Shown in pieces: positions 1 to 64,000 of a DNA stretch of 64,000 nt; position 1 is the first letter of the stretch, and each line of letters begins with the position of its first letter. The notes beneath the pieces are model-generated. The model was not told where the DNA came from. It saw only the letters and a program-made list of their open reading frames with translations, and did not search any database. The translations under genes and the position numbers were made by a program. The stretch is from Chryseobacterium lactis (GTDB taxonomy: Bacteria > Bacteroidota > Bacteroidia > Flavobacteriales > Weeksellaceae): the NCBI RefSeq assembly GCF_003815875.1, contig NZ_CP033924.1, positions 2,852,001 through 2,916,000 of the forward strand. Direction: 5' to 3'.

Positions 1-38
1 CAAATATTCATAATTTGCAACGACAAGCTGAGACGTAA
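1..38 (+). CDS. 3' end of an upstream gene, probably the sensor histidine kinase partner of the LytTR regulator
   Basis: The first bases read in one frame as NIHNLQRQAET followed by TAA at 36-38, five bases before the response regulator start. The product cannot be identified from 11 residues. Inference: LytTR regulators in Bacteroidota usually lie directly behind a LytS/YehU-type histidine kinase, and this spacing suits a translationally linked pair. Confidence 0.4.
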   Translation, partial: NIHNLQRQAET

Positions 39-43
39 TACCG

Positions 44-778
44 ATGAAAATAAAAGCTGTAATTGTAGACGATGAAAAGATTGCAAGGGAAGTTTTAAGA
101 AGCTACCTTACCAAATATTGTCCCCAGGTTGAAATTCTGGGCGAAGCGGAAAGTATCAAAGAAGCTGTTCCATTGATCGCAGAAAATCAGCCGCAATTGG
201 TCTTTCTTGATGTAGAAATGCCTTTCGGGAATGCCTTCGATGTTTTGGAAGCCACCAGTGAATTTTCTTATGAAACCATTTTCATTACTGCATTTTCGCA
301 ATATTCTTTACAGGCTTTAAATAAATCAGCAAGCTATTATATTTTAAAACCAATCGACATTCAGGAACTTATTGTCGCCGTTAATAAAGTGGTAGAAAGT
401 CTTGAGAAAAAAGAAGAACTTAACCGGAATAAAATATTGCTTCAAAACTTAAAATTAAAACCGGAAAAACAACAGCTCATCCTTCCCACTTTACAGGGAT
501 TTGATGTGGTGAAAACGGAAGATATTGTAAGATTACAGGCAGATGGCAACTTTACCCAGGTATATCTTACCGATGGTTCAAAAAAAATGGTTTGCCGGTT
601 TCTAAAACATTTTGATGATCTGTTGGAAAGTCCTTTCGTAAGAGTTCATCGCTCTCATATTATCAATACAGGTTTTGTGAAATCCTATCATAAAAGTGGA
701 ACAGTAATGCTTTCTGATGATACTGAAATTGAAGTTTCCGGGAGTTTTAAAGAGAACTTTCTGAAAGTTTTTTCGTAG
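44..778 (+). CDS. LytTR-family response regulator (LytR/AlgR type)
   Basis: A 244-residue two-component response regulator. Residues 1-120 form a receiver domain: acidic pair VDDE near residue 9, phospho-acceptor Asp in the FLDVEMP motif near residue 56, a Thr in the FITAFS strand and the Lys of ILKPID. Residues about 145-244 form a LytTR DNA-binding domain (RLQADGNFTQVYL, RVHRSHIIN, then a GSFKENFLK ending typical of the family). It acts in the cytoplasm as a transcription regulator controlled by phosphorylation. The gene begins five bases after the end of the preceding reading frame, so it is probably the second gene of a kinase-regulator operon. The target genes cannot be read from the sequence. 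Confidence 0.93.
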   Translation: MKIKAVIVDDEKIAREVLRSYLTKYCPQVEILGEAESIKEAVPLIAENQPQLVFLDVEMPFGNAFDVLEATSEFSYETIFITAFSQYSLQALNKSASYYILKPIDIQELIVAVNKVVESLEKKEELNRNKILLQNLKLKPEKQQLILPTLQGFDVVKTEDIVRLQADGNFTQVYLTDGSKKMVCRFLKHFDDLLESPFVRVHRSHIINTGFVKSYHKSGTVMLSDDTEIEVSGSFKENFLKVFS

Positions 779-851
779 AATTTATTGTTCCTTAACAGCC
801 TAAAGGCACTATTTTTGACGCTTTTATAACAACCATTCAAAATATTCCGTT

Positions 852-1394
852 ATGAAAACGCTTCACAAAATTATACTTCCGGTCTCGGTAGGTGCACTGG
901 GGCTTCTTATTTTTAACTCCTATTCCGTGGGTATTCCCAAAGGAGCAATTGCCGTAAAAGGTTTTGATGCTAAAAAATATCTCGGACGATGGTATGAAAT
1001 TGCCCGTTTTGATTACAAATTCGAGAAAAATATGGATAATGTTACCGCTGAATATTCTGAAAATCCCGATGGAACCATCCGTGTTGTGAACCGGGGCTAC
1101 GACTATTTAAAAAAGCTGTGGAATGACTCTATCGGAGAAGCTAAATTCGTTAAAGATAAAACTGAAGCCCGTTTAAAAGTGTCTTTTTTTAAACCATTTT
1201 GGGCAGGGTATAACGTGATTGACATCGATGAAGAATATCAGTATGTTTTGGTTGCAGGAAGCAGCTTAAAATATCTTTGGATTCTTTCCAGAACCACCAG
1301 CATTCCTGAAAGCATAAGACAACGTTTTATTGAAAAAGCAAAGAAAATAGGATATAAAACAAATGATTTAATCTGGGTAAGACACAACCAATAA
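852..1394 (+). CDS. Lipocalin family protein (Blc-like)
   Basis: 180 residues with an N-terminal hydrophobic segment (residues 6-24) that has no lipobox Cys, so the protein is exported or membrane-anchored rather than a classical lipoprotein like E. coli Blc. Lipocalin signatures are clear: the first conserved region YLGRWYEIARFD (about residues 44-55), NVTAEYS, then GEAKF, YQYVLVAGSSLKYLWILSR (third conserved region) and a C-terminal helix. Known role of the family: binding of small hydrophobic ligands or lysophospholipids at the envelope. It stands alone between the response regulator and a fold-back repeat. Confidence 0.9.
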   Translation: MKTLHKIILPVSVGALGLLIFNSYSVGIPKGAIAVKGFDAKKYLGRWYEIARFDYKFEKNMDNVTAEYSENPDGTIRVVNRGYDYLKKLWNDSIGEAKFVKDKTEARLKVSFFKPFWAGYNVIDIDEEYQYVLVAGSSLKYLWILSRTTSIPESIRQRFIEKAKKIGYKTNDLIWVRHNQ

Positions 1395-1448
1395 AGCGAA
1401 AAAGCTGAAAAAGCAAAATAGCAAAATGATCCTGGGTAAAGCGTTAAG

Positions 1449-1624
1449 AAAATTGAGATTGAATCCGCTAAAAAATTTCCACTGTCTGAGCTTGGCTGAG
1501 ATTTTAAGTCGAAAAGAATCGTTTGATTCTAGGCGAGTTTGGAAATTGTAGGAGTCAATCTCAATTTTAAAGGATGATTTCAGTCTTGAATTTTTGTATA
1601 CTTTTGTTTCAAGACAAAAGTATA
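1449..1624. repeat. Nested fold-back intergenic element
   Basis: Perfect 14-bp inverted repeats (AAAATTGAGATTGA at 1449-1462 and its reverse complement at 1555-1568) enclose a second inverted pair (AATTTCC near 1472, GGAAATT near 1541) and a central GAATC-gttt-GATTC hairpin at about 1516-1529. Directly after lies another perfect 10-bp hairpin, TATACTTTTG at 1597-1606 against CAAAAGTATA at 1615-1624. The block occupies the gap between two converging genes and holds no convincing ORF. From memory, elements of this style (TGTCTGAGC ... GCGAGTTTGG) recur in Chryseobacterium intergenic regions; copy number was not tested. Confidence 0.6.
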
Positions 1625-1629
1625 ATCTT

Positions 1630-2103
1630 TTAACTTCCAATATATTCCTTCCACTCTTCAAAGCGATGATCAATGACCTGTGCCATCAAATCATAGTTTT
1701 CATACGTGTCTTCAATATGATAAAAAGTTTCATATTCGTAGTCGTTTTCCTCAGCTTTACCATCAAAAATATTAACGTAGTCATCGGCAAATGAACTGTA
1801 TCTGTTCCCGAAATCCGTGTCGTCGGCATAATAATCCTTTGCAAAACTATTTCCCAGGTCACTCAAATCATATTCAGAAAATTTTCCATCACAGGCGTTC
1901 ATTACAAAGTCGGCACCTGTAATCTCTCGTCGTTTTAATTTTTCAATTTCCTCCGCACCGTCTTCTTTTAATTCATCAGAGATTAAATCATGGTTAATAC
2001 ACCAGTTCAGAAACATACCTGTGTGGGTGGCTCCATTTTTTTGAGGAAGACTTTCCGGAAAATCACCACCATAATGCCATGAGGCATCATCATATTTAGA
2101 CAT
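1630..2103 (-). CDS. Acidic conserved hypothetical protein, 157 aa
   Basis: I do not recognise a function. The protein is cytoplasmic (no signal peptide or membrane segment) and strongly acidic, with conserved-looking aromatic motifs: DASWHYGGDFPE at the N-terminus, a GMFLNWCINHDLI segment near residue 30 and a C-terminal IDHRFEEWKEYIG. This layout (short, acidic, W/Y-rich, single domain) resembles the small SMI1- or immunity-like proteins that accumulate in Bacteroidota, but no toxin gene is beside it. The gene ends next to the fold-back element and is divergent from cinA, with 117 bp between the two starts. Confidence 0.75.
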   Translation of the reverse strand: MSKYDDASWHYGGDFPESLPQKNGATHTGMFLNWCINHDLISDELKEDGAEEIEKLKRREITGADFVMNACDGKFSEYDLSDLGNSFAKDYYADDTDFGNRYSSFADDYVNIFDGKAEENDYEYETFYHIEDTYENYDLMAQVIDHRFEEWKEYIGS

Positions 2104-2220
2104 ACTTTTTAATTATAGTTTTAAACAATTTTTGTCAAAAATAGAAAAAATCAATTTATATTGCCCGTCACAGAGAATTTTCCGTCATTTGCAGGAGAAT
2201 TTTTTTCAACAAATTGATCT

Positions 2221-3471
2221 ATGGAAAAAGCCGTTCTGATTACGATTGGTGATGAAATCCTTTCAGGAAATACAATCGACACCAACTCAAATTTTATTGC
2301 TTCCGAACTGAAAAATATAGGCATTAAAGTTACCCAGATTTTTACAATTTCAGATGAGATTGAAACCATCAAAAAAACATTGAAAACTGCTTTTGAATCA
2401 GGTGATCTGGTGATTACAACCGGCGGGCTGGGACCTACCAGAGATGATAAAACAAAAAAGGCACTGGCAGAGTTTTTCAATGATGAAATTGCTCTGGATG
2501 AGGTCACGTTTAATCATCTTAAAGCCTATATGGAAAAACGGGGACGCCAGGATATTTTGGAAAGAAATAAAGAACAGGCTTTTGTTCCTACGAAATCTGT
2601 AGTTTTTCAAAATCATTTTGGTACTGCACCATGTATGATGATGGAGCAGAACGGAAAGCTTTCATTCAGTTTGCCGGGAGTTCCATATGAAGTAAAACCA
2701 TTGATTAAAGATCAGATTATTCCTTATTTACAGGAGAAATTTAACCTTAACTTTATCCATACCAGAATTGTTTCGGTGGTGGGCATTCCCGAAAGTATTT
2801 TAGCTGATACCATTGAAAATTGGGAATTGGCACTTCCTGAAAATATAGCGCTTTCCTATCTTCCTGTAGGAACAAGAGTAAAACTCAGATTAACGGCATC
2901 CGGCGACAACGAAGAAATGCTAAAATTGCAGGCAGAGAATGAAATCCAAAAGCTTCTTCCTTTGGTGGAAGGGCATGTGATTGCTGTATCAGAAGATAAA
3001 ATTGAAACTATTCTGGCAGAAATACTAACGGAAAGAAAACTGACCATTTCCACAGCAGAGAGCTGTACCGGAGGTGAATTAGCAAAAATGATTACTTCAG
3101 TTTCCGGCAGTTCAAAGTATTTTCTTGGCGGAATGGTTGCTTATGCTACAGATAAGAAAATTAAAATTTTAAATGTTTCGAAAGATACTGTAGAAAAATT
3201 TACTGTTGTAAGTGAGCAGGTAGCTCAGGAAATGGCAAAAGGATGTCAACAATTGTTCGATACTCATATCTCTCTTTCTACGACCGGAGTGGCAGGTCCC
3301 GGAAAAGGAGAAGATGGAAAAGAGGTAGGAACAGTTTTCTATACGATCAGAGTTAATAATCAGGAAGTCACCTCAAAACTCTACATGCCTCACCTGGAAA
3401 GAGTGGATTTTATGAATTTCGTTTCCCAGAAGGTAATTCAGGATCTTGTAGGACTCCTTGTCAATAGTTAA
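2221..3471 (+). CDS. cinA: CinA family protein: competence/damage-inducible protein, NMN deamidase
   Basis: 416 residues, full length for the two-domain CinA. Residues 1-170 are the MoaB/MogA-like domain (ITIGDEILSGNTIDTNS at the start, TTGGLGPTRDDKT near residue 65, SLPGVPYE near 150). Residues about 255-416 are the CinA C-terminal amidohydrolase domain (STAESCTGGELAK, GGMVAYATDKKI, STTGVAGPG). Known role: ADP-ribose pyrophosphatase and nicotinamide-mononucleotide deamidase in pyridine nucleotide salvage; the competence link holds only in some Gram-positives. The start lies directly at the first in-frame ATG after an AT-rich divergent promoter region. Confidence 0.95.
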   Translation: MEKAVLITIGDEILSGNTIDTNSNFIASELKNIGIKVTQIFTISDEIETIKKTLKTAFESGDLVITTGGLGPTRDDKTKKALAEFFNDEIALDEVTFNHLKAYMEKRGRQDILERNKEQAFVPTKSVVFQNHFGTAPCMMMEQNGKLSFSLPGVPYEVKPLIKDQIIPYLQEKFNLNFIHTRIVSVVGIPESILADTIENWELALPENIALSYLPVGTRVKLRLTASGDNEEMLKLQAENEIQKLLPLVEGHVIAVSEDKIETILAEILTERKLTISTAESCTGGELAKMITSVSGSSKYFLGGMVAYATDKKIKILNVSKDTVEKFTVVSEQVAQEMAKGCQQLFDTHISLSTTGVAGPGKGEDGKEVGTVFYTIRVNNQEVTSKLYMPHLERVDFMNFVSQKVIQDLVGLLVNS

Positions 3472-3560
3472 AACAATGAATTTTTTTTTTAATTTTTTTT
3501 TAATAAATTTAATACAGTTTTTCACACTTTTTGAAAACCATTCATTAAAATTTTAAAATC

Positions 3561-6500
3561 GTGGAAAATTCCAAACAGATTTTTCAGACCAACAGCAAAA
3601 AACGTTGGAAAAGTGTACAATGGGGAAGCCGCTTCTTTATTTTTGTTGGGGCGTTGCTTCTTCTTGCTTTAGGTCTGATGATGACACTGGACAGAAGTCC
3701 TAAAATTCCTTTTAAGGAAGATTACAAAGCCGTAATCACAGCCAATAAACCTTATCTTCAGGAAAATAAAATTTCGAAAGAATATAAAGGCTTCCGAAGC
3801 TTTATTTCTGAAAAAACAATACATACCAATCTTTCCAAGATCGAAAAGGCACGAGCAGAAAGATTTAAGAATCAAAACAGAAATTGGGCGCAGTTTCCGG
3901 GTGGGATCCGTTCAGCTTTTTATGTAGCCTGGGATCCGCAGTCTTTGATGTCTTTAAAGCGAAATATCAGACACGTAAACCTGGTTTTTCCGGAATGGTT
4001 TTTTATTGATCCCAAAACAGGAGATCTGAAGACCAATGTAGATCCTGAAGGGTATAAAGTAATCAAAAGAACCGGCGTGGCAGCAATGCCTATGCTGAGC
4101 AACAACTCTGACCGGGAATTCCGTTCTGAAGGATTGACGAAGGTGCTTAATGATCCGAAACGGAGAACCAATCTTATCCAGAAAATTACTCAGCAGTGTT
4201 TAAAATATCATTTCAAAGGAATCAATATTGACTTTGAGGATATGAACCTGAATTCTGATGAGAACCTGATTGCCTTCATGAAAGAGCTTTCGGAAACATT
4301 CAAACAGAATCAGTTGCTTGTGACGATGGATATCATGACGGATAATGATGACTACAATGTTCCGAGATTAGATCCTTATGTAGATTATTTTGTACTGATG
4401 GCTTATGATGAATATTCTGCAGGAAGTGATGCAGGGCCGGTTTCCTCACAGAAATGGATTGAAGCTCAGACCGGGAAAATTGTAAAACAAACATCCCCTC
4501 ATAAGATTATTCTGGGACTGGGAGCATATGGTTATGACTGGAGTTCCAATAAAGATGACAATACCTCTGTTACCTATATGCAGGCGATCACAAAAGCCAG
4601 TGCCAGCAAGGCAGTAATCGATTTTAATGATAATACGTTTAACTTAAATTATTCATATACAGATTCTAAAAGCAATACCCATACGGTATTCTTCAATGAC
4701 GCAGCGTCAATCTTTAATACCATGCGTTTTTCATCAGAATATCCGTTGGCAGGAACTGCATTATGGAGATTGGGTAGTGAAGATAGCAGAGTCTGGAATT
4801 TTTATGATAAAGATCTTACGTTTGCCGGGCTTTCTAAACTTAATCTGAAAACACTGGAAAATGTAAAAGGCCAAACTATGGTCGATTATATCGGAGATGG
4901 TGAAATATTGGATGTATTGAACACTCCTCATGACGGAAAAATTGCCCTGGAAATTGATCCTAAAGAAAAAATTATTACCGACGAAAATTATGTCACATAC
5001 CCAAGTTCGTATGAAGTGAAAAAATATGGCAGCGCGCCTCAAAAAGAGTTGGTGCTGACATTTGACGACGGGCCGGATGAAACATATACTCCTCAGGTAC
5101 TGGATGTTTTGTCTAAATATCATGTTCCTGCGGCTTTCTTCCTGGTAGGATTAAATGCTGAAAAAAATCTTCCTCTTGTCAAAAGAATTTACCGTGAAGG
5201 CCATGAGATCGGAAACCATACCTTTACCCATGAAAATATTGCTAAAGTAAGTCCGGAAAGAGCTTTGCTGGAATTAAAATTAACCAGATTACTGATAGAA
5301 TGTGTAACAGGACACAGTACCATTCTTTTCAGAGCGCCTTATAATGCGGATTCTGAACCTACAACCTCGGAAGAAATTATTCCCGTAGCTTTAGCCAGAC
5401 AACAAAATTATCTGGATATCGGGGAAAATATTGACCCTGAAGACTGGCAGCCCGGCATAAAGTCTGATGAAATTGTAAAACGTGTATTGGCAGGAATCAA
5501 GCAGCAGAGAGGAAATATCATTCTGCTTCATGATGCGGGCGGGGATACAAGAGAGGAAACAGTGAAGGCATTAAAAATTTTAATCCCGACCCTTCAGAAA
5601 CAGGGATATCATTTTACCAATCTTACTAATCTTTTGCATAAGAAAAGAAGTGAGCTGATGCCTGAAGTTCCGAAGACGAGATCTTACTATGTGATGCAGC
5701 TTAACCTTGTTTTGGCTACCGTAATTTATGGAATAAGTCATTTTTTGGTTGCCTTGTTTACCATTTTCATTGCTTTAGGATTAATAAGACTTTTATTGAT
5801 GGCTTATTGGGCTTTTAAAGAAAGAAAAAAAGAAAAAAAGCTTGGCGAATTTCCAATATTGGAATCTTATCCGAAAGTATCCATTATTGTACCTGCTTAT
5901 AATGAGGAAGTGAATATTGTTTCCTCGTTGAATAACCTACTGAAACAATCCTATCCGAATTTTAACATCATTATGGTGGATGACGGAAGTAAAGATTCAA
6001 CCTATGAGAAAGCAAAAGAAGCTTTTCCGGATCATCCGAAACTTGAGATTTTTACAAAAACCAATGGTGGAAAAGCAACTGCATTAAACTTTGGTATTGC
6101 TCAGACCGACGCAGAATATGTAGTCTGCATCGACGCAGATACTAAATTGCAGCAGGATGCCGTAAAATATCTTATAGCAAGATTCCTGAATGCAACTCCT
6201 GAAGAAAAAATTGCTGCGGTAGCCGGAAATGTAAAAGTAGGAAACAAAGTCAACTGGCTTACGAGATGGCAGGCGATAGAATATACTACAAGCCAGAATT
6301 TTGACAGATTAGCCTATGCTCATATCAATGCTATTACGGTAATTCCGGGTGCGATCGGTGCTTTCAGAAAATCTGTAATTGCAGAAGTGGGAGGCTATTC
6401 TTCAGATACGCTTGCTGAAGATTGTGATATTACCGTGAAGATTTTAAGAGAAGGATATACAGTAGCCAATGAAAATAGTGCTATCGCTGTCACTGAAGCT

Positions 6501-6959
6501 CCTGAAACTGTAAAACAGTTCCTGAAACAACGTTTCCGATGGACTTACGGAATTATGCAGATGTTCTGGAAACAAAAGCAGACTTTCCTTAACCCCAGAT
6601 ACAAAGGATTGGGACTTTGGGCGATGCCTAATATTTTACTGTTCCAATACATTATTCCGTTTTTCTCGCCACTGGCAGATGTGATTATGTTTTTTGGAAT
6701 CCTGTCCGGAAATGGAAGTAAAATATTTTCTTACTATTTGATATTTCTTTTGGTGGATGCTTCCTTAGCGTTGGTGGCATTCCTTATGCAGCGTGAAAAA
6801 TTAACGAATTTGCTGTATATCATTCCACAAAGATTCGGATACAGATGGCTGATGTATATTGTGTTGTTTAAAAGTTTAAGAAAAGCATTGAAAGGCGAAA
6901 TGCAGTCCTGGGGGTTCCTGAAACGAACAGGAAATGTAAAAGAGATAGCAACTTCTTAA
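3561..6959 (+). CDS. Trifunctional GH18 / polysaccharide deacetylase / GT2 glycosyltransferase fusion
   Basis: A 1132-residue membrane enzyme starting at GTG. Order: cytoplasmic basic N-terminus; membrane segment about residues 22-44; GH18-like domain about 110-420 with the catalytic-type motif INIDFEDMN near 223; NodB/CE4 deacetylase domain about 490-700 (LTFDDGPDE, GHEIGNHTFTH, FRAPYNADSEP, IILLHDAGGD); a membrane segment near 710-740; GT2 domain from about 772 (VSIIVPAYNEE, MVDDGSKDST, IDADTKLQ, AEDCDITV, and the processive-synthase signature QRFRW near 990); then C-terminal membrane helices. Known logic: GT2 synthases of the PgaC/HAS type make and export beta-linked GlcNAc polymers, while CE4 and GH18 domains deacetylate or cut them. 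Inference: one protein makes, deacetylates and trims an exopolysaccharide. The gene stands alone. Confidence 0.9.
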   Translation: MENSKQIFQTNSKKRWKSVQWGSRFFIFVGALLLLALGLMMTLDRSPKIPFKEDYKAVITANKPYLQENKISKEYKGFRSFISEKTIHTNLSKIEKARAERFKNQNRNWAQFPGGIRSAFYVAWDPQSLMSLKRNIRHVNLVFPEWFFIDPKTGDLKTNVDPEGYKVIKRTGVAAMPMLSNNSDREFRSEGLTKVLNDPKRRTNLIQKITQQCLKYHFKGINIDFEDMNLNSDENLIAFMKELSETFKQNQLLVTMDIMTDNDDYNVPRLDPYVDYFVLMAYDEYSAGSDAGPVSSQKWIEAQTGKIVKQTSPHKIILGLGAYGYDWSSNKDDNTSVTYMQAITKASASKAVIDFNDNTFNLNYSYTDSKSNTHTVFFNDAASIFNTMRFSSEYPLAGTALWRLGSEDSRVWNFYDKDLTFAGLSKLNLKTLENVKGQTMVDYIGDGEILDVLNTPHDGKIALEIDPKEKIITDENYVTYPSSYEVKKYGSAPQKELVLTFDDGPDETYTPQVLDVLSKYHVPAAFFLVGLNAEKNLPLVKRIYREGHEIGNHTFTHENIAKVSPERALLELKLTRLLIECVTGHSTILFRAPYNADSEPTTSEEIIPVALARQQNYLDIGENIDPEDWQPGIKSDEIVKRVLAGIKQQRGNIILLHDAGGDTREETVKALKILIPTLQKQGYHFTNLTNLLHKKRSELMPEVPKTRSYYVMQLNLVLATVIYGISHFLVALFTIFIALGLIRLLLMAYWAFKERKKEKKLGEFPILESYPKVSIIVPAYNEEVNIVSSLNNLLKQSYPNFNIIMVDDGSKDSTYEKAKEAFPDHPKLEIFTKTNGGKATALNFGIAQTDAEYVVCIDADTKLQQDAVKYLIARFLNATPEEKIAAVAGNVKVGNKVNWLTRWQAIEYTTSQNFDRLAYAHINAITVIPGAIGAFRKSVIAEVGGYSSDTLAEDCDITVKILREGYTVANENSAIAVTEAPETVKQFLKQRFRWTYGIMQMFWKQKQTFLNPRYKGLGLWAMPNILLFQYIIPFFSPLADVIMFFGILSGNGSKIFSYYLIFLLVDASLALVAFLMQREKLTNLLYIIPQRFGYRWLMYIVLFKSLRKALKGEMQSWGFLKRTGNVKEIATS

Positions 6960-7035
6960 TATTTGTTTAAATTTGTTTTTCGGAAAAGTAACAAATCCGA
7001 AAAAAATAATACATATTCTTTAAATTGTTATCATA

Positions 7036-9093
7036 ATGAAAAAATTAACGCTTTCTTTGTTTTTAATAGCAGGGATCTGCTCTCAAAATACTATGAGTGC
7101 ACAAGCTAAAGCTACTAAGGTAGCAGTGAATAATACAGATAAAGGTTTAGACCTTAGCTTGATGGATACTTCGGTGCGTCCACAGGATGATTTTTATAAT
7201 TACGTAAGTGGAACCTGGATGAAAACTGCCAAAATTCCATCTGATAAACCAACTTGGGGAAGCTTTAATAAATTGGCTGAGGATACGGATAACAATTCCA
7301 TGACAATCCTGAACTCTCTTCTGAAAGATAAATTTGCTGACGGAAGCGAAGGGAAAAAGATTCAGGATCTGTATGCAACTTTTATGAACATGCAGAAAAG
7401 AAATGCCGACGGAATCAAGCCTATTCAGGATAATCTGAATAAGATTGATGCTATTAAAAACATGGCAGATCTTCAGAACTACCTTACTGCGGTAACTAAA
7501 GAAGGTGAAAATGTATTTTATGGATGGGGAATTGATGCCGATCTTAAAGATTCTAAAATGAACGCGGTTTACATAGGAAACGCTACGCTAGGATTGGGAA
7601 GAGATTACTATCAGAAAGTAAACGATAAAAATACAGAAGCAATCGCTGAATATCAGAAGTATGTAGCTTCAATGTTAAAAGAATTAGGTTATAAAAATGC
7701 TGATGAAGCGGCTAAAACTATTATTAATTACGAGAAAAGCATTGCTCAGACCCTTTTAACAAATGAGCAAAGCCGTGATAATACGCTTCAATATAACCCT
7801 CAGACTATGGCTGAGCTTTCAACTTTGGTAAAAGGAGTTGATATTCCTGCTTACCTTAAAAAAGTAGGGGTAAACACAGACAGAGTAATTATCGGAGAAT
7901 TGGGATACTATAAAAGCTTTGATAAATTAGTCAATGCTCAGAACCTTCCGGTAATCAAGGATTATCTGAAATTCCACATGATCAACGGAAGTGCATCTTA
8001 CCTAAGCGAAAAGCTGGGTGACATGAAATTTGCTTTCTACGGAAAATATTTAAGAGGTCAGCAGGAGCAAAGAGCATTGAACAAAAGAGGTTTTGAGTTG
8101 ATCAACAGAAATCTTGGAGAAGCTTTCGGAAAATTATATGTTGAAAAATATTTCCCTGCAGAGGCTAAAGCTCAGATGGTGGAATTGATCGATTATTTAA
8201 AGAAAAGCTTTGCCGTTCACATCAACAACCTGGCGTGGATGTCAGCTACGACTAAGGAAAAAGCAATGCTGAAATTGAATAAATTTACAGTGAAAGTTGC
8301 TTATCCGGACAAGTGGAAAGACTATTCAAAGTTACAGATCACTCAGGAAGCTAAGGGAGGAACATTATATCAAAACCTTCAGAATGTTTCTGAATGGCAA
8401 TACAATAAAGATTTAGCTAAAATCGGTAAGCCGGTTGATAAAACAGAATGGGGAATGACTCCGCAAACTGTAAATGCTTACTATAATCCGGTAAACAATG
8501 AAATTGTATTCCCTGCAGCGATTCTTCAACCTCCTTTCTTCAACCCTAAAGCTGATGCTGCCGTGAATTTCGGTGGAATCGGAGCGGTAATCGGTCACGA
8601 AATGAGCCACGGATTTGATGATTCAGGAGCACAATTTGACGCTGACGGTAACCTTGTAGACTGGTGGACTCCGGAAGATAAAGCCAATTTCGAGAAAGCT
8701 ACAAAAGCACTTGCTTCTCAATATGACAAATATGAGCCGGTAAAAGGAACTTTCGTAAACGGTACATTTACCAACGGTGAAAATATCGCTGACTTAGGAG
8801 GAGTAAATATTGCTTATGACGCTCTTCAAATGTATCTGAAAGATAAAGGAAACCCGGGAAAAATCAGTGGATTCAGCCAGGATCAGAGATTCTTTTTAAG
8901 CTGGGCAACCGTTTGGAGAACTTTATCAAGTGAAAAATATATGATTAACCAGGTGAAGACAGATCCGCACTCTCCGGGCTACTTCAGAAGCTTTGGTCCG
9001 CTAATTAACGTTGATGCTTTCTATAAAGCATTCGACTTGAAAAAAGGCGATAAATTATACAAAACGCCGGAAGACAGAATTAAAATCTGGTAA
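7036..9093 (+). CDS. M13 family metallopeptidase (neprilysin/PepO-like), secreted
   Basis: 685 residues. The N-terminal signal peptide ends near the alanine-rich MSAQAKA. The mature protein opens with the M13 signature SLMDTSVRPQDDFYNYVSGTW. The zinc site is VIGHEMSHGFDD near residue 521 (HExxH), followed by ENIADLGG (third ligand Glu and conserved Asp), an NAYY substrate-binding motif before it, and the C-terminal DPHSPGYFR and IKIW ending that forms the family hallmark. It is a gluzincin endopeptidase of the periplasm or outside that cleaves small peptides. It is followed by its own terminator and by a paralogue 212 bp downstream. Confidence 0.95.
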   Translation: MKKLTLSLFLIAGICSQNTMSAQAKATKVAVNNTDKGLDLSLMDTSVRPQDDFYNYVSGTWMKTAKIPSDKPTWGSFNKLAEDTDNNSMTILNSLLKDKFADGSEGKKIQDLYATFMNMQKRNADGIKPIQDNLNKIDAIKNMADLQNYLTAVTKEGENVFYGWGIDADLKDSKMNAVYIGNATLGLGRDYYQKVNDKNTEAIAEYQKYVASMLKELGYKNADEAAKTIINYEKSIAQTLLTNEQSRDNTLQYNPQTMAELSTLVKGVDIPAYLKKVGVNTDRVIIGELGYYKSFDKLVNAQNLPVIKDYLKFHMINGSASYLSEKLGDMKFAFYGKYLRGQQEQRALNKRGFELINRNLGEAFGKLYVEKYFPAEAKAQMVELIDYLKKSFAVHINNLAWMSATTKEKAMLKLNKFTVKVAYPDKWKDYSKLQITQEAKGGTLYQNLQNVSEWQYNKDLAKIGKPVDKTEWGMTPQTVNAYYNPVNNEIVFPAAILQPPFFNPKADAAVNFGGIGAVIGHEMSHGFDDSGAQFDADGNLVDWWTPEDKANFEKATKALASQYDKYEPVKGTFVNGTFTNGENIADLGGVNIAYDALQMYLKDKGNPGKISGFSQDQRFFLSWATVWRTLSSEKYMINQVKTDPHSPGYFRSFGPLINVDAFYKAFDLKKGDKLYKTPEDRIKIW

Positions 9094-9101
9094 AAAACAG
9101 G

Positions 9102-9127
9102 AACCGCTCAGTAATGAGCGGTTTTTT
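9102..9127 (+). terminator. Rho-independent terminator after the first M13 peptidase
   Basis: Stem AACCGCTCA, loop GTAA, stem TGAGCGGTT, then a run of T. It starts nine bases after the stop codon. Confidence 0.85.
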
Positions 9128-9305
9128 ATTTTTAAAATCTCCGTCATCCGGAGGGTGAAAAATCAAAGATTTGAAGAGGTGCTTCTTTTAATTCAGATCG
9201 GAATTTATCACTGAAAACTTTCCATCATTTGTCAATTATCATTTATTACTTATCATGAAAGTTTGTATATTTGATACGTTTGTGTAAAATCAAAAACTAT
9301 CTTTA

Positions 9306-11402
9306 ATGAAAAAGCTAAATATTGGAATACTTGCCCTTTCGGGTATTGTATTTCTTAATTCATGTGGTGCAGCAAAAACTACAGGAACAGATGCAAAAAC
9401 TGAAGCTACGGCAAGTGCTGCAAAACCAGTAAAAGAAGAAATGAAAGAAGAAGGGATCAATTTATCTTATATGGATACGAGTGTTCGCCCACAGGATGAC
9501 TTTTTTAGCTATGTCAATGGAAATTGGGTGAAGACCACTCAGATTCCTTCTGATAAGGCCAATTGGGGCTCCTTCAATGCGTTGAGAGAAAATGTAGATG
9601 ATGCTTCATTAGATATTTTAAACAAAATTTTAACGGAAACTTATCCGGCAGGTTCTGAAGGGCAGAAGATTCAGAATCTGTACGCTTCTTTCATGGACAC
9701 CGGTAAAAGAAATGCTGAAGGACTGGCTCCAATCAAAGGAGATCTTGCTAAAATTGATGCTATTAAAAGCCTTAGTGACTTACAAAAATATCTTTTGGAA
9801 GCTACAAAATTAGGTGACAATTCATTCTATGGATGGGGCGTAAGGGCAGATATGAAAAACTCCAAAATGAATGCCGTGTATCTTGGAGGCCCGGATCTTG
9901 GTTTGGGAAGAGATTATTACCAGAAAGTAAATGAAGCAAACACCAAAACGTTGGCAGAATACCAAACATATGTTGGGAAATTATTCGGAGTTTTAGGATA
10001 TAAAAACTCAGCGCAGACTGCTCAAAATGTGGTTGACTTTGAGAAGCAACTGGCCAATTATTTATTGACACTTGAGCAGAACAGAGATGCTAACCTTAGA
10101 TACAATCCTAAAAATGTATCAGAATTATCAGGTCTGGTTAAAAATATTGATCTTGCAAAATACCTGAAGGAGGCCGGAGTAAATACAGACAGGGTAATTA
10201 TCGGTGAACTGAAGTACTACCAGAATATGGATCAGTTTGTGACGCAGAAGAATCTTCCTTTATTAAAGGATTATTTAAAATATCATTTAATCAATGGTAA
10301 TGCAAGTAATCTGGATGATAGTCTTGAGCAGATCAGATTTGATTTTTATGCTAAATATCTTCAGGGACAGAAAGAGCAGCGTCCAATGAACAAAAGAGGG
10401 CTTACTCTTGTAAATGGAGTTCTTGGAGAAGCTTTCGGTAAATTGTATGTTGAAAAATACTTTACTCCGGAGGCTAAACAGCAGATGGAAACCTATATTG
10501 ATTATCTTTTAAAATCATTCAAATCTCATATTGCAGGCATCGACTGGATGTCTCCCGATACAAAAGTGAAAGCTCAGGAAAAGCTATCCAAGTTTACCGT
10601 AAAAATTGCTTATCCTGATAAATGGAAAGATTATACCCAATTAAAGGTAGAATCTCCAAAGCAGGGAGCTACATTATATTCAAACCTTCAGAATGTTTCA
10701 GCATGGCAGTACCAGAGAAGTCTTGATAAAGTAGGAAAACCGGTTGACAGAACAGAGTGGGGAATGTCTCCGCAAACTGTAAATGCGTACTACAGCGGTT
10801 CAAACAATGAGATTGTATTCCCTGCAGCCATTCTTCAGCCTCCTTTCTATAATCCTAATGCAGATGCAGCCGTTAACTTTGGTGGTATCGGAGCAGTTAT
10901 AGGCCACGAGATTTCTCATGGATTCGATGATAGTGGTTCCCGTTTTGATGGTGATGGAAACCTTAATAACTGGTGGACAGATGCCGATCGTAAGAACTTT
11001 GATGCCAAAGTAGGACAGCTTGCTGCTCAATATAGTGCTTATGAACCAGTAAAAGGCAGTTTCGTAAACGGTAAATTTACCAGTGGTGAGAATATCGGTG
11101 ACCTTGGAGGCGTTGCCGTTGCATACGATGCTCTTCAGATGTATCTGAAAGATAAAGGAAACCCGGGTAAAATCAGTGGATTCACTCAGGATCAGAGATT
11201 CTTTATGAGCTGGGCGACTGTTTGGAGAACCAAAGCCACCGATCAGTATATGATCAATCAGGTGAAAACAGATCCGCATTCACCAGGAATGTACAGAGCA
11301 TTCGGGCCGTTGGTAAATCAGGATTCATTTATCAAAGCATTTGATATCAAGTCTGGGGACAAAATGTATAAAGCGCCTCAGGACAGAATAAAAATTTGGT
11401 AG
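9306..11402 (+). CDS. M13 family metallopeptidase, lipoprotein paralogue
   Basis: 698 residues and clearly a tandem paralogue of the gene before it: same opening (YMDTSVRPQDDFFSYVNGNW), same zinc motif VIGHEISHGFDD near residue 534, ENIGDLGG, DPHSPGMYR and IKIW at the C-terminus. The difference is the export signal. Here the signal peptide ends in a lipobox (FLNSCGAAK, Cys about residue 20), followed by a low-complexity Ala/Lys/Glu linker, so it is an envelope-anchored lipoprotein rather than a soluble periplasmic enzyme. The two copies are separated by a terminator and about 180 bp, so they are probably expressed independently. Confidence 0.95.
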   Translation: MKKLNIGILALSGIVFLNSCGAAKTTGTDAKTEATASAAKPVKEEMKEEGINLSYMDTSVRPQDDFFSYVNGNWVKTTQIPSDKANWGSFNALRENVDDASLDILNKILTETYPAGSEGQKIQNLYASFMDTGKRNAEGLAPIKGDLAKIDAIKSLSDLQKYLLEATKLGDNSFYGWGVRADMKNSKMNAVYLGGPDLGLGRDYYQKVNEANTKTLAEYQTYVGKLFGVLGYKNSAQTAQNVVDFEKQLANYLLTLEQNRDANLRYNPKNVSELSGLVKNIDLAKYLKEAGVNTDRVIIGELKYYQNMDQFVTQKNLPLLKDYLKYHLINGNASNLDDSLEQIRFDFYAKYLQGQKEQRPMNKRGLTLVNGVLGEAFGKLYVEKYFTPEAKQQMETYIDYLLKSFKSHIAGIDWMSPDTKVKAQEKLSKFTVKIAYPDKWKDYTQLKVESPKQGATLYSNLQNVSAWQYQRSLDKVGKPVDRTEWGMSPQTVNAYYSGSNNEIVFPAAILQPPFYNPNADAAVNFGGIGAVIGHEISHGFDDSGSRFDGDGNLNNWWTDADRKNFDAKVGQLAAQYSAYEPVKGSFVNGKFTSGENIGDLGGVAVAYDALQMYLKDKGNPGKISGFTQDQRFFMSWATVWRTKATDQYMINQVKTDPHSPGMYRAFGPLVNQDSFIKAFDIKSGDKMYKAPQDRIKIW

Positions 11403-11427
11403 TTGTACCGAAAATTGTTAGAAAAGA

Positions 11428-11460
11428 AAAATCCGCCTCAATAAAATGGGACGGATTTTC
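11428..11460. terminator. Bidirectional terminator between converging genes
   Basis: AAAATCCG ... CGGATTTT hairpin (inner part imperfect) with T-rich flanks on both strands. It lies between the M13 stop at 11402 and the stop of the converging gene at 11464. Confidence 0.65.
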
Positions 11461-11463
11461 TTT

Positions 11464-12510
11464 TTAATAGGCTTTTTTATAATTCCGAAGAACAAACTTT
11501 ATTCCGGTTTCTATAATATCACCCATAGTTTTGCAATACTTGAAATTCACATCGTAAGTCAGTTTTTGTAATGCAGTCTTTAGCTCAGTAACATTGGCTT
11601 CAGGTGCAATATTATCTGTTTTCATAATAGTAATGAGTTCATCAAATCGGGTTTTGCTGCTGGTCACTCTTTTTACAATCTGTGAGCGCACTTCTTTGCG
11701 GTACTGTTCTATAGAGCTGGGTTTCAGTTTTTCCATTACCATACTGACCATTTGATGGTTTTCTTTAAAATACTGGGGAAGATAAACTTTTAAATTCCCC
11801 TCATAAGTCTGCTGATCAAAATCGATAGGGCGGATTCTGTATATAACCTGGTCGAAATCGTGTATAGGAATAACAACATAATTGTAAGAACGCATGTCAC
11901 CGAGGAGTCCAATAAGGCAACGCTCATTGAATTTTACAAATTCCTTGGAAATCTGGGCCTTTTCCAATTCGGTACAGTTGTGCATATGTTTCTGAATAAA
12001 AACATCTCCGGGAATTCCTAAGATATGCTCTTCAATCAAAGTATTTTTATAAATAAGGAAGTTAATGCGGTTGGGAGACAGCAAATCTTCAAGTTCCAGT
12101 CCGTATATGCGGGAAGCATCCGCCTGTTTAATGTAAAAATTAGTATAATTATCATTCAGGATATTTCTCACCCGAACCCGGAAAGGTTTGGAGTTTCCAA
12201 AGGTGCAGAAATCGATGGTATCTACTTTCAGATAAGGTAAAGTAGCTGTATCTCCATCGGAATGGAGAAGAGTATAAATCTTATTTAAATTAGCCTCTAT
12301 TTCTTTAAATTCATATTCAGGATACATTACCCCAAGCCACAAGGTATCTTTGCCGTCTTTATCGAGAATATTCACACTATCGCTAAATCTCAGGAGGTCT
12401 TCATACAAAAACTGAATCTTTGTCGTTCTGTTATATTTTTCCAGATATTGCTGTAGTGCTTCTGAAACCGGAAATATTGGCTTTCTGAATGCTATCTTCA
12501 CATCTTTCAT
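11464..12510 (-). CDS. Uncharacterised 348-aa protein with kinase-like catalytic motifs
   Basis: I do not recognise the family by name. There is no signal peptide or membrane helix. Three spaced motifs resemble a divergent protein-kinase/HipA-type fold: a strand with Lys, NFYIKQAD (Lys about residue 128), followed by a Glu-rich helix; GLLGDMRSYNYVV (D205, N210), which matches the D-x4-N catalytic loop; and RIRPIDFDQ (D230), which matches the DFG-type metal-binding site 20 residues later. The C-terminal 100 residues are helical. The gene points away from tssB, with the two starts separated by about 360 bp of AT-rich DNA, so it may share a regulatory region with the T6SS sheath genes. The kinase idea is inference; the coding call is firm. 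Confidence 0.85.
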   Translation of the reverse strand: MKDVKIAFRKPIFPVSEALQQYLEKYNRTTKIQFLYEDLLRFSDSVNILDKDGKDTLWLGVMYPEYEFKEIEANLNKIYTLLHSDGDTATLPYLKVDTIDFCTFGNSKPFRVRVRNILNDNYTNFYIKQADASRIYGLELEDLLSPNRINFLIYKNTLIEEHILGIPGDVFIQKHMHNCTELEKAQISKEFVKFNERCLIGLLGDMRSYNYVVIPIHDFDQVIYRIRPIDFDQQTYEGNLKVYLPQYFKENHQMVSMVMEKLKPSSIEQYRKEVRSQIVKRVTSSKTRFDELITIMKTDNIAPEANVTELKTALQKLTYDVNFKYCKTMGDIIETGIKFVLRNYKKAY

Positions 12511-12871
12511 GACTGTGTTTACTTTGTTTAAATATAAAGATTTTTTTTTCTGTATTTTATTACATTGCAGAGCATTCTTATTTTAACATTTATGTGATAC
12601 TTTTTGCAGAAGATTGCGGTACAATGTTTTATTTTATTTTTTTATGATATATTTTATTTATTTTTCATAGCTTAGTGACATCATAAGAGTTTGATCTTAT
12701 GTTAAATAATTGTAGATAACTTTAAATAAATCAAGAAAAATCTTGACAAAATTTTGTATGTTACAGTTTTTTTTTAAATTTAAACACTGGATTGGTAATT
12801 TATTTGAATCATCTGTAAATTACTCAAAGACAGATCCAAACCAAAACAAGAAATCTCAAAATAATAATAAT
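12511..12871. other. AT-rich divergent intergenic region upstream of tssB
   Basis: About 360 bp between the starts of the kinase-like gene and tssB, very AT-rich. It must hold both promoters. A weak TTTG (12692) / TAACTTTA (12717) pair with a 21-23 bp spacing is the best candidate for tssB, but it does not fit the Bacteroidota consensus well. A TTG start at 12743 would extend TssB by 43 residues of Asn/Lys/Phe-rich sequence that does not resemble TssB, so this part is treated as 5' untranslated. No gene seen. Confidence 0.5.
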
Positions 12872-13318
12872 ATGGCAATGTTTAATTATGGTGTTGGCGG
12901 AAACGAGGTAAAAGTAGACGCTAATGAAGCTATTCAGGAAATACAGGAAAATAAATCACTGATAGTAAGCCAACTTACAACAGAAGAATCTTATACCCCT
13001 GAAATTGTAACAGGATTAAAAACCGTAGAAGATGTCTTCAAACACTTTCAACCTTCAGTAGCAGTACAACATGAAACAGAAGATGGAAGCGTAGTTGAAG
13101 AAGAATTCCGTTTTCAAAATCTTGGAGACTTTACTCCTAAAAGCCTTACTCAAAAATCAGACTATCTACAGCAATTGAGTATGGAGCAGGAGCAGTACAA
13201 CAAAATTGTACGTCAGCTGAAAACTAATAAAATTCTACGCAATATGCTGGAGAACGATCAGACAAGAGCGGCGTTCATAGAAGTATTGAAAGAAGTGGCA
13301 CAAGAACTTGAAAAATAA
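12872..13318 (+). CDS. tssB: TssB (VipA), type VI secretion contractile sheath small subunit
   Basis: 148 residues from the ATG giving MAMFNYGVGG. TssB features: a short acidic N-terminal region, the sheath-fold segment FRFQNLGDFTPKSL near residue 90, and a C-terminal helix (YNKIVRQLKTNKILRNML, then AAFIEVLKEVAQELE). With TssC it forms the contractile sheath that drives the Hcp tube out of the cell. It is followed 21 bp later by tssC, the standard tssBC pair. The sequence style, together with the Hcp and VgrG at 40 kb, indicates the Bacteroidota-specific T6SS subtype iii. The ATG at 12872 was preferred over the upstream TTG at 12743 because the family similarity starts there. Confidence 0.9.
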   Translation: MAMFNYGVGGNEVKVDANEAIQEIQENKSLIVSQLTTEESYTPEIVTGLKTVEDVFKHFQPSVAVQHETEDGSVVEEEFRFQNLGDFTPKSLTQKSDYLQQLSMEQEQYNKIVRQLKTNKILRNMLENDQTRAAFIEVLKEVAQELEK

Positions 13319-13338
13319 TTAAAGACTTACATTAAATC

Positions 13339-14700
13339 ATGGATAGCAAATTACAGGCACAAGAAAGCCAGCAGCAGGGTCAACAGCAACACTCAGGGCA
13401 GCCGAAGGGCAACCCCCTTGCAGAGCTGAATAAAATGGGAGGTTTTGGCTTTGTTGAATCCGTCGTAGACGGTATTGCCAATATGAACCCTACAAGAAAG
13501 GCAAGAAAAGAAATCTTCCTGAATGATGGTAATAAATCAGATGAAAGAAAGGAACTTCTTCAGAAAATTAATCTTTGGGTAAGCCTTTTAGAAGGTAATG
13601 AACCAGCAGATAAAATGGCCGATACGTGCAAGACAAAAGCACAGCAAGCCGATCAGAATCTGAAAACAAACTTAAAAAATACACTCGATGCCGTTCGTCT
13701 GTTGGAAACCAACTACAGAACAGTAGCTCAATTCTACAAAAATACAGAATTGGATAAAGTGGATAACGTAAGTATAGTGAACGCAAGCCTTGAACAGGTT
13801 TCAGACTTAGATAATCCTCTATTTATAGATGCTATTTCTGATGAATTTAAGAATTATTACGATCGTTTGGATCTTAGAGATAATTACTCAATTCTTGCAA
13901 TCCCGGGGTATTTAGGTTCCAATAAAGTAATCGAAAAATGGGCAAAGATCTGTAACGAGAACAAAGTAATGATGGTTACGGATTTCGCCAATCTTGATAA
14001 ACCGGACGATGTTGTAGACTTATTCCATTCTGCAAACCTTACAGGTGGTGAACTTCACAGAAGTAACGTAATTATGACTTGTAACTGGTTGGTAGGACGC
14101 GGAAAAGCAGAAGAAGTAGGAGAAGAAGAGAATGTAGAACTTCCACCTTCCACTTCATTAGCCGGAAAAATCCATAAAACATTAATGTCTCAGGTGGCAG
14201 CCGGTAAAAAACATGGTAACATCAATGAGGTAGACGCTGTAAAATTCGAATTGAAGAAAAGTGAAATTTCTCAGTTGGAAAAAATGGGTCTTGTACCCAT
14301 GGTAAACGAGTACGGAAAAATTATGGCTTTCTCTGCGAAAACATTATTTACAGGAGACAATATTGGTCTTCAGACGTATTCCGTAGTTCGTGTATTCGAC
14401 TATGTAACTAAAGTATTACTGGACTTCCTGAACAGAAGAGCCTTCGAAAACTGGAATGCTAAGAACGAAGATGATTTAAGAAGACAAATTGTAACCTTCC
14501 TGGATAATATCAAAGGACCGGACAAATTGATTGAGAAATTCAAGATTGTTCGTTTCGAGCAGGATAGAGTAAACAAAGACAGAGTATGGCTTGATATCCG
14601 TATGACACCTTATTTCCCTACGAAAAGTTTTGTTATTAAACTTGACGGACATAAAGGAGATGATGGTAACGAATGGGATGCAGAGTACACTCAGGAGTAA
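13339..14700 (+). CDS. tssC: TssC (VipB), type VI secretion contractile sheath large subunit
   Basis: 453 residues, the usual length for TssC of subtype iii. After a Gln-rich N-terminus (residues 1-25, the region that in the family lies outside the sheath core), the characteristic segments follow: GFVESVVDGIANMNPTRKARKE, NLWVSLLEG, YDRLDLRDNYSILAIPGYLG, MVTDFANL, a NVIMTCNWLVGRG strand, then the C-terminal KIVRFEQDRVNKDRVWLDIRMTPYFPTKSFVIKLDG. It assembles with TssB into the sheath. The strong terminator directly after it shows that the sheath genes form their own two-gene unit; no baseplate or ClpV gene follows. Confidence 0.93.
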   Translation: MDSKLQAQESQQQGQQQHSGQPKGNPLAELNKMGGFGFVESVVDGIANMNPTRKARKEIFLNDGNKSDERKELLQKINLWVSLLEGNEPADKMADTCKTKAQQADQNLKTNLKNTLDAVRLLETNYRTVAQFYKNTELDKVDNVSIVNASLEQVSDLDNPLFIDAISDEFKNYYDRLDLRDNYSILAIPGYLGSNKVIEKWAKICNENKVMMVTDFANLDKPDDVVDLFHSANLTGGELHRSNVIMTCNWLVGRGKAEEVGEEENVELPPSTSLAGKIHKTLMSQVAAGKKHGNINEVDAVKFELKKSEISQLEKMGLVPMVNEYGKIMAFSAKTLFTGDNIGLQTYSVVRVFDYVTKVLLDFLNRRAFENWNAKNEDDLRRQIVTFLDNIKGPDKLIEKFKIVRFEQDRVNKDRVWLDIRMTPYFPTKSFVIKLDGHKGDDGNEWDAEYTQE

Positions 14701-14720
14701 AAAAATATTTTAAAATAATA

Positions 14721-14752
14721 AAAACCGATGCAATTTTTACATCGGTTTTTTT
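14721..14752 (+). terminator. Rho-independent terminator after tssBC
   Basis: AAAACCGATG, loop CAATTTTTA, then CATCGGTTTT and further T residues. It begins 20 bases after the tssC stop. The ATG at 14728 lies inside its stem and is therefore not a credible start for the next gene. Confidence 0.85.
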
Positions 14753-14766
14753 CTACCAACACACCT

Positions 14767-15240
14767 ATGAATATTAAAATGAAAAAAAAGCTTATCATGA
14801 GCCTGCCTGTTGTATGGATGGCTTTTTTTGTAAGTTGTGAAAAAAAATACCAAAGTCCGGCCCATTATGAAGAAGATCTTTTTGCCGATGAAAAGCAGGA
14901 AGGAAAGGCTTACATCATGAATAAAGAAGAATGCTTCGATGGCAGTGAGCTCGTTATTGCAGGTTCAGGTGTAAAGCTTATCGATAGTTCAAAAGGACGT
15001 GGAAGAGGCTTTTTTATTTATAAAGTGAATGCCGGTAAAGTCTTAAAAACGGTCAGAGACTCCACGGTAGAATTTCCTATTAAATTCCTTTCTCCTCAAA
15101 GATTAAAATTAAAAGATCACGGTAATGATTCAATATATGTTTACCTTAAACAGCTAAAAGGTTACCGTTTTATTGCCGAAGATATGAACCTTAAATATCA
15201 GTGGCTAAAGTCAGCTCCTGTATATTCTGTGAAGAAATAA
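14767..15240 (+). CDS. Putative lipoprotein downstream of tssC
   Basis: About 157 residues. The signal peptide is followed by a lipobox (VVWMAFFVSCEKK). The mature part is small and beta-rich with several Gly/Asp turns, ending in KSAPVYSVKK; no named domain recognised. The start was set at 14767 (14779 is equally possible) because the upstream ATG falls in the tssC terminator. Its place between the sheath genes and an amidase effector suggests an envelope role in the T6SS, or immunity. Subtype iii systems do carry accessory lipoproteins, but I cannot assign this one to a named Tss family. Confidence 0.8.
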   Translation: MNIKMKKKLIMSLPVVWMAFFVSCEKKYQSPAHYEEDLFADEKQEGKAYIMNKEECFDGSELVIAGSGVKLIDSSKGRGRGFFIYKVNAGKVLKTVRDSTVEFPIKFLSPQRLKLKDHGNDSIYVYLKQLKGYRFIAEDMNLKYQWLKSAPVYSVKK

Positions 15241-15324
15241 TTTTTTTTAGAAAGATCACTCAAAATGTCGATGTAAAGCTATTCTGGCGAAGTATTTCCT
15301 GTCTAATCATTAAATTATAAACAT

Positions 15325-16533
15325 ATGGTAGGAGTAAGTTTTGAAACATGGTCCGAGATCAAAAGAGAACCTCTTACTATGGCTAATGCTATAGTTCTTA
15401 ATGCCTACGTTACTAAGATTGAAAATAATAAATATGTTCAGATCAATGCTGCTTCTGTGGGAGATACAGTTTATATTATTGTTGAAACAACAGGTTTAAT
15501 CGGTAAAAAAATAGAAGTGAATATCCTTGACCGCGATGGCGTTTTTGATGGTAAAGACTTTGCCGTCGTAGATCTACTTCAGGATGATAAAGATACACAA
15601 GGTCTGCTTTCGGCAACAGTAGACAAAGATGGACGAGCCGTTTATAAAGTAAAACTTCAGCCTTCTACTGACAAAAAAGACATTGAAGCGTGGGGAAATA
15701 AAATTAATAAAGCCAAAGACAAAAAAGTCTATACCTGTTTACTGGTCGATGCTGATAAACATAATCCCGGCTTCAATATTACTTACATGGGAAGAAATGC
15801 AGCAGGTCATGAAAATGACTCTCAGAAATCTTCCAAATCCAATTACTGGCTTGATGAAAATGGGAAATGGTTTGGGATTAAATACTGTGAATGCAATGTT
15901 TATTCTATTGATAAAGAATTATTAAGCGGACTAAATGTTGTTCATACGAAGGCAGAAAGTAAGGTAAAGGGAAACAATGGAATCCAAAAAGTTATTGCAA
16001 TCGTTTTACATAGAACGATTGGATCCTCAATTTCAGGAGCTATTGCACATTCAAAAGGTACTCATTTCTATGTTGAAGGATCGCGTGGTGTGGATGGAGA
16101 AATTTTCCAGCCTATTAAACTAGATCAGTTTTCCAATCATATTATGAATGAGACTGCGAGAACTGGTCATATGGAAGTTCAAACTGAAAACTCTATCGGA
16201 ATAGAAGTAATTGGGATGGCTTACTATAAAGTAGGAAAAGACCTCTACACTGTTTATGATTATAAAGTAAAAGATCCGACCTCTGTTAAACTAACAAAAT
16301 CATTTAAAGGACAACGGAGGCTTAATGGAAAGTGGATTGATGAGGATATTTATTGGGATGAATTGACGGATGCACAAGTTAAATCGGTGAAATGTATTGT
16401 TGTTACGTTGATGAAAAAATATAATCTAAAAAAAGAAAATATTTTTACGCATGAAGAAATGCAATCGAAGACTGCTGGAGAAGGACAGGTTGTTAAAGAT
16501 GCTATTTTTCCACTATTAAATGAATGTTTATGA
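15325..16533 (+). CDS. Probable T6SS amidase effector: N-terminal delivery-type domain plus N-acetylmuramoyl-L-alanine amidase
   Basis: 402 residues in two parts. Residues about 19-160 are beta-rich (VGDTVYIIVETTGLIGKKIEV, DGRAVYKVKL), look like an Ig-like or MIX-type carrier region, and lack a signal peptide. Residues about 215-400 are an Amidase_2 (T7 lysozyme/AmpD/PGRP) fold: VIAIVLHRT (zinc His229), GTHFYVEG, NSIGIEVIGM, and IFTHEEMQSKTAGEG, where His about 378 and a Glu ten residues later fit the AmpD H...K-x-D ligand pattern. Predicted reaction: cleavage of the MurNAc-L-Ala bond of peptidoglycan. The lack of an export signal, the location behind tssBC and the overlapping lipoprotein gene point to a T6SS effector. 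An alternative start at 15379 would remove 18 residues. Confidence 0.85.
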   Translation: MVGVSFETWSEIKREPLTMANAIVLNAYVTKIENNKYVQINAASVGDTVYIIVETTGLIGKKIEVNILDRDGVFDGKDFAVVDLLQDDKDTQGLLSATVDKDGRAVYKVKLQPSTDKKDIEAWGNKINKAKDKKVYTCLLVDADKHNPGFNITYMGRNAAGHENDSQKSSKSNYWLDENGKWFGIKYCECNVYSIDKELLSGLNVVHTKAESKVKGNNGIQKVIAIVLHRTIGSSISGAIAHSKGTHFYVEGSRGVDGEIFQPIKLDQFSNHIMNETARTGHMEVQTENSIGIEVIGMAYYKVGKDLYTVYDYKVKDPTSVKLTKSFKGQRRLNGKWIDEDIYWDELTDAQVKSVKCIVVTLMKKYNLKKENIFTHEEMQSKTAGEGQVVKDAIFPLLNECL

Positions 16534-17183
16534 AAAAAATATTATTAATACTCCTTACATCAATTATTTTTTCAGGTTGCGATTCTTTGCATGGGCAGAA
16601 TAAAGAAATAAAGCAGATTGTTAAAAAAGTAGTGGAAATCTATAACCAGAAAGATTCAGAAAAATTTAATCAGTTAATAAATCCAGAAACTGGTCTTGTA
16701 CTTATTACTACAATAGGGGCAAATAATAGTTGGGAAAAATTTCAGAAAGTTTGTCTGAACAAAAAATGCTTGGAGAAAGGAACTATGGAATCAGCCGGAA
16801 TTCCGTATCAATCATTTTTGGAAAAATATAAAATAGGAAATTTGGATTTAAATAAAATAGAGTTTACCGAACAGTCTTTTTTTGAATGTGAAAAGATTAA
16901 AAAAGAAGGAATTTTCGTTGCTTCAGAAAATAAATTTCATACACTATCGGAGTCGGTAAGTTTCTTTATCAAACATTTTTCGGATATCGTTGGTGAGAAA
17001 TTAGATCCGAAGAAAAAAATAGAATTGGAAAAAGAGGGAGAAAAGTTTAAGAAAATAGAATTAAAAAGCCGAAGAGTAACAGTAAACAGTGTTGGTGGGA
17101 CTTTTGTTTTTTATATCACCAACATACAAGGGAAGTGGTATCTGACCATTATAGATTTCGCCTCTACAGATTGCAGCGTATAG
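16530..17183 (+). CDS. Putative immunity lipoprotein for the amidase
   Basis: 217 residues with a signal peptide and lipobox (TSIIFSGCDSLH). The ATGA at 16530-16533 overlaps the amidase stop, which couples translation of the pair. The mature part is Lys/Glu-rich with helical then beta segments (VVEIYNQKDSEKFNQLI, GGTFVFYITNIQGKWYLTII), reminiscent of NTF2-like envelope proteins. Periplasmic placement is what protection against a peptidoglycan amidase needs. Immunity is inferred from overlap and location, not from a recognised family. A start at 16524 would add two residues. Confidence 0.82.
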   Translation: MKKILLILLTSIIFSGCDSLHGQNKEIKQIVKKVVEIYNQKDSEKFNQLINPETGLVLITTIGANNSWEKFQKVCLNKKCLEKGTMESAGIPYQSFLEKYKIGNLDLNKIEFTEQSFFECEKIKKEGIFVASENKFHTLSESVSFFIKHFSDIVGEKLDPKKKIELEKEGEKFKKIELKSRRVTVNSVGGTFVFYITNIQGKWYLTIIDFASTDCSV

Positions 17184-17265
17184 TCGTCCTGTATGAACTA
17201 AAAATCCTATTTCACAATTTATATTCCGGAAAAAAGAATAAGCTTATCTTTGCAGACTTGCAACA

Positions 17266-18354
17266 ATGCTCATGATGAAGAGAGCTTTTCTCTTCAATGA
17301 TTTAAACAGATTACGCTTTTTGGAAAAAAATAGAACAGCCACAGATTTTCTGCATGTGGGAAACAGGCTTTTGGATTGGTATAGAAATAATGCACGGGAT
17401 CTGCCTTTCAGACAGACAAAAGACCCCTATAAAATCTGGATCTGCGAAATTGTATTTCAGCAGACAAGAATCAATCAAGGGCTTAATCATTACAATAATT
17501 TTATCGAAAGATTTCCGGATGTAGAAACCTTGGCAGAAGCTGAAGAAAATGAGGTCTTATTGTACTGGAAAGGTCTGGGATATTATTCCAGAGCGATTAA
17601 TATTCATACTGCTGCCCAACAGATTATGAATGATTACCATGGAGCATTTCCCTCTCAGTATGAAGAAATTCTGAAATTAAAAGGAGTAGGGAAATACACG
17701 GCAGCTGCAGTTTCCAGCATTTGTTTTGGAGGAAAGATGCCTGCCGTAGATGGTAATTTCTATCGGGTTCTGAGCCGTTTCTTTGCTGATGATTTTGATA
17801 TTTCAAATTCAAGAGCTTTTACTTATTTTTCAGAATTAGCCACTTTGGTGATGCCTGAAAATGTAGGCGATTTCAATCAGGCGATGATGGATCTCGGCTC
17901 TGAAATATGCAAACCCAAAAATCCTCTTTGTGATGAATGCCCTATTAATGAAGATTGTCTGGCTTTTTCCCTTCAGAAAATATCAGAATATCCGGTAAAA
18001 ACTAAAAAAGTAAAGGCGGAAGATCTTGCCTTAACCTATTATTTTGTTCACAGAAATGGAGAATTTTTGATCCGCCAGAGAAAAGATGACTTTATCTGGA
18101 AGAAGTTATTTGAATTCCCGGATGCTATTTCTGAGGATATGGAACCATTCATTACAAATTCCAAAACCATTACCCATAAGCTGACTCATAAGAATTTAAG
18201 CATTGAAATATTGAATGTTGAGGTGACTTCCGAAAAGATCTGGAATGATTTTATCACTGATAATCAATACCTCATTACCGATGTGGAAGGATCTCATGAA
18301 AAATCGTTTCCAAAACCTTTGGAAAATTACATTCAAAACTCTCTGAAAGACTGA
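17266..18354 (+). CDS. mutY: A/G-specific adenine DNA glycosylase MutY
   Basis: 362 residues. Base-excision repair enzyme removing A opposite 8-oxoG. Visible features: helix-hairpin-helix LKLKGVGKYTAAAVSSI, the catalytic Asp region MPAVDGNFYRVLSRF, and the [4Fe-4S] loop C-x6-C-x2-C-x5-C (CKPKNPLCDECPINEDC, about residues 215-231). The C-terminal 110 residues form the NUDIX-like 8-oxoG recognition domain. A TATCTTTG -7 promoter motif lies at 17245-17252, so the ATG at 17266 fits a short leader. In Flavobacteriia mutY commonly neighbours gld genes, as here. Confidence 0.95.
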   Translation: MLMMKRAFLFNDLNRLRFLEKNRTATDFLHVGNRLLDWYRNNARDLPFRQTKDPYKIWICEIVFQQTRINQGLNHYNNFIERFPDVETLAEAEENEVLLYWKGLGYYSRAINIHTAAQQIMNDYHGAFPSQYEEILKLKGVGKYTAAAVSSICFGGKMPAVDGNFYRVLSRFFADDFDISNSRAFTYFSELATLVMPENVGDFNQAMMDLGSEICKPKNPLCDECPINEDCLAFSLQKISEYPVKTKKVKAEDLALTYYFVHRNGEFLIRQRKDDFIWKKLFEFPDAISEDMEPFITNSKTITHKLTHKNLSIEILNVEVTSEKIWNDFITDNQYLITDVEGSHEKSFPKPLENYIQNSLKD

Positions 18355-18398
18355 AATTTGTCTTCTTAAATCTGAAATCTAATTTGTACTTTTGCAAA

Positions 18399-18956
18399 AT
18401 GATAAAAAAAGTCATTTTTATTTTTGTATCACTGCTTTTAATTTCATGTGGAAAAGACACTGCCCCGAAACCGTACGGAGAATTGCGTCTTGAATATCCG
18501 GCACCGAAATACCAAAAGTTTGAAAACAATTGTGCCTATACCTTTGAATATTCAGATTTTGCTACCATTACAGCTGCCAAAAAGCCATGCTGGTTTTATC
18601 TGAACTATCCAAAAATGAAAGCCAAACTTTTCGTGACGTATTATCCGATACAAAATGACTTTGCAGAACACATCAAAGAAGCTGAAAAAATGGTCTATGA
18701 ACATACCATTAAAGCCAGTTCTATAGATACGAAATCATTCGAATACCCTGAGAAAAAAGTGTATGGGAATTTCTATGAATTGAAAGGACAAAGTGCTTCT
18801 AATCTTCAGTTTTACATTACAGACAGTACGAAACACTTCGTAACTGCTTATTTATACTTTAATACGAGACCGAAACCGGACTCTCTGGCTCCTGCAGTAA
18901 ACTATATTAAAAATGATATGAAACATCTGCTGGATTCTTTTGAATGGAAAAATTAA
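18399..18956 (+). CDS. gldD: Gliding motility lipoprotein GldD
   Basis: 185 residues from the ATG giving MIKKVIFIF. The signal peptide ends in LLLISCGKD (lipobox). GldD features: KPYGELRLEYPAPKYQKF directly after the Cys, CAYTFEYSDFA, KKPCWFYLNYPKMKAKLFVTYYPI, and the C-terminal LAPAVNYIKNDMKHLLDSFEWKN. GldD is an envelope lipoprotein needed for Bacteroidota gliding and associated type IX secretion functions. Its usual partner gldE is not in the window. A -7 promoter motif TACTTTTG at 18387-18394 sits only four bases before the ATG, which would give an extremely short or absent leader. Confidence 0.92.
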   Translation: MIKKVIFIFVSLLLISCGKDTAPKPYGELRLEYPAPKYQKFENNCAYTFEYSDFATITAAKKPCWFYLNYPKMKAKLFVTYYPIQNDFAEHIKEAEKMVYEHTIKASSIDTKSFEYPEKKVYGNFYELKGQSASNLQFYITDSTKHFVTAYLYFNTRPKPDSLAPAVNYIKNDMKHLLDSFEWKN

Positions 18957-18984
18957 TTTACTTTTAATATACATTGAAAAATAT

Positions 18985-19908
18985 ATGAAACTTTTAGTTG
19001 TAGGAAGTGTTGCATTTGATGCAATTGAAACACCATTTGGTAAAACGGACAAAATTTTAGGCGGAGCTGCCACTTATATTGGGATTACTTCATCTATTTT
19101 AGGCGTTAAATCGGGTATCGTTTCTGTAGTAGGAGGAGACTTTCCACAGGAACATCTTGATATGTTCACAAACAGAGAAGTAAACATCGAAGGAATTGAA
19201 ATCGTAAAAGAAGGAAAAACATTCTTTTGGTCAGGAAGATACCACAATGACTTGAATACCAGAGATACGCTGGCTACAGAGGTGAATGTGCTGGAAAATT
19301 TTGATCCGAAAATTCCGGATTCAATGCAGGATGCCGAAATTTTATTACTAGGGAACCTACACCCTGGAGTTCAGTTATCTGTATTGGAAAAAATGAACAA
19401 CCGTCCTAAACTTGTTATCCTTGATACCATGAATTTCTGGATGGATTGTGCCTGGGATATTTTGATGGATATGATTGCAAAAACTGATGTAATCACCATC
19501 AATGACGAAGAGGCAAGACAACTTTCAGGAGAATATTCTTTAGTAAAAGCTGCTAAAAAGATCCACACTATGGGACCTGAATATGTGATCATCAAAAAAG
19601 GAGAACACGGAGCTTTACTTTTCCATGACGGTAAAGTATTTGCAATTCCTGCACTTCCGTTAGAAGATGTTTTTGATCCAACCGGTGCCGGAGATACTTT
19701 TGCGGGTGGTTTTGCTGCTTATCTTGCGAAAAAAGGAAAAATCGATTTTGAAACAATGAAGTCTGCTTTGATCGTAGGATCTGCAATGGCATCATTCACT
19801 GTGGAAAAATTCGGAACCCAAAGAATAGAAGAAGTAAACGAATCGGATATGTTCAGCAGATTGAGACAATTTAAAGAATTGACGACATTTGATGTTGAAC
19901 TGCAGTAA
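18985..19908 (+). CDS. PfkB-family carbohydrate kinase
   Basis: 307 residues from the ATG giving MKLLVVGSVAFDAIETPFG. This start was chosen because it matches the family N-terminus, whereas the upstream ATG overlaps gldD. PfkB features: GGAATYIGIT near residue 28, the acidic region of the sugar site, the ATP-site strand YVIIKKGEHGALLF, and the C-terminal signature DPTGAGDTFAGGFAAYLAKKG, which carries the catalytic Asp and anion hole. It phosphorylates a sugar or nucleoside; the substrate cannot be told from the sequence. It follows gldD by 28 bp and may be co-transcribed. Confidence 0.9.
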   Translation: MKLLVVGSVAFDAIETPFGKTDKILGGAATYIGITSSILGVKSGIVSVVGGDFPQEHLDMFTNREVNIEGIEIVKEGKTFFWSGRYHNDLNTRDTLATEVNVLENFDPKIPDSMQDAEILLLGNLHPGVQLSVLEKMNNRPKLVILDTMNFWMDCAWDILMDMIAKTDVITINDEEARQLSGEYSLVKAAKKIHTMGPEYVIIKKGEHGALLFHDGKVFAIPALPLEDVFDPTGAGDTFAGGFAAYLAKKGKIDFETMKSALIVGSAMASFTVEKFGTQRIEEVNESDMFSRLRQFKELTTFDVELQ

Positions 19909-19942
19909 ATAAGTCTTTTTAAGAAATATTTATAATAAAAAA

Positions 19943-19974
19943 TTGAGTAAAATTCGTTAAGAATTCTAAATTTG
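19943..19974 (+). promoter_or_regulatory. Bacteroidota-type promoter for the SurA-like gene
   Basis: TTG at 19943-19945 and TAAATTTG at 19967-19974 with 21 bp between them. The -7 element fits TAnnTTTG perfectly; the spacing is slightly longer than the usual 19. It lies 22 bp upstream of the start codon. Confidence 0.45.
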
Positions 19975-19995
19975 CAACTTGTTTAAAATAGTAAA

Positions 19996-21363
19996 ATGAC
20001 AAATAAACTAAAAATCACTTTTCTCCTTGGGATTTTCATGATGATATTCTCTTCAAATATGATGAACGCCCAGTTAAAACCAGGAGATTTGGTGGATGGT
20101 ATTGCTGCTGTTATCGGGAATGAGATTGTCTTGGAATCTGATGTAACTGAACAGATGAATTATGGGAAACAGCAGGGAGCTAATAACACAGACAAATGTG
20201 AGTTCCTGGAAAACCTTATCAGTAATAAACTTCTTGTATACGAAGCAAAAAAAGATACTTTAATTGAAAACCGTTCTGCCGCTATCAAAGAGCAGGCTAA
20301 TGCAAAATACCGTCAGTTGCTTTCTCAATTTCCGGATGAAAAGGCATTGCTTGCCGCTTATAAGTTCAGAAATTCTTATGAAATGAAGAACGCAATCGAA
20401 AAAATCGATATTGACCAATATTACGGGCAGGCAAAATATCAGAGAGTTACAGATAAAGCGGACGTAACGCCAAATGAAGTTACTGATTTCTATAATCTAT
20501 ACAAAACGCAGCTGCCTCAGGTAAAAGATGAGGTTACATTAGCACAGATTATGATATATCCTACATTGAAGGAGGCTCACAAACAAGAACTTATCAATAG
20601 ATTAAAAAAGATCAAACAAGATATTCTTGGAGGTGAAACCTTTGAAAGCCAGGCTAGAATTTATTCTGAAGATGAAGGATCTGCTTCTAACGGAGGATTA
20701 TATAAGAATATCAATAAAGGGCAGATGGTGAAGCCGTTTGAAGCTGCAGCATTAAACCTTCAGGATAATGAAATTTCAGATCCTGTAGAATCGGAATTCG
20801 GATATCATATCATTCAGTTGTTAAAGAGATCAGGAAAAGTATATGATGCAAGACATATCTTGTTGAAAGCTACTCCTACTGAGGATGAAATTAAAACGGC
20901 AAAAGCAAAATTAGATAGTATCAGAGGTCTGATCCAGAATGGGAAAATGACATTTAAGGATGCAGCATTTAAATTCTCGGATGATAAAAGAACAAAATTC
21001 AATGCCGGGATTATTCCTGGAGCAGATGGTTCTGATAAAATTGAAAGAGAAAGTATTCCGGGAACAATCAGCTATGAATTGGCAGGTTTGAACAAAGGAG
21101 ATATTACCACAGCTTTTGAAGATGATGAAAACAGAAGAAAAGCAGTTAAAATCATAAAAGTAGAAGATGTTATTCCTGCACACCAGATTACATTGGAAAC
21201 AGATTTTAGCCGAATCAAGCAAATGGCTCTCAATAAGAAGAAAAATGAAATGGTAGAGAAGTTTGTAAATTCCAAATTACCGACAACTTTTATTTCTATT
21301 GACGGACGTTATGATAATTGTAATTTCAAGTCCAATTGGAAGAAAGAATCAATCAAAAAATAA
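19996..21363 (+). CDS. SurA-like periplasmic peptidyl-prolyl isomerase/chaperone
   Basis: 455 residues. Signal peptide 1-25 (ends MMNAQ). The N-terminal chaperone segment resembles SurA (LVDGIAAVIGNEIVLESDV, FLENLISNKLLVYEAKKD). Two parvulin/PpiC domains follow: about residues 175-275 (VTLAQIMIYPT, ARIYSEDEGSASNGGLYKNIN, SEFGYHIIQLLK) and about 280-385 (VYDARHILLKATPT, AAFKFSDDKRTKFNAGIIP). The SurA family folds and escorts outer-membrane proteins in the periplasm. The gene has its own promoter and terminator. Confidence 0.92.
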   Translation: MTNKLKITFLLGIFMMIFSSNMMNAQLKPGDLVDGIAAVIGNEIVLESDVTEQMNYGKQQGANNTDKCEFLENLISNKLLVYEAKKDTLIENRSAAIKEQANAKYRQLLSQFPDEKALLAAYKFRNSYEMKNAIEKIDIDQYYGQAKYQRVTDKADVTPNEVTDFYNLYKTQLPQVKDEVTLAQIMIYPTLKEAHKQELINRLKKIKQDILGGETFESQARIYSEDEGSASNGGLYKNINKGQMVKPFEAAALNLQDNEISDPVESEFGYHIIQLLKRSGKVYDARHILLKATPTEDEIKTAKAKLDSIRGLIQNGKMTFKDAAFKFSDDKRTKFNAGIIPGADGSDKIERESIPGTISYELAGLNKGDITTAFEDDENRRKAVKIIKVEDVIPAHQITLETDFSRIKQMALNKKKNEMVEKFVNSKLPTTFISIDGRYDNCNFKSNWKKESIKK

Positions 21364-21367
21364 AATC

Positions 21368-21398
21368 AAAACCTTCAGAATTTCTGAAGGTTTTTTTT
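21368..21398 (+). terminator. Rho-independent terminator after the SurA-like gene
   Basis: AACCTTCAGAA/TTCTGAAGGTT hairpin followed by eight T, five bases after the stop. Confidence 0.9.
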
Positions 21399-21455
21399 GA
21401 TTAAAACTTTAAGACAGGAAAGAAAGGATTTAATATCTTTACAAAAACAAGAATA

Positions 21456-21953
21456 ATGGATCATACCTTTTATCTTGAAAAACTAAGGTTGGCTGCCGCA
21501 GAAGTAGCTGAAGAGAAACCGGATTATAATGGGTTAAAACTATCTGTTGACATTGTTCTTGAATCTGCTGCCCTGAAAATGTATAAACCCGAATGGTCAT
21601 CCAATCCACAGTCGCCGATAGATGCTGCCGGGAGAATTTTCTTTTCAATCTGGATCAGCGATAAAACCCTCAGTGAAAAAAAGATCTGTTATAATATTCA
21701 CGCCCTGAAACTAAGAGAGCTGAAAGCCTATAAAATAGCAGCTAGAAATTTTGCACAGGATTTTAGAGATGAGTTTTTGAAATATCAGGAGGACTGGCCC
21801 AATATAAGTGTAAAATATGGCCCATTGACTTTGATGGAGGGATGGGTAGAATTAAATGAAGATAATATCCCTCAGGCAGTTGCTCAACTCATTCGGAAGT
21901 TTTTAAAGATTAACTCAATCGTAGACACCGTTTTAATACAATATAAAAAATAA
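21456..21953 (+). CDS. Conserved hypothetical protein, 165 aa
   Basis: No family recognised. Cytoplasmic, mixed charge, largely helical. Segments that look conserved are NGLKLSVDIVLESAALKMYKP, DAAGRIFFSIWISD and a C-terminal LIRKFLKINSIVDTVLIQYKK helix. It stands alone between the SurA-like gene's terminator and the nitronate monooxygenase gene. Normal codon use and a plausible start support it as a real gene. Confidence 0.75.
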   Translation: MDHTFYLEKLRLAAAEVAEEKPDYNGLKLSVDIVLESAALKMYKPEWSSNPQSPIDAAGRIFFSIWISDKTLSEKKICYNIHALKLRELKAYKIAARNFAQDFRDEFLKYQEDWPNISVKYGPLTLMEGWVELNEDNIPQAVAQLIRKFLKINSIVDTVLIQYKK

Positions 21954-22025
21954 CAATTTAATTATTTCATAGATTTTTTCCGGATTAGAAATGTCTGATA
22001 ATCGTTGTTTTTAGTATTTTTACGC

Positions 22026-23015
22026 ATGAGCAATTTTATAGATTTCAATTCGGCAAAAAAGCTTCATGATATGAAAGCCAATCAAAATAGAATTACAGAA
22101 CTTTTCAATACAAGATATCCGATTATCCAGGCTGGTATGATCTGGCATTCAGGCTGGAGACTTGCGTCAGCAGTTTCCAATTGTGGCGGGTTAGGATTAA
22201 TAGGCGCAGGGAGCATGTATCCTGATGTTTTAAGAGAAAATATTCAAAAATGTAAGCAAGCTACAAACAAACCGTTTGGGGTAAATGTACCGATGTTATA
22301 CCCTAATCTTGAAGAGATCATTCAGATTATTCTGGAAGAAGGCGTGAAAATAGTCTTTACATCAGCCGGAAATCCGAAAACCTATACGGAAACACTTCAG
22401 AAAGAAGGGATAAAAGTAGCTCACGTTGTTTCCTCAACCAAATTTGCAATGAAATGTGAAGATGCAGGAGTAGACGCTATTGTAGCAGAAGGTTTTGAAG
22501 CCGGAGGCCACAACGGACGAGATGAAACAACTACCTTTTGCCTTATTCCAAATGTTAAAAAACATATTTCCAAACCTTTAATCGCGGCGGGAGGAATTGC
22601 ATTGGGATCACAGGTAAAAGCTGCCATGATTTTAGGTGCTGACGGAGTGCAGATCGGATCCCGTTTTGCGGCGACTATCGAAGCAAGTGCCCATGAAAAC
22701 TGGAAAAAGAAAATCACCGAATTACAGGAAGGTGATACTCATCTTACCCTAAAAGAACTGGCTCCTGTAAGAATGGTTAAAAATAAATTTTTCAACGAAC
22801 TTGAAGATATCTATCATAGCGGAAGAGACAAAGATGCTCTGATAGCCTCATTAGGAAGAGCCAGAGCAAAGCGCGGAATGTTTGAAGGAGACATGGAAGA
22901 TGGTGAACTTGAAATAGGACAGGTATCTGCATTGATTGATGATATTCTTCCGGTAGAAACGGTTTTCAGCCACCTTTTGAAAGAATTTGAAGAAACGAAA
23001 ATGCCTGCTTTTTAA
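22026..23015 (+). CDS. Nitronate monooxygenase (2-nitropropane dioxygenase family)
   Basis: About 329 residues from the ATG giving MSNFIDFNSAKK. It is an FMN-dependent TIM-barrel enzyme: YPIIQAGMIWHSGWRLASAVSNCGGLGLIGAG at the N-terminus, FGVNVPML, the catalytic-type motif EGFEAGGHNGRDE (His of AGGH), PLIAAGGIALGSQVKAAMILGADGVQIGSRFAAT for FMN phosphate binding. It oxidises alkyl nitronates; close relatives include FabK enoyl reductases, so the substrate is not certain. A start 21 bp upstream (22005) is possible. It is followed three bases later by an alpha/beta hydrolase gene, so both form an operon. Confidence 0.9.
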   Translation: MSNFIDFNSAKKLHDMKANQNRITELFNTRYPIIQAGMIWHSGWRLASAVSNCGGLGLIGAGSMYPDVLRENIQKCKQATNKPFGVNVPMLYPNLEEIIQIILEEGVKIVFTSAGNPKTYTETLQKEGIKVAHVVSSTKFAMKCEDAGVDAIVAEGFEAGGHNGRDETTTFCLIPNVKKHISKPLIAAGGIALGSQVKAAMILGADGVQIGSRFAATIEASAHENWKKKITELQEGDTHLTLKELAPVRMVKNKFFNELEDIYHSGRDKDALIASLGRARAKRGMFEGDMEDGELEIGQVSALIDDILPVETVFSHLLKEFEETKMPAF

Positions 23016-23017
23016 GA

Positions 23018-23794
23018 ATGAATGGAAGAATACTTGAAGTAAAAGGGCAAAAATTTTACATAGAATATCATAATTCAGACGAAAAAAGACCAACCATTGT
23101 TTTCTTACACGATTCATTAGGCTCAGTACAGCTTTGGAGAGATTTTCCTACCAGGCTGTGTGAGGCTACAGGATGTAACGTCCTTGTCTATGATCGGCTG
23201 GGATACGGAAAATCAGATCCGATGCCGACTCATGAAAGACCGGTAAATTATATGGAACTGGAAGCACATGTATTGCATGATCTTTTGCTTGAAATTGAAC
23301 CTGACATTGAGGATGTTATTTTATTCGGGCATAGTGATGGTGGCACAATTGCCCTGATCATGGCAGCAGTATATCCGGAATGGGTAAGAGCTGTTGTTTG
23401 CGAAGCCGGGCATATCTTTGTGGAAGATGTCACTTTAAAGGGTGTTTATGATGCCTGGGAAGCCTACAAAACGACAAACTTGCCGGAACGTCTGCAAAAA
23501 TATCATGGCGATAAAGTAGATACATTGTTCAGAGCCTGGACAGAAACCTGGACCCGGGATGATTACAGAAGCTGGAATATTGAACATCTTTTGAAGCATA
23601 TCACCTGTCCGCTATTATTTATTCAGGGAGAAGCTGATGAATATGGAACCCTGGATCAGGTAGAGAAAACCGTTTCCCAGGTAAGTGGTCGTGCTGAAAA
23701 GTACATTATTCCGGGAATAGGGCACACGCCTCACAAAGAAGCCCCGGAACTGGTATTGTTGAGAGCCGCTCAGTTTATAAAATCATTACAATAA
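23018..23794 (+). CDS. Alpha/beta hydrolase
   Basis: 258 residues, single-domain alpha/beta-hydrolase fold. Oxyanion HD motif VFLHDSLGSVQLW; nucleophile elbow LFGHSDGGT (Ser about residue 108); acid in ADEYGT; catalytic His in GIGHTPHKEAPE near the C-terminus. No signal peptide, so cytoplasmic. The substrate is unknown; MhpC/meta-cleavage-type hydrolases are the nearest in style. Co-transcribed with the upstream nitronate monooxygenase and closed by a terminator. Confidence 0.9.
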   Translation: MNGRILEVKGQKFYIEYHNSDEKRPTIVFLHDSLGSVQLWRDFPTRLCEATGCNVLVYDRLGYGKSDPMPTHERPVNYMELEAHVLHDLLLEIEPDIEDVILFGHSDGGTIALIMAAVYPEWVRAVVCEAGHIFVEDVTLKGVYDAWEAYKTTNLPERLQKYHGDKVDTLFRAWTETWTRDDYRSWNIEHLLKHITCPLLFIQGEADEYGTLDQVEKTVSQVSGRAEKYIIPGIGHTPHKEAPELVLLRAAQFIKSLQ

Positions 23795-23801
23795 AATATA
23801 A

Positions 23802-23828
23802 AAAGACTGCCTTTAGGTAGTCTTTTTT
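23802..23828. terminator. Bidirectional terminator between converging genes
   Basis: AAAGACTGCC, loop TTTA, GGTAGTCTTT with T-run; A-rich on the other side so it can also end the converging HD gene, which stops at 23831. Confidence 0.85.
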
Positions 23829-23830
23829 AT

Positions 23831-24448
23831 TTATAACAGCTGAAGTTCAGCCTCAATATTCCTTCTTGCCTGTTCTTCATATTTTGCCTTAAAATGGTTA
23901 GTTTTAAAAATACTTTCAAGTTCCAGAAAATGTTTGAGAACCTTTTTTCTTCCGGGTTTATAAAGGAAATCAGGATAGATGGAATATTCTTTTCGGATCA
24001 TTTTAGTATATTCTGAATAGACTTCAAAATCCTTTCCCAGAATAGACAGATCAGCATCCAATAGATAATTGGTATCTTCATCATCTGATTGTTGATGAGA
24101 TTTTGTAGCCATAATCTGAGTAGAAATAAGCTGGATTTCATTCCTATTTAAACCCAGTTCTGCAAGACGCTTTTCCGCAGTCTCAGCACTTTTCTCTTCA
24201 TTGGATTTAGAAGTTGCATCATAAATAATATCATGATAAAATACGGAAAAAGAAACAGCCGTAAAATTAATTATCCTGCCTTTAACTGTTTCCAGCTCCT
24301 GAAACATGTTCCCAAGATGAGTAAGATTATGATAATACCTGCCTTTTTCAGCATATTTTCTCTCAATCTCCGTCCATAGACTACCGATTAAGTTTCTGTC
24401 TGCGGTAAAAGGCATACAGAGCTGCTCAAATTGATCTTTCAGGTTCAT
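23831..24448 (-). CDS. HD-domain family predicted metal-dependent phosphohydrolase
   Basis: 205 residues. Fits the family of small HD-like proteins that start LIGSLWTEIERKYAEKGRYYHNLTHL: His in YHNLTHL, the HD pair in VFYHDIIYDATSKSNEEKSA, and a later Asp in LLDADLSILG. This arrangement (H...HD...D) builds a metal site in HD-superfamily phosphohydrolases. Cytoplasmic; the substrate is unknown. The rhodanese gene starts upstream and runs in the same direction, 29 bp away, so the two may be co-transcribed. Confidence 0.85.
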   Translation of the reverse strand: MNLKDQFEQLCMPFTADRNLIGSLWTEIERKYAEKGRYYHNLTHLGNMFQELETVKGRIINFTAVSFSVFYHDIIYDATSKSNEEKSAETAEKRLAELGLNRNEIQLISTQIMATKSHQQSDDEDTNYLLDADLSILGKDFEVYSEYTKMIRKEYSIYPDFLYKPGRKKVLKHFLELESIFKTNHFKAKYEEQARRNIEAELQLL

Positions 24449-24477
24449 GATAAGTATAGAGATAAAAAAAGGAACTT

Positions 24478-24777
24478 TTAAAAAGTTCCTCTGTTTGCTT
24501 CAAGAACAGCCTTTAGCTCAGCCCAGCCTCCGCCGTTATAACCGTCCTTTAATCCTTGAGAGTTCAGATATTCCAATGCTTTTCCGCTTCTGTTTCCACT
24601 TCTGCAGAATAAGATTACCGGTTTTTCGATAGATAAGATCTCGTCTTGTCTGTCTTCTACTTCACCTAGTGGAATATTCTTTGCCCCTTCTATATTTCCG
24701 TCCATTTCAAGCTCCATTGGCTCACGAACGTCTATCAATTCATAGTTTCCGGATTGTATTACTTCTATTAAAGACAT
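24478..24777 (-). CDS. Single-domain rhodanese
   Basis: 99 residues, one rhodanese domain: YELIDVREPMELEMDGNIEGAKNIPLGE and the active-site loop CRSGNRSGKALEYLNSQG, with the catalytic Cys about residue 64. Thiosulfate/polysulfide sulfur transfer or a sulfur-carrier role is the family function. No signal peptide. Precedes the HD protein in the same direction. Confidence 0.92.
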   Translation of the reverse strand: MSLIEVIQSGNYELIDVREPMELEMDGNIEGAKNIPLGEVEDRQDEILSIEKPVILFCRSGNRSGKALEYLNSQGLKDGYNGGGWAELKAVLEANRGTF

Positions 24778-24853
24778 ATTTGTTTATTTTAAACATTAAA
24801 TTATAAACGAAATTACGCAATTTTTATGAAAAAATCTGTGCCGGATTTGCTAT

Positions 24854-26065
24854 TTAGAATAGAGTATACCCTAAAATCAGGGATACCGTCTTGTAATTTG
24901 AATCTATACTTACGTAATCACGAAGAAGAGTTCTCGATGTTCCTACTCGTACCTCTGCACTGAATTTATCATTGTATTTAAATCCGGCTCCAAATACAAA
25001 ATTATTTCCCGACGTAACGTCCAATTCCGTTCGATCGAATTTTATAGATGAATTCAAATTAAAATCTAATACGTAAGCAGCATTTACAAATATTTTTGAT
25101 CGGTCATTCAAAAAGAAATAATGTCTTACACCCATGGGTACTTCTATAGATTTATAATCTGTTGTAGCGGTGTATTTATATTCAAAATAAGATCCTGCAT
25201 TTTCTGTAATTTCTTTACTTCCTTTATAATATTGGTAAGTTGGTTCCAAAAACAGAGCCCATTTATTTTTGTTAAAAGGGAGTACATATTCAAGTTCAAG
25301 CCCGATTCTAAAGGATGTATAAGAACCAAAATCTGTTTTCACCGGTTCATAACTATAATTATGAGTGGTTTCAAAAGAAGAAAAATTAACTCCAGGTCTT
25401 ACGTTCAGATGGAAGAAGCTTTTCTTTGTGTTCTGGTTTTCATAATTAACCATTTGATTTCCGGAACACTCATTATATTTGATAAATATTTTGGTAAGAT
25501 CTTTCGCTGAATAATTGAGATTTTGTAATTGCTGCCCGGTAATACCACATTTCAGATGATCGGCGATTTGCTTTTTATAATCTTCATTATATCCAACACT
25601 TCCCTGGTCGATATAATATGGCTTGTAAATAAGCTGTTTAGGTTGAGCTTCTTCCGTAGAATAAAAATACTTTCTTATATTACTATTTTCGTAGTAAAAG
25701 AGATCAGCTTTACCTTCTACAATATATTTAAGAAATAAAGTTTCTTCCTTAAAATCAGGAGCTTTATCTTCAGACATCATACTAAGGTTTTCAGAAGAAC
25801 GATCAACCATCACTGTTGCCCTGATGTATTTACTGTTCCCATCGACAGCAAATTCCTGTACATTTTTAATACTTTCTTTTTGAACAGAGCCGGCGTTATC
25901 TGTTTTATATTCAAAATCCACAGGATTATTTTTCCAGTCTAAATTTCTGATTAAAACTTCTTTTTTTGTCCCGGAATTGTCAATAAAGTAACCTTTTTCA
26001 AATTTAATTTGCGCATAATGCATGCCTGCAGCAAGGATTCCTGCTAAAAGACTAATTTTTTTCAT
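24854..26065 (-). CDS. Outer-membrane beta-barrel protein of unknown function
   Basis: 403 residues with a signal peptide (ends near MHYAQ). The N-terminal 190 residues form a soluble beta-rich region (a tRNA/guanylate-like function is not suggested). From about residue 215, alternating amphipathic strands (RPGVNFSSFETTHNYSYEP, YTSFRIGLELEYVLPFNKN, FNLNSSIKFDRTEL, FVFGAGFKYNDKFSAEVRVGTSR, VSLILGYTLF) and a terminal aromatic residue show an eight-strand-type porin/OmpX-like barrel. Likely surface role; partner unknown. Confidence 0.82.
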   Translation of the reverse strand: MKKISLLAGILAAGMHYAQIKFEKGYFIDNSGTKKEVLIRNLDWKNNPVDFEYKTDNAGSVQKESIKNVQEFAVDGNSKYIRATVMVDRSSENLSMMSEDKAPDFKEETLFLKYIVEGKADLFYYENSNIRKYFYSTEEAQPKQLIYKPYYIDQGSVGYNEDYKKQIADHLKCGITGQQLQNLNYSAKDLTKIFIKYNECSGNQMVNYENQNTKKSFFHLNVRPGVNFSSFETTHNYSYEPVKTDFGSYTSFRIGLELEYVLPFNKNKWALFLEPTYQYYKGSKEITENAGSYFEYKYTATTDYKSIEVPMGVRHYFFLNDRSKIFVNAAYVLDFNLNSSIKFDRTELDVTSGNNFVFGAGFKYNDKFSAEVRVGTSRTLLRDYVSIDSNYKTVSLILGYTLF

Positions 26066-26155
26066 AGTTATTGTTAATAGTTTTCTTTTTTATAGTAATT
26101 ATTTAAAGAGCAGCAAATTTATAAAATAATCTTAGTTTTGCAGTGTGAAATTATG

Positions 26156-27091
26156 ATGAGTAGTGTTGAAAAATATTCCCAGCTGATAAAATCCAAGGCA
26201 AAAAGTTTTGGATTCCAGAGTTGTGGCATTTCTAAGGCAGATTTTCTCGAAGAAGATGCCAGACACCTTGAAAAATGGCTGAAGAATAACTTCAATGGCG
26301 AAATGAAGTATATGGAAAATCATTTTGATAAAAGACTTGATCCCAGACTCCTGGTAGAAGGCTCCAAATCCGTAATTTCACTTTCTTACAATTATTTTCC
26401 CGAAGAAAAAATCTCAATCCTTGAGAATTTTAAAATTTCAAAATATGCCTATGCAGAAGATTATCATGAAGTCATCAAAGAAATCCTTCGTGAAATGGTT
26501 GCTGAGCTGCAGGAAGAAATTGGCGAATTCGGATTCAGGGTTTTTGTAGATTCTGCGCCTGTTTTAGAAAGAAGCTGGGCGAGAAAATCAGGAATAGGAT
26601 GGATAGGGAAAAATGCCAATCTGATTACCAAACAGAACGGATCTTTTTATTTTCTGGCAGAAATAATTTGCGATCTGGAACTGATTGCCGATCATGAAAC
26701 CACCGATCATTGCGGAACCTGCAGAAAATGTATCGATGCATGTCCCACTGATGCTATTGTTTCCGAAAAAATTATTGATGGCAGCCGATGCATCTCTTAT
26801 GCAACCATAGAATTGAAAAGCGAGATTCCGGATTATTTTAAAGATAAAATGGAAGACTGGATGTTTGGTTGTGACATTTGCCAGGACGTATGCCCATGGA
26901 ATCGCTTTTCTGCACCACATCAGCAAAGCCGGTTTAAACCCAATGAAGCATTAAAAAACTTTACAAAAGGAGAATGGAAAGAACTGACTCAGGAAATATT
27001 CTCTGAGATCTTCAAAAAATCACCGGTAAAAAGAACAAAATTTGCAGGTTTGAAGAGAAATATAGAGTTTTTGCAGAAGCCTTCAGACTGA
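26156..27091 (+). CDS. queG: Epoxyqueuosine reductase QueG
   Basis: About 311 residues. Last step of queuosine tRNA modification (epoxyqueuosine to queuosine; cobalamin and iron-sulfur dependent). The ATG at 26156 (26153 also possible) is preferred over a TTG at 26138 that overlaps the TAGTTTTG -7 promoter motif at 26133-26140. Features: the N-terminal [28 protein letters not shown], and two [4Fe-4S] motifs, [16 protein letters not shown] and [12 protein letters not shown]. Stands alone. Confidence 0.94.
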
Positions 27092-27111
27092 TTTTAGCTT
27101 TCATTTTTGGT

Positions 27112-27165
27112 GACGATTCCTTCTTTGGAATTTTTCAGAGTTCCAAACTAGAGCTGATAATCGTC
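27112..27165. repeat. Small nested fold-back element downstream of queG
   Basis: GACGATT (27112-27118) and AATCGTC (27159-27165) enclose TTTGGAA (27124-27130) and TTCCAAA (27141-27147), all perfect inverted pairs. Function unknown; it could form an RNA or DNA hairpin behind queG. Confidence 0.5.
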
Positions 27166-27245
27166 CATTCCTTAAATTTTCTGCCTTAAGGAGGTAAAGA
27201 TTTACGTAAGTAAATATATTAAAAAGCCTTTCCTAAAAAGAAAAA

Positions 27246-27291
27246 TTGACTTTCAGGAGATTAAATCTCACCGAAAATCAACGTTTTTTTT
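27246..27291 (+). terminator. Terminator-like hairpin with T-run
   Basis: TTGAcTTTC and GAAAaTCAA flank an inner GAGATT/AATCTC stem, followed by eight T at 27284-27291. It lies 155 bp beyond queG, so it either ends a long queG transcript or a short RNA. Confidence 0.5.
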
Positions 27292-27448
27292 GTATTCTTT
27301 TTGGAGCAGTTTTTACTCTTACTTTAAATCTTTTTTGGGATTTGATGTTTTTACGCATATTTGTGAATGTTTCGTAACTAAATATAGTCATTTTTCCGAT
27401 TAAAACAAATACTTTTACTAAAAATTAAAGATTAAATTTTATTAAAAC

Positions 27449-28132
27449 ATGACTGTGAAAATTGTATTGCTCAATATCTTAAAAATCCTGGGAATCATTC
27501 TGGGTATTGTGATTATTTATGTAGTCCTCGGATTACTCATTCCTTTAATTCCTATTTCGGCCAAAGATGATGGTGAAAAGAAGGAAATTCCAATCTATAT
27601 CTACACCAACGGAGTGCATACCGATATTGTAATGCCCGTAAAAAATGACTTACAGGACTGGAGTACAAAAATACCTTTTGCTGATACCAAATCAAAAAGA
27701 ACCGACTACAACTATATAGGAATAGGATGGGGTGATAAAGGCTTTTACCTGGAAACACCAACCTGGGCTGATCTTAAATTTTCAACAGCAGTAAAGGCTG
27801 CATTCTGGCTAAGCGATTCCGCAATGCATTGTACTTATTACAATACCATGAAGGAAGGTGATGATTGCAAAATGATCATGATTAGCAGAAGTCAGTATCA
27901 AAAACTGGTGAAATTTGTGGAAGATAAATTTGACACAGATGCAAACGGGAAATTTATGTTCATCCCTACCAACGCGGTCTATGGTGATAATGATGCATTT
28001 TATGATGCCAAAGGAACTTACAGTTTCCTTTACACCTGTAATACATGGACTAACGATGCCTTAAAGGTGGCAGGACAAAAAGCGGCTCTTTGGACTCCCT
28101 CTGACTTTGGAATTTTTCAACACTATAAATAA
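27449..28132 (+). CDS. TIGR02117/DUF2459 family protein
   Basis: 227 residues. One N-terminal membrane segment (about 8-32), then a periplasmic domain with the family motifs IYTNGVHTDIVMPVKND, YNYIGIGWGDKGFYLETPTWADL, SAMHCTYY, and CNTWTNDALKVAG near the C-terminus. Conserved His and Cys residues are compatible with a hydrolase-like (papain/NlpC-type) fold, but no function has been established to my knowledge. Stands alone. Confidence 0.82.
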   Translation: MTVKIVLLNILKILGIILGIVIIYVVLGLLIPLIPISAKDDGEKKEIPIYIYTNGVHTDIVMPVKNDLQDWSTKIPFADTKSKRTDYNYIGIGWGDKGFYLETPTWADLKFSTAVKAAFWLSDSAMHCTYYNTMKEGDDCKMIMISRSQYQKLVKFVEDKFDTDANGKFMFIPTNAVYGDNDAFYDAKGTYSFLYTCNTWTNDALKVAGQKAALWTPSDFGIFQHYK

Positions 28133-28272
28133 AGTTGAAAACTTTTTTCAAAGTTTCACCGGAAGGTGGAGCTATCCTAGCATTTCAAATAATGCCATGA
28201 GAGGATTTGATCCAATGATTCGGAATTTAAAGAAGTTTGTTCTGATGTTGATCTATAATTAAAAGAAGTAAG

Positions 28273-28725
28273 ATGAAACACACACTTTACCGGGAACAAC
28301 AATTAAACTGTGATATAGAAACGGCTTGGAAATTCTTTTCCTCAGCCAATAACCTTTCAGAAATTACCCCAAAAGATATGGGATTTATCGTCCTGACAGA
28401 ACTCGAAGATGATGAAATTTATGAAGGAATGCTTATCGATTATTACGTTTCTCCTTTGTTAGGTATTAAAATGAAGTGGCAGACAGAGATTACTCAGGTA
28501 GATTTTCAGAAAAGTTTCACCGATTTTCAAAAGAAAGGTCCCTATAAGCTATGGAATCATCATCATGAGTTTACTCCCAATGAACACGGTGTTCTGATGA
28601 AAGATACCATAGACTATGAACTTCCAATGGGATTTCTTGGAGAAATAGCCCATGATCTTTTTGTTAAAAAGAAGCTGGAGTATATTTTCGATTATCGTTT
28701 CCGGGTTCTCAGTAAATTGTTTTAA
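28273..28725 (+). CDS. SRPBCC-superfamily ligand-binding protein
   Basis: 150 residues; a START/Bet v 1-like (SRPBCC) fold: starts HTLYREQQLNCDIETAWKFFSS, then the GFIVLTELEDDEIYEGMLIDYYVSPLLGI strand region, and the C-terminal helix KKKLEYIFDYRFRVLSKLF. Family members bind hydrophobic ligands; this subgroup is often labelled CDP-paratose epimerase-like or cell-division inhibitor SulA-like without experimental basis. Cytoplasmic. Confidence 0.85.
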   Translation: MKHTLYREQQLNCDIETAWKFFSSANNLSEITPKDMGFIVLTELEDDEIYEGMLIDYYVSPLLGIKMKWQTEITQVDFQKSFTDFQKKGPYKLWNHHHEFTPNEHGVLMKDTIDYELPMGFLGEIAHDLFVKKKLEYIFDYRFRVLSKLF

Positions 28726-28856
28726 ATCTGCTGCCAGCCATTGCATCTAAAATGATTGTTTAGGTTTTTTTAACATTTAATCAACCATCATTCCCGCTGA
28801 AAATCCCTATTTTTGCGGCACTATCGTTTTTACAAAAAAACAAGTGTTCTATTGAC

Positions 28857-29189
28857 ATGGCAGGTCTGAGGTCATTTATCTTATTCTATATTATACTGGT
28901 TTGTTCCCTTTTCAATTCGAATTGGGCGGAAAAATCATTGAATAATATTCCTCATGTTCCTCATATCAACAATATTCATCTGCTGGATGTCTACGAAGAG
29001 GCTGATATGAACACGCATGCAGTGCCTGCAGCCTCAAAAATTGTAAAATATTCAGCCCGTAAAGATGATACGGCAACAGGAGATTTTTCGGAAATATTAA
29101 AATTTACTTCGAAAATCACACTTCCTGACATTGCACTCTCTATTATTTGTGGAGTTAAGTCCTTTCTCCATCTCCTCCAGTTGTACTAG
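28857..29189 (+). CDS. Small hypothetical membrane protein preceding the efflux operon
   Basis: 110 residues, no family recognised. A hydrophobic N-terminal segment (about residues 5-22) and a second weakly hydrophobic stretch near the C-terminus (LPDIALSIICGVKSFLHLLQL). It is preceded by a -7-like TATTTTTG at 28808-28815 and lies 58 bp before the efflux adaptor gene in the same direction, so it is probably the first gene of the efflux transcript. Confidence 0.6.
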   Translation: MAGLRSFILFYIILVCSLFNSNWAEKSLNNIPHVPHINNIHLLDVYEEADMNTHAVPAASKIVKYSARKDDTATGDFSEILKFTSKITLPDIALSIICGVKSFLHLLQLY

Positions 29190-29247
29190 TTTAAGTTGTT
29201 GAAAATCAATTTATTTTATCGAATTTTTATAACTTAAACATTTTAAG

Positions 29248-30336
29248 ATGTATTTTAAAAACGTAATAATTTGCACTTTTGCAACATTATTCGCTGTGTC
29301 ATGCAGTAAAAACAAGGAAAAAAGCAGCGCAAAGGAAAAAGAAGTTCCGGTGCTGGAAATTAAAGAAAAAGATACTTTAGTAAGCAACCAGTTTGTAACA
29401 GATATTCAAGCCCGTAAAAATGTAGAAATGCGTTCCAGAATTGGAGGCATTATACAGCATATTTATGTCAACGAAGGGCAATTTGTACACCAGGGACAGG
29501 CGCTTTTCAAAATCAATGATGCCGAGCTGCAGATGGAGCTACTGAAAGCGAATGCCGTATTAAAACAGACCGAAGCCGACGTTCGTATTGCCGAAGTAGA
29601 ATTGAAACAGATCCAAAGTCTCCATGCTAAAAAATTTGTGGCCAACAACGAATTAGAGCTGGTAAAAGCAAAGCTGTCATCAGCGAAAGCCAAACACGCC
29701 TTTGCCGATGCTGAGAAGAAAACAGTATTGCAAAAAATAAGCTTTACAAAGATTACAGCACCTTTTGATGGGGTCATTGATGTTATACCTCATAAGGACG
29801 GAAGTTTGGTAGAAAACGGAACATTGCTCACCACATTATCCCAACTGAATGAGGTCTACGCCTATTTCTCCATTCCTGAAAATATGTATTTCGAGCTTTT
29901 GGCCAACGACAAAATTGGAAATCATCAGAAAATTGAACTGACATTGCCTAATGGAGTGAATTATCAGTTTAACGGAGCTTTAAAAACAGCAGAAGGAGAA
30001 ATAGACCGCGCTACAGGATCAATCCGGTATAAAGTATTGTTTCCCAATCCGGATCACCTGATTAAACATGGTACTTCCGGAAAACTGATCATTTCAGAAC
30101 AACAGGATAATGCCATTTTAATTCCACAAAAATCTACTTTTTCTATTCAGGACAAAACTTATGTTTTTGTGCTGGATAAACAGAATAAGGTGAAAATGAC
30201 CAATATTAAGATTGCAAGCACATTAAGAGATTCTTATTTGGTGGAGAGCGGTCTTAAAAAGGGAGATTTAATCATTTATGAAGGAACCCAATCTTTAAAA
30301 GACGGAGATGTAATTAAAATTAAAAAGAAGTCTTAA
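29248..30336 (+). CDS. RND efflux periplasmic adaptor (AcrA/MexA type), lipoprotein
   Basis: 362 residues. Signal peptide with lipobox (FAVSCSKNK). Membrane-fusion-protein layout: biotinyl-lipoyl half motifs around a coiled-coil hairpin (IGGIIQHIYVNEGQFVHQGQALFKI, helices about residues 90-160, FTKITAPFDGVIDVIPHKDGSLV), then beta-barrel (FSIPENMYFELLAND) and membrane-proximal domain (KGDLIIYEGTQSLKDGD). Links the inner-membrane pump to the outer-membrane channel encoded just downstream. Confidence 0.94.
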   Translation: MYFKNVIICTFATLFAVSCSKNKEKSSAKEKEVPVLEIKEKDTLVSNQFVTDIQARKNVEMRSRIGGIIQHIYVNEGQFVHQGQALFKINDAELQMELLKANAVLKQTEADVRIAEVELKQIQSLHAKKFVANNELELVKAKLSSAKAKHAFADAEKKTVLQKISFTKITAPFDGVIDVIPHKDGSLVENGTLLTTLSQLNEVYAYFSIPENMYFELLANDKIGNHQKIELTLPNGVNYQFNGALKTAEGEIDRATGSIRYKVLFPNPDHLIKHGTSGKLIISEQQDNAILIPQKSTFSIQDKTYVFVLDKQNKVKMTNIKIASTLRDSYLVESGLKKGDLIIYEGTQSLKDGDVIKIKKKS

Positions 30337-30364
30337 CCTTTCATAATCTTTAAATCAACTAACA

Positions 30365-33300
30365 ATGGTAGAAATGTTTATAAGACGAAAGGTTCTTTCG
30401 TTGGTTATTTCCATAGTATTTGTACTTCTGGGAATTATGGCACTCCTCAAGATGCCGATTACACAATTTCCGGATATCGTACCACCTTCCGTAACCGTAA
30501 CGGCAAAATATACCGGTGCGAATGCCGAAGTATCAGCCAATGCCGTAGCACTTCCGCTGGAGCGTGCCATCAATGGAGTTCCGGGTATGACCTATATGTC
30601 AACTGTCACCTCAAATGACGGGCTTACCTTAATTCAGGTGTTTTTTGAAGTCGGAACGGATCCTGATGTAGCCGCCGTAAATGTGCAGAACAGAGTGACA
30701 ACAATCCTTGATGAACTTCCCGAAGAGGTGATCAGAGCGGGGGTGACTACTGAAAAAGAGGTGAACAGTATGTTGATGTACCTCAACATCACCAGCGCTG
30801 ATCCCAGCCAGGACGAGCAGTTTATCTACAACTTTACAGATATCAACGTTCTCCAGGAACTGAAACGTATTGACGGGGTTGGGCGTGCCGAAATTATGGG
30901 TCAGAAAGAATACTCAATGAGGATATGGCTTGATCCGCAAAAGATGGCAGCGTACAGTATTTCGGCAGATGACGTGATCGCTTCACTTCAGAAACAGAAT
31001 ATTTCCGCAGCTCCCGGAAAAGTTGGCGAAACATCCGGAAAAACTTCCAGTCAATTGCAATATGTCATCAAATATAAAGGTAAATTCTTTGAACCTAAAC
31101 AATATGAAGAAGTTCCTATCCGCTCTGATGTAGATGGAACGATTTTAAAACTGAAAGATATTGCCAAAGTAGAATTTGGAGCGATGAATTACGGAATGGT
31201 TTCCAAAACAGACGGCAGACCTTCCGCATCGATTATGATGAAACAACGTCCTGGATCCAATGCTTCTGAGGTTATTGAAAGTGTTAAGGCAAAAATGGAA
31301 GAATTAAAAGTCTCTTCTTTTCCTCCCGGAATGGAATATAATATGGCTTATGATGTTTCCAGATTCCTTGATGCTTCGATCAGTGCCGTATTGACGACCC
31401 TTATCGAAGCCTTTATCCTTGTGGGAATTGTTGTATTTATTTTCCTTCAGGACTGGCGTTCCACATTAATTCCTGTTCTGGCAGTTCCCGTAGCATTGGT
31501 AGGAACTTTTGCCTTTATGAATATGCTCGATTTCTCTGTAAATCTGTTGACCTTATTTGCCCTGGTTCTTGCCATCGGGATTGTAGTTGATAATGCCATT
31601 GTCGTTGTAGAAGCGGTTCATGTTAAAATGGAAGAAGGCATGAATGCGATGGATGCCACCGTTACTGCAACAAAAGAAATTGCAGGAGCCGTAATAGCAA
31701 TTACGATTGTAATGTCTGCAGTGTTTATTCCTGTAGCATTTCTTGATGGTCCTGTAGGCGTTTTTTATCGCCAGTTTTCATTAACATTAGCGATCAGTAT
31801 TGTGATCTCCGGGGTGAATGCCTTGACTCTGACACCGGCGCTTTGTGCTATTATTTTAAAACCTCATGCTCATGATAAGAAAAAAACCATAGTTGATAGA
31901 TTCTTCCAGAGTTTTAATACAGGTTTTGAAAGGTTAACAAACGGCTATGTGAGTATTTTATCAAAATTCGCCACAAGAACTACCGTTACCTTTGGACTTT
32001 TATTTTTGTTCATTGTGTTGACTGTTGTAACAAGTAGATTTTTGCCAACAGGCTTCATTCCGATGGAAGACCAGGGAATGGTGTATGTAAGTGTTACCAC
32101 TCCGCAGGGAGCAACAGTGGAAAGAACAGAAAAAGTTTTGGATGAAGTTACGGTAATGGCAAAGAAAATTGAAGGTGTAGAAAATGTAACAACACTTGCA
32201 GGATACAGCATCGTAACAGAGATTGCCGGATCATCGTACGGGATGGCCATGATCAACCTTAAAGACTGGAAACAGAGAAGCATCTCTGTGAATGATCTGA
32301 TCGCCGAGCTTTCAGAAAAGACAAAAGGGATTGCAGATGCCCAGATTGAAATATTCGCGCCACCAACGGTACCGGGATTCGGAAATACCAGTGGTTTCGA
32401 ATTACGCTTGCTGGACAGAACCGGAGGAACTATTGAAAATACAGATAAAATCACTAAGGATTTTGTTAAAAAGTTAAATGAAACTCCTGAACTGCAGAAT
32501 AGTTTTACCAGTTTTGATGCTACTTTCCCGCAATATATGATCAACGTGGATTATGATATGGCTGCAAAAAAAGGAATATCTGTAGACAATGCCATGTCAA
32601 CACTGCAAACGATGCTAGGTTCTTATTATGCCACCAACTTTATCCGTTTCAGTCAGATGTATAAAGTGATGGTGCAGGCAAGTCCGGAACATAGAGATAC
32701 CCCTGAAAGTATTCTGAATTTATACTTAAAAAATGATAAGGGAGAGATGGTTCCGTTTTCAACATTCATCACTATGGAAAAAGTATATGGACCTGAAGTG
32801 CTGACCCGCTACAATATGTATATGTCTGCCATGATCAACGGAGAAGCGGCAGATGGTTTCAGTTCCGGAGATGCTATTGCGGCAGTAGAACGCGTGGCCA
32901 AAGAAACTCTTCCCCGGGGTTTTGATATCGAATGGTCGGGAATGACCAGGGAAGAAATTTTATCAGGGAATCAGACCATTTATATTTTCATGATCTGTTT
33001 ATTATTCGTCTACCTTTTATTAGCAGCACAATATGAAAGTTTCCTTCTTCCGATGCCGGTTCTGCTAAGCCTTCCGACAGGAATTTTTGGTTCTTATATC
33101 GCGCTGGTACTGGCAGGTCTCGATAATAATATTTATGCTCAGGTGGCTTTGGTAATGCTGATTGGTCTTTTGGCGAAAAATGCTATTCTTATCGTAGAAT
33201 TTGCTGTGGCCAGAAATAAACAGGGCTTTGACATTATCCCGGCAGCTATTGAAGGAGCAAGGCAACGACTGCGCCCCATTCTGATGACTTCCTTTGCATT

Positions 33301-33487
33301 TGTAGCAGGGCTTATTCCTCTGTGTATTGCCTCGGGAGCAGGAGCAATTGGAAACCGTTCTATCGGAACTGCCGCAGCCGGAGGAATGCTCATCGGAACA
33401 ATCTTCGGATTGGTAGTAATTCCCGGACTTTATATATTCTTTGCAAAACTTGAAAACAAGAAGAAAAATGAAACGATTAAACCATAG
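30365..33487 (+). CDS. RND multidrug efflux permease (HAE-1, AcrB/MexB type)
   Basis: 1040 residues, full length, with twelve membrane helices in the RND arrangement (helix 1 at residues 10-28, large periplasmic loops about 40-335 and 560-870). Proton relay: the helix-4 motif reads VVDNAIVVVEAV, so the first of the usual Asp-Asp pair is present and the second is Asn; the helix-10 Lys is present (LIGLLAKNAILIVEFA). GPVGVFYRQFSLTLAISIVISGVNALTLTPAL is the conserved helix 5-6 stretch. Exports drugs or other amphiphiles by proton antiport as a trimer. Starts 28 bp after the adaptor gene. Confidence 0.95.
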   Translation: MVEMFIRRKVLSLVISIVFVLLGIMALLKMPITQFPDIVPPSVTVTAKYTGANAEVSANAVALPLERAINGVPGMTYMSTVTSNDGLTLIQVFFEVGTDPDVAAVNVQNRVTTILDELPEEVIRAGVTTEKEVNSMLMYLNITSADPSQDEQFIYNFTDINVLQELKRIDGVGRAEIMGQKEYSMRIWLDPQKMAAYSISADDVIASLQKQNISAAPGKVGETSGKTSSQLQYVIKYKGKFFEPKQYEEVPIRSDVDGTILKLKDIAKVEFGAMNYGMVSKTDGRPSASIMMKQRPGSNASEVIESVKAKMEELKVSSFPPGMEYNMAYDVSRFLDASISAVLTTLIEAFILVGIVVFIFLQDWRSTLIPVLAVPVALVGTFAFMNMLDFSVNLLTLFALVLAIGIVVDNAIVVVEAVHVKMEEGMNAMDATVTATKEIAGAVIAITIVMSAVFIPVAFLDGPVGVFYRQFSLTLAISIVISGVNALTLTPALCAIILKPHAHDKKKTIVDRFFQSFNTGFERLTNGYVSILSKFATRTTVTFGLLFLFIVLTVVTSRFLPTGFIPMEDQGMVYVSVTTPQGATVERTEKVLDEVTVMAKKIEGVENVTTLAGYSIVTEIAGSSYGMAMINLKDWKQRSISVNDLIAELSEKTKGIADAQIEIFAPPTVPGFGNTSGFELRLLDRTGGTIENTDKITKDFVKKLNETPELQNSFTSFDATFPQYMINVDYDMAAKKGISVDNAMSTLQTMLGSYYATNFIRFSQMYKVMVQASPEHRDTPESILNLYLKNDKGEMVPFSTFITMEKVYGPEVLTRYNMYMSAMINGEAADGFSSGDAIAAVERVAKETLPRGFDIEWSGMTREEILSGNQTIYIFMICLLFVYLLLAAQYESFLLPMPVLLSLPTGIFGSYIALVLAGLDNNIYAQVALVMLIGLLAKNAILIVEFAVARNKQGFDIIPAAIEGARQRLRPILMTSFAFVAGLIPLCIASGAGAIGNRSIGTAAAGGMLIGTIFGLVVIPGLYIFFAKLENKKKNETIKP

Positions 33488-34919
33488 AAATATAATATTA
33501 GGTATTGCCGCCTTAAGTTTTGTCTCATGTGCTGTACCAAAAGTTACCGATTTGAAAAAAGCTGAAGCACTACCGGAGCATCTTATTAAAACCGGGAACA
33601 AGACGGATTCAGAAGAATTTCAACAACTCAATCTGAAAGCCTACTTTACAGAACCTCGTCTGCTTGAACTTTTTGATAAAGTGATTCAGGCTAACCCCGA
33701 TTTTCAGATTGCACAGCAAAGAGTAGAAATTGCAAACAGTTTTCTCCAAAGATCAAAAATGGATCTTCTGCCTTCACTTGATGTGGGGGTAGAAGTCTCC
33801 GGAAATCGATATGGAAAATATACCATGGAAGGAGTTGGAAATTATGATACCAATCTTTCTCCCAATATTACTGAAGAACAGAAGATCAATCGTGATTTTG
33901 CTCCCAATTACTGGCTGGGAGGAAGAAGCAGCTGGGAAATTGATGTGTGGGGTAAACTGAAAAATAAAAAGCTAGCAGCCCAAAAGAAATTTCTCGCTTC
34001 CACAGAAGGGTTGAGACTCTTACAGGTAGAACTTTTTACTGATATTGCTAATCTGTATTATCAGTTGGTCGCTTTAGACAATCGCCTGGCTATTTATCAA
34101 AAAAATTACAACCTTCAGCAGAGGGCTTTTGAAATTGTTCTCGCTCAGCGTGAAGTCGGGAAAGCGACGGAACTCGCGGTGCAACAGTTTAAGGCTCAGA
34201 ATAATAACTGGCTTGCGGAGATTGAACATATCAAAGTTGAGATTGTAACTGTAGAGCAGGCGATTACCACTCTTACCGGGAGTTATGGGGGAGAGGTAAA
34301 ACGAGGTAACGTACTGATGCCTACTAATATGGATGTTTTAAATAAAACCATTAATGTAGAATCGGTTATTCATTCCCGGCCGGATGTGGCAGCCAATTAT
34401 TATGTGCTGGAAGCCTCTCAGGCAGATGCAAAAGCTGCTAGAGCTGCATTTTACCCGAAAATAGATCTTGGAGCAGGTTTCGGATTGAATTCCTTTTCTG
34501 TTGAAACATTATTTAAACCCAGTTCTCTGGCAGGGCAGCTGCTCGGTGGGTTGATGGTTCCTGTTTTCAATAAAGGGCAGCTGAAATATGAATTTAAAGT
34601 CGCCAGCAAAGAGCAGGAAATTGCTTTTTTAAACTATCAGAAAAGCATTACCACAGCCTTTAATGAACTTCAGTCGATTTTGAAACAAACGAAGATTTAT
34701 GAACGTGTTTTAAAATTAAAATCCGAAGAAGTCGGCTTTCTGGATCGCGGGGTTGAAGTATCCAATGATCTATATCTGACAGGATATGCCAATTATTTTG
34801 AACTGATTAATTCCCAGAAAAGCAAACTGACGGCAGAACTTGATCTCCTGCAGTTTCAGCATCAGAACACCAGAAATAATGTGTTGCTGTTTAAAGCATT
34901 GGGTGGAAAGCTGGATTAA
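33468..34919 (+). CDS. TolC/OprM-family outer-membrane efflux lipoprotein
   Basis: 483 residues from the ATG giving MKRLNHRNIILG; it overlaps the permease end by 20 bp, showing tight coupling. Signal peptide with lipobox (ALSFVSCAVPK). Two TolC-type repeats of long helices and strands: IQANPDFQIAQQRVEIANSF, WEIDVWGKLKNKKLAAQKKFLAS (the family motif), LFTDIANLYYQLVALDNRL, then RPDVAANYYVLEASQADAKAARAAFYPKIDL and LYLTGYANYFELINSQ. Outer-membrane exit duct for the adaptor-pump pair upstream. Confidence 0.94.
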   Translation: MKRLNHRNIILGIAALSFVSCAVPKVTDLKKAEALPEHLIKTGNKTDSEEFQQLNLKAYFTEPRLLELFDKVIQANPDFQIAQQRVEIANSFLQRSKMDLLPSLDVGVEVSGNRYGKYTMEGVGNYDTNLSPNITEEQKINRDFAPNYWLGGRSSWEIDVWGKLKNKKLAAQKKFLASTEGLRLLQVELFTDIANLYYQLVALDNRLAIYQKNYNLQQRAFEIVLAQREVGKATELAVQQFKAQNNNWLAEIEHIKVEIVTVEQAITTLTGSYGGEVKRGNVLMPTNMDVLNKTINVESVIHSRPDVAANYYVLEASQADAKAARAAFYPKIDLGAGFGLNSFSVETLFKPSSLAGQLLGGLMVPVFNKGQLKYEFKVASKEQEIAFLNYQKSITTAFNELQSILKQTKIYERVLKLKSEEVGFLDRGVEVSNDLYLTGYANYFELINSQKSKLTAELDLLQFQHQNTRNNVLLFKALGGKLD

Positions 34920-34931
34920 TTGTACAGATAG

Positions 34932-35041
34932 CCATTAAGATATTGGGATTATAAAGTAATAGCAACCGGTACGGATTGAGACAGCCTCAACTTTGAGAAC
35001 AGCTTTCTGTAACGCTTTATCATCTTATACTATCTTAATGG
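34932..35041. repeat. Long inverted repeat downstream of the efflux operon
   Basis: CCATTAAGATA (34932-34942) pairs perfectly with TATCTTAATGG (35031-35041), and an inner ATAAAG (34951-34956) with CTTTAT (35015-35020). The enclosed 58 bases contain a further TGAG/CTCA-type pairing. No T-run directly follows, so it is not a simple terminator; role unknown. Confidence 0.5.
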
Positions 35042-35102
35042 TTTAACAATATTATTTTGTCGGTTGAAACCGGCCCATTTTTATTTTTTACGATGTATAA
35101 AG

Positions 35103-35130
35103 AAAGCCACCTTAAAAAAGGTGGCTTTTA
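35103..35130. terminator. Bidirectional terminator
   Basis: AAAGCCACCTT, loop AAAA, AAGGTGGCTTT, with T-rich 3' side on + and A/T flank on -. Serves the end of the cold-shock gene (stop at 35154) and possibly the efflux operon. Confidence 0.8.
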
Positions 35131-35153
35131 TATTATAATAGATGATATACGAT

Positions 35154-35582
35154 CTATTTAACAATCTGGATATTAACTGCAGAGAATCCTTTTGGAGATT
35201 TTTCTTTTTCGAAAGAAACTTTGTTCCCCTTTTTTACAAGCTCTGTACAATTGTTGTTGTGGAAGAAAATATTTTCCTTAGTGCTATCCTCAGTAATGAA
35301 ACCATATCCTTTTTCACTGTGAAAAGTAATGATTCCTGTCTTTCTTGGATCTTCCTCAATGATTGGAGCTGCACCTAGCTGAATTTCTTCAAGGTTTACT
35401 TCTTGCCTTTGTTCAGGTGGAGTAGAAGTTAATCTTCCGAATTCATCGACGTACATGAATACGTCCTCCATATCCTTTCCTTTGTTGTTGTTCGTTTTAC
35501 GTTCTTCGCGTCTTAGCGCCTTTTCTTTTTGCTTTTGAATTTTTTTCTTGAAATTTTCCTTTTTAGAAAAAGAATCTGCCAT
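35154..35582 (-). CDS. Cold-shock domain protein with a basic N-terminal extension
   Basis: 142 residues; the C-terminal 62 are a cold-shock domain (GIITFHSEKGYGFITEDS as RNP1-like strand, NIFFHNNNC as RNP2). The N-terminal 80 residues are unlike CspA: a very basic Lys/Arg/Glu coiled segment (residues 5-40) followed by an acidic linker with FMYVDEFGRLTSTPPE. Bacteroidota have such extended Csp proteins. Presumed role: RNA binding or chaperoning. Confidence 0.9.
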   Translation of the reverse strand: MADSFSKKENFKKKIQKQKEKALRREERKTNNNKGKDMEDVFMYVDEFGRLTSTPPEQRQEVNLEEIQLGAAPIIEEDPRKTGIITFHSEKGYGFITEDSTKENIFFHNNNCTELVKKGNKVSFEKEKSPKGFSAVNIQIVK

Positions 35583-35957
35583 AAATTATTTTTAGTATTT
35601 AGTTTCTATAAATTAAGTTGGTTCAATCTGGTCTGTTGTAGACCTTATAAAGCCCGCCGATGTTTCCTGTCTTGGATTTTCCCAATTATCCAGAGCTTTA
35701 AAATTCCGACAAGTATTGTTCTTAATAGAAAAATAAAAGTTAAAAATATGACTGCTCAAAAAGCAAGGACTGAATAAAAATATTCCAGCCGTTACAGAAA
35801 ACAAAGTATTGACTTGGTTAATTAATATGCAAATATACAACAATTAAATGAATAATCCCTTTTAAATGATTGATTATCAGAAAAGCTTTTCATTAAGAAT
35901 ATGGCAAAAATGCATTATAATGAAGGTTAAGCTGTATTAAAAAGGGATTCTATGAAA

Positions 35958-35979
35958 AATCCTCAGCAAGCTGAGGATT
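35958..35979 (-). terminator. Perfect hairpin, terminator-like on the minus strand
   Basis: AATCCTCAG, loop of four, CTGAGGATT. On the minus strand it is followed by TTTTTC, on the plus strand by ATGAAAA, so if it is a terminator it acts on a leftward transcript, for which no gene is visible. Confidence 0.4.
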
Positions 35980-36197
35980 ATGAAAAAAAATATATATTAA
36001 AATGAATGTGGTGTACGGTACGCCGGGAAAGTATCAAATGCTATGCCTAAAATTCGCTGATACCACTGATATATAAAGTAAAATTCACAACAAAGGAGCC
36101 TTATAAATTGTATCTGTCTGGTAAATAATATCATAATCATAAAACTGAATTTTTTAAAATATTCAATTTTGTTTAAAAAAAATAAAGACTCCAATTG

Positions 36198-36210
36198 GTG
36201 TATAATACAC
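36198..36210. promoter_or_regulatory. 13-bp palindrome, candidate operator upstream of the SDR gene
   Basis: GTGTATAATACAC is a perfect palindrome around a central A, flanked by TTG on the left and AA on the right, 79 bp before the SDR start codon. The regulator is unknown. Confidence 0.35.
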
Positions 36211-36288
36211 AACTCCCGAAAAATTCACCATGTTGGGATGGCTTTTATTCTTCATCTTTGTTTTATTAACATTTAAAAAAGAAAAATA

Positions 36289-37044
36289 ATGTCAACACAA
36301 GATGTACAAGGAAAAGTTGTTTTAATTGCCGGAGGAGGTAAAAATCTCGGAGGATTATTAAGCAAAGATTTTGCTGCTAAAGGGGCAAAACTCGCGATAC
36401 ATTACAACAGTGAAAGTTCTAAAGCTGAAAGTGAAAAAACACTTGCAGAAGTTCAGGCATTGGGAGCCGAAGCATTCTTGTTTCAGGGAGATCTGACGAA
36501 AGTAGAGAATCTGACCCGTTTTTTTGATGAAACAATTTCACGATATGGCGGAATTGATATTGCAATCAACACAGTAGGGATGGTATTGAAAAAACCTTTT
36601 ACGGATACTACAGAAGCAGAATACGACACGATGTTCAATGTGAACTCAAAATCTGCTTATTTCTTTTTGCAGGAAGCAGGCAAAAAACTGAATGATAATG
36701 GGAAGATCTGCACGATCGTAACCTCATTATTGGCTGCTTACACAGGGTTGTATTCTACCTATGCCGGTGCAAAAGCTCCTGTAGAACACTTTACGAGAGC
36801 TGCTTCCAAAGAATTCGGTGCAAGAGGAATCTCGGTTACTGCAGTTGCTCCAGGCCCTATGGATACTCCTTTCTTTTACGGACAGGAAACAGATGATGCT
36901 GTAGCGTATCACAAGTCTGCTGCTGCGTTGGGAGGTCTTACCGATATCAAAAATATTGCTCCGTTGGTAGAATTCCTGGTAACAGACGGGTGGTGGATCA
37001 CCGGGCAGACCATTTTTGCCAATGGTGGATATACAACCAGATAA
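36289..37044 (+). CDS. Short-chain dehydrogenase/reductase
   Basis: 251 residues, Rossmann-fold SDR. Cofactor loop GKVVLIAGGGKNLGG (a variant of TGxxxGxG), NTVG structural motif, catalytic Ser in IVTSLLAAY and Tyr-x3-Lys in YAGAKAP, and the C-terminal NGGYTTR. The substrate is unknown; the sequence style is like 3-oxoacyl-ACP reductase homologues. Monocistronic with its own terminator. Confidence 0.92.
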   Translation: MSTQDVQGKVVLIAGGGKNLGGLLSKDFAAKGAKLAIHYNSESSKAESEKTLAEVQALGAEAFLFQGDLTKVENLTRFFDETISRYGGIDIAINTVGMVLKKPFTDTTEAEYDTMFNVNSKSAYFFLQEAGKKLNDNGKICTIVTSLLAAYTGLYSTYAGAKAPVEHFTRAASKEFGARGISVTAVAPGPMDTPFFYGQETDDAVAYHKSAAALGGLTDIKNIAPLVEFLVTDGWWITGQTIFANGGYTTR

Positions 37045-37070
37045 ATACAACTTTAAAATAGTTTATTAAA

Positions 37071-37102
37071 AAAGCTCACTGGAAAAAATTCAGTGAGCTT
37101 TT
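37071..37102 (+). terminator. Rho-independent terminator after the SDR gene
   Basis: AAAGCTCACTG, loop of nine, CAGTGAGCTTTT. Also usable from the minus side for lgt, which ends at 37126. Confidence 0.8.
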
Positions 37103-37125
37103 ATATGATAAGGAAATCGGGAAAA

Positions 37126-37962
37126 TTATGAAGTTTTTATTTTTCCCTTTTCCATTATACTTTTAACAATGAAAAATAATCCCAGCAGGATAAATGGAAT
37201 ACTTAAAATTTGTCCCATATTAAGCTGCATTCCGTGTTCAAATTCAACCTGATCTACCTTGATGAATTCAATCAGGATACGCATAATGAAGATCAAAAGA
37301 ATACTCATTCCAAAGTAAAAACCTTTTCCGATGCTGATGATATTTTTCTTATACATGAAATAAACAACGGAGAATATGATTAAATAAGAGATTGCCTCAT
37401 ACAACTGAGCCGGATGTCTTGGCAAATCATCCACCTGTCGGAAGATAAAAGCCCACGGAACATTGGTAGGAACTCCTATTATTTCTGAATTCATCAGGTT
37501 GGCTAATCTGATAAAAGTACCTCCTAAAGGCAGTACAATAGCAATCGCATCCAAAACAGTCATAAACGGAATAGAATATTTTCTTGCATAGATCAGCAGC
37601 ATAATAATCAATCCAATACCACCTCCATGACTCGCAAGCCCTGCAAATCCTGTAAAATGATAAGCCCCATCTACACCCTTTTGAATAGGCAGGAATATTT
37701 CCAGCGGATGTTGGGAGTAATAATCGAAGTCATAAAAAATGCAGTGTCCCAATCTGGCGCCCACTAAAATTCCTATAAGCGCATAGGAAAATAAAGCTTC
37801 ATGTGCCTGCATGCTTAAGTTTTCTTTTTTATAAACAGTTTTTAAAATATTAAAACATAAAACAAGTCCCGCAAGAAATAACAGGCCGTAATATTTTAAA
37901 GGAATGCCTAATATATTGATGATTTCAGGATTGATATCCCAGTTGATGTACAGTAAATTCAT
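37126..37962 (-). CDS. lgt: Prolipoprotein diacylglyceryl transferase Lgt
   Basis: 278 residues with seven membrane helices. Transfers diacylglycerol from phosphatidylglycerol to the lipobox Cys of prolipoproteins, the first step for the many lipoproteins in this window. Visible motifs: YGLLFLAGLVLC, GARLGHCIFYD, FAGLASHGGGIG (His of the active region), the Lgt signature GTFIRLANLMNSEIIG, and HPAQLYEA with the catalytic-region Tyr. Monocistronic. Confidence 0.95.
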   Translation of the reverse strand: MNLLYINWDINPEIINILGIPLKYYGLLFLAGLVLCFNILKTVYKKENLSMQAHEALFSYALIGILVGARLGHCIFYDFDYYSQHPLEIFLPIQKGVDGAYHFTGFAGLASHGGGIGLIIMLLIYARKYSIPFMTVLDAIAIVLPLGGTFIRLANLMNSEIIGVPTNVPWAFIFRQVDDLPRHPAQLYEAISYLIIFSVVYFMYKKNIISIGKGFYFGMSILLIFIMRILIEFIKVDQVEFEHGMQLNMGQILSIPFILLGLFFIVKSIMEKGKIKTS

Positions 37963-38236
37963 TGATTTTGTTATCGAAATTAAAGATGCAAATATACGGA
38001 AATGAGAAGTTTTAGAATTTTGTTAGATTTTTAAAGTGTTATTATTTGATTGATAGAGTTTTATATATTGATTCTCTTAATGTGCATTTCAATGTTTATG
38101 ATCATTTTTATCCAGGTAATCATTAATTTTAATTCTAAAATAGCCGCCAATGGTAAGAGAAAAATGTTTTTTCAGGATATAATTTTAACTTTTCTGATAT
38201 CATTAGCCTTGCTATATTTGTAATAAATAATTCACT

Positions 38237-38983
38237 ATGAATAGAGTATTGGTGGTTTTGATTGCTGTTTTTTTAACGATTTCCGAGGTTCTGTATTCAC
38301 AAAAGATGCTTGTCCAGACTCAGGATAAATGTTTTGTTTATCTCACTTTTGATGACGGTCCTCTGAATGGGAGTGAAAATATAAATGACATTATTTTAAA
38401 GGAAAAAATTAAAATCAGTGTTTTTATGGTAGGAGAGCATGTTATCAAAGACAAGCAGATGGATACGTATGCGAAATATTATGATCAGAACCCTTATATC
38501 GACGAATATAATCACAGCTTTACCCATGCCAATGATCATTATGAAGCATTTTACAAGGACGTGGACAAATCGGTAAAGGATATTTTGTACAATCAGACCA
38601 TACTGAAGTTACCTTATAAAATAGTACGTCTTCCCGGGCGTAATATGTGGCGTCTTGGCGGGCGTTCGAAGAATGATGTTGCCAATGGCATACAAACGGC
38701 AGATCAATTGGCAGCTTTAGGTTATAAGGTAGTTGGCTGGGATATAGAGTGGCAGCACCGTCCGGTTGATGGCAGCCCGATACAAAGTGTTACCGAGATG
38801 TATACTGCTGTTCAGAGGCTTTGTACTTCAGATAAAACATTTACAAAAAATAATGTGGTTATGCTGATTCACGATGAAATGTTTCAAAAGAACTGGGAAG
38901 AATCAGAACTTAAGCAGCTGATCGATGTGCTGAGATCAAATTCCAATTATATTTTTGAGCAGATGAGGTTTTATCCGCAGTAA
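38237..38983 (+). CDS. Secreted polysaccharide deacetylase (NodB/CE4)
   Basis: 248 residues. Signal peptide (residues 1-21, ending VLYS). CE4 motifs: FVYLTFDDGPLNGSE (motif 1 with two Asp), NHSFTHAND (His-x3-His metal site), VRLPGRNMWRLGG (motif 3), GYKVVGWDIEW and MLIHDE (motif 5 His). Deacetylates N-acetylated sugars in peptidoglycan or exopolysaccharide in the periplasm. It may act with the large GH18/CE4/GT2 enzyme, but no linkage is visible. Confidence 0.9.
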   Translation: MNRVLVVLIAVFLTISEVLYSQKMLVQTQDKCFVYLTFDDGPLNGSENINDIILKEKIKISVFMVGEHVIKDKQMDTYAKYYDQNPYIDEYNHSFTHANDHYEAFYKDVDKSVKDILYNQTILKLPYKIVRLPGRNMWRLGGRSKNDVANGIQTADQLAALGYKVVGWDIEWQHRPVDGSPIQSVTEMYTAVQRLCTSDKTFTKNNVVMLIHDEMFQKNWEESELKQLIDVLRSNSNYIFEQMRFYPQ

Positions 38984-39055
38984 AATAGGGTGTAATTTAA
39001 AATGATTCTTGAAGAAACATTTTATAACTTTAAGCATCATCAACACAAAATTAAT

Positions 39056-39751
39056 ATGCATCATCAGTTAGAAAAGCACTATGTAAACAGAATTGGATGG
39101 CTTCGGGCAGCTGTACTGGGAGCTAATGACGGATTATTATCCACTACAAGTATTGTAATAGGTGTTGCCGCCGCCGAGCCGGAACGTCATATCATTATTC
39201 TTGCCGCCTTAGCCGGAATGATTGCCGGTGCAATGTCGATGGCTGCCGGAGAATATGTTTCTGTAAGTTCTCAGGAAGATACCGAAAAAGCAGATTTGAT
39301 GAGGGAAAAACGTGAGCTTGAAGAGATGCCCGAAATAGAACTGCATGAGTTGGCAAAAGTGTATGAAAAAAGAGGTTGTACTAAAGAAACTGCCATGCAG
39401 GTTGCTATAGAACTCACCGAACATGATGCGTTGGGTGCCCATGCACGTGATGAACTGGGTATTAATGAGATCACTCAAGCAAAACCTTTACAGGCCGCTA
39501 TGGCTTCATTCGGGTCATTTGCGGTAGGGGCTTTATTACCGTTTACTGTTTCTCTTCTTGCTCCCATCAAACAAATGGTTTACTTTCAGTATGGTTTTTC
39601 AATCATATTTTTAATGCTTCTAGGAGCAATTTCAGCTAGAACCGGAGGCTCCCATATCGGGGTGGCTATGTTGAGAATTTGTTTTTGGGGAACCGTAGCG
39701 ATGGGAATTACAGCTTTGGTAGGGCATTTTTTTGGAGTAAATGTTTCTTAA
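39056..39751 (+). CDS. VIT1/CCC1-family transporter
   Basis: 231 residues from the ATG giving MHHQLEKHYVNRIGW, chosen over the start at 39002, which adds a tail unlike the family. Five membrane segments. Motifs: WLRAAVLGANDGLLSTTSIVIGVAAAE in helix 1, GAMSMAAGEYVSVSSQEDTEKADL in helix 2, then the Glu-rich cytoplasmic metal-binding domain (EKRELEEMPEIELHELAKVYEKRG), and EHDALGAHARDELG. Family function: Fe/Mn transport, in plants and yeast into the vacuole. Confidence 0.92.
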   Translation: MHHQLEKHYVNRIGWLRAAVLGANDGLLSTTSIVIGVAAAEPERHIIILAALAGMIAGAMSMAAGEYVSVSSQEDTEKADLMREKRELEEMPEIELHELAKVYEKRGCTKETAMQVAIELTEHDALGAHARDELGINEITQAKPLQAAMASFGSFAVGALLPFTVSLLAPIKQMVYFQYGFSIIFLMLLGAISARTGGSHIGVAMLRICFWGTVAMGITALVGHFFGVNVS

Positions 39752-39892
39752 ATTCCTTTTTAAATAAGGTCAGATTTATCATTAGTGCAAGATAAGTTTT
39801 ATCGGTAAGTTTTTGATTTACAGAGATTATTTTACCTAACAAGTGTTAGTAGTAGAAATACGACACTTTTTCATATTTGTTGAAAAAGATGC

Positions 39893-39921
39893 TTGTGGTT
39901 CATTTAATACATCTAAATTTG
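39893..39921 (+). promoter_or_regulatory. Bacteroidota-type promoter for hcp
   Basis: TTG at 39893-39895 and TAAATTTG at 39914-39921 with an 18-bp spacer. A start point near 39928 would give a leader of about 47 bases before the hcp ATG. Confidence 0.5.
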
Positions 39922-39974
39922 GTGACATAACCAACAACAAATCACAAAAATATTAACGATTAAAATTTACAATC

Positions 39975-40382
39975 ATGGCAGAAAGAAATTCAAGAGGAAT
40001 CTTAAAATTCAACAACGGTGAAGGTCAAAAATTATTAAAGCTAAACTATACTGTAGCAAGATCTACAGACGTTTCAGGACGTGTAGCATCAGATCCTTCC
40101 AATGCATTGATCAAAATTACGGTAGAAGCAACAGAAAAATCTGATATTCTGGAAAGTCTTCTTAACGGAAAGTACAAACCGACAGTAGGAGAGGTAACTT
40201 TCAATAAGTCTCACGAAGAAGGTACTTTAACAACATTAAAATGGCAAAACGGTTATGTAATCCAGCACGAGGTAGACTTCGATGCAGTGGATGAAAACAG
40301 TATGTATATTTCTTTTGTTGTAAGTGCAGAGCAAATTGATCTTGGAAACTCTGCTTATGATGGGGCATGGCCTTCAGCATAA
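39975..40382 (+). CDS. tssD: TssD (Hcp), type VI secretion tube protein, subtype iii
   Basis: 135 residues, one Hcp fold in the short Bacteroidota style: MAERNSRGILKFNNGEGQKL at the start, VARSTDVSGRVASDPSNALI, EVTFNKSHEEGTLTTLKWQNGYVIQHEVDFDAV, and the C-terminal ISFVVSAEQIDLGNS. Hexamers stack into the tube inside the TssBC sheath and can carry effectors. It has its own promoter and terminator and codons suited to high expression. It stands 25 kb from tssBC and just before vgrG. Confidence 0.93.
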   Translation: MAERNSRGILKFNNGEGQKLLKLNYTVARSTDVSGRVASDPSNALIKITVEATEKSDILESLLNGKYKPTVGEVTFNKSHEEGTLTTLKWQNGYVIQHEVDFDAVDENSMYISFVVSAEQIDLGNSAYDGAWPSA

Positions 40383-40413
40383 GAACATAATCACTACAAT
40401 TAAGTACATATAA

Positions 40414-40457
40414 AAACAGAATAGTCCATTCGTAATGAAGGATACTATTCTGTTTTT
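40414..40457 (+). terminator. Rho-independent terminator after hcp
   Basis: AACAGAATAGT and ACTATTCTGTT with an inner CATT/AATG pairing, followed by six T. Confidence 0.85.
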
Positions 40458-40584
40458 TCGTCTGAAATCGTTTTGTCAGAATAATGTTTGCTTATTAATG
40501 TTATAACATTATTAAATTGCCGTTATTTTTATGATATAGGTAGTAAAAGTTGGTTTTGTATAGTAAAAAATTTATAACTTTATA

Positions 40585-40627
40585 AAAGGCCATTTTTTTA
40601 GAAATTTTTTTAAAAAACAGGGCCTTT
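40585..40627 (+). other. Hairpin in the vgrG leader
   Basis: AAAGGCC (40585-40591) pairs perfectly with GGCCTTT (40621-40627); the loop is 29 bases of T and A runs. It ends 18 bases before the vgrG start and could affect translation or be an attenuator-like element. Confidence 0.4.
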
Positions 40628-40645
40628 CCAAACACCTCAAATAAT

Positions 40646-42505
40646 ATGAATAAAAATACCTCGAATTCTGAAAAGATTTCGGAGAATCATATTCCCGGAA
40701 TCAACCGTGTGGTGAAGCTGGATATTGTCATTGAAGGGAAAATGATTAAACACTTCAAGCATTTCCGTTTACAGCAGAGCGTAAAAAAACACCATGACTT
40801 TGAACTGACATTAGCCCACGATACCCTAGGTGGGATCCAAAATCATGATCTGGAAGAAGCCCAGCAGTTTTTAGGCAAACGTTTAACCGTAGTTTTTAAA
40901 TATAAAGATGTAGACGGAAGCCCGGAAAGAACATTTGTAGGAGTGATCACAAAAGTAGGATTCAGTCAGGAAAATCACAGTCTTGGAAATATTGTATTAA
41001 AAGGACAAAGCCCTACCATCCTATTAGATGCTGCAGCTCATACTCAGAGTTTTGGTGGTGAAAAACCTGTGAATATGGGAATTATTGCTTCCGAAGTGAT
41101 TAAACAGGGAATTGATAGCAGCAAATTTGATGTGAAAGTCAATGCCAAAGCATCTTCCCAGATTCTCTATAGTGCTCAATACAACGAAACCCATTACAAC
41201 TATCTCTGCAGAATGGCAGAAGCTTATGGTGAACAGTTCTACTATGACGGTGAAGTTCTCCATTTCGGAAATATGCCTCCTCAGAATAAGGCATTGGAAC
41301 TGGTGTATGGAAGTAATGTTTCCGATGTAAATGTTGAGTTAAAAGCGGTACATATCAAACCTCAATTTTACGGATACAACAGTAGTTCTAATGCTAAACT
41401 GGCATCAGGAGCAACACCTATAAAACATGTTGGGAATTTGGCAAAAACAGCGTATCAGAATAATGACGGAATCTTCAAAACTCCTTCATTGCAGGTAGCA
41501 CCTATAAAGGCAGCTACTGATATGGATGTTGTGATTTCCCAGACCAGTACGGCAGGAAGTAAAGCTGTAGAAGTCTTTACGGTTTCAGGTGGTACTACCA
41601 TTCCGTTTTTACATCCGGGATGTGTTGCAGATATCAATATGAGGAAAACAGATACCAACAGTACTTCCTATTTTACCAAATTAATGATGACAGAAGTAAT
41701 CCATGAAGTTGATGGATTAGGGCGTTATGCAGGAAGATTTGAGGCGATAGCTTCAGATACCGGGTATATTCCTACTCCTGATTTTACAATACCTATTGCA
41801 CAGCCGCAGATAGCCACAGTCATTTCCAATACAGATCCTCTGGAACAGGGAAGAGTCAGTGTAAGATTTGACTGGCAGCTTCATGACACCACTAATTTTA
41901 TCAGAATGATGGCTCCTGATGCTGGTGGAACAGATCAGATTACTCAGAACAGAGGATATGTGGCAGTTCCTGAAGTTGGAGATCAGGTCATGATAGGATT
42001 TGTACACAATCATCCGGATCGTCCGTTTGTGATGGGAGGAATGTTTCATGGTGGAACTGCATTAGGTGGCGGAGTAAATAATCATTTAAAATCAATACAG
42101 ACCAGAAGCGGGATCAGAATTTTGATGAATGATGAACAAGGTAGTGTTAATATTATTGATCCCAGCGGGAATAATTATTTTATGGATGGAAAAGGCAATA
42201 TTGTAGTCACTGCTCCAAAGAATATGACGTTTAATGCTGGTGAAAACCTTAATATTAATGTAGGAAAAGATATGAAGACCAGTGTAGGAAATGATAATGC
42301 GATTAATATTATCAATAATCACAGTTTTGCCTCAAAGAATTATAAGCAGACTGTCAACGAAAATAAAACCATTAATGTAACTGGTGACTTGAAGGAAACG
42401 ACTTCTACCACTACTCACAAAGCAAAAAATGGTGATATTCTGTTACAAAGTTCAGGAGTGGCCAAGATGTTGGGGAAAATAGATGCTAAGGTGAATAAAG
42501 GATAA
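40646..42505 (+). CDS. vgrG: TssI (VgrG), type VI secretion spike protein
   Basis: 619 residues. The N-terminal gp27-like hub (residues about 20-390: LTLAHDTLGG, GKRLTVVFKYKDVDGSPERTFVG, RMAEAYGEQFYYDG, HPGCVADINM) is followed by a gp5 OB-fold (VISNTDPLEQGRVSVRFDW, GDQVMIGFVHNHPDRPFVMGGMFHG) and a C-terminal beta-helix spike from about residue 490 (SIQTRSGIRILMNDE, SVNIIDPSGN, then repeated I/V-N strands). There is no extra C-terminal toxin domain, so it is a plain spike that needs PAAR-type effectors; two such genes lie 4-7 kb downstream. Confidence 0.93.
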   Translation: MNKNTSNSEKISENHIPGINRVVKLDIVIEGKMIKHFKHFRLQQSVKKHHDFELTLAHDTLGGIQNHDLEEAQQFLGKRLTVVFKYKDVDGSPERTFVGVITKVGFSQENHSLGNIVLKGQSPTILLDAAAHTQSFGGEKPVNMGIIASEVIKQGIDSSKFDVKVNAKASSQILYSAQYNETHYNYLCRMAEAYGEQFYYDGEVLHFGNMPPQNKALELVYGSNVSDVNVELKAVHIKPQFYGYNSSSNAKLASGATPIKHVGNLAKTAYQNNDGIFKTPSLQVAPIKAATDMDVVISQTSTAGSKAVEVFTVSGGTTIPFLHPGCVADINMRKTDTNSTSYFTKLMMTEVIHEVDGLGRYAGRFEAIASDTGYIPTPDFTIPIAQPQIATVISNTDPLEQGRVSVRFDWQLHDTTNFIRMMAPDAGGTDQITQNRGYVAVPEVGDQVMIGFVHNHPDRPFVMGGMFHGGTALGGGVNNHLKSIQTRSGIRILMNDEQGSVNIIDPSGNNYFMDGKGNIVVTAPKNMTFNAGENLNINVGKDMKTSVGNDNAINIINNHSFASKNYKQTVNENKTINVTGDLKETTSTTTHKAKNGDILLQSSGVAKMLGKIDAKVNKG

Positions 42506-42508
42506 ATT

Positions 42509-42808
42509 ATGTGGAAAAAGGGATTAATAGCTTTCTTCTCATCCGTATTTTCTGTTATACTCACAGGTATTATTACATTGAGTGTTTTGGATCTTACAAG
42601 ATATAGTCACGGGGATTGCGGATGGTTGGCTGTATGGCTTTGCGGAGCATTTTTTCCCATTCTTTTTTTTCTGCCGTTTATAATAGCAGCTCAAAAGAAG
42701 AAAAAAACAATAAGTGATTTTACATTGTTCTGTATCTATTCAGGTTGTATTGGCTTTATCATCATATCAGTGATCTTATTGATTATAGTTCCTTGGTTAT
42801 GCTCCTGA
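42509..42808 (+). CDS. Small membrane protein after vgrG
   Basis: 99 residues, three predicted membrane segments (about 5-26, 36-60, 72-97). It starts 3 bp after the vgrG stop and so belongs to the same transcript. No family recognised. An inner-membrane immunity factor for one of the effectors is one possibility; no direct support. Confidence 0.7.
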   Translation: MWKKGLIAFFSSVFSVILTGIITLSVLDLTRYSHGDCGWLAVWLCGAFFPILFFLPFIIAAQKKKKTISDFTLFCIYSGCIGFIIISVILLIIVPWLCS

Positions 42809-42889
42809 AAACAAAAATTACTATATCAAAAATATAAAAACTAATTATGCATCGTCATGATGGCATAATTACTTTATAAGATTTTAAGA

Positions 42890-43972
42890 ATGAATAAAAT
42901 AATAAAATATCTATTAAGCTTTTTATTTTTTACCCAGATCTCGTGTCAGGAGAAAAAAGACGATAAAAAAACTAAAACTATGACAAAATATGAATGGACT
43001 GAAGGGACTTCTGCTCCCTTGGGATACCCGATGGAAGTATACAAAGGAGGAATGGAATGCGAAGGTGGAGAATGGGTAGGACTAAGCTTTGGTATCATAC
43101 CAGGAGATGGTTCTTGGGGCGCTATCAACCATGGGATGGGAAATGGTTTTAAAAGCCTTCCTTCCCGGTTGGATTTTGTCTGGATGTCTTATATGGAGAA
43201 CCAGTTTTATATGATTGATACAGCAATTGACACCGCTAAAATTAAGGAGTATTTCAGTAAAGGCTATGAGGTAAAAGTAACAAATGGCAGTGGTGAAATT
43301 GAGCATTTAAATTATAATGAAATTTGTGTGGGTATGGCACCTGGAGGTGTGGTTGTGATCTGGGTCGCAGGTGTTGGAGTACAGAAAGAAGTAGGGCGAT
43401 ATCAGGGGGAAAAAGTAACGATTCCTGAATCAGAAATTGCTAAGCTGGATAGCCATGAAAACCGTTTCTGGCGGAAAGATTATCTTAATGAAGTATTTAA
43501 TAATGGCAAGGTAATCCCTGCTGAAGTAAGAGAGAAAAATAAAGGAAAAGAAATTCCATTTGGTTTGTGGGATACTTACAGAATAAGATACAGCTGGAAA
43601 CCTGTTTTTGAGCTACCGGAAAATGCAAAGCTCAATCCATTGACAGATGTTGGGCTAACGGCAATTAATGGAGAATGGGAGCAGCTTGATGCATCGAAAA
43701 TTTCTGTAGCTGGAAGTGAATTAAGAGCAATACCCAGAAGTATTGGATTTGATTTTATTGGTGCTGATAATAAAAAATATGGAGCAGATTGTGATCTGAA
43801 TGAACAATCGGGTTTTGAGGCTTTTAAAGCTGTGTTTGGTGATAACCCTAATTCAACTAAAGCTGATATTATTGTTAAGGTTAATGAGGCTAACAGCTAT
43901 TTTACAATAAAGCTAAAAGGTGAAAATGGTAAAGAAGCCTTTATAAAGGCAGACAAAATAGAAGTTTTCTAA
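42890..43972 (+). CDS. DUF2931-type lipoprotein, probable T6SS immunity
   Basis: 360 residues. Signal peptide and lipobox (FFTQISCQEK). The body resembles the DUF2931 family, found next to T6SS lipases: TSAPLGYPMEVYKGG, LPSRLDFVWMSYMENQFYMID, and APGGVVVIWVAGVGVQKEVGRYQG. About 130 residues follow the GVQKEVGRYQG region, longer than a plain DUF2931. It ends 11 bp before the Tle1-type lipase gene. Inference: it neutralises that lipase in the periplasm. Confidence 0.82.
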   Translation: MNKIIKYLLSFLFFTQISCQEKKDDKKTKTMTKYEWTEGTSAPLGYPMEVYKGGMECEGGEWVGLSFGIIPGDGSWGAINHGMGNGFKSLPSRLDFVWMSYMENQFYMIDTAIDTAKIKEYFSKGYEVKVTNGSGEIEHLNYNEICVGMAPGGVVVIWVAGVGVQKEVGRYQGEKVTIPESEIAKLDSHENRFWRKDYLNEVFNNGKVIPAEVREKNKGKEIPFGLWDTYRIRYSWKPVFELPENAKLNPLTDVGLTAINGEWEQLDASKISVAGSELRAIPRSIGFDFIGADNKKYGADCDLNEQSGFEAFKAVFGDNPNSTKADIIVKVNEANSYFTIKLKGENGKEAFIKADKIEVF

Positions 43973-43983
43973 AAACAACAACT

Positions 43984-45810
43984 ATGGGAAAAACTTTCGT
44001 ATACAACACGGGAAATGCTAAACCTCCTGTAGATGAAATACATCTGGAAATAGGAGTGTTCTTTGATGGTACTTTGAATAACTTGAAAAATAGCGAGTTA
44101 AGGATAAAGTACAGAGATGGAAAGAATAAAATGGAAAGTACTGATACCAATGATGAGATCCTGAAAAAAGAAGAAGCGATCGAAAAAACGAGAGCCCAAC
44201 AGGAAAAAGAATATAAAAAGCTCGACAATAAAGACATAACTGATAATGATCTTGAATATGATCGGTACCTCAAGGCCAGCCATAGGGGATGGCTTGACAA
44301 ACAGGGAGTTGATAATAGTTTCAGTAATGATTATACAAATGTGGCCAGGATGTATAAATGCAGCCAACAGACCACTTATGGAGTATATGTAGAAGGAATC
44401 GGGACACTGGATAATAGCAGGGATGTGGATGATGGCTTTCAATATGGTTCCGGTAAAACCGGAGTGCGGGGGAAAGTAAGGAGGGGGTGCGAAATGACCG
44501 CTGACAGAATTGGGGTTTTAAAAAAACAACAGCGTGATAAAAAGAGGTTGACCAGAATCACCATTGATACCTTTGGTTTTAGTCGCGGAGCGGCAGCAGC
44601 AAGAAATTTTTCTTACGAAATCAACGGGTATAATAAAAGACTAAAAGACGTTGAGATAAAAAAATCAAGAAAAATTATTGGCTATACTCAAATGGATTCT
44701 CCTGAAGGATCTTTTATGGTTCCCGAATATGGAGATATCTGGATAGATAAAGATAATACGGAGGTAGATCCAAAATACATTAAAGATGGTAAGCTTCCAA
44801 AGTTTGGTTTTTTAGGATATTACCTTTTAAGTAAGAGAATTCTGTCAGAGGAACAACTTGAAGAATTAGATCTGGATGTTCGTTTTATCGGGGTATATGA
44901 TACGGTATCCTCTTATGAAGAATATGGAGATATGGGAGGAATCAGACGTGTAGGATGGGAAGGGATGAAACATTCTACCTTAGGATCTTCGTACAATTTT
45001 GGAGATGATGTAGAGCAGTTACAGTTGCTGAATCCGGGATCTTATTTCAGAGCGGTTCACTTTACGGCAGGTAATGAACATAGGGAAAACTTTTCATTAA
45101 CGAGATTCCCCGGTAGTATTGAAAAAGAGTTTCCGGGAGTTCATTGTGATATCGGCGGAGCTTATGAAAACGGAATGGAAACTGTTGATGAAATAGAGAC
45201 ATCTAATCATAAACCGGTATGGTTTTTAAATAAACGTATGCAACATCTGATCGATGAGCATTGGTTTACAGATAAGCAAATTGAAATTAATAATAGCTTC
45301 CTGAACGTTTTAACGTTGGGAGGAGTATATCGTAAAATTACAGGCATTCGCTTTCTGAGAAAGGAATACAGTTATATTCCACTTCATTTCATGGAAGAAC
45401 AAGGGAAGGAATTGTATGATCATCAATTGATGTTAAAAACAGAAACAAGCTATTCCATAGAGCACGATCAATATCTGCCTTCTGCAAAAGATTTATTGCA
45501 TCATTATGTTTTTGAGGATGGACAAAAATGGAGTTTCCAGACAGATGAAGAATACGAAAAAGAAAAGCAAGAAAGAGCATTAAGAAGACTTAATACCCCT
45601 GAACCGATACAGGAACCGGTGCCTGATCCACCGCTAGACGAAAATGGCAATAAGATGAAAACGACCACTTTACAAGAAGTTACAGTTACAGCCTACCATC
45701 CTCAAACCTTATTGAGGGTTATCCGTAATCAGTATCTTCACTGGTCTGCCAACAGAGACTGGATGGGGATGGACCCTAACAGTAATTATGAAAGAGTAAT
45801 ATATCCGTAA
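43984..45810 (+). CDS. Tle1/DUF2235-type phospholipase, probable T6SS effector
   Basis: 608 residues, no signal peptide. N-terminal HLEIGVFFDGTLNNLKN is the DUF2235 hallmark. Nucleophile motif TFGFSRGAAAARNF (Ser about residue 200, G-x-S-x-G), acid region RFIGVYDTVSSYEEYGD, and a catalytic His region with VHCDIGGAYENG. The C-terminal 120 residues are Pro/Glu-rich and variable. Known role of Tle1: phospholipase injected into prey by T6SS. The vgrG and DUF2931 lipoprotein genes upstream support this. Confidence 0.87.
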   Translation: MGKTFVYNTGNAKPPVDEIHLEIGVFFDGTLNNLKNSELRIKYRDGKNKMESTDTNDEILKKEEAIEKTRAQQEKEYKKLDNKDITDNDLEYDRYLKASHRGWLDKQGVDNSFSNDYTNVARMYKCSQQTTYGVYVEGIGTLDNSRDVDDGFQYGSGKTGVRGKVRRGCEMTADRIGVLKKQQRDKKRLTRITIDTFGFSRGAAAARNFSYEINGYNKRLKDVEIKKSRKIIGYTQMDSPEGSFMVPEYGDIWIDKDNTEVDPKYIKDGKLPKFGFLGYYLLSKRILSEEQLEELDLDVRFIGVYDTVSSYEEYGDMGGIRRVGWEGMKHSTLGSSYNFGDDVEQLQLLNPGSYFRAVHFTAGNEHRENFSLTRFPGSIEKEFPGVHCDIGGAYENGMETVDEIETSNHKPVWFLNKRMQHLIDEHWFTDKQIEINNSFLNVLTLGGVYRKITGIRFLRKEYSYIPLHFMEEQGKELYDHQLMLKTETSYSIEHDQYLPSAKDLLHHYVFEDGQKWSFQTDEEYEKEKQERALRRLNTPEPIQEPVPDPPLDENGNKMKTTTLQEVTVTAYHPQTLLRVIRNQYLHWSANRDWMGMDPNSNYERVIYP

Positions 45811-46514
45811 TGATGCTTAACCTATTGCAAAACCTTCATCAGAAAACATACAGGCTGGAAACGATTTTCAAGGAACAAAGAAATCCGGCATATAGCATCA
45901 CGAAAAGCTATGCCAGACAAATTGAGGTTTATTATTATGGAAAAGTAAAGGATGAATATCAGTTTCAGATTTTAGTGGTTGATTTCGATTTTTCTGACGA
46001 CGATGAAACAATGGGTAAGTTGATCAAAAAAATCAGTTATTTATTCGATGAACTGGAATGTAAAGTAGATGCGGAAGGAAATATTACAGCAGTCGATAAC
46101 CTGCTTTTCTTACGGATGAGATGGCTTAAAATTCAAACTGAATTAGCAAAAACGCATAAAGGAGAGGCTGTTGATAACTATTTCAGTAGGGTAAGCAGCC
46201 TGCTTGAAGATGAAACAAAATTAATCGATTTCTTAGGAGGATATAATATGTTCGGATTGCTTTTTAATGGCTTGCTGCAATCATTTGAAACAAAAAGGAA
46301 AAGAGAATCTTCAGAAGGATTTACAGAAATAATGACTCCTGTGAAAGTGGGCGATAAAATGATTTTAAAAATATCTGCTCAAAATCTTGAACAAACAGAA
46401 GTGGACGATTTCAGAGGGGTATTTGTCTGCAAAGGAGATCAGTATGAAGAAGGCTATATAGAAATCAAAAAACAGAATTCTCATTTAAAACATTCATTAT
46501 TATGGATAGGTTAA
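45810..46514 (+). CDS. Unrecognised 234-aa protein between lipase and PAAR-like effector
   Basis: Starts inside the lipase stop (TAATG at 45808-45812) and ends 13 bp inside the next gene, so it is translationally coupled on both sides. No signal peptide or membrane segment; alpha/beta, with a central LFDELECKVDAEGNITAVDNLLFLRMRWLKIQTEL stretch. I do not recognise it. The coupling and cytoplasmic nature suggest an effector chaperone/adaptor for the PAAR-like toxin, by analogy with Eag or Tap proteins; this is inference only. Confidence 0.78.
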   Translation: MMLNLLQNLHQKTYRLETIFKEQRNPAYSITKSYARQIEVYYYGKVKDEYQFQILVVDFDFSDDDETMGKLIKKISYLFDELECKVDAEGNITAVDNLLFLRMRWLKIQTELAKTHKGEAVDNYFSRVSSLLEDETKLIDFLGGYNMFGLLFNGLLQSFETKRKRESSEGFTEIMTPVKVGDKMILKISAQNLEQTEVDDFRGVFVCKGDQYEEGYIEIKKQNSHLKHSLLWIG

Positions 46515-47914
46515 AGAATGACGGAGAAGGAGATGCTCCGGAAACCCAAAATCAGAACTCAGCACCTGATCATGATCAGATGAAGGCAGATAATCAACAG
46601 AAGATGGAAGAAAAGCGTGCGGAAAACGAGGAGAAAGATAAAAAAGAAGAAGGTTTATTATTGGCCATAGATGGTGCAAAAATAAAATTTAATGATCATA
46701 CGGGAACATTTAAAGTGTTGAGTAATGTGCCGACCACGCAGGATAAACTGACGGGAACTATTGTTGAAAAGCAAATCCCCAACTTTATTTTTGATGATGG
46801 ATTTCTGATGATTACCCTTACGGAGTGGCAGGATTTTGGGACTGCAAAAGTTCAGGAAAACTATGTTCTGTTAAAAAAATCTACTTTACCGGGAACAGGA
46901 AAAATGCCGGGAAGCGTACCGCCAGAAACTGGGAAAATAGAATTTGTAACCTCCGGACAAGTAAATGCTCCGGAAAGTATTGATGCAAAGGGAGCTCCGG
47001 TGCCGGAGCAGAAAAAGGAGACTTGTGGTATACAATATAGAAACGATATTACTTGTGTGAAATATGGTTCAAAAAATCCTGTTTATGGCCCATTATATAG
47101 TGGGTCAATAAAGCTTGCATCTTATAAAAAATGGGATACAATAGTTTTATCGGGGAAAGTAACAACTGACGAAAAAGAAATTATTTTAGCTATGTCAGAA
47201 AATGAAGGAAATATGGATGCTATTCAATCTTATGATAGTGAAATTATAACAGCGGGAGCTATGCAAAAAACGATCAATCCCGAAGGTTATGGCGAGTTAT
47301 CAATACAACTTTGGGAATTTAAGCAAGAATATCCAGATAAATTTAAAGAACTTTTTGAAAATTGTGGCTGGAATGTAAAAGAAATAGAAATTCCTCAAAA
47401 GAATAAAAAAGTACTAAAAAAGTATCAAGCCTACTATAATGATAAAACAGGAAAAGATCTGAAAGCTTTAATTAGGAAAGGATTTGAAGCAAAAAAAAAT
47501 AAACAAAAAGTAATTTGCATACCTATGGAATCTTTTATCAATGCATGTAAAGATCCGGATTTTCAATCTAGACAAATTGTAGACTTTATTAAAAGACTTA
47601 ATAGTGCAATTAACAAAAAGCCAACAGGGTTTTCTAACCCCATTAAAGATTTTGTAAAGTCAAAGTTAGGAAAAGCTACAGTATTAGATCATGATGTCAA
47701 TAGGCCAGGACATGTTTCAGATTGCTTTAGAGACGCTTTAAATCAGTTTTTTGCTTCAAATAAAAAAGTTTCAAAAAACCCGGTTGATTGGACAGGAAAT
47801 CATTCTATTTACGAAAAAGAGATTTTAGAAATTTATGGACCTCTTAGAGGAAAAGGAAATTATACAATGACAGATGCAAGTGGGAGATATACAAAACTAA
47901 AAACAAAATTATGA
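46502..47914 (+). CDS. Polymorphic T6SS effector: PAAR-like N-terminus plus lysozyme-like toxin domain
   Basis: 470 residues. Residues 1-50 are a charged Gln/Glu/Lys region. About 52-170 form a beta-rich PAAR-like domain of DUF4280 style (LLLAIDGAKIKF, TTQDKLTGTIVEKQIPNFIFDDGF, GKIEFVTSGQVNAPESIDAKGAP), though without the usual cysteines. The C-terminal about 295 residues are the toxin: ILAMSENEGNMDAIQSYDSE and ITAGAMQ from about residue 229 resemble lysozyme-like muramidases (catalytic Glu, then Asp, YD..I.TAG.MQ), with a further helical part ending near residue 470. No export signal. The same N-terminus is fused to another toxin at 49253-51334. Confidence 0.82.
   Translation: MDRLKNDGEGDAPETQNQNSAPDHDQMKADNQQKMEEKRAENEEKDKKEEGLLLAIDGAKIKFNDHTGTFKVLSNVPTTQDKLTGTIVEKQIPNFIFDDGFLMITLTEWQDFGTAKVQENYVLLKKSTLPGTGKMPGSVPPETGKIEFVTSGQVNAPESIDAKGAPVPEQKKETCGIQYRNDITCVKYGSKNPVYGPLYSGSIKLASYKKWDTIVLSGKVTTDEKEIILAMSENEGNMDAIQSYDSEIITAGAMQKTINPEGYGELSIQLWEFKQEYPDKFKELFENCGWNVKEIEIPQKNKKVLKKYQAYYNDKTGKDLKALIRKGFEAKKNKQKVICIPMESFINACKDPDFQSRQIVDFIKRLNSAINKKPTGFSNPIKDFVKSKLGKATVLDHDVNRPGHVSDCFRDALNQFFASNKKVSKNPVDWTGNHSIYEKEILEIYGPLRGKGNYTMTDASGRYTKLKTKL
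46574..46694 (+). repeat. 121-bp direct repeat, copy A (effector N-terminus)
   Basis: Nearly identical to 49313-49433; by eye four of 121 bases differ. It encodes the acidic linker and the first PAAR-like strand and marks a recombination block shared by the two effector genes. Confidence 0.9.
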
Positions 47915-48345
47915 AAAAAAGTATAATACTATTTTTACTATTTACGATAAATATTATTTTTTCACAAACTAAAAGTAATATAATTCCTATTTCTATATCT
48001 AAATCTTATCAATTAGGCTTTACTGAATATAATAAGGAATTTAAACTATACCAGAATCCTTATATTTTAAAAGGGGGTAAAAGATATAAAATAAAAGGTT
48101 ATCATAATGCTAATTACTCTGGTGGAAAAATTCTTAGCATTTCACCAAATAAAAAATATATTGTTCTGGATTATATTTCAAAAGGTTATGTAGATGATGG
48201 GGTCAATAAGATATTGTACGAAAATTATTTGTGTGTTATTGTGGATGTGGCTAAAAGGAAAGTAGTAACTGAATTACAGGGTGATTGTGGTGGTAAATGG
48301 AATAAGCAAAGCAGATGGGTTAATGATGGGAAGCTTATATTTTGA
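47911..48345 (+). CDS. Putative secreted immunity protein
   Basis: 144 residues; overlaps the end of the effector gene by 4 bp (ATGA). Signal peptide (residues 1-19, ending IIFSQ). The mature part is beta-rich (KYIVLDYISKG, VDDGVNKILYENYLCVIVDVAKRKVVTELQGDCGGKW) and resembles no named family. Periplasmic location suits protection from a cell-wall-degrading toxin; immunity is inferred from overlap. Confidence 0.8.
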   Translation: MKKSIILFLLFTINIIFSQTKSNIIPISISKSYQLGFTEYNKEFKLYQNPYILKGGKRYKIKGYHNANYSGGKILSISPNKKYIVLDYISKGYVDDGVNKILYENYLCVIVDVAKRKVVTELQGDCGGKWNKQSRWVNDGKLIF

Positions 48346-48377
48346 TTGATTATTTTTAGTGAGAAAAAAGAAACCCA

Positions 48378-49061
48378 ATGAAAAAAAATAATTTATATTT
48401 TATCTTGTTCTTTTTTTATCTAAACTGCCAGTCTCAAAATCACAACTATAAAGTGATTTATTGGAGTAATAATGATATTAAGACAACTCATTATTTTCAT
48501 TCAGACAATACTGAATATGCAAGAGTATATGGAGGAACTTCAAAGGATGATTCGGTAACTTTTACAAAAAAGCGTAATGATTTAATTGTAAATGAATTTA
48601 AATATAATGATAAACAGAAGAAAAGATTATCTACAGGAAATATCAAATATATCAATTATTATGGTAAACTTTCAGATATAGTTGTATCAAAAAATGCCTT
48701 TTCAATGGATGAGGTTCCGGTAAATAAATTTAATTTTATTAAAAAAGATCTTGAAATAGAAGGCATTGCCAGAGAGAACTGTAAATATACAAATGATAGA
48801 TACAGTAATTGTGATTTTATATTTCCCAAAAGTAATGAACTTCCCTATTGGCCTAATAATTCAAGTGTGACCTCAATCAAAGTAAAGATGGAAAAAGGGA
48901 AATTAGATGAAATGCAATTACAAGCCACATATCTAGATACTCCCTTTACTTATATAAGAAAGTATTATTACAATCAGAATAAAATTGAAAAAATAATTAC
49001 TTCGATAAAAGACAACACATCTACGAAATCTTATGAAGATAAGTTTTTGGTATATAAGTAA
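48378..49061 (+). CDS. Putative envelope protein, second immunity candidate
   Basis: 227 residues. The N-terminus is a signal peptide with a Cys at FFYLNCQSQ, so it is probably a lipoprotein. The mature part begins KVIYWSNNDIKTTHYF, similar in style to the YWSTN and FWRQD segments of the later immunity candidates at 51292 and 52625, suggesting one diverged family. No known domain. 32 bp after the previous gene. Confidence 0.75.
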   Translation: MKKNNLYFILFFFYLNCQSQNHNYKVIYWSNNDIKTTHYFHSDNTEYARVYGGTSKDDSVTFTKKRNDLIVNEFKYNDKQKKRLSTGNIKYINYYGKLSDIVVSKNAFSMDEVPVNKFNFIKKDLEIEGIARENCKYTNDRYSNCDFIFPKSNELPYWPNNSSVTSIKVKMEKGKLDEMQLQATYLDTPFTYIRKYYYNQNKIEKIITSIKDNTSTKSYEDKFLVYK

Positions 49062-49252
49062 GATGGAAGAATGTATCAAAGCACTAATCTGCTTTTTCTA
49101 AATGAGGAACAAATATTTAAGGAATAGTATTTTAAGAGACAGAATCTATTTTAAAATTCTTTAAGAATTTGAGCAGAAGTAATAAACTAACTTTTGCGTA
49201 CGTAAAACTTAATTCATTGTTGTAATATTCTCTCATTAAAACATTCATGACT

Positions 49253-51334
49253 ATGGATACTTTAAATCAAGACGGAAACAATTCCGAAACGCAGAATCAG
49301 ACTCCTGCACAGGATCAGATGAAGGCGGATAATCAAAAGAAGATGGAAGAAAAACGTGCGGAAAACGAGGAGAAAGATAAAAAAGAAGAAGGTTTATTAT
49401 TGGCCATAGATGGTGCAAAAATAAAATTCAATGCACATTCGGGAACATTTAAAGTATTACATGATGTACCAACCACTCAGGACAAGCTCACAGGAACTAT
49501 TGTAGAAAAACTAGTTCCCAATTTTATTTTTGAGGATGGTTTCATCCTGACACAACCTACAGAATGGCAAAATTTCGGAACGGTAAAAGTACAGGACAAC
49601 AAAGTTTTGTTGAAACAGTCATTTTTACCAGGAGTGGGTGCTATACCCGGAACACCTCCGGAAAGTGGAAAGGTTGAATTTGTGAATTCCGGACAGGTGA
49701 ATGTTCCGGAAAGTATTGATGCGAAGGGCGCGCCGATCCCCAATAAAGTTGAGGTTTTAAAAAAGTTTATGATTCACTTCAGGAGAAATGCATCATACAA
49801 GGGAGAATTCGGTTTTGATTGGATGAGAGATGAATATATTTATCCTATGACAGCCGTCGGTGGCGCAAATAAAGAACTAAGTCTGGATCCTGCACAATTG
49901 AAAACAGAGTATAAAACAACAGATGTTTTAAATCCTGTTTCTCCTTATGGAAAAGATTATTACTGTTCATTTCTGAATTTAATGTTAAATCAGGAGGCGG
50001 AATTAGACATAGAAGTAGAGGAACTCGAAACTTTGGCAACCGATGCTACTGAAATTATTTTTGAAAGCAGCAGTCCTGATCTTACCATCAATCCTTCAAG
50101 CATTCCATTAAGTACATTAATAGCAGGTGGGAAGAAAAATAAACCTTTGGGGGGAACTACTTCCAGAGATTATTATATAGCGGCCAATCAGGTAAAAGTA
50201 AAATGTAATAAAGCTTTGATAAAAAATGAGCAGATAAAAGTTTTTGCAAAACTTAAAGATGCGGCCTCCGGAACAGATGATAAAAAAGAAGTAGGGAAGA
50301 TGATGGTGATGAAGAATAGTGATCAGTCTAAGTATACTATTAATGTGTATGTGATAAAGGCATTTATTAGTGATAATACTACTTTTGGAGAGGCGGTTAT
50401 TGATACTGAATTTGCAAAGATAGGTGGATTGTCTGGTCTTGAAAAATATCTTAATGAGAACAGTCTTAATCAAGGATTAATACAAGTGAAATTAATTGAT
50501 AAAAAAGATTCAAAAACATTAAAAATTGATTTAAGTACAAATACATTTAATCTTGTTAATAGGGGGATTAACCCACGAACTAACACTCCAGATGATGAAT
50601 ATGAAAGTTTAAAGGGAATTATTACTAGTATTGGTCCTACAAGTTTTGAAGTGGATTCAGGGAAAAGTGTAAATCTATTTAATAAACAAATGAATAAATT
50701 ATATAACTTTAATCAAGAAAAATGTATACTTCTCTATTTATGCCCACTAAAAACAAAAGATGCTGGTGGATCTGCATATACAATTCCTTTAAATAATAAG
50801 CATTGTATTATTTTTGGAACCAATCTTTTTGATCCTCAATCTTATGCTCATGAAATTGCTCATACTTTGGGGCTAGAGCATAGTTTCTTATCAAAAGATT
50901 CGTCCTGTAACTTAGTTAGTTTAATAGACGAAAAAAGAAATGCAGACAACGAAGTAGAGAAGTATCGTAGAGAAGTAAACAGAGCCAAAACTGATATAGA
51001 TGGTCAATGGACCAGATATAGAAATAGTAATCTAGCTTATTTTACTCAACATCCTGATAAGGAAGGAGAGTATAAGAAACCTTATGAAGATGCTAAACAA
51101 AAATTAACAAGGAAATTTACTGAATATCAGGGGCTTAAAAATGATGAAAAAAGTCTGATTGATAAAAATAATGTTCGCTTTCAAAGAGCTTATACAGAAA
51201 ATATTATGGATTACTGGGGAGATGATACTAATTGTGACGGTACAATCGATGTAAGAGGTATTGCAGATAAATTATCATTTAATAAATTTCAATGGAAAAT
51301 TATACAAAACGAAGCAAAAACATATTATCATTAA
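49253..51334 (+). CDS. Polymorphic T6SS effector: PAAR-like N-terminus plus metzincin metallopeptidase
   Basis: 693 residues from the ATG giving MDTLNQDGNN, chosen over 49247 by comparison with the sister effector. The N-terminal about 170 residues match that effector closely. Then about 220 residues of unknown beta-rich sequence, and a metallopeptidase: YAHEIAHTLGLEHSF near residue 533 (HExxHxxGxxH) with a Met-turn ENIMDYWGD about 115 residues later, so a metzincin protease. The stretch between is long and charged-helical (VEKYRREVNRAKTDI, KKPYEDAKQKLTRKFTEYQ). No signal peptide. It is probably a protease toxin delivered on the VgrG tip. Confidence 0.85.
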   Translation: MDTLNQDGNNSETQNQTPAQDQMKADNQKKMEEKRAENEEKDKKEEGLLLAIDGAKIKFNAHSGTFKVLHDVPTTQDKLTGTIVEKLVPNFIFEDGFILTQPTEWQNFGTVKVQDNKVLLKQSFLPGVGAIPGTPPESGKVEFVNSGQVNVPESIDAKGAPIPNKVEVLKKFMIHFRRNASYKGEFGFDWMRDEYIYPMTAVGGANKELSLDPAQLKTEYKTTDVLNPVSPYGKDYYCSFLNLMLNQEAELDIEVEELETLATDATEIIFESSSPDLTINPSSIPLSTLIAGGKKNKPLGGTTSRDYYIAANQVKVKCNKALIKNEQIKVFAKLKDAASGTDDKKEVGKMMVMKNSDQSKYTINVYVIKAFISDNTTFGEAVIDTEFAKIGGLSGLEKYLNENSLNQGLIQVKLIDKKDSKTLKIDLSTNTFNLVNRGINPRTNTPDDEYESLKGIITSIGPTSFEVDSGKSVNLFNKQMNKLYNFNQEKCILLYLCPLKTKDAGGSAYTIPLNNKHCIIFGTNLFDPQSYAHEIAHTLGLEHSFLSKDSSCNLVSLIDEKRNADNEVEKYRREVNRAKTDIDGQWTRYRNSNLAYFTQHPDKEGEYKKPYEDAKQKLTRKFTEYQGLKNDEKSLIDKNNVRFQRAYTENIMDYWGDDTNCDGTIDVRGIADKLSFNKFQWKIIQNEAKTYYH
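49313..49433 (+). repeat. 121-bp direct repeat, copy B (effector N-terminus)
   Basis: Partner of 46574-46694; see that entry. Confidence 0.9.
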
Positions 51335-52011
51335 CTTGGTTTTATTTTAGCCTAGTACTCACTTTATCAGAATGTGGTACAAAGGCACAGATTTTAGCTC
51401 CAATTCCTCAAAAAGTTGAAGCAAAGATTAATACTCCAGATACAAAATACGATAACGTATTATATTGGAGCACCAATGAATATTATCCCATATTAAAAAA
51501 TAATAAAGCAGTGACTAGTATAGAGAACGTTTCTATGATTAGAAAGAAATATTCAATAAAAAATGGGAAATTATACTCAAATGGAAAATTGCTAGACAGG
51601 GTATATATTAATTTTAATGTAGATGATAACTATAGTAAAAGTATTATTATAGAAAAAGGATTGCCTGATGATGAATATTTATATCATATTAAAGAAGTAC
51701 CATCATACTTGTTTTCAGATAACGGAGGAATGGTTCCTATGAAGCAGCAATTGAACATTTTCAAAACAGGCAGTGGATATTGGATAGATACCTATGTAGT
51801 AGAATATTTCAAAAATAAAGATTACGATAAACCAGGCAAAAAAGCTACAATTAAGGAAGAAGGCAAAGTAAAAAATAACTACAAAGTTGGTGAATGGAAA
51901 TACTATAATAAAGAAGGGAAAATAGACAGTGTCAAAACTTATACTCTAAAAGATGCTGTTGATGTTCGTTTTCCTCATTGTATTTTTAATAAGAATGAAC
52001 CGTGTTATTAA
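51292..52011 (+). CDS. Putative immunity lipoprotein for the metzincin effector
   Basis: 239 residues; overlaps the effector gene by 43 bp in another frame. The N-terminus is a signal peptide with a Cys in LTLSECGTKA. Residue 60 onward: NVLYWSTNEYYPILKN, then a C-terminal toxin-antitoxin-like GEGKVKNNYKVGEWKYYNKEG-style MORN-type repeat (positions about 190-210) and the ending RFPHCIFNKNEPCY. The last 55 residues are nearly identical to those of the protein at 52625, so the two are recent duplicates. Immunity is inferred. Confidence 0.8.
   Translation: MENYTKRSKNILSLTWFYFSLVLTLSECGTKAQILAPIPQKVEAKINTPDTKYDNVLYWSTNEYYPILKNNKAVTSIENVSMIRKKYSIKNGKLYSNGKLLDRVYINFNVDDNYSKSIIIEKGLPDDEYLYHIKEVPSYLFSDNGGMVPMKQQLNIFKTGSGYWIDTYVVEYFKNKDYDKPGKKATIKEEGKVKNNYKVGEWKYYNKEGKIDSVKTYTLKDAVDVRFPHCIFNKNEPCY
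51901..52011 (+). repeat. Direct repeat, copy A (immunity gene 3' end)
   Basis: Very similar to 53153-53263; the last about 48 bases before the stop are identical. It encodes the shared C-terminal ending RFPHCIFNKNEPCY. Confidence 0.85.
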
Positions 52012-52015
52012 ACAG

Positions 52016-52315
52016 ATGAAAAAAATAATTCTTGTATGCTTGCTATTAACGATAATGTCATGTAATTCAGTAAAATATTATGAATATTATTACAATGATA
52101 ATGCAGCTGAAATTAATTCTAAATATGCATATTGTACTTTAGAGGTGCAAAAGGATAAAGCCATTTATAGGGCATTCAATAATGACTATGTATATAAGGA
52201 AAAAGAACCTATCTCTTTTCTTTATATTGAAACTGAGAAACTAAATGATTTGGATTATATACCATTATGGAAAACCTCAAAATTTTATATAAATGGAAAT
52301 CAAAAAAGTAGTTAA
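52016..52315 (+). CDS. Small putative lipoprotein in the immunity cluster
   Basis: 99 residues from the ATG giving MKKIILVCLL; starts four bases after the previous gene. Signal peptide with lipobox (LTIMSCNSV). Tyr/Asn-rich mature part (KYYEYYYNDNAAEINS), no family recognised. A longer upstream start would overlap the preceding gene and lacks a signal peptide. Its 3' end overlaps a pseudogene in another frame. Confidence 0.65.
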   Translation: MKKIILVCLLLTIMSCNSVKYYEYYYNDNAAEINSKYAYCTLEVQKDKAIYRAFNNDYVYKEKEPISFLYIETEKLNDLDYIPLWKTSKFYINGNQKSS

Positions 52316-52555
52316 CCATACTCATCTATCAAATGCAGATAGTAAATTATTATGAGGATATTTTGAAGAAGATAATACATACCGAAGGGAAAGTAAAAAG
52401 CCAGAAGATTATCATTTTAATGATCCTAATTTAGACCAATATGGTTTCCGTCGGAACTGAAAAGAGTAAAAAAAATAGACTATTCTAAATTTCCAAAAGA
52501 TATACAGAAGCTTAATCTTGTCAATCCAGACTCTGAAAAAGGAAGTATAAAGTAA
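52293..52555 (+). pseudogene. Frameshifted cassette remnant
   Basis: From ATG at 52293 the frame reads MEIKKVVNHTHLSNADSKLL, hits TGA at 52353-52355, continues GYFEEDNTYRRESKKPEDYH... to QYGFR and then stops at 52458; shifting frame at about 52452, it resumes as ELKRVKKIDYSKFPKDIQKL up to PDSEKGSIK and a TAA at 52553-52555. Charged, gene-like sequence in two frames with one nonsense change and one frameshift indicates a decayed coding region, probably an immunity or small cytosolic gene. Confidence 0.6.
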
Positions 52556-52624
52556 AACGGGAAAAAATTGATCCTCCTTTATACATTCTTGTGATTTTGT
52601 AATAGAAAGCAAAACAATACTACC

Positions 52625-53263
52625 GTGAATAAAATAATAAATATTTATACTCTTTTTATAATGATAGGTTGTTCCTCACAGATCACGCCTCCAAAACCTA
52701 AAATTATATCCGAAGCAAAATTTTCTACTATGGATACAATTATTTTTTGGCGACAAGACCATTTCAAAACTTCAGAAAAGATAATCTCATTGTCTGAAGT
52801 TAAAAAAGAATTTAAAATTAGTAATGGGAGATTAATTACTGTTAAAACAAATAACAATATTCCATATTTTAAATTAGTTTTACAGACTGACGATTTTAAA
52901 GGCGAAGATGTGGAAATTAGAAATGGATTACCATTTGGACACTATTGTGACTTTACAGATGGAGTTACCTGTAGAATGGATATACATTATGATGAACGAG
53001 GAAATATGAATGGATATTTTTCTGTACAAAATTATAATGCAACATTTAGTAAAGGTAATGGCTATTGGAAAGATTTTTATTCTATTAAAGACAAACAAGT
53101 TTTAAAAGAAGAAGGTAAAGTGAAGAGCAATTACAAAGTTGGAGAATGGAAATACTATGATAAGGAAGGTAAAATGGACAGTATAAAAACTTATACTTTA
53201 AAAGATGCTGTCGATGTTCGTTTTCCTCATTGTATTTTTAATAAGAATGAACCGTGTTATTGA
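52625..53263 (+). CDS. Putative orphan immunity lipoprotein, paralogue of 51292-52011
   Basis: 212 residues from a GTG start. Signal peptide with lipobox (FIMIGCSSQ). Body differs from the paralogue in the middle (TIIFWRQDHFKTSEK, RMDIHYDERGNMNGYF), while the last 55 residues (VKSNYKVGEWKYYDKEGK to FNKNEPCY) are almost the same. No full toxin gene precedes it, only a pseudogene, so it looks like an orphan immunity gene kept against a lost or foreign toxin. Confidence 0.8.
   Translation: MNKIINIYTLFIMIGCSSQITPPKPKIISEAKFSTMDTIIFWRQDHFKTSEKIISLSEVKKEFKISNGRLITVKTNNNIPYFKLVLQTDDFKGEDVEIRNGLPFGHYCDFTDGVTCRMDIHYDERGNMNGYFSVQNYNATFSKGNGYWKDFYSIKDKQVLKEEGKVKSNYKVGEWKYYDKEGKMDSIKTYTLKDAVDVRFPHCIFNKNEPCY
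53153..53263 (+). repeat. Direct repeat, copy B (immunity gene 3' end)
   Basis: Partner of 51901-52011. Confidence 0.85.
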
Positions 53264-53271
53264 TCTTATAA

Positions 53272-53349
53272 AATTTAATAAGAAGATATACTGAGAGCAA
53301 AGGGTTTAAGGGTGATAATAAATTTCAATGGAAAATTATATCTAATTGA
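53272..53349 (+). pseudogene. Leftover toxin tip (metzincin effector C-terminus)
   Basis: An open stretch ending GDNKFQWKIISN then TGA, which matches the C-terminal NKFQWKII of the 49253-51334 effector. The 24 bases 53317-53340 are identical to 51281-51304. The rest of the toxin gene is missing, leaving a 3' scar after the orphan immunity gene. Confidence 0.55.
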
Positions 53350-53372
53350 AAACCGATAGGTATAGAAAGAAA

Positions 53373-53392
53373 AACCCTCTAAAAAAGAGGGC
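53373..53392 (-). terminator. Terminator for the downstream-strand peptide gene
   Basis: On the minus strand, CCCTCT, loop of T, AGAGGG followed by TTTTTC; it begins seven bases past the peptide stop. Confidence 0.75.
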
Positions 53393-53398
53393 TTTGAT

Positions 53399-53587
53399 TT
53401 ATCTTGGAAAAGGAAGTTTATCTACCGGGTAGCAACCACAAAGACAGTTCCATTGATCCATAGGTTCGGAACAGTCTCCTAGTGCTTCACATTTCCATAG
53501 TGCTCCCGGAGGACATGCCGGAACATTTGGGCCCGCTCCTTTTACTTGCTTTAACTCTTCTCTCGAGATTTTCTTTAAATTTTTCAT
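53399..53587 (-). CDS. Cys-rich leader peptide, bacteriocin-like (singleton)
   Basis: 62 residues. Leader MKNLKKISREELKQVKGAG with a Gly-Ala site at 17-18, the type I associate with Chryseobacterium 'bacteriocin-like' peptides. The core of about 43 residues carries six Cys at 24, 33, 39, 48, 50 and 52 (C-x8-C-x5-C-x8-C-x-C-x-C), a different pattern from the cluster at 59.7-60.6 kb. It is rich in Pro and ends DKLPFPR. No modification enzyme or transporter gene is nearby. Own terminator. Confidence 0.8.
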   Translation of the reverse strand: MKNLKKISREELKQVKGAGPNVPACPPGALWKCEALGDCSEPMDQWNCLCGCYPVDKLPFPR

Positions 53588-53770
53588 AGGTAATTTTTAG
53601 TTTTTACATTTTAAATATAATGATATTTTAGTAATTTAATACTTACTTTTTATGAAAAAGAATAAACGGTTTTTATATTCTCAATATTTAGTGTTTGTTT
53701 CTGCGATTTGAAATTAATTTACACGATCTTTTACACGTTGCGATATAACAGCAATAGATTATAAAATAGA

Positions 53771-53799
53771 AAGCCTTGTAAACAGCGTTTACAAGGCTT
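53771..53799 (-). terminator. Strong hairpin after tRNA-Leu
   Basis: AAGCCTTGTAAAC and GTTTACAAGGCTT, 13 bp perfect stem with a 3-base loop; T-rich on both sides. It lies immediately 3' of the tRNA. Confidence 0.8.
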
Positions 53800-53803
53800 T
53801 TTG

Positions 53804-53883
53804 TACCCAGGACCGGGATCGAACCGGTACTCCTAAGAACTGGTGTTTGAGACCAGCGCGTCTACCAATTCCGCCACCTGGGC
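53804..53883 (-). tRNA. tRNA-Leu (CAA anticodon)
   Basis: 80 nt. Acceptor GCCCAGG pairs with CCTGGGT (one G-U), the D-arm has the class II GGTAGACGCGC pattern, the anticodon loop is CTCAAAC in a CTGGT/ACCAG stem, a short variable arm follows, and the T-loop is GGTTCGATCCC. Reads UUG codons. No encoded CCA. Confidence 0.92.
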
Positions 53884-53976
53884 TTGATGTTTACTCCAAA
53901 CGTGATGTTTGTTTCAAATTGGTGTGCAAATATAGGAACTTTTTTCAATGTTCAAAAGCTTTTTGAATAAAAAATT

Positions 53977-54744
53977 TTAAAAATTAAGTTCCAAACCATC
54001 GTAGGCAAGGTGTATTCCGGCCGGAAGCTGCTTATCTTCAATGTCATGCAGTCCTAAATGATGACTGATGTGGGTTAAAAATAATTTTTTTGGTTGTAGT
54101 TCTTCAAACAATTTAATGACATCCGGGAGGATAAAATGGGCCGGATGAGGGTCAAATTTTCTGATACAGTTTAAAATTAATACATCCAGATTCTTCAGTT
54201 TTTCCTTTTCAGTCTCTGAAATAAAACCGGCATCCGTGATATACGCAAGATTTTTAAACTTATATCCGAATACGGTAATCTTATAGTGAATCACTTCTAC
54301 AGGGGTGATTTCAGTATCCAGAACGGTGAAAGGTTTATTTTCAATTTCGTGAAGTTCAAAAGCAGGGGCTCCGGGATATCTTACATCCGCAAATGCATAC
54401 GGAAAACGGTTTTTTATCTCACCCGCAACTCTGGAATAGCAATAAAGTGGAACATCCTTTCCACTTTTAAAAATAAGAGGCCGCATATCATCAAGCCCGA
54501 TCACATGATCATTATGTTCATGGGTAATCAGGGTGATATCTACTGTATGTTCATGATTAACAAGCATTTGCTGCCTGAAATCCGGGCCACAATCGATGAG
54601 TATTTTTCTATTTTCCTCCGTGGTAATCATCACGGAAGAACGTAAGCGTTTGTCTTTGGGATTTTCAGAAGTACACACTTCACATGTACAGCCTATAACG
54701 GGTACACCTTGCGAAGTACCGGTTCCTAAAAATTTCAACTTCAT
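53977..54744 (-). CDS. MBL-fold metallohydrolase (PhnP-like)
   Basis: 255 residues from the ATG giving MKLKFLGTGTSQG, the family N-terminus; the longer frame (to 54792) adds 16 residues without similarity. Zinc motif LITHEHNDHVIGLDD (HxHxDH), an N-terminal Cys-x-Cys-x2-Cys (GCTCEVC) as in PhnP and phosphodiesterases of this group, ITDAG, and FLTHISHHLG near the C-terminus. Cyclic phosphate/phosphodiester hydrolase is the likely activity. Confidence 0.9.
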   Translation of the reverse strand: MKLKFLGTGTSQGVPVIGCTCEVCTSENPKDKRLRSSVMITTEENRKILIDCGPDFRQQMLVNHEHTVDITLITHEHNDHVIGLDDMRPLIFKSGKDVPLYCYSRVAGEIKNRFPYAFADVRYPGAPAFELHEIENKPFTVLDTEITPVEVIHYKITVFGYKFKNLAYITDAGFISETEKEKLKNLDVLILNCIRKFDPHPAHFILPDVIKLFEELQPKKLFLTHISHHLGLHDIEDKQLPAGIHLAYDGLELNF

Positions 54745-54798
54745 TTTGTTTTGAGGTTGGTTTAATTTTGGTAAATTTACAAAAAATTTCATGTCCTA

Positions 54799-56226
54799 AT
54801 GTATCAGAAACTAACTCCCAAACAAAAAGCATTAACAATTAATCTAGATCCTACTATTTATGGTACTTTCGCAGAAATTGGAGCAGGGCAGGAGACTGTT
54901 CGTCACTTTTTTAGAGCAGGGGGGGCTTCCGGTACGATTGCTAAGGCAATGTCTGCCTACGACAAAGATTTTAGTGATGCCATCTACGGAAAAGAAGTAA
55001 AAAACAGGTATGTTACCCAAAACAGACTTCGTAAAATGCTCCGCTATGAGGTAGCATTGATCGAGGAAAGAATTTCAAGAGATAATAATCCTGATAGAAA
55101 ATTTTTCTCTTATGCCAATACGGTAACTACTATTAATTTCGATAAAACGGTAAGAGGCCACGGATGGGTAGGTATTCGTTTTCAGACCAAAGAAAATGAA
55201 GATTACAATGAGATCGTAATCCACGTAAAATTCAAAGAAAATGATGCTACTTTACAACAGGAAACTTTAGGAAACCTTGGAGTAAACCTTATTTTTGGAG
55301 CTTTTAATTACTTTGATAATCCCCGAACATTAGTTGAATCGTTGTATGATGATGTTGCAAAAGATAACCTGGAAATTGATATGATTGATTTCAGCGGACC
55401 TGCTTTTGCGTATGTTGACAACAGGTTGATGTCACTTCAGTTAGTGAAAAACGGAATGACAGATGCGGTAATTTTCAATTCTCAGGGGAGTAATATGCTT
55501 CCGGCAGATATATTGTACAAGAGAAATATTTTCGCGGTAAGAGGAAGTTTCAGACCTGTGACCAAAGTAAATATTGATATGCTTCAGAACGGGTTGGATA
55601 TGTTTTTAAAAGATGCCATCTGTACCCATGAAGAAACAGAAGTTCTTATCGAGATTACGATTTCCAACCTTAGGGCAGACGGAGATATTGACGAAAGGGA
55701 TTTCCTTGATAGAGTAGATATTTTAGGCAAATTAGGATATACCGTTATTATTTCAAACTTCTCAGAATATTACAGACTTATCGACTATTTTGCATCCTAT
55801 ACAAGTGGAAATATCGGAGTGGCGATGGGTGTAAATAACCTGTTGATGGTATTTGATGAGAAATATTATAAAGACTTGTCAGGAGGGATTCTTGAAGCTT
55901 TCGGTAAGTTCTTCAGAAACGGAATGAGAGTATATCTTTACCCTTATAAAGATCCTGAAACCCATCAATTACTGGACTCTTCGAACCTTAAAGTAGAAGA
56001 AAACTTAAAAGAATTATATAAATATTTCAAACGAAATGATCGTATTGTAGATATTACAAACTATAATCCGGAATTTTTGGAAATTTATTCAAGAGAAATA
56101 TTAAGAAAAATTGCAGGTTGCGTTAAAGGATGGGAAACCCAGGTTCCTGAAGGCGTTGCTGAAATGATAAAAGAACGTGGAATGTTTGGTTATAAAGAAG
56201 AACTTTCCTTAAAACAATTCTCCTAA
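54799..56226 (+). CDS. Conserved hypothetical protein, 475 aa
   Basis: I recognise it as a conserved Bacteroidota protein but not its function; labels such as TonB-dependent receptor or nucleotidyl transferase that I recall for relatives are not supported by motifs here. No signal peptide, no membrane segment. Conserved segments: YGTFAEIGAGQETVRHFFRAGGASGTIAKAMSAYDKDFSDAIYG, FGAFNYFDNPRTLVESLYDDV, MLPADILYKRNIFAVRGSFRPVTKVN, and GVAMGVNNLLMVFDEKYY. Divergent from the MBL gene and 12 bp before the GAF gene, so likely co-transcribed with it. Confidence 0.9.
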   Translation: MYQKLTPKQKALTINLDPTIYGTFAEIGAGQETVRHFFRAGGASGTIAKAMSAYDKDFSDAIYGKEVKNRYVTQNRLRKMLRYEVALIEERISRDNNPDRKFFSYANTVTTINFDKTVRGHGWVGIRFQTKENEDYNEIVIHVKFKENDATLQQETLGNLGVNLIFGAFNYFDNPRTLVESLYDDVAKDNLEIDMIDFSGPAFAYVDNRLMSLQLVKNGMTDAVIFNSQGSNMLPADILYKRNIFAVRGSFRPVTKVNIDMLQNGLDMFLKDAICTHEETEVLIEITISNLRADGDIDERDFLDRVDILGKLGYTVIISNFSEYYRLIDYFASYTSGNIGVAMGVNNLLMVFDEKYYKDLSGGILEAFGKFFRNGMRVYLYPYKDPETHQLLDSSNLKVEENLKELYKYFKRNDRIVDITNYNPEFLEIYSREILRKIAGCVKGWETQVPEGVAEMIKERGMFGYKEELSLKQFS

Positions 56227-56238
56227 AAAATAAATATA

Positions 56239-56688
56239 ATGTCAGAATTAAAAAAAAGGCTTTCCTCAATTCTTGAAAGTCCTAAACATAATACGGAAGA
56301 AAAACTAGAGAAAGTTTGCCACCTGTTGGATCAGGAGATTTCTTATTTCAACTGGACAGGTTTCTATTTTAAAAACGGAGATAAGGACGAATTGATCCTT
56401 GGACCGTACGTGGGAGCTACTACAGATCATACCATTATTCCTTATGGAAAAGGTATTTGTGGCCAGGTTGCTGTTTCCAATGAAACATTTGTTGTTCCTG
56501 ATGTGAATGAAGAAAGCAATTATTTAAGCTGTTCAATTGATACCAAAGCTGAAATTGTAGTTCCGATTTTTAAAGACGGAAAAAATATTGGCCAGATTGA
56601 TATCGATTCCCATAAAATCAATCCTTTCACCGATGAAGATCGTGAACTGCTGGAATGGCTTTGTAATGAAGTTTCCAAGATTTTATAA
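56239..56688 (+). CDS. GAF-domain free methionine-R-sulfoxide reductase
   Basis: 149 residues, one GAF domain of the YebR/fRMsr type: SYFNWTGFYFKNGDKDELILGPYVG, GKGICGQVAVSNETFVVPDV, NYLSCSIDTKAEIVVPIFKDGKNIGQIDIDSH. The redox Cys positions are in GICGQ and YLSCS. Reduces free Met-R-sulfoxide, an oxidative damage repair role. Follows the 475-residue gene. Confidence 0.9.
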   Translation: MSELKKRLSSILESPKHNTEEKLEKVCHLLDQEISYFNWTGFYFKNGDKDELILGPYVGATTDHTIIPYGKGICGQVAVSNETFVVPDVNEESNYLSCSIDTKAEIVVPIFKDGKNIGQIDIDSHKINPFTDEDRELLEWLCNEVSKIL

Positions 56689-56711
56689 TTGAAACGCATC
56701 AGAATACATAC

Positions 56712-56742
56712 AAACTCCAGCTTTTATAGTTGGAGTTTTTTT
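56712..56742 (+). terminator. Rho-independent terminator after the GAF gene
   Basis: AAACTCCAgC, loop TTTTATA, GtTGGAGTTT with a run of T. Confidence 0.8.
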
Positions 56743-56770
56743 ATGAATATAAGCGACCTTTCCTGAAGTC

Positions 56771-57238
56771 TTATGGATTATTGGTGGTGATCACAAACAT
56801 GATTAAAGGCTCATCACTGGTGTTTTCAACAGAATGGTAGCCTATGGAATTGATAGCTGTAATGTCACCTTTTTGAAGAGTTTTTGTACGCACTGCACCT
56901 TCAGTTCCTGTTCTTTCACGGTATTCTCCGGTGCCATGCATGACAATATATAACTCCTGTTCATTCCTTTCATTGTGAGTGTGAAACCCGGATTCATCAC
57001 CCTTATTCAGAAGTACCATATAAGCAGCCAGGCGGTTATTGGCCAGTTCTTTCTGATCAAACATTTGTATCAGGTAGACAGTTCCATTACCACCATACAT
57101 ATTTTCACGTTTATCAATGCGCGTGATGGCTCTTTCCTCCTTTTCAAATGCCATAACATACAGGTGAATATACTTTGAAACCTCCTGTATAACGTGGTCA
57201 AATTCTACTCCTTCAGATAATATAACGGTACCGGACAT
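56771..57238 (-). CDS. Cupin-domain protein
   Basis: 155 residues from the ATG giving MSGTVILSEGVEF; the frame extends to 57298 but the extra 20 residues look noncoding. The cupin core is in the C-terminal part: SGFHTHNERNEQELYIVMHGTGEYRE (His/Glu metal ligands), and KGDITAINSIGYHSVENTSDEPLIMFVIT (second motif with His). Small-molecule binding or dioxygenase-like; substrate unknown. Stands alone. Confidence 0.85.
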   Translation of the reverse strand: MSGTVILSEGVEFDHVIQEVSKYIHLYVMAFEKEERAITRIDKRENMYGGNGTVYLIQMFDQKELANNRLAAYMVLLNKGDESGFHTHNERNEQELYIVMHGTGEYRERTGTEGAVRTKTLQKGDITAINSIGYHSVENTSDEPLIMFVITTNNP

Positions 57239-57464
57239 ATGTTGAATATTAGTGTAATAATTAGACTTCAATGTACCAAAAAATGAGCAAAAAGACAAAT
57301 GAATTTCCAGTAAAGTCTTTTCTTAAAAGAAGTATCAAATCTTTAAAATAATAAGAAAACCCGAGATTTTCAAAACCTTACGTGCACTTTTCAAACAGTT
57401 AGTAGCCACTTAAAAATAACTTAAGTGTTAAAATAGCTTTTGAATCTTTTTGTGGTTAAAAATA

Positions 57465-58202
57465 TCAGATTTGCACAGAATGTATTTCTATCAGTAATTC
57501 TTTGAAGTAATTTTCGCATTTCGCAATATGAGTTCCATACCAGGAAAAGGCCTCACCATCCACAATCATAATCTTTTTATCAGGATAAAAAACTTTCAGT
57601 TCCTCAATATGTTTTTCTTTAAAAGGAAAAGGTTCAGAAGAAAGCATAATGACATCTGCTGCTGCAAGGTCTTCCGGTGTAATGATAGGATATCGGGTTT
57701 TATCTTTAAAAATATTTTCGAAACCAATTTCTGATAAAATTTTATGAATGAAAGTATCGGATCCAATAGTCATGTACGGATTTTTCCAGATAAGATATGC
57801 CGCTTTAACACTCGTTTCTAACTTTGCCTGATTGAGTACATCATAAATTTTAAGATTGAAAAGCTGAGCTCTTTCTTCCTTACCTAAAAGTTTTCCAAGG
57901 TTTTTGAGCAGGTAATAATTATCTTCAACCGTTTCAACGTTGGTGACCATTACCTTGAAGTCATCCATTAAGGCTTCCACCTGTTCCTTTACATTTTCTT
58001 CTTTGTTGGCAAGAATAAGATCAGGTTGTAGAGCTTTTATTTTTTCAATATTAATATTCTTTGTTCCCCCGATGATGGGTACATTTTTTATCTTATCGTG
58101 TGGATGAATACAGAATTTTGTTCTGCCGACGATTTCATGTTCAGTTAATCCTAAGTCAAATAAAGCCTCGGTAATAGAGGGTACAAGAGAAACGATTTTC
58201 AT
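57465..58202 (-). CDS. Helical-backbone metal receptor (BtuF-like), no signal peptide
   Basis: 245 residues, fold of periplasmic cobalamin/siderophore-binding proteins: MKIVSLVPSITEALFDLGL directly at the N-terminus, VGRTKFCIHP, GGTKNINIEKIKALQPDLILANKEENVK, and MIVDGEAFSWYGTHI. The export signal is missing: the first residue is already part of the domain. Either it works in the cytoplasm or the start lies elsewhere; no upstream in-frame extension is apparent. No ABC transporter genes adjoin. The next gene upstream, mgtE, runs the same way 26 bp away. Confidence 0.82.
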   Translation of the reverse strand: MKIVSLVPSITEALFDLGLTEHEIVGRTKFCIHPHDKIKNVPIIGGTKNINIEKIKALQPDLILANKEENVKEQVEALMDDFKVMVTNVETVEDNYYLLKNLGKLLGKEERAQLFNLKIYDVLNQAKLETSVKAAYLIWKNPYMTIGSDTFIHKILSEIGFENIFKDKTRYPIITPEDLAAADVIMLSSEPFPFKEKHIEELKVFYPDKKIMIVDGEAFSWYGTHIAKCENYFKELLIEIHSVQI

Positions 58203-58228
58203 ATTGGCATGTTAGATGATGCCTAAAA

Positions 58229-59575
58229 TTACAAAAGTTTTCCGGTTAAGAAAAGTCCGGCTACCGTAAAATAAATGATAAGTCCCGTTACATCAACTAA
58301 AGTAGCTACAAATGGAGCCGAAGAAGTTGCAGGGTCAAGTTTTAATTTCTTTAAAACAAATGGAATCATAGATCCGGATAGGGTACCCCATAATACAATG
58401 GCAATCAGGGAAACAGAAACACTCAAACCTACATAGGCCCAATATTGTCCATAATCAAAAAGACCTATTTTTTGCCACAACATAATTCTGATAAAACCAA
58501 TGATTCCCAAAATAGCACCCAGACATAGTCCTGAGATAATTTCCTTTCTCATCACATACCACCAGTCTTTTAAACTGATTTCCTGAAGAGCCATCGCACG
58601 GATAATAAGAGTAGCCGCCTGTGAACCTGAGTTTCCACCACTGGAAATAATAAGAGGAACAAATAAGGCTAAAACAACTGCCTTCTCAATTTCCTTATCA
58701 AAATACCCCATCGCTGAAGCTGTCAACATTTCCGAAACAAAAAGAATGATCAGCCAGGTAGCCCTTTTCTTGATCATTTCAGTCCATGAAGTTTGAGTAT
58801 AGGGAAGGTCTAATGCTTCCAATCCCCCAAATTTCTGGATATCTTCCGTATTTTGTTGCTCAATCTGATCCAGGATGTCATCGATTGTTACAATTCCTAC
58901 CAGAACACCGGCTTCCGTAATAATGGGAAGAGCACCACGGTCATACTTTTCGAAATACGTTACCGCATCCTCTTTGGACGTTGTTGTAGTGATGGCAACG
59001 AAGTGATTGTCTGTAATATCAGAAACCAACGTATCTTCTTCTTCAAGAAGTAAAGTTCCGATCGCAAGGTCATCAATCAGGCGATTTCTTTCATCAACTA
59101 CGTACAGGTAGTTCATGGTTTCCACTCTTCTTCCTACCTTTTTAATTTGCTGAAGACATTTTTTTACCGTCCATTCCTTACGGATCTGGATATAATAAGG
59201 AGTCATCAGACGGGCAATAGAATCTGAATTGTAACCCAAAAGTTTTAAAGCAATCCTTCTTTCCTGCGGATTAAGATGATTGATCGAGTACTTAATAAGC
59301 TCATCCGGAAAGTCCTCAAACAGGGCAGTCCTGTCATCCGGAGTCATTGCATTCAGAATTTCAGAAACATCATCACTTCCAATGCTTCTGATGGTATCTT
59401 CCTGAAAATCCGGATCAAGGTGAGAAAAAACTTCCGCTTTATACTCCTTCGGAACTTTCAGGAATGCGAGCAGCCTCTCGTCAGCTGGAAGTTCGCTGAG
59501 GGTTTCGGCAATGTCGGCAGGGTTGAAGATAAGTTCGTCTCTAGAGTTCAATACGTGAAATTTTAGGATATGCAA
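58229..59575 (-). CDS. mgtE: Magnesium transporter MgtE
   Basis: 448 residues. Order: MgtE N-domain (about 20-125, [34 protein letters not shown]), two CBS domains (about 130-255, [45 protein letters not shown]), then five membrane helices of the permease domain with the signature [26 protein letters not shown] and the C-terminal [27 protein letters not shown]. Mg-gated Mg2+ uptake channel in the inner membrane. Confidence 0.95.
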
Positions 59576-59654
59576 AAATAATTCAAATTTTTAAGACTGG
59601 CCAGTAAACTGGGAAATTTAAGGATTAATTAAAGTGTAAGGCTTTCCAATAAAG

Positions 59655-59682
59655 CAAAAAACACCCGCCGGGACGGATGTTC
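59655..59682 (-). terminator. Terminator of the left peptide unit
   Basis: On the minus strand, AACATCCG ... CGGGTGTT hairpin (one G-T pair) followed by TTTTTTGC. Lies 33 bases past the stop of the peptide gene at 59715. Confidence 0.7.
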
Positions 59683-59714
59683 AAAAATTAAATTTTAAAA
59701 TTTATGTATGTCTA

Positions 59715-59888
59715 TTAATCAAAAATAGGCTCACATTCTGTAATAGGAGAGGGTAGGCAGAATCCTCCGGTACAACATTCACCGGAATCACATTTAGGAT
59801 AAGTATTTCTGCATTTTTTCATTTGCAGGCTCCCTTTAATTCCTTTTTGCTCTGCTCTGTTCAGTTTTTTGAAATTTGAAGTTTTCAT
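59715..59888 (-). CDS. Cys-rich leader peptide 1, knottin-like
   Basis: 57 residues, too short for standard gene calling. Leader MKTSNFKKLNRAEQKGIKGS (variant of MKNLKKLSREASKQIKG). Core: six Cys in C-x6-C-x4-CC-x4-C-x7-C (CRNTYPKC, GECC, GFC, TEC) ending EPIFD. The adjacent-Cys centre with one Cys pair before and after is the knottin arrangement. It shares a transcript with peptide 2, with a terminator behind it. Function unknown; a secreted toxin-like or signalling peptide is possible. Confidence 0.7.
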   Translation of the reverse strand: MKTSNFKKLNRAEQKGIKGSLQMKKCRNTYPKCDSGECCTGGFCLPSPITECEPIFD

Positions 59889-59922
59889 AGCAATTGATTT
59901 TAATAATTAAGGTAATATGATT

Positions 59923-60066
59923 TTAATCCTCTATACATGCATATTCCATACAAACACCTTTACAGCACATTCCGTAGATACATTGTGTGTGTTCTGTACA
60001 TTTTTTTGGTCCTGCACCCTTAATTTGCTTAGAAGCTTCTCTGCTGAGTTTTTTTAAATTTTTCAT
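59923..60066 (-). CDS. Cys-rich leader peptide 2, knottin-like
   Basis: 47 residues. Leader MKNLKKLSREASKQIKGAG (Gly-Ala site at 17-18), core KKCTEHTQCIYGMCCKGVCMEYACIED reduced to the motif C-x5-C-x4-CC-x3-C-x4-C (Cys 23, 29, 34, 35, 39, 44 by count). Same spacing as peptides 3 and 4. First gene of its unit, preceded by a conserved 85-bp upstream block. Confidence 0.8.
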   Translation of the reverse strand: MKNLKKLSREASKQIKGAGPKKCTEHTQCIYGMCCKGVCMEYACIED

Positions 60067-60152
60067 AGTAGTTTAGATTTTAATGTTTGACTAAAATAAT
60101 AAATATTTTTTAATTATTCCTTATTTAGTGAAAATATTTAATTGATTATCAG
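60067..60152 (-). repeat. Duplicated upstream region, copy A (before peptide 2)
   Basis: About 85 bp matching 60551-60632 closely, including an identical run around AATATTTTTTAATTATTCC and the next TTATTT(A/G)GTGAAAATATTTAATTGA. On the minus strand it lies directly before the peptide start, so it carries the promoter and leader. A strict TAnnTTTG motif is not evident. Confidence 0.75.
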
Positions 60153-60186
60153 TGTTATATTGAATTATTTTAATTTGTGTTAAAAA

Positions 60187-60209
60187 AATACACCTGCTAA
60201 AACAGGTGT
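60187..60209 (-). terminator. Terminator of the right peptide unit
   Basis: On the minus strand AACACCTG, loop TTTTAG, CAGGTGT, then ATTTTTTT. Lies 23 bases past the stop of peptide 3. Confidence 0.75.
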
Positions 60210-60231
60210 TATTTGCTAATATTGATAGGTT

Positions 60232-60372
60232 TTATTCTATACAGATAAATTCTTTACACATCCCGTCACAGCAATATCCCACTGTACAAGGATCTGTTTC
60301 ACTGCATCTGCGGAATCCTCCACCTTTAATTTGTTTTGTTGCCTCTCTGCTGAGCTTCTTTAGATTTTTCAT
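60232..60372 (-). CDS. Cys-rich leader peptide 3, knottin-like
   Basis: 46 residues. Leader MKNLKKLSREATKQIKGGG with a double-glycine site, core FRRCSETDPCTVGYCCDGMC and KEFICIE: C-x5-C-x4-CC-x3-C-x4-C, identical spacing to peptides 2 and 4. Second gene of the right unit, 34 bases after peptide 4. Confidence 0.8.
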   Translation of the reverse strand: MKNLKKLSREATKQIKGGGFRRCSETDPCTVGYCCDGMCKEFICIE

Positions 60373-60406
60373 AAGATCTGGATTTTAATGCTTTAAAAGG
60401 TTTATG

Positions 60407-60550
60407 TTAATCAATTCTACATCTCTGAGGACTGCATATGCCTTGGCAGCACCATCCGATGGTACAAGGTATATTTTCACCACACTTTGGAACCGCTCCT
60501 CCATTGATCTGTTTAGCGGCGTTTCTGCTGAGTTTCTTTAAATTTTTCAT
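60407..60550 (-). CDS. Cys-rich leader peptide 4, knottin-like
   Basis: 47 residues. Leader MKNLKKLSRNAAKQINGGA with a Gly-Gly site, core PKCGENIPCTIGWCCQGICS and PQRCRID, the same C-x5-C-x4-CC-x3-C-x4-C frame while the loops differ. First gene of the right unit, headed by the second copy of the duplicated upstream block. Confidence 0.8.
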   Translation of the reverse strand: MKNLKKLSRNAAKQINGGAVPKCGENIPCTIGWCCQGICSPQRCRID

Positions 60551-60632
60551 AAGATTTAGATTTAATGTAAGACTAAAATAGTAAATATTTTTTAATTATT
60601 CCTTATTTGGTGAAAATATTTAATTGAAATAC
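60551..60632 (-). repeat. Duplicated upstream region, copy B (before peptide 4)
   Basis: Partner of 60067-60152. The spacing to the peptide start is the same in both copies. Confidence 0.75.
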
Positions 60633-60730
60633 AGTTATTTATAGTGTGTTTTTAATAATAGGTAGTTCTGGTGGAAAGCAATTAATTAAAAAGTAAAGAA
60701 TAGTAGAGATCCGGACATTCAAAAGAATAA

Positions 60731-60820
60731 TTACACTTTTGAAGACCTCTTTGGTAATTCCAAAATCAGTTTCTGGCTGTCTTGGCTCAGTTTTTTTAAT
60801 CTGTGCTTTTCCTGATAATT
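60731..60820 (-). pseudogene. Remnant of a fifth leader peptide gene
   Basis: A minus-strand frame without start codon reads YQEKHRLKKLSQDSQKLI and ends ELPKRSSKV then stop. The RLKKLSQDSQK part echoes the leader LKKLSREASKQ of the cluster; the Cys core is missing. The rest of the 60633-60996 gap shows no gene. Confidence 0.35.
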
Positions 60821-60996
60821 GAATATGAAATTAAGCTAATAAAACGAGTCCGGTTTTCAGAAAGCCAGATATATTTTACACGATAACGTCTGCGAATAAC
60901 GGAGAAGAAGTACTATGAATCAATTGGATTGAGATTCATAGATAATTTTGAATAGTAAGGAAAGATGCAAAAAGCTAGAGAAGGTTAGGTTTTAAT

Positions 60997-61545
60997 TTAA
61001 AGTTCAGCTTCGGTAGGCTTCAGTTTTCTCAATTGCTTGATAATCCCTTTTATCGCTCCCTCAGTTCCTATTTTTACAGAATTGACAGTAGAACCCAGCA
61101 GTCGCATGTTTTTTCGGTACGTATCATGGTCGGTTTCGGTTACCAGATTTCCATCTGCTCCGAAAAGTTTCATGCTGACAACAACCTGGTTGGAAAAGAC
61201 ATATTTGCCCAGACCTACCTTAAAATATCTTACTTTGGAAACAATAGCAAAATCAGCATCGTTGTTGACGCAGTAGTCCACGATCGTTTGTTTGTCGATA
61301 CTGTCAAAAGGAACCTGAACTTCTGCCCGGAGCATTTTGTTTTTTCTTCCGCTGAAGTTGTCGGAAACAGCACTGAAAAAAGCATTATTGGTAGGCTCCT
61401 TTATTTCATCAATATCAGGCTCTACCTCGGGATTGAAGTATAGAACTTTTCTTATTTTATCATCAGCATTTTTCTGTGCTTTTACCGAAATAAAGCTCAC
61501 TGATAAGAAAGTAATAAGGGCTGTAAAGAATATAATTTTTCTCAT
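60997..61545 (-). CDS. Secreted protein of unknown function, about 182 aa
   Basis: From the ATG giving MRKIIFFTAL (61557 would add four residues). Signal peptide ends near SVKAQ. The mature domain (KVLYFNPEVEPDIDEIKEPTNNAFFSAV, IVDYCVNNDADFAIVSKVRYFKVGLGKYVFSNQVVVSMKLFGADGNLV, IGTEGAIKGIIKQLRKL) has the alternation of a periplasmic alpha/beta domain that resembles LpoB/GNA1162-type folds, but I cannot assign it. Alone between the peptide cluster and rpsO. Confidence 0.8.
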   Translation of the reverse strand: MRKIIFFTALITFLSVSFISVKAQKNADDKIRKVLYFNPEVEPDIDEIKEPTNNAFFSAVSDNFSGRKNKMLRAEVQVPFDSIDKQTIVDYCVNNDADFAIVSKVRYFKVGLGKYVFSNQVVVSMKLFGADGNLVTETDHDTYRKNMRLLGSTVNSVKIGTEGAIKGIIKQLRKLKPTEAEL

Positions 61546-61652
61546 TTGTAATTCCAATGCAAAATTACTGCCTTTTCGTTGGATTTCATCAAATTAATTA
61601 AGAAATTTTTAACATTTTTTTCTATCAATTTTGATTTATGAAATCAATAATG

Positions 61653-61683
61653 TTTGCAGAATCAAAAAATAGTCGTAATTTTG
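61653..61683 (+). promoter_or_regulatory. Consensus Bacteroidota promoter of rpsO
   Basis: TTTG at 61653-61656, a 19-bp spacer, TAATTTTG at 61676-61683: an exact fit to TTTG-N19-TAnnTTTG. It lies 35 bp before the rpsO start. Confidence 0.85.
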
Positions 61684-61718
61684 CACCCGTTACATAATAA
61701 TCATTAAACAATATTGGA

Positions 61719-61988
61719 ATGTACTTAACAACAGACAAAAAGCAGGAAATTTTCGCACAACATGGAAAATCTGCACAAGACACAGGAAGCGCAGAAGGAC
61801 AAATCGCTCTTTTCACTTTCAGAATTAATCACTTATCTCAACACCTAAAGGCTAACCGTCACGATTTCAACACAGAGAGATCTCTAGTGAAATTGGTAGG
61901 TAAGAGAAAAAGTTTACTAGATTATCTTAAGAAAAAAGATATCGCAAGATATAGAGCAATTATTGCTGCATTAGGATTAAGAAAATAA
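61719..61988 (+). CDS. rpsO: 30S ribosomal protein S15
   Basis: 89 residues, full length. S15 signature: YLTTDKKQEIFAQHGKSAQDTGSAEGQIALFTFRINHLSQHLKANRHDFNTERSLVKLVGKRKSLLDYLKKKD. Binds 16S rRNA in the platform of the small subunit. Monocistronic here, with consensus promoter and terminator. Confidence 0.98.
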   Translation: MYLTTDKKQEIFAQHGKSAQDTGSAEGQIALFTFRINHLSQHLKANRHDFNTERSLVKLVGKRKSLLDYLKKKDIARYRAIIAALGLRK

Positions 61989-62010
61989 TCTGTAAAGATT
62001 TTCAAAATAA

Positions 62011-62039
62011 AAAGCAACTTCGAAAGGGGTTGCTTTTTT
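62011..62039 (+). terminator. Rho-independent terminator after rpsO
   Basis: AAAGCAAC, loop of about ten, GTTGCTTT and further T, 22 bases after the stop. Confidence 0.85.
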
Positions 62040-62201
62040 GTTGTTATACATTTCTTTTCTGACAAAGCCACAAAAGTTTTTTGATGCTTAAAAATAGTAC
62101 TATGCATCAATATTACAGCTGGATAACTGCATATTCCCCTTCTCCGGAGAGGTGGCAAAAATTTTTAATTTTTTGACGGAGTGGTTGTAAACAGTTTGTA
62201 A

Positions 62202-62567
62202 TTATAGTTTGTCGGCTTTTTTCCCAATCTTCCCCAAATGCGTATTCTGAAAACTATCCGGATATTTCAGTCCATACCCCAATATTCTATCAAAAGCAGA
62301 GTGAGAAAATAAGATCGCTCCAATCATTTGCAAATAAGGTAGAGATAGAGCAGTTCCTGTAAAATAAACGATAATAGCCACTCCGAAATGATGGAAGAGA
62401 TTGTAGAAAAAAGCGCCCACTTTATTATTAACCGTATATCCCAACATGGAAATATCCGGTGCAAGGAAAAGTCCGGTAAACCACCACCATGAATATCCCG
62501 TTTGTGCAAAAGCATAGAGTCCTAACAATAGAAATGCTGCATATTCAAGCTTTAACTGTATTTTCAT
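62202..62567 (-). CDS. DUF4260 family membrane protein
   Basis: 121 residues with three or four membrane segments. Motifs of the family: LKLEYAAFLLLGLYAFAQTGYSWWWF, LAPDISMLGYTVNNKVGAFFYNLFHH, and the C-terminal SHSAFDRILGYGLKYPDSFQNTHLGKIGK. Function unknown. Stands alone. Confidence 0.88.
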   Translation of the reverse strand: MKIQLKLEYAAFLLLGLYAFAQTGYSWWWFTGLFLAPDISMLGYTVNNKVGAFFYNLFHHFGVAIIVYFTGTALSLPYLQMIGAILFSHSAFDRILGYGLKYPDSFQNTHLGKIGKKADKL

Positions 62568-62993
62568 TGTAATAAATAGGTTTGAGTGGTACTATAATAA
62601 GTAGAATGTTCTTACTGAAAGTTACATTATAATTTTACGAATAATTTTTATTCAGATAGTGAATAAATGCTCCAGTGTAAAACCTGGAGGAAAAAATGTT
62701 ATTTGTTTTCAAGCAGTTTAAATTTCACGAAGATTTATATGTATAGTCCTATATTTTAAAAGAGGCAAAGATGGAATCAATTGCATTGATTTTTCCTAAG
62801 CTATTGCATAAACATATAGCTCCATCAGCGACTTTATTGCTTTCTTGGCTTCCTTATCAATAATTGTATTGAATTTTGCCTTTGCGTTTTAGAAAAACTT
62901 TACTCTAATTTTATGCTCCATGTTTGGGTGATGATCAGGAAAAAGGCTTTCCCATATGAGAAAGCCTTCTGTTTATATTGTATGTTGTTTTAT
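62568..62993. other. 426-bp intergenic region before the DUF4260 gene
   Basis: AT-rich, no supportable ORF. It holds the terminator of the MFS gene at 62943-62968 near one end and the DUF4260 promoter region at the other. Confidence 0.5.
62943..62968 (-). terminator. Terminator of the MFS transporter gene
   Basis: On the minus strand AAGGCTTTC, loop TCATATGG, GAAAGCCTT then TTTCC; the T-run is short but the stem is perfect at nine bp. Lies 25 bases past the stop. Confidence 0.75.
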
Positions 62994-64000
62994 TTAATGC
63001 CCTGATTTGGCCTCTGTGCTTTCCACATGGGAAAGGTATTTGGTGCAGTAAGCTCCGAAAATCAGAATAACCAGATAGCAGAAGACCGGAATAATAAATG
63101 AATGCTGCACTCCAAACTGATCCGCTAAAAGCCCCTGGAAAATAGGAACAATAGCACCTCCCAAAATAGCCATAACGACTAGGGATGAACCTTGGCTTGT
63201 ATATTTTCCTAATCCTGAAATTGCCAGCGTATAAATGTTGGAGAACATGATTGAATTGAAAATTCCGATTCCTAAAACACTGTACATGGCCATTTCACCG
63301 TGGTTAACCATCGTAGAAATTAATAAAATGACATTGATGGCAGCAAAGATAGAAAGTGTTCTTGCCGGAGCTGCTTTACCTACAAAAAATGCTGCAAAAT
63401 TCAATAATATAAATACTAAGAAGAAGCTGATTTGCTCAAAGCTAAGGTTAACAATACTGAAGATGACTAGGAATACTAATGTTGCAGTACCTAGCATGAA
63501 GATTGCTTTTTTAGCCTGGCTAATGGAGTGATTTAAAGAAATTGCTCCTAAGAAACGACCGATCATCGCTCCACCCCAATACAAGGAAAGGTAATTTTTA
63601 CTGATGGTTTCATTGAATTTCATAGTTTCTTCAAGGAAACTGATGATGAAACTTCCTACAGCTACTTCACCCCCTACGTAACAAAACATTGCAAAAACTC
63701 CAAATTTTAAGTGGTTGAATTTTAAAGCCCCCCAGCCCTGTACGGTTTCTTCGGTTTCCGTCTGAAAGGAAGGAAGTTTTACTCTTGAAATTAATAATCC
63801 TACTAATAAAAGGATAGCAGCAAAAATTAAATAGGGTATTCTGGTGGCAACTGCACTGAATGTTCCGTCCGGCTCAGAAAATAGTTCGAAAATTAAGTGT
63901 CCACCCAACACTGGCGCAATCGTTGTTCCGAAAGCATTGAACGCTTGGGTCATATTTAAACGGCTGGATGCAGAATCTTCTGAACCAAGCAAAGAAACAT
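62994..64000 (-). CDS. MFS sugar transporter (FucP-like), 5' end outside the window
   Basis: At least 335 residues of a 12-helix major facilitator; the frame stays open to the window end, so the true start lies beyond 64000. Motifs: LLGSEDSASSRLNMTQAFNAFGTTIAPVLGGHL (the N-x-T-Q-x-F-N-x2-G sugar porter motif of the FucP group), YVGGEVAVGSFIISFLEE, GGAMIGRFLGA, GIFNSIMFSNIYTLAISGLGKYTSQGSSLVVMAILGGAIVPIFQGLLAD. Proton-coupled uptake of fucose/glucose/galactose-type sugars is the likely role. Confidence 0.9.
   Translation of the reverse strand, partial: VSLLGSEDSASSRLNMTQAFNAFGTTIAPVLGGHLIFELFSEPDGTFSAVATRIPYLIFAAILLLVGLLISRVKLPSFQTETEETVQGWGALKFNHLKFGVFAMFCYVGGEVAVGSFIISFLEETMKFNETISKNYLSLYWGGAMIGRFLGAISLNHSISQAKKAIFMLGTATLVFLVIFSIVNLSFEQISFFLVFILLNFAAFFVGKAAPARTLSIFAAINVILLISTMVNHGEMAMYSVLGIGIFNSIMFSNIYTLAISGLGKYTSQGSSLVVMAILGGAIVPIFQGLLADQFGVQHSFIIPVFCYLVILIFGAYCTKYLSHVESTEAKSGH

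Follow-up and report, generated by a model that had tools for sequence, protein, structure and literature searches.

Among the described systems to which the locus reported here can be compared, the bacteroidetocins are class IIf bacteriocins that kill Bacteroidales, according to excerpts of two reports (PMC6671954, PMC8546649). As outlined in the excerpt of the first report, their loci comprise a gene for a peptide with a GG leader, an ABC transporter with a peptidase, a thiol oxidoreductase and a TM protein, with no evident immunity gene, and the activity was weaker after deletion of the oxidoreductase or the TM protein gene (PMC6671954). A second point of reference is the C39 protease described in the excerpted part of PMC6363468, which cleaved its substrates behind GA as well as GS and accepts cores of many kinds.

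The locus studied here lies in a stretch of 64,000 nucleotides from the genome of Chryseobacterium lactis (the window). It is a real, conserved array of small peptide genes with its own upstream element, and what is new about it is a six-cysteine variant of the bacteriocin-like peptides that carry the leader_Chryseo leader. An ABC transporter with a peptidase in the same locus, as in the bacteroidetocin arrangement, was not found, since the window contains no C39 match.

The array peptides and their leaders

All four open reading frames (ORFs) that an earlier note had read from the letters of the window are present at their places on the minus strand (Table 1). The cysteine spacings listed there, three identical ones and a near-variant fourth, are exact: the cores of P2, P3 and P4 follow C-x5-C-x4-CC-x3-C-x4-C, and the P1 core follows C-x6-C-x4-CC-x4-C-x7-C. 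As translated, the peptides have the knottin order C-C-CC-C-C with short loops. The leaders had rightly been assigned to a bacteriocin-like type of Chryseobacterium, as P2–P4 pass the leader_Chryseo cut-off (NCBIfam NF047798, 23.5 bits) and P1 falls just under it. The Gly-Gly or Gly-Ala ending claimed for all leaders holds for P2–P4, with putative cleavage sites at Gly-Gly in P3 and P4 and at Gly-Ala in P2, but not for P1, whose leader ends in Gly-Ser.

Table 1. Features of the array and of its surroundings, with positions counted within the window.
Feature	Position	Strand	Description
MgtE family gene (mgtE)	58229-59575	-	Pfam MgtE, MgtE_N and CBS; one border of the array site, outside the system
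Terminator-like hairpin after unit 2	59659-59682	-	Follows P1
P1	59715-59888	-	57 aa; variant leader ...IKGS; second gene of unit 2; leader_Chryseo 21 bits
P2	59923-60066	-	47 aa; leader ...IKGA; first gene of unit 2; leader_Chryseo 26.1 bits
Copy of the conserved upstream element, unit 2	60091-60140	-	50 bases, as at unit 1
Terminator-like hairpin after unit 1	60190-60209	-	Follows P3
P3	60232-60372	-	46 aa; leader ...IKGG; second gene of unit 1; leader_Chryseo 28.8 bits
P4	60407-60550	-	47 aa; leader ...INGG; first gene of unit 1; leader_Chryseo 33.4 bits
Conserved upstream element, unit 1	60573-60622	-	50 bases, TAAATATTTTCAC-N8-GAATAAT-N4-AAATATTTAYTATTTTAG
Decayed further copy	60700-60830 (approximate)	-	Leader remnant without start codon, core beginning in another frame
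Hypothetical gene hyp60997	60997-61557	-	No Pfam family; adjoins rpsO; other border of the array site, outside the system
rpsO	61719-61988		Pfam Ribosomal_S15; neighbour of hyp60997

Chromosomal site and distribution

A protein search with the four peptides retrieved 34 relatives, and every named one comes from Chryseobacterium. When one genome per species was scanned, 77 loci were obtained, of which 52 (L065–L116) match the array beyond the leader; these and the window make up the 53 syntenic arrays analysed below. The related arrays encode one to eight peptides. They adjoin mgtE in all 52 loci and are followed on the other side by hyp60997 and rpsO in 51, the exception (L087) ending at a contig end; both gene names follow the Pfam assignments. 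Neither an mgtE nor an rpsO flank was found at the 25 loci that match mainly by leader (L117–L141). Two of these leader matches (L118, L126) lie in Elizabethkingia genomes, and the leader type therefore extends beyond Chryseobacterium. The gene adjoining mgtE is of the long-loop type represented by P1 in 47 of the 53 arrays.

Nine genomes of the genus were chosen for having no array-profile match or no leaders. In each of them mgtE and hyp60997–rpsO are adjacent (71–498 bases apart, measured between alignment ends), and no leader peptide was seen between mgtE and hyp60997, which indicates that the arrays occupy one fixed site that is either filled or empty. When 296 genomes from the family were scanned at an E-value of 1e-12, with 23 candidates or fewer scored per genome, the array profile hit 98, and all of these fell within a single one of the 33 genera. 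A local RiPP cluster was considered and rejected: the array is flanked by mgtE and hyp60997–rpsO in 51 of the 52 loci, the LanB, LanC and radical SAM genes found lie elsewhere, and no modifying enzyme, as would stand beside the precursor of an enzyme-modified RiPP, occurs at the array.

Conservation of the cysteines and selection on the cores

The leader ORFs of the 53 arrays, which were chosen by leader with no cysteine criterion, number 217, and 212 of them encode exactly six cysteines; the remaining ones have five (n = 3), seven (n = 1) or none (n = 1). The earlier note had made its case dependent on homologues with conserved cysteines, and these evidently exist. In a second set, also of 217 peptides and requiring four cysteines, the predominant spacings were 5-4-0-3-4 (n = 153), 5-4-0-4-7 (n = 41), 6-4-0-3-4 (n = 9) and 6-4-0-4-7 (n = 5), followed by rarer ones. 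The x4 loop with the subsequent CC is preserved in 216 of the 217 peptides. The loop residues are variable; only a glycine is fixed, plus a proline in the long-loop type.

Selection was assessed by simple pairwise counting in groups of close relatives formed at 72% identity, of which the 14 largest were used. The dN/dS of the non-cysteine core codons was 0.03–0.42 in these groups and that of the leaders 0–0.28, with pS near saturation in some groups and pairs that are not independent of each other. Purifying selection acts on the non-cysteine core codons. The view that the residues between the cysteines vary while the spacing is kept stands for the comparison between paralogues, but among the close relatives of one group the cores show constraint and no diversification, which does not resemble an ongoing arms race.

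Transcription units and upstream element

The four genes form two two-gene units, P4–P3 and P2–P1, with 34 bases separating the genes within each. A 96-base repeat (83% alike) precedes both units. Since upstream repeat, gene pair and hairpin are all duplicated, the cluster probably originated by duplication of the whole upstream-gene-gene-terminator unit. The 50-base element pattern has two matches in the 5.6-Mb genome when up to three mismatches are allowed, both of them at the array, and the reversed pattern, used as a control, has none under the same conditions. A 60-base upstream block scored above 15 in 86 of 106 array units, 61 of which had been used to build the matrix. At the window's own units its scores were 74 and 69, and it reached 12 nowhere else in the window on either strand.

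Within 300 bases of 36 further leader peptides, taken from 54 that were read in the genome, the block is absent (best score -15.9). Given this value against the 69 and 74 at the array, one common switch for all leader peptides via the array element was rejected. The canonical Bacteroidota promoter motif, TTG-N17-23-TAnnTTTG, was also sought and occurs upstream of none of the 106 units. Terminator-like hairpins (second criterion) follow 95 of the 106 units and occur in none of 111 within-unit gaps, which at 11–69 bases fall short of the 90-base stretch scanned after units. The array therefore seems to own a switch that the other leader peptides tested do not share; the element itself is observed, and it would be the means by which the array is regulated.

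A decayed further copy lies about 250 bases upstream of P4, its core remnant being identified by visual comparison with the first L065 peptide. This copy, together with the five of 217 leader ORFs that deviate from six cysteines, might suggest that the ORFs are unexpressed or decaying and kept by chance. Such an explanation is extremely improbable and was rejected, because the cysteines are fixed (six in 212 of 217), dN/dS is well below 1 in all 14 groups (0.03–0.42), and hairpins and upstream element recur at most units (95 and 86 of 106, respectively).

Leader peptides of the genome

The leader model had 62 matches in the genome at an E-value of 1 or better, 34 of them over the cut-off; at E 1 it also matched in two of 14 control genomes, and at E 1e-4 in none. 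At least 58 distinct complete leader peptides with 51 cysteine frameworks are encoded, a count from which five non-leader ORFs, one edge-cut peptide and two further ORFs had been left out by eye and in which part of the peptides represent a second leader type under the NF047798 cut-off. Six cysteines are present in 33 of the 58, four in 19, eight in five and five in one. An even cysteine count, which is what paired disulfides predict, is thus found in 57. Among 59 genomes of the genus, 55 contain the leader at E 1e-4, with 6–39 occurrences each.

Peptides of the second leader type (KKLNKKELKxITGG, KLTKSELKEINGG) are clustered at L148 and L152–L155 (G000:C1:1369700-1371100, 4403550-4407500), have four- to eight-cysteine cores and remain under the leader-model cut-off. 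The leader match that ranks first in the genome is a further peptide in the window (53399–53587, minus strand) with the pattern C-x7-C-x5-C-x8-C-x1-C-x1-C; L002 and L005, elsewhere in the genome, have a similar framework.

Export and oxidation machinery

The earlier note had stated that no transporter lies in the window and had proposed a search for a C39-peptidase ABC transporter elsewhere. Four such exporters were found in the genome, all of them outside the window, as is the genome's one match to a VKOR-thioredoxin protein. Three of the exporters (L143, L144, L145) stand in radical-SAM and class I lanthipeptide-type clusters, one next to LanB and LanC, one next to LanB and one next to a radical SAM protein. 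The fourth (L142, G000:C1:2046000-2056000) is accompanied by HlyD, the VKOR-thioredoxin protein, two leader peptides and an AraC-type regulator, with exporter and HlyD near G000:C1:2046500-2050400, about 0.86 Mb from the array. The motifs CRVC and CGFC are present in the L142 VKOR protein and KDCGPTC in the exporter.

A VKOR match of at least 60% identity occurs in all 55 leader-positive and in one of the four leader-negative genomes among the 59 of the genus (P 1.2e-4, uncorrected for kinship). In G037 the match is interrupted by stops, and G028 has kept it with leader matches absent at E 1e-4. A lone C39 match is present in 16 of the leader-positive genomes; in 15 of these it lies on the same contig as the VKOR gene and within about 5 kb of it, as judged by eye, and in G018 on another contig. 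Where the lone C39 gene adjoins VKOR, the L142-type exporter should therefore serve, if C39 export is the route. Conversely, one leader peptide (L006) is encoded about 0.2 kb after the exporter of the LanB cluster L145, so that other exporters may serve some leaders.

From neighbourhood and co-occurrence, we infer that leader peptides are exported and their disulfides formed at the L142 machine. Each array peptide carries an N-terminal leader, as its sequence family shows, that is probably cut at Gly-Gly, Gly-Ala or Gly-Ser; the core would be exported by the L142 C39 ABC transporter with HlyD, and the VKOR-thioredoxin protein would oxidise its cysteines to three disulfides. The cleavage after GA and GS seen in the excerpt of PMC6363468 fits the three kinds of site in the array.

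Fold of the cores

Knot topology is plausible for the array peptides on the basis of their cysteine framework. AlphaFold models had low confidence (pLDDT 61.9 and 60.4), with one hairpin as the only core element of at least three residues per strand, and Foldseek searches found nothing usable. In profile searches against the PDB, the best match of the main-type core was GXIA (E 0.0049, the sole match under E 0.01), a cone-snail peptide. P1–P4 all remained below the cut-offs of the Pfam knottin families. Single cores of relatives matched weakly to Conotoxin_I2 in 26 of 40 cases (best E 0.0064) and to Toxin_19 in 6 of 12 (best E 0.0033). Neither family matched any of a further 36 cores encoded in the genome, among which 33 have other frameworks; the knottin-family signal therefore seems to follow the framework. 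The matched conotoxin families and Toxin_12 are inhibitor cystine knot (ICK) folds.

The strongest hint of a knottin comes from a sister peptide in the same genome, L003 (G000:C1:651049-651198, minus strand), a member of the CCPGW family NF047792 (114.1 bits, cut-off 80). Its core passes the gathering score of Pfam Toxin_12, described as 'ion channel inhibitory toxin' (31.7 versus 21 bits, E 2.4e-7). In the PDB, L003 matches SGTx1 best (E 0.009). It has 30 matches at E 10 or better; Dickkopf-4 accounts for two of them, and the names of most others are those of engineered knottins or spider toxins. Within the genus, 25 of the 59 genomes encode CCPGW members. The UniProt name of one L003 homologue (P0037) begins with 'Ion channel inhibitory toxin'. 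Since L003 combines C-C-CC-C-C with a score over the Toxin_12 cut-off, the knottin framework is not new to the leader family, contrary to what the earlier note had supposed. The open-access literature searched contained no report of the array or of bacterial knottins, and the papers found under CCPGW or the family names are, by title, not on bacteria.

Exported disulfide-rich peptides with a non-knot topology, for example a Dickkopf-like finger or a laddered pairing, are a reading to which we give considerable but minority weight. Searched against the PDB, the full-length profile matched Dickkopf-2 best (E 0.14), and the single hairpin of the models agrees with such a fold, whereas the main-type core-only profile finds GXIA and not Dickkopf, and the sister family of L003 passes a curated Toxin_12 cut-off. 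Lost cysteines gave no inference on pairing, as there were no paired losses in the three five-cysteine peptides. The framework itself points to a knottin-like miniprotein as the probable folded product, with pairing I-IV, II-V and III-VI.

The P1-type core profile matched Bowman-Birk trypsin inhibitors best (E 0.13 and 0.14) and also asteropsin G (E 1.7). Secreted protease inhibitors or binders of extracellular proteins on a knottin or Bowman-Birk-like scaffold might be considered accordingly, all the more as plants have knottin protease inhibitors, according to a literature excerpt. We regard this as improbable, because the Bowman-Birk E-values are not significant and the loops are variable, with nothing fixed beyond the glycine and the proline mentioned above.

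Proposed function

By analogy with the bacteroidetocins, the likeliest role of the array peptides is to antagonise neighbouring bacteria. This is the first choice because bacteroidetocins, as excerpted, share with them the GG leader, the ABC transporter peptidase, the thiol oxidoreductase and the lack of an evident immunity gene. The core net charge is 0 to -2 in 186 of 217 peptides, unlike that of many membrane-active antimicrobial peptides, and these neutral-to-acidic cores would favour a protein target over membrane disruption. Besides the charge, it speaks against the proposal that the constraint within groups fits an arms-race weapon poorly and that neither exporter nor oxidase lies beside the array. 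Taken as a whole, the proposal of secreted array peptides with PCAT export, VKOR oxidation, a knottin-like fold, antagonism and a switch of their own is one towards which we lean slightly.

The same constraint on the cores, the single chromosomal site within the genus and the upstream element of the array would also suit disulfide-stabilised pheromones or developmental signals that leave by the same export route, since C39 exporters also export signals (excerpt of PMC6363468), and that are read by the producer or its kin. We consider signalling unlikely, although less so than protease inhibition, since the divergent paralogues and the 51 cysteine frameworks in 58 peptides exceed what a signalling set needs, and no receptor gene was recognised between the array flanks.

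Tentatively, and with more doubt than conviction, we propose that Chryseobacterium maintains a venom-like library: dozens of disulfide-rich miniproteins in about 50 cysteine frameworks per genome, among them true ICK peptides convergent with spider and cone-snail toxins, would be handled mainly by one promiscuous C39 exporter and VKOR-thioredoxin oxidase, with the mgtE–rpsO array as a separately regulated knottin module. Should the knots be true, bacteria would make and export knottins by a simple, portable system, which would make these stable scaffolds accessible to genetics and give a clear example of convergence on animal toxins. If there are no knots, it still holds that at least 58 disulfide-rich peptides, most of them not encoded beside an exporter, are tied by co-occurrence to one export-oxidation cluster. 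The single-machine view predicts that loss of one gene would remove most of the secreted set.

Comparison with known systems

The array shares its leader domain with NF047798 (leader_Chryseo, 'bacteriocin-like protein'), and many of its homologues bear that name. The model, however, spans only the 18-residue leader and is silent on core, fold, locus, exporter and oxidase. The CCPGW putative bacteriocins (NF047792) have the same leader and the order C-C-CC-C-C, with L003 as a member in the same genome, but the array peptides score only 12.5–21.1 bits against the cut-off of 80 and differ in their spacing, in lacking the CCPGW motif and in their locus.

As in the prochlorosin/LahT system, a C39 exporter would serve many precursors with a common leader and diverse cores; the products described in the excerpt of that report are lanthipeptides or other RiPPs, whereas disulfides are expected for the array, which has no modifying enzyme alongside (PMC6363468).

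With bacteroidetocins, as far as the excerpts describe them, the array has in common the phylum Bacteroidota, a GG-type leader site (in theirs, after a leader of 15–16 aa; GS in P1 and GA in P2) and cysteines in the core, in addition to the ABC transporter with peptidase and the thiol oxidoreductase; an evident immunity gene is missing in both. Bacteroidetocins, which kill Bacteroidales via BamA, have four cysteines (some at least two) and an exporter alongside, in contrast to the six cysteines in C-C-CC-C-C order, the one to eight genes and the distant putative exporter of the array. ICK peptides of Pfam Toxin_12 and the conotoxin families resemble the array peptides in the order C-C-CC-C-C and by weak matches, and L003 scores over the Toxin_12 cut-off, but P1–P4 match none of them significantly. 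With its bacterial leader and export route, the array more likely resembles ICK peptides by convergence.
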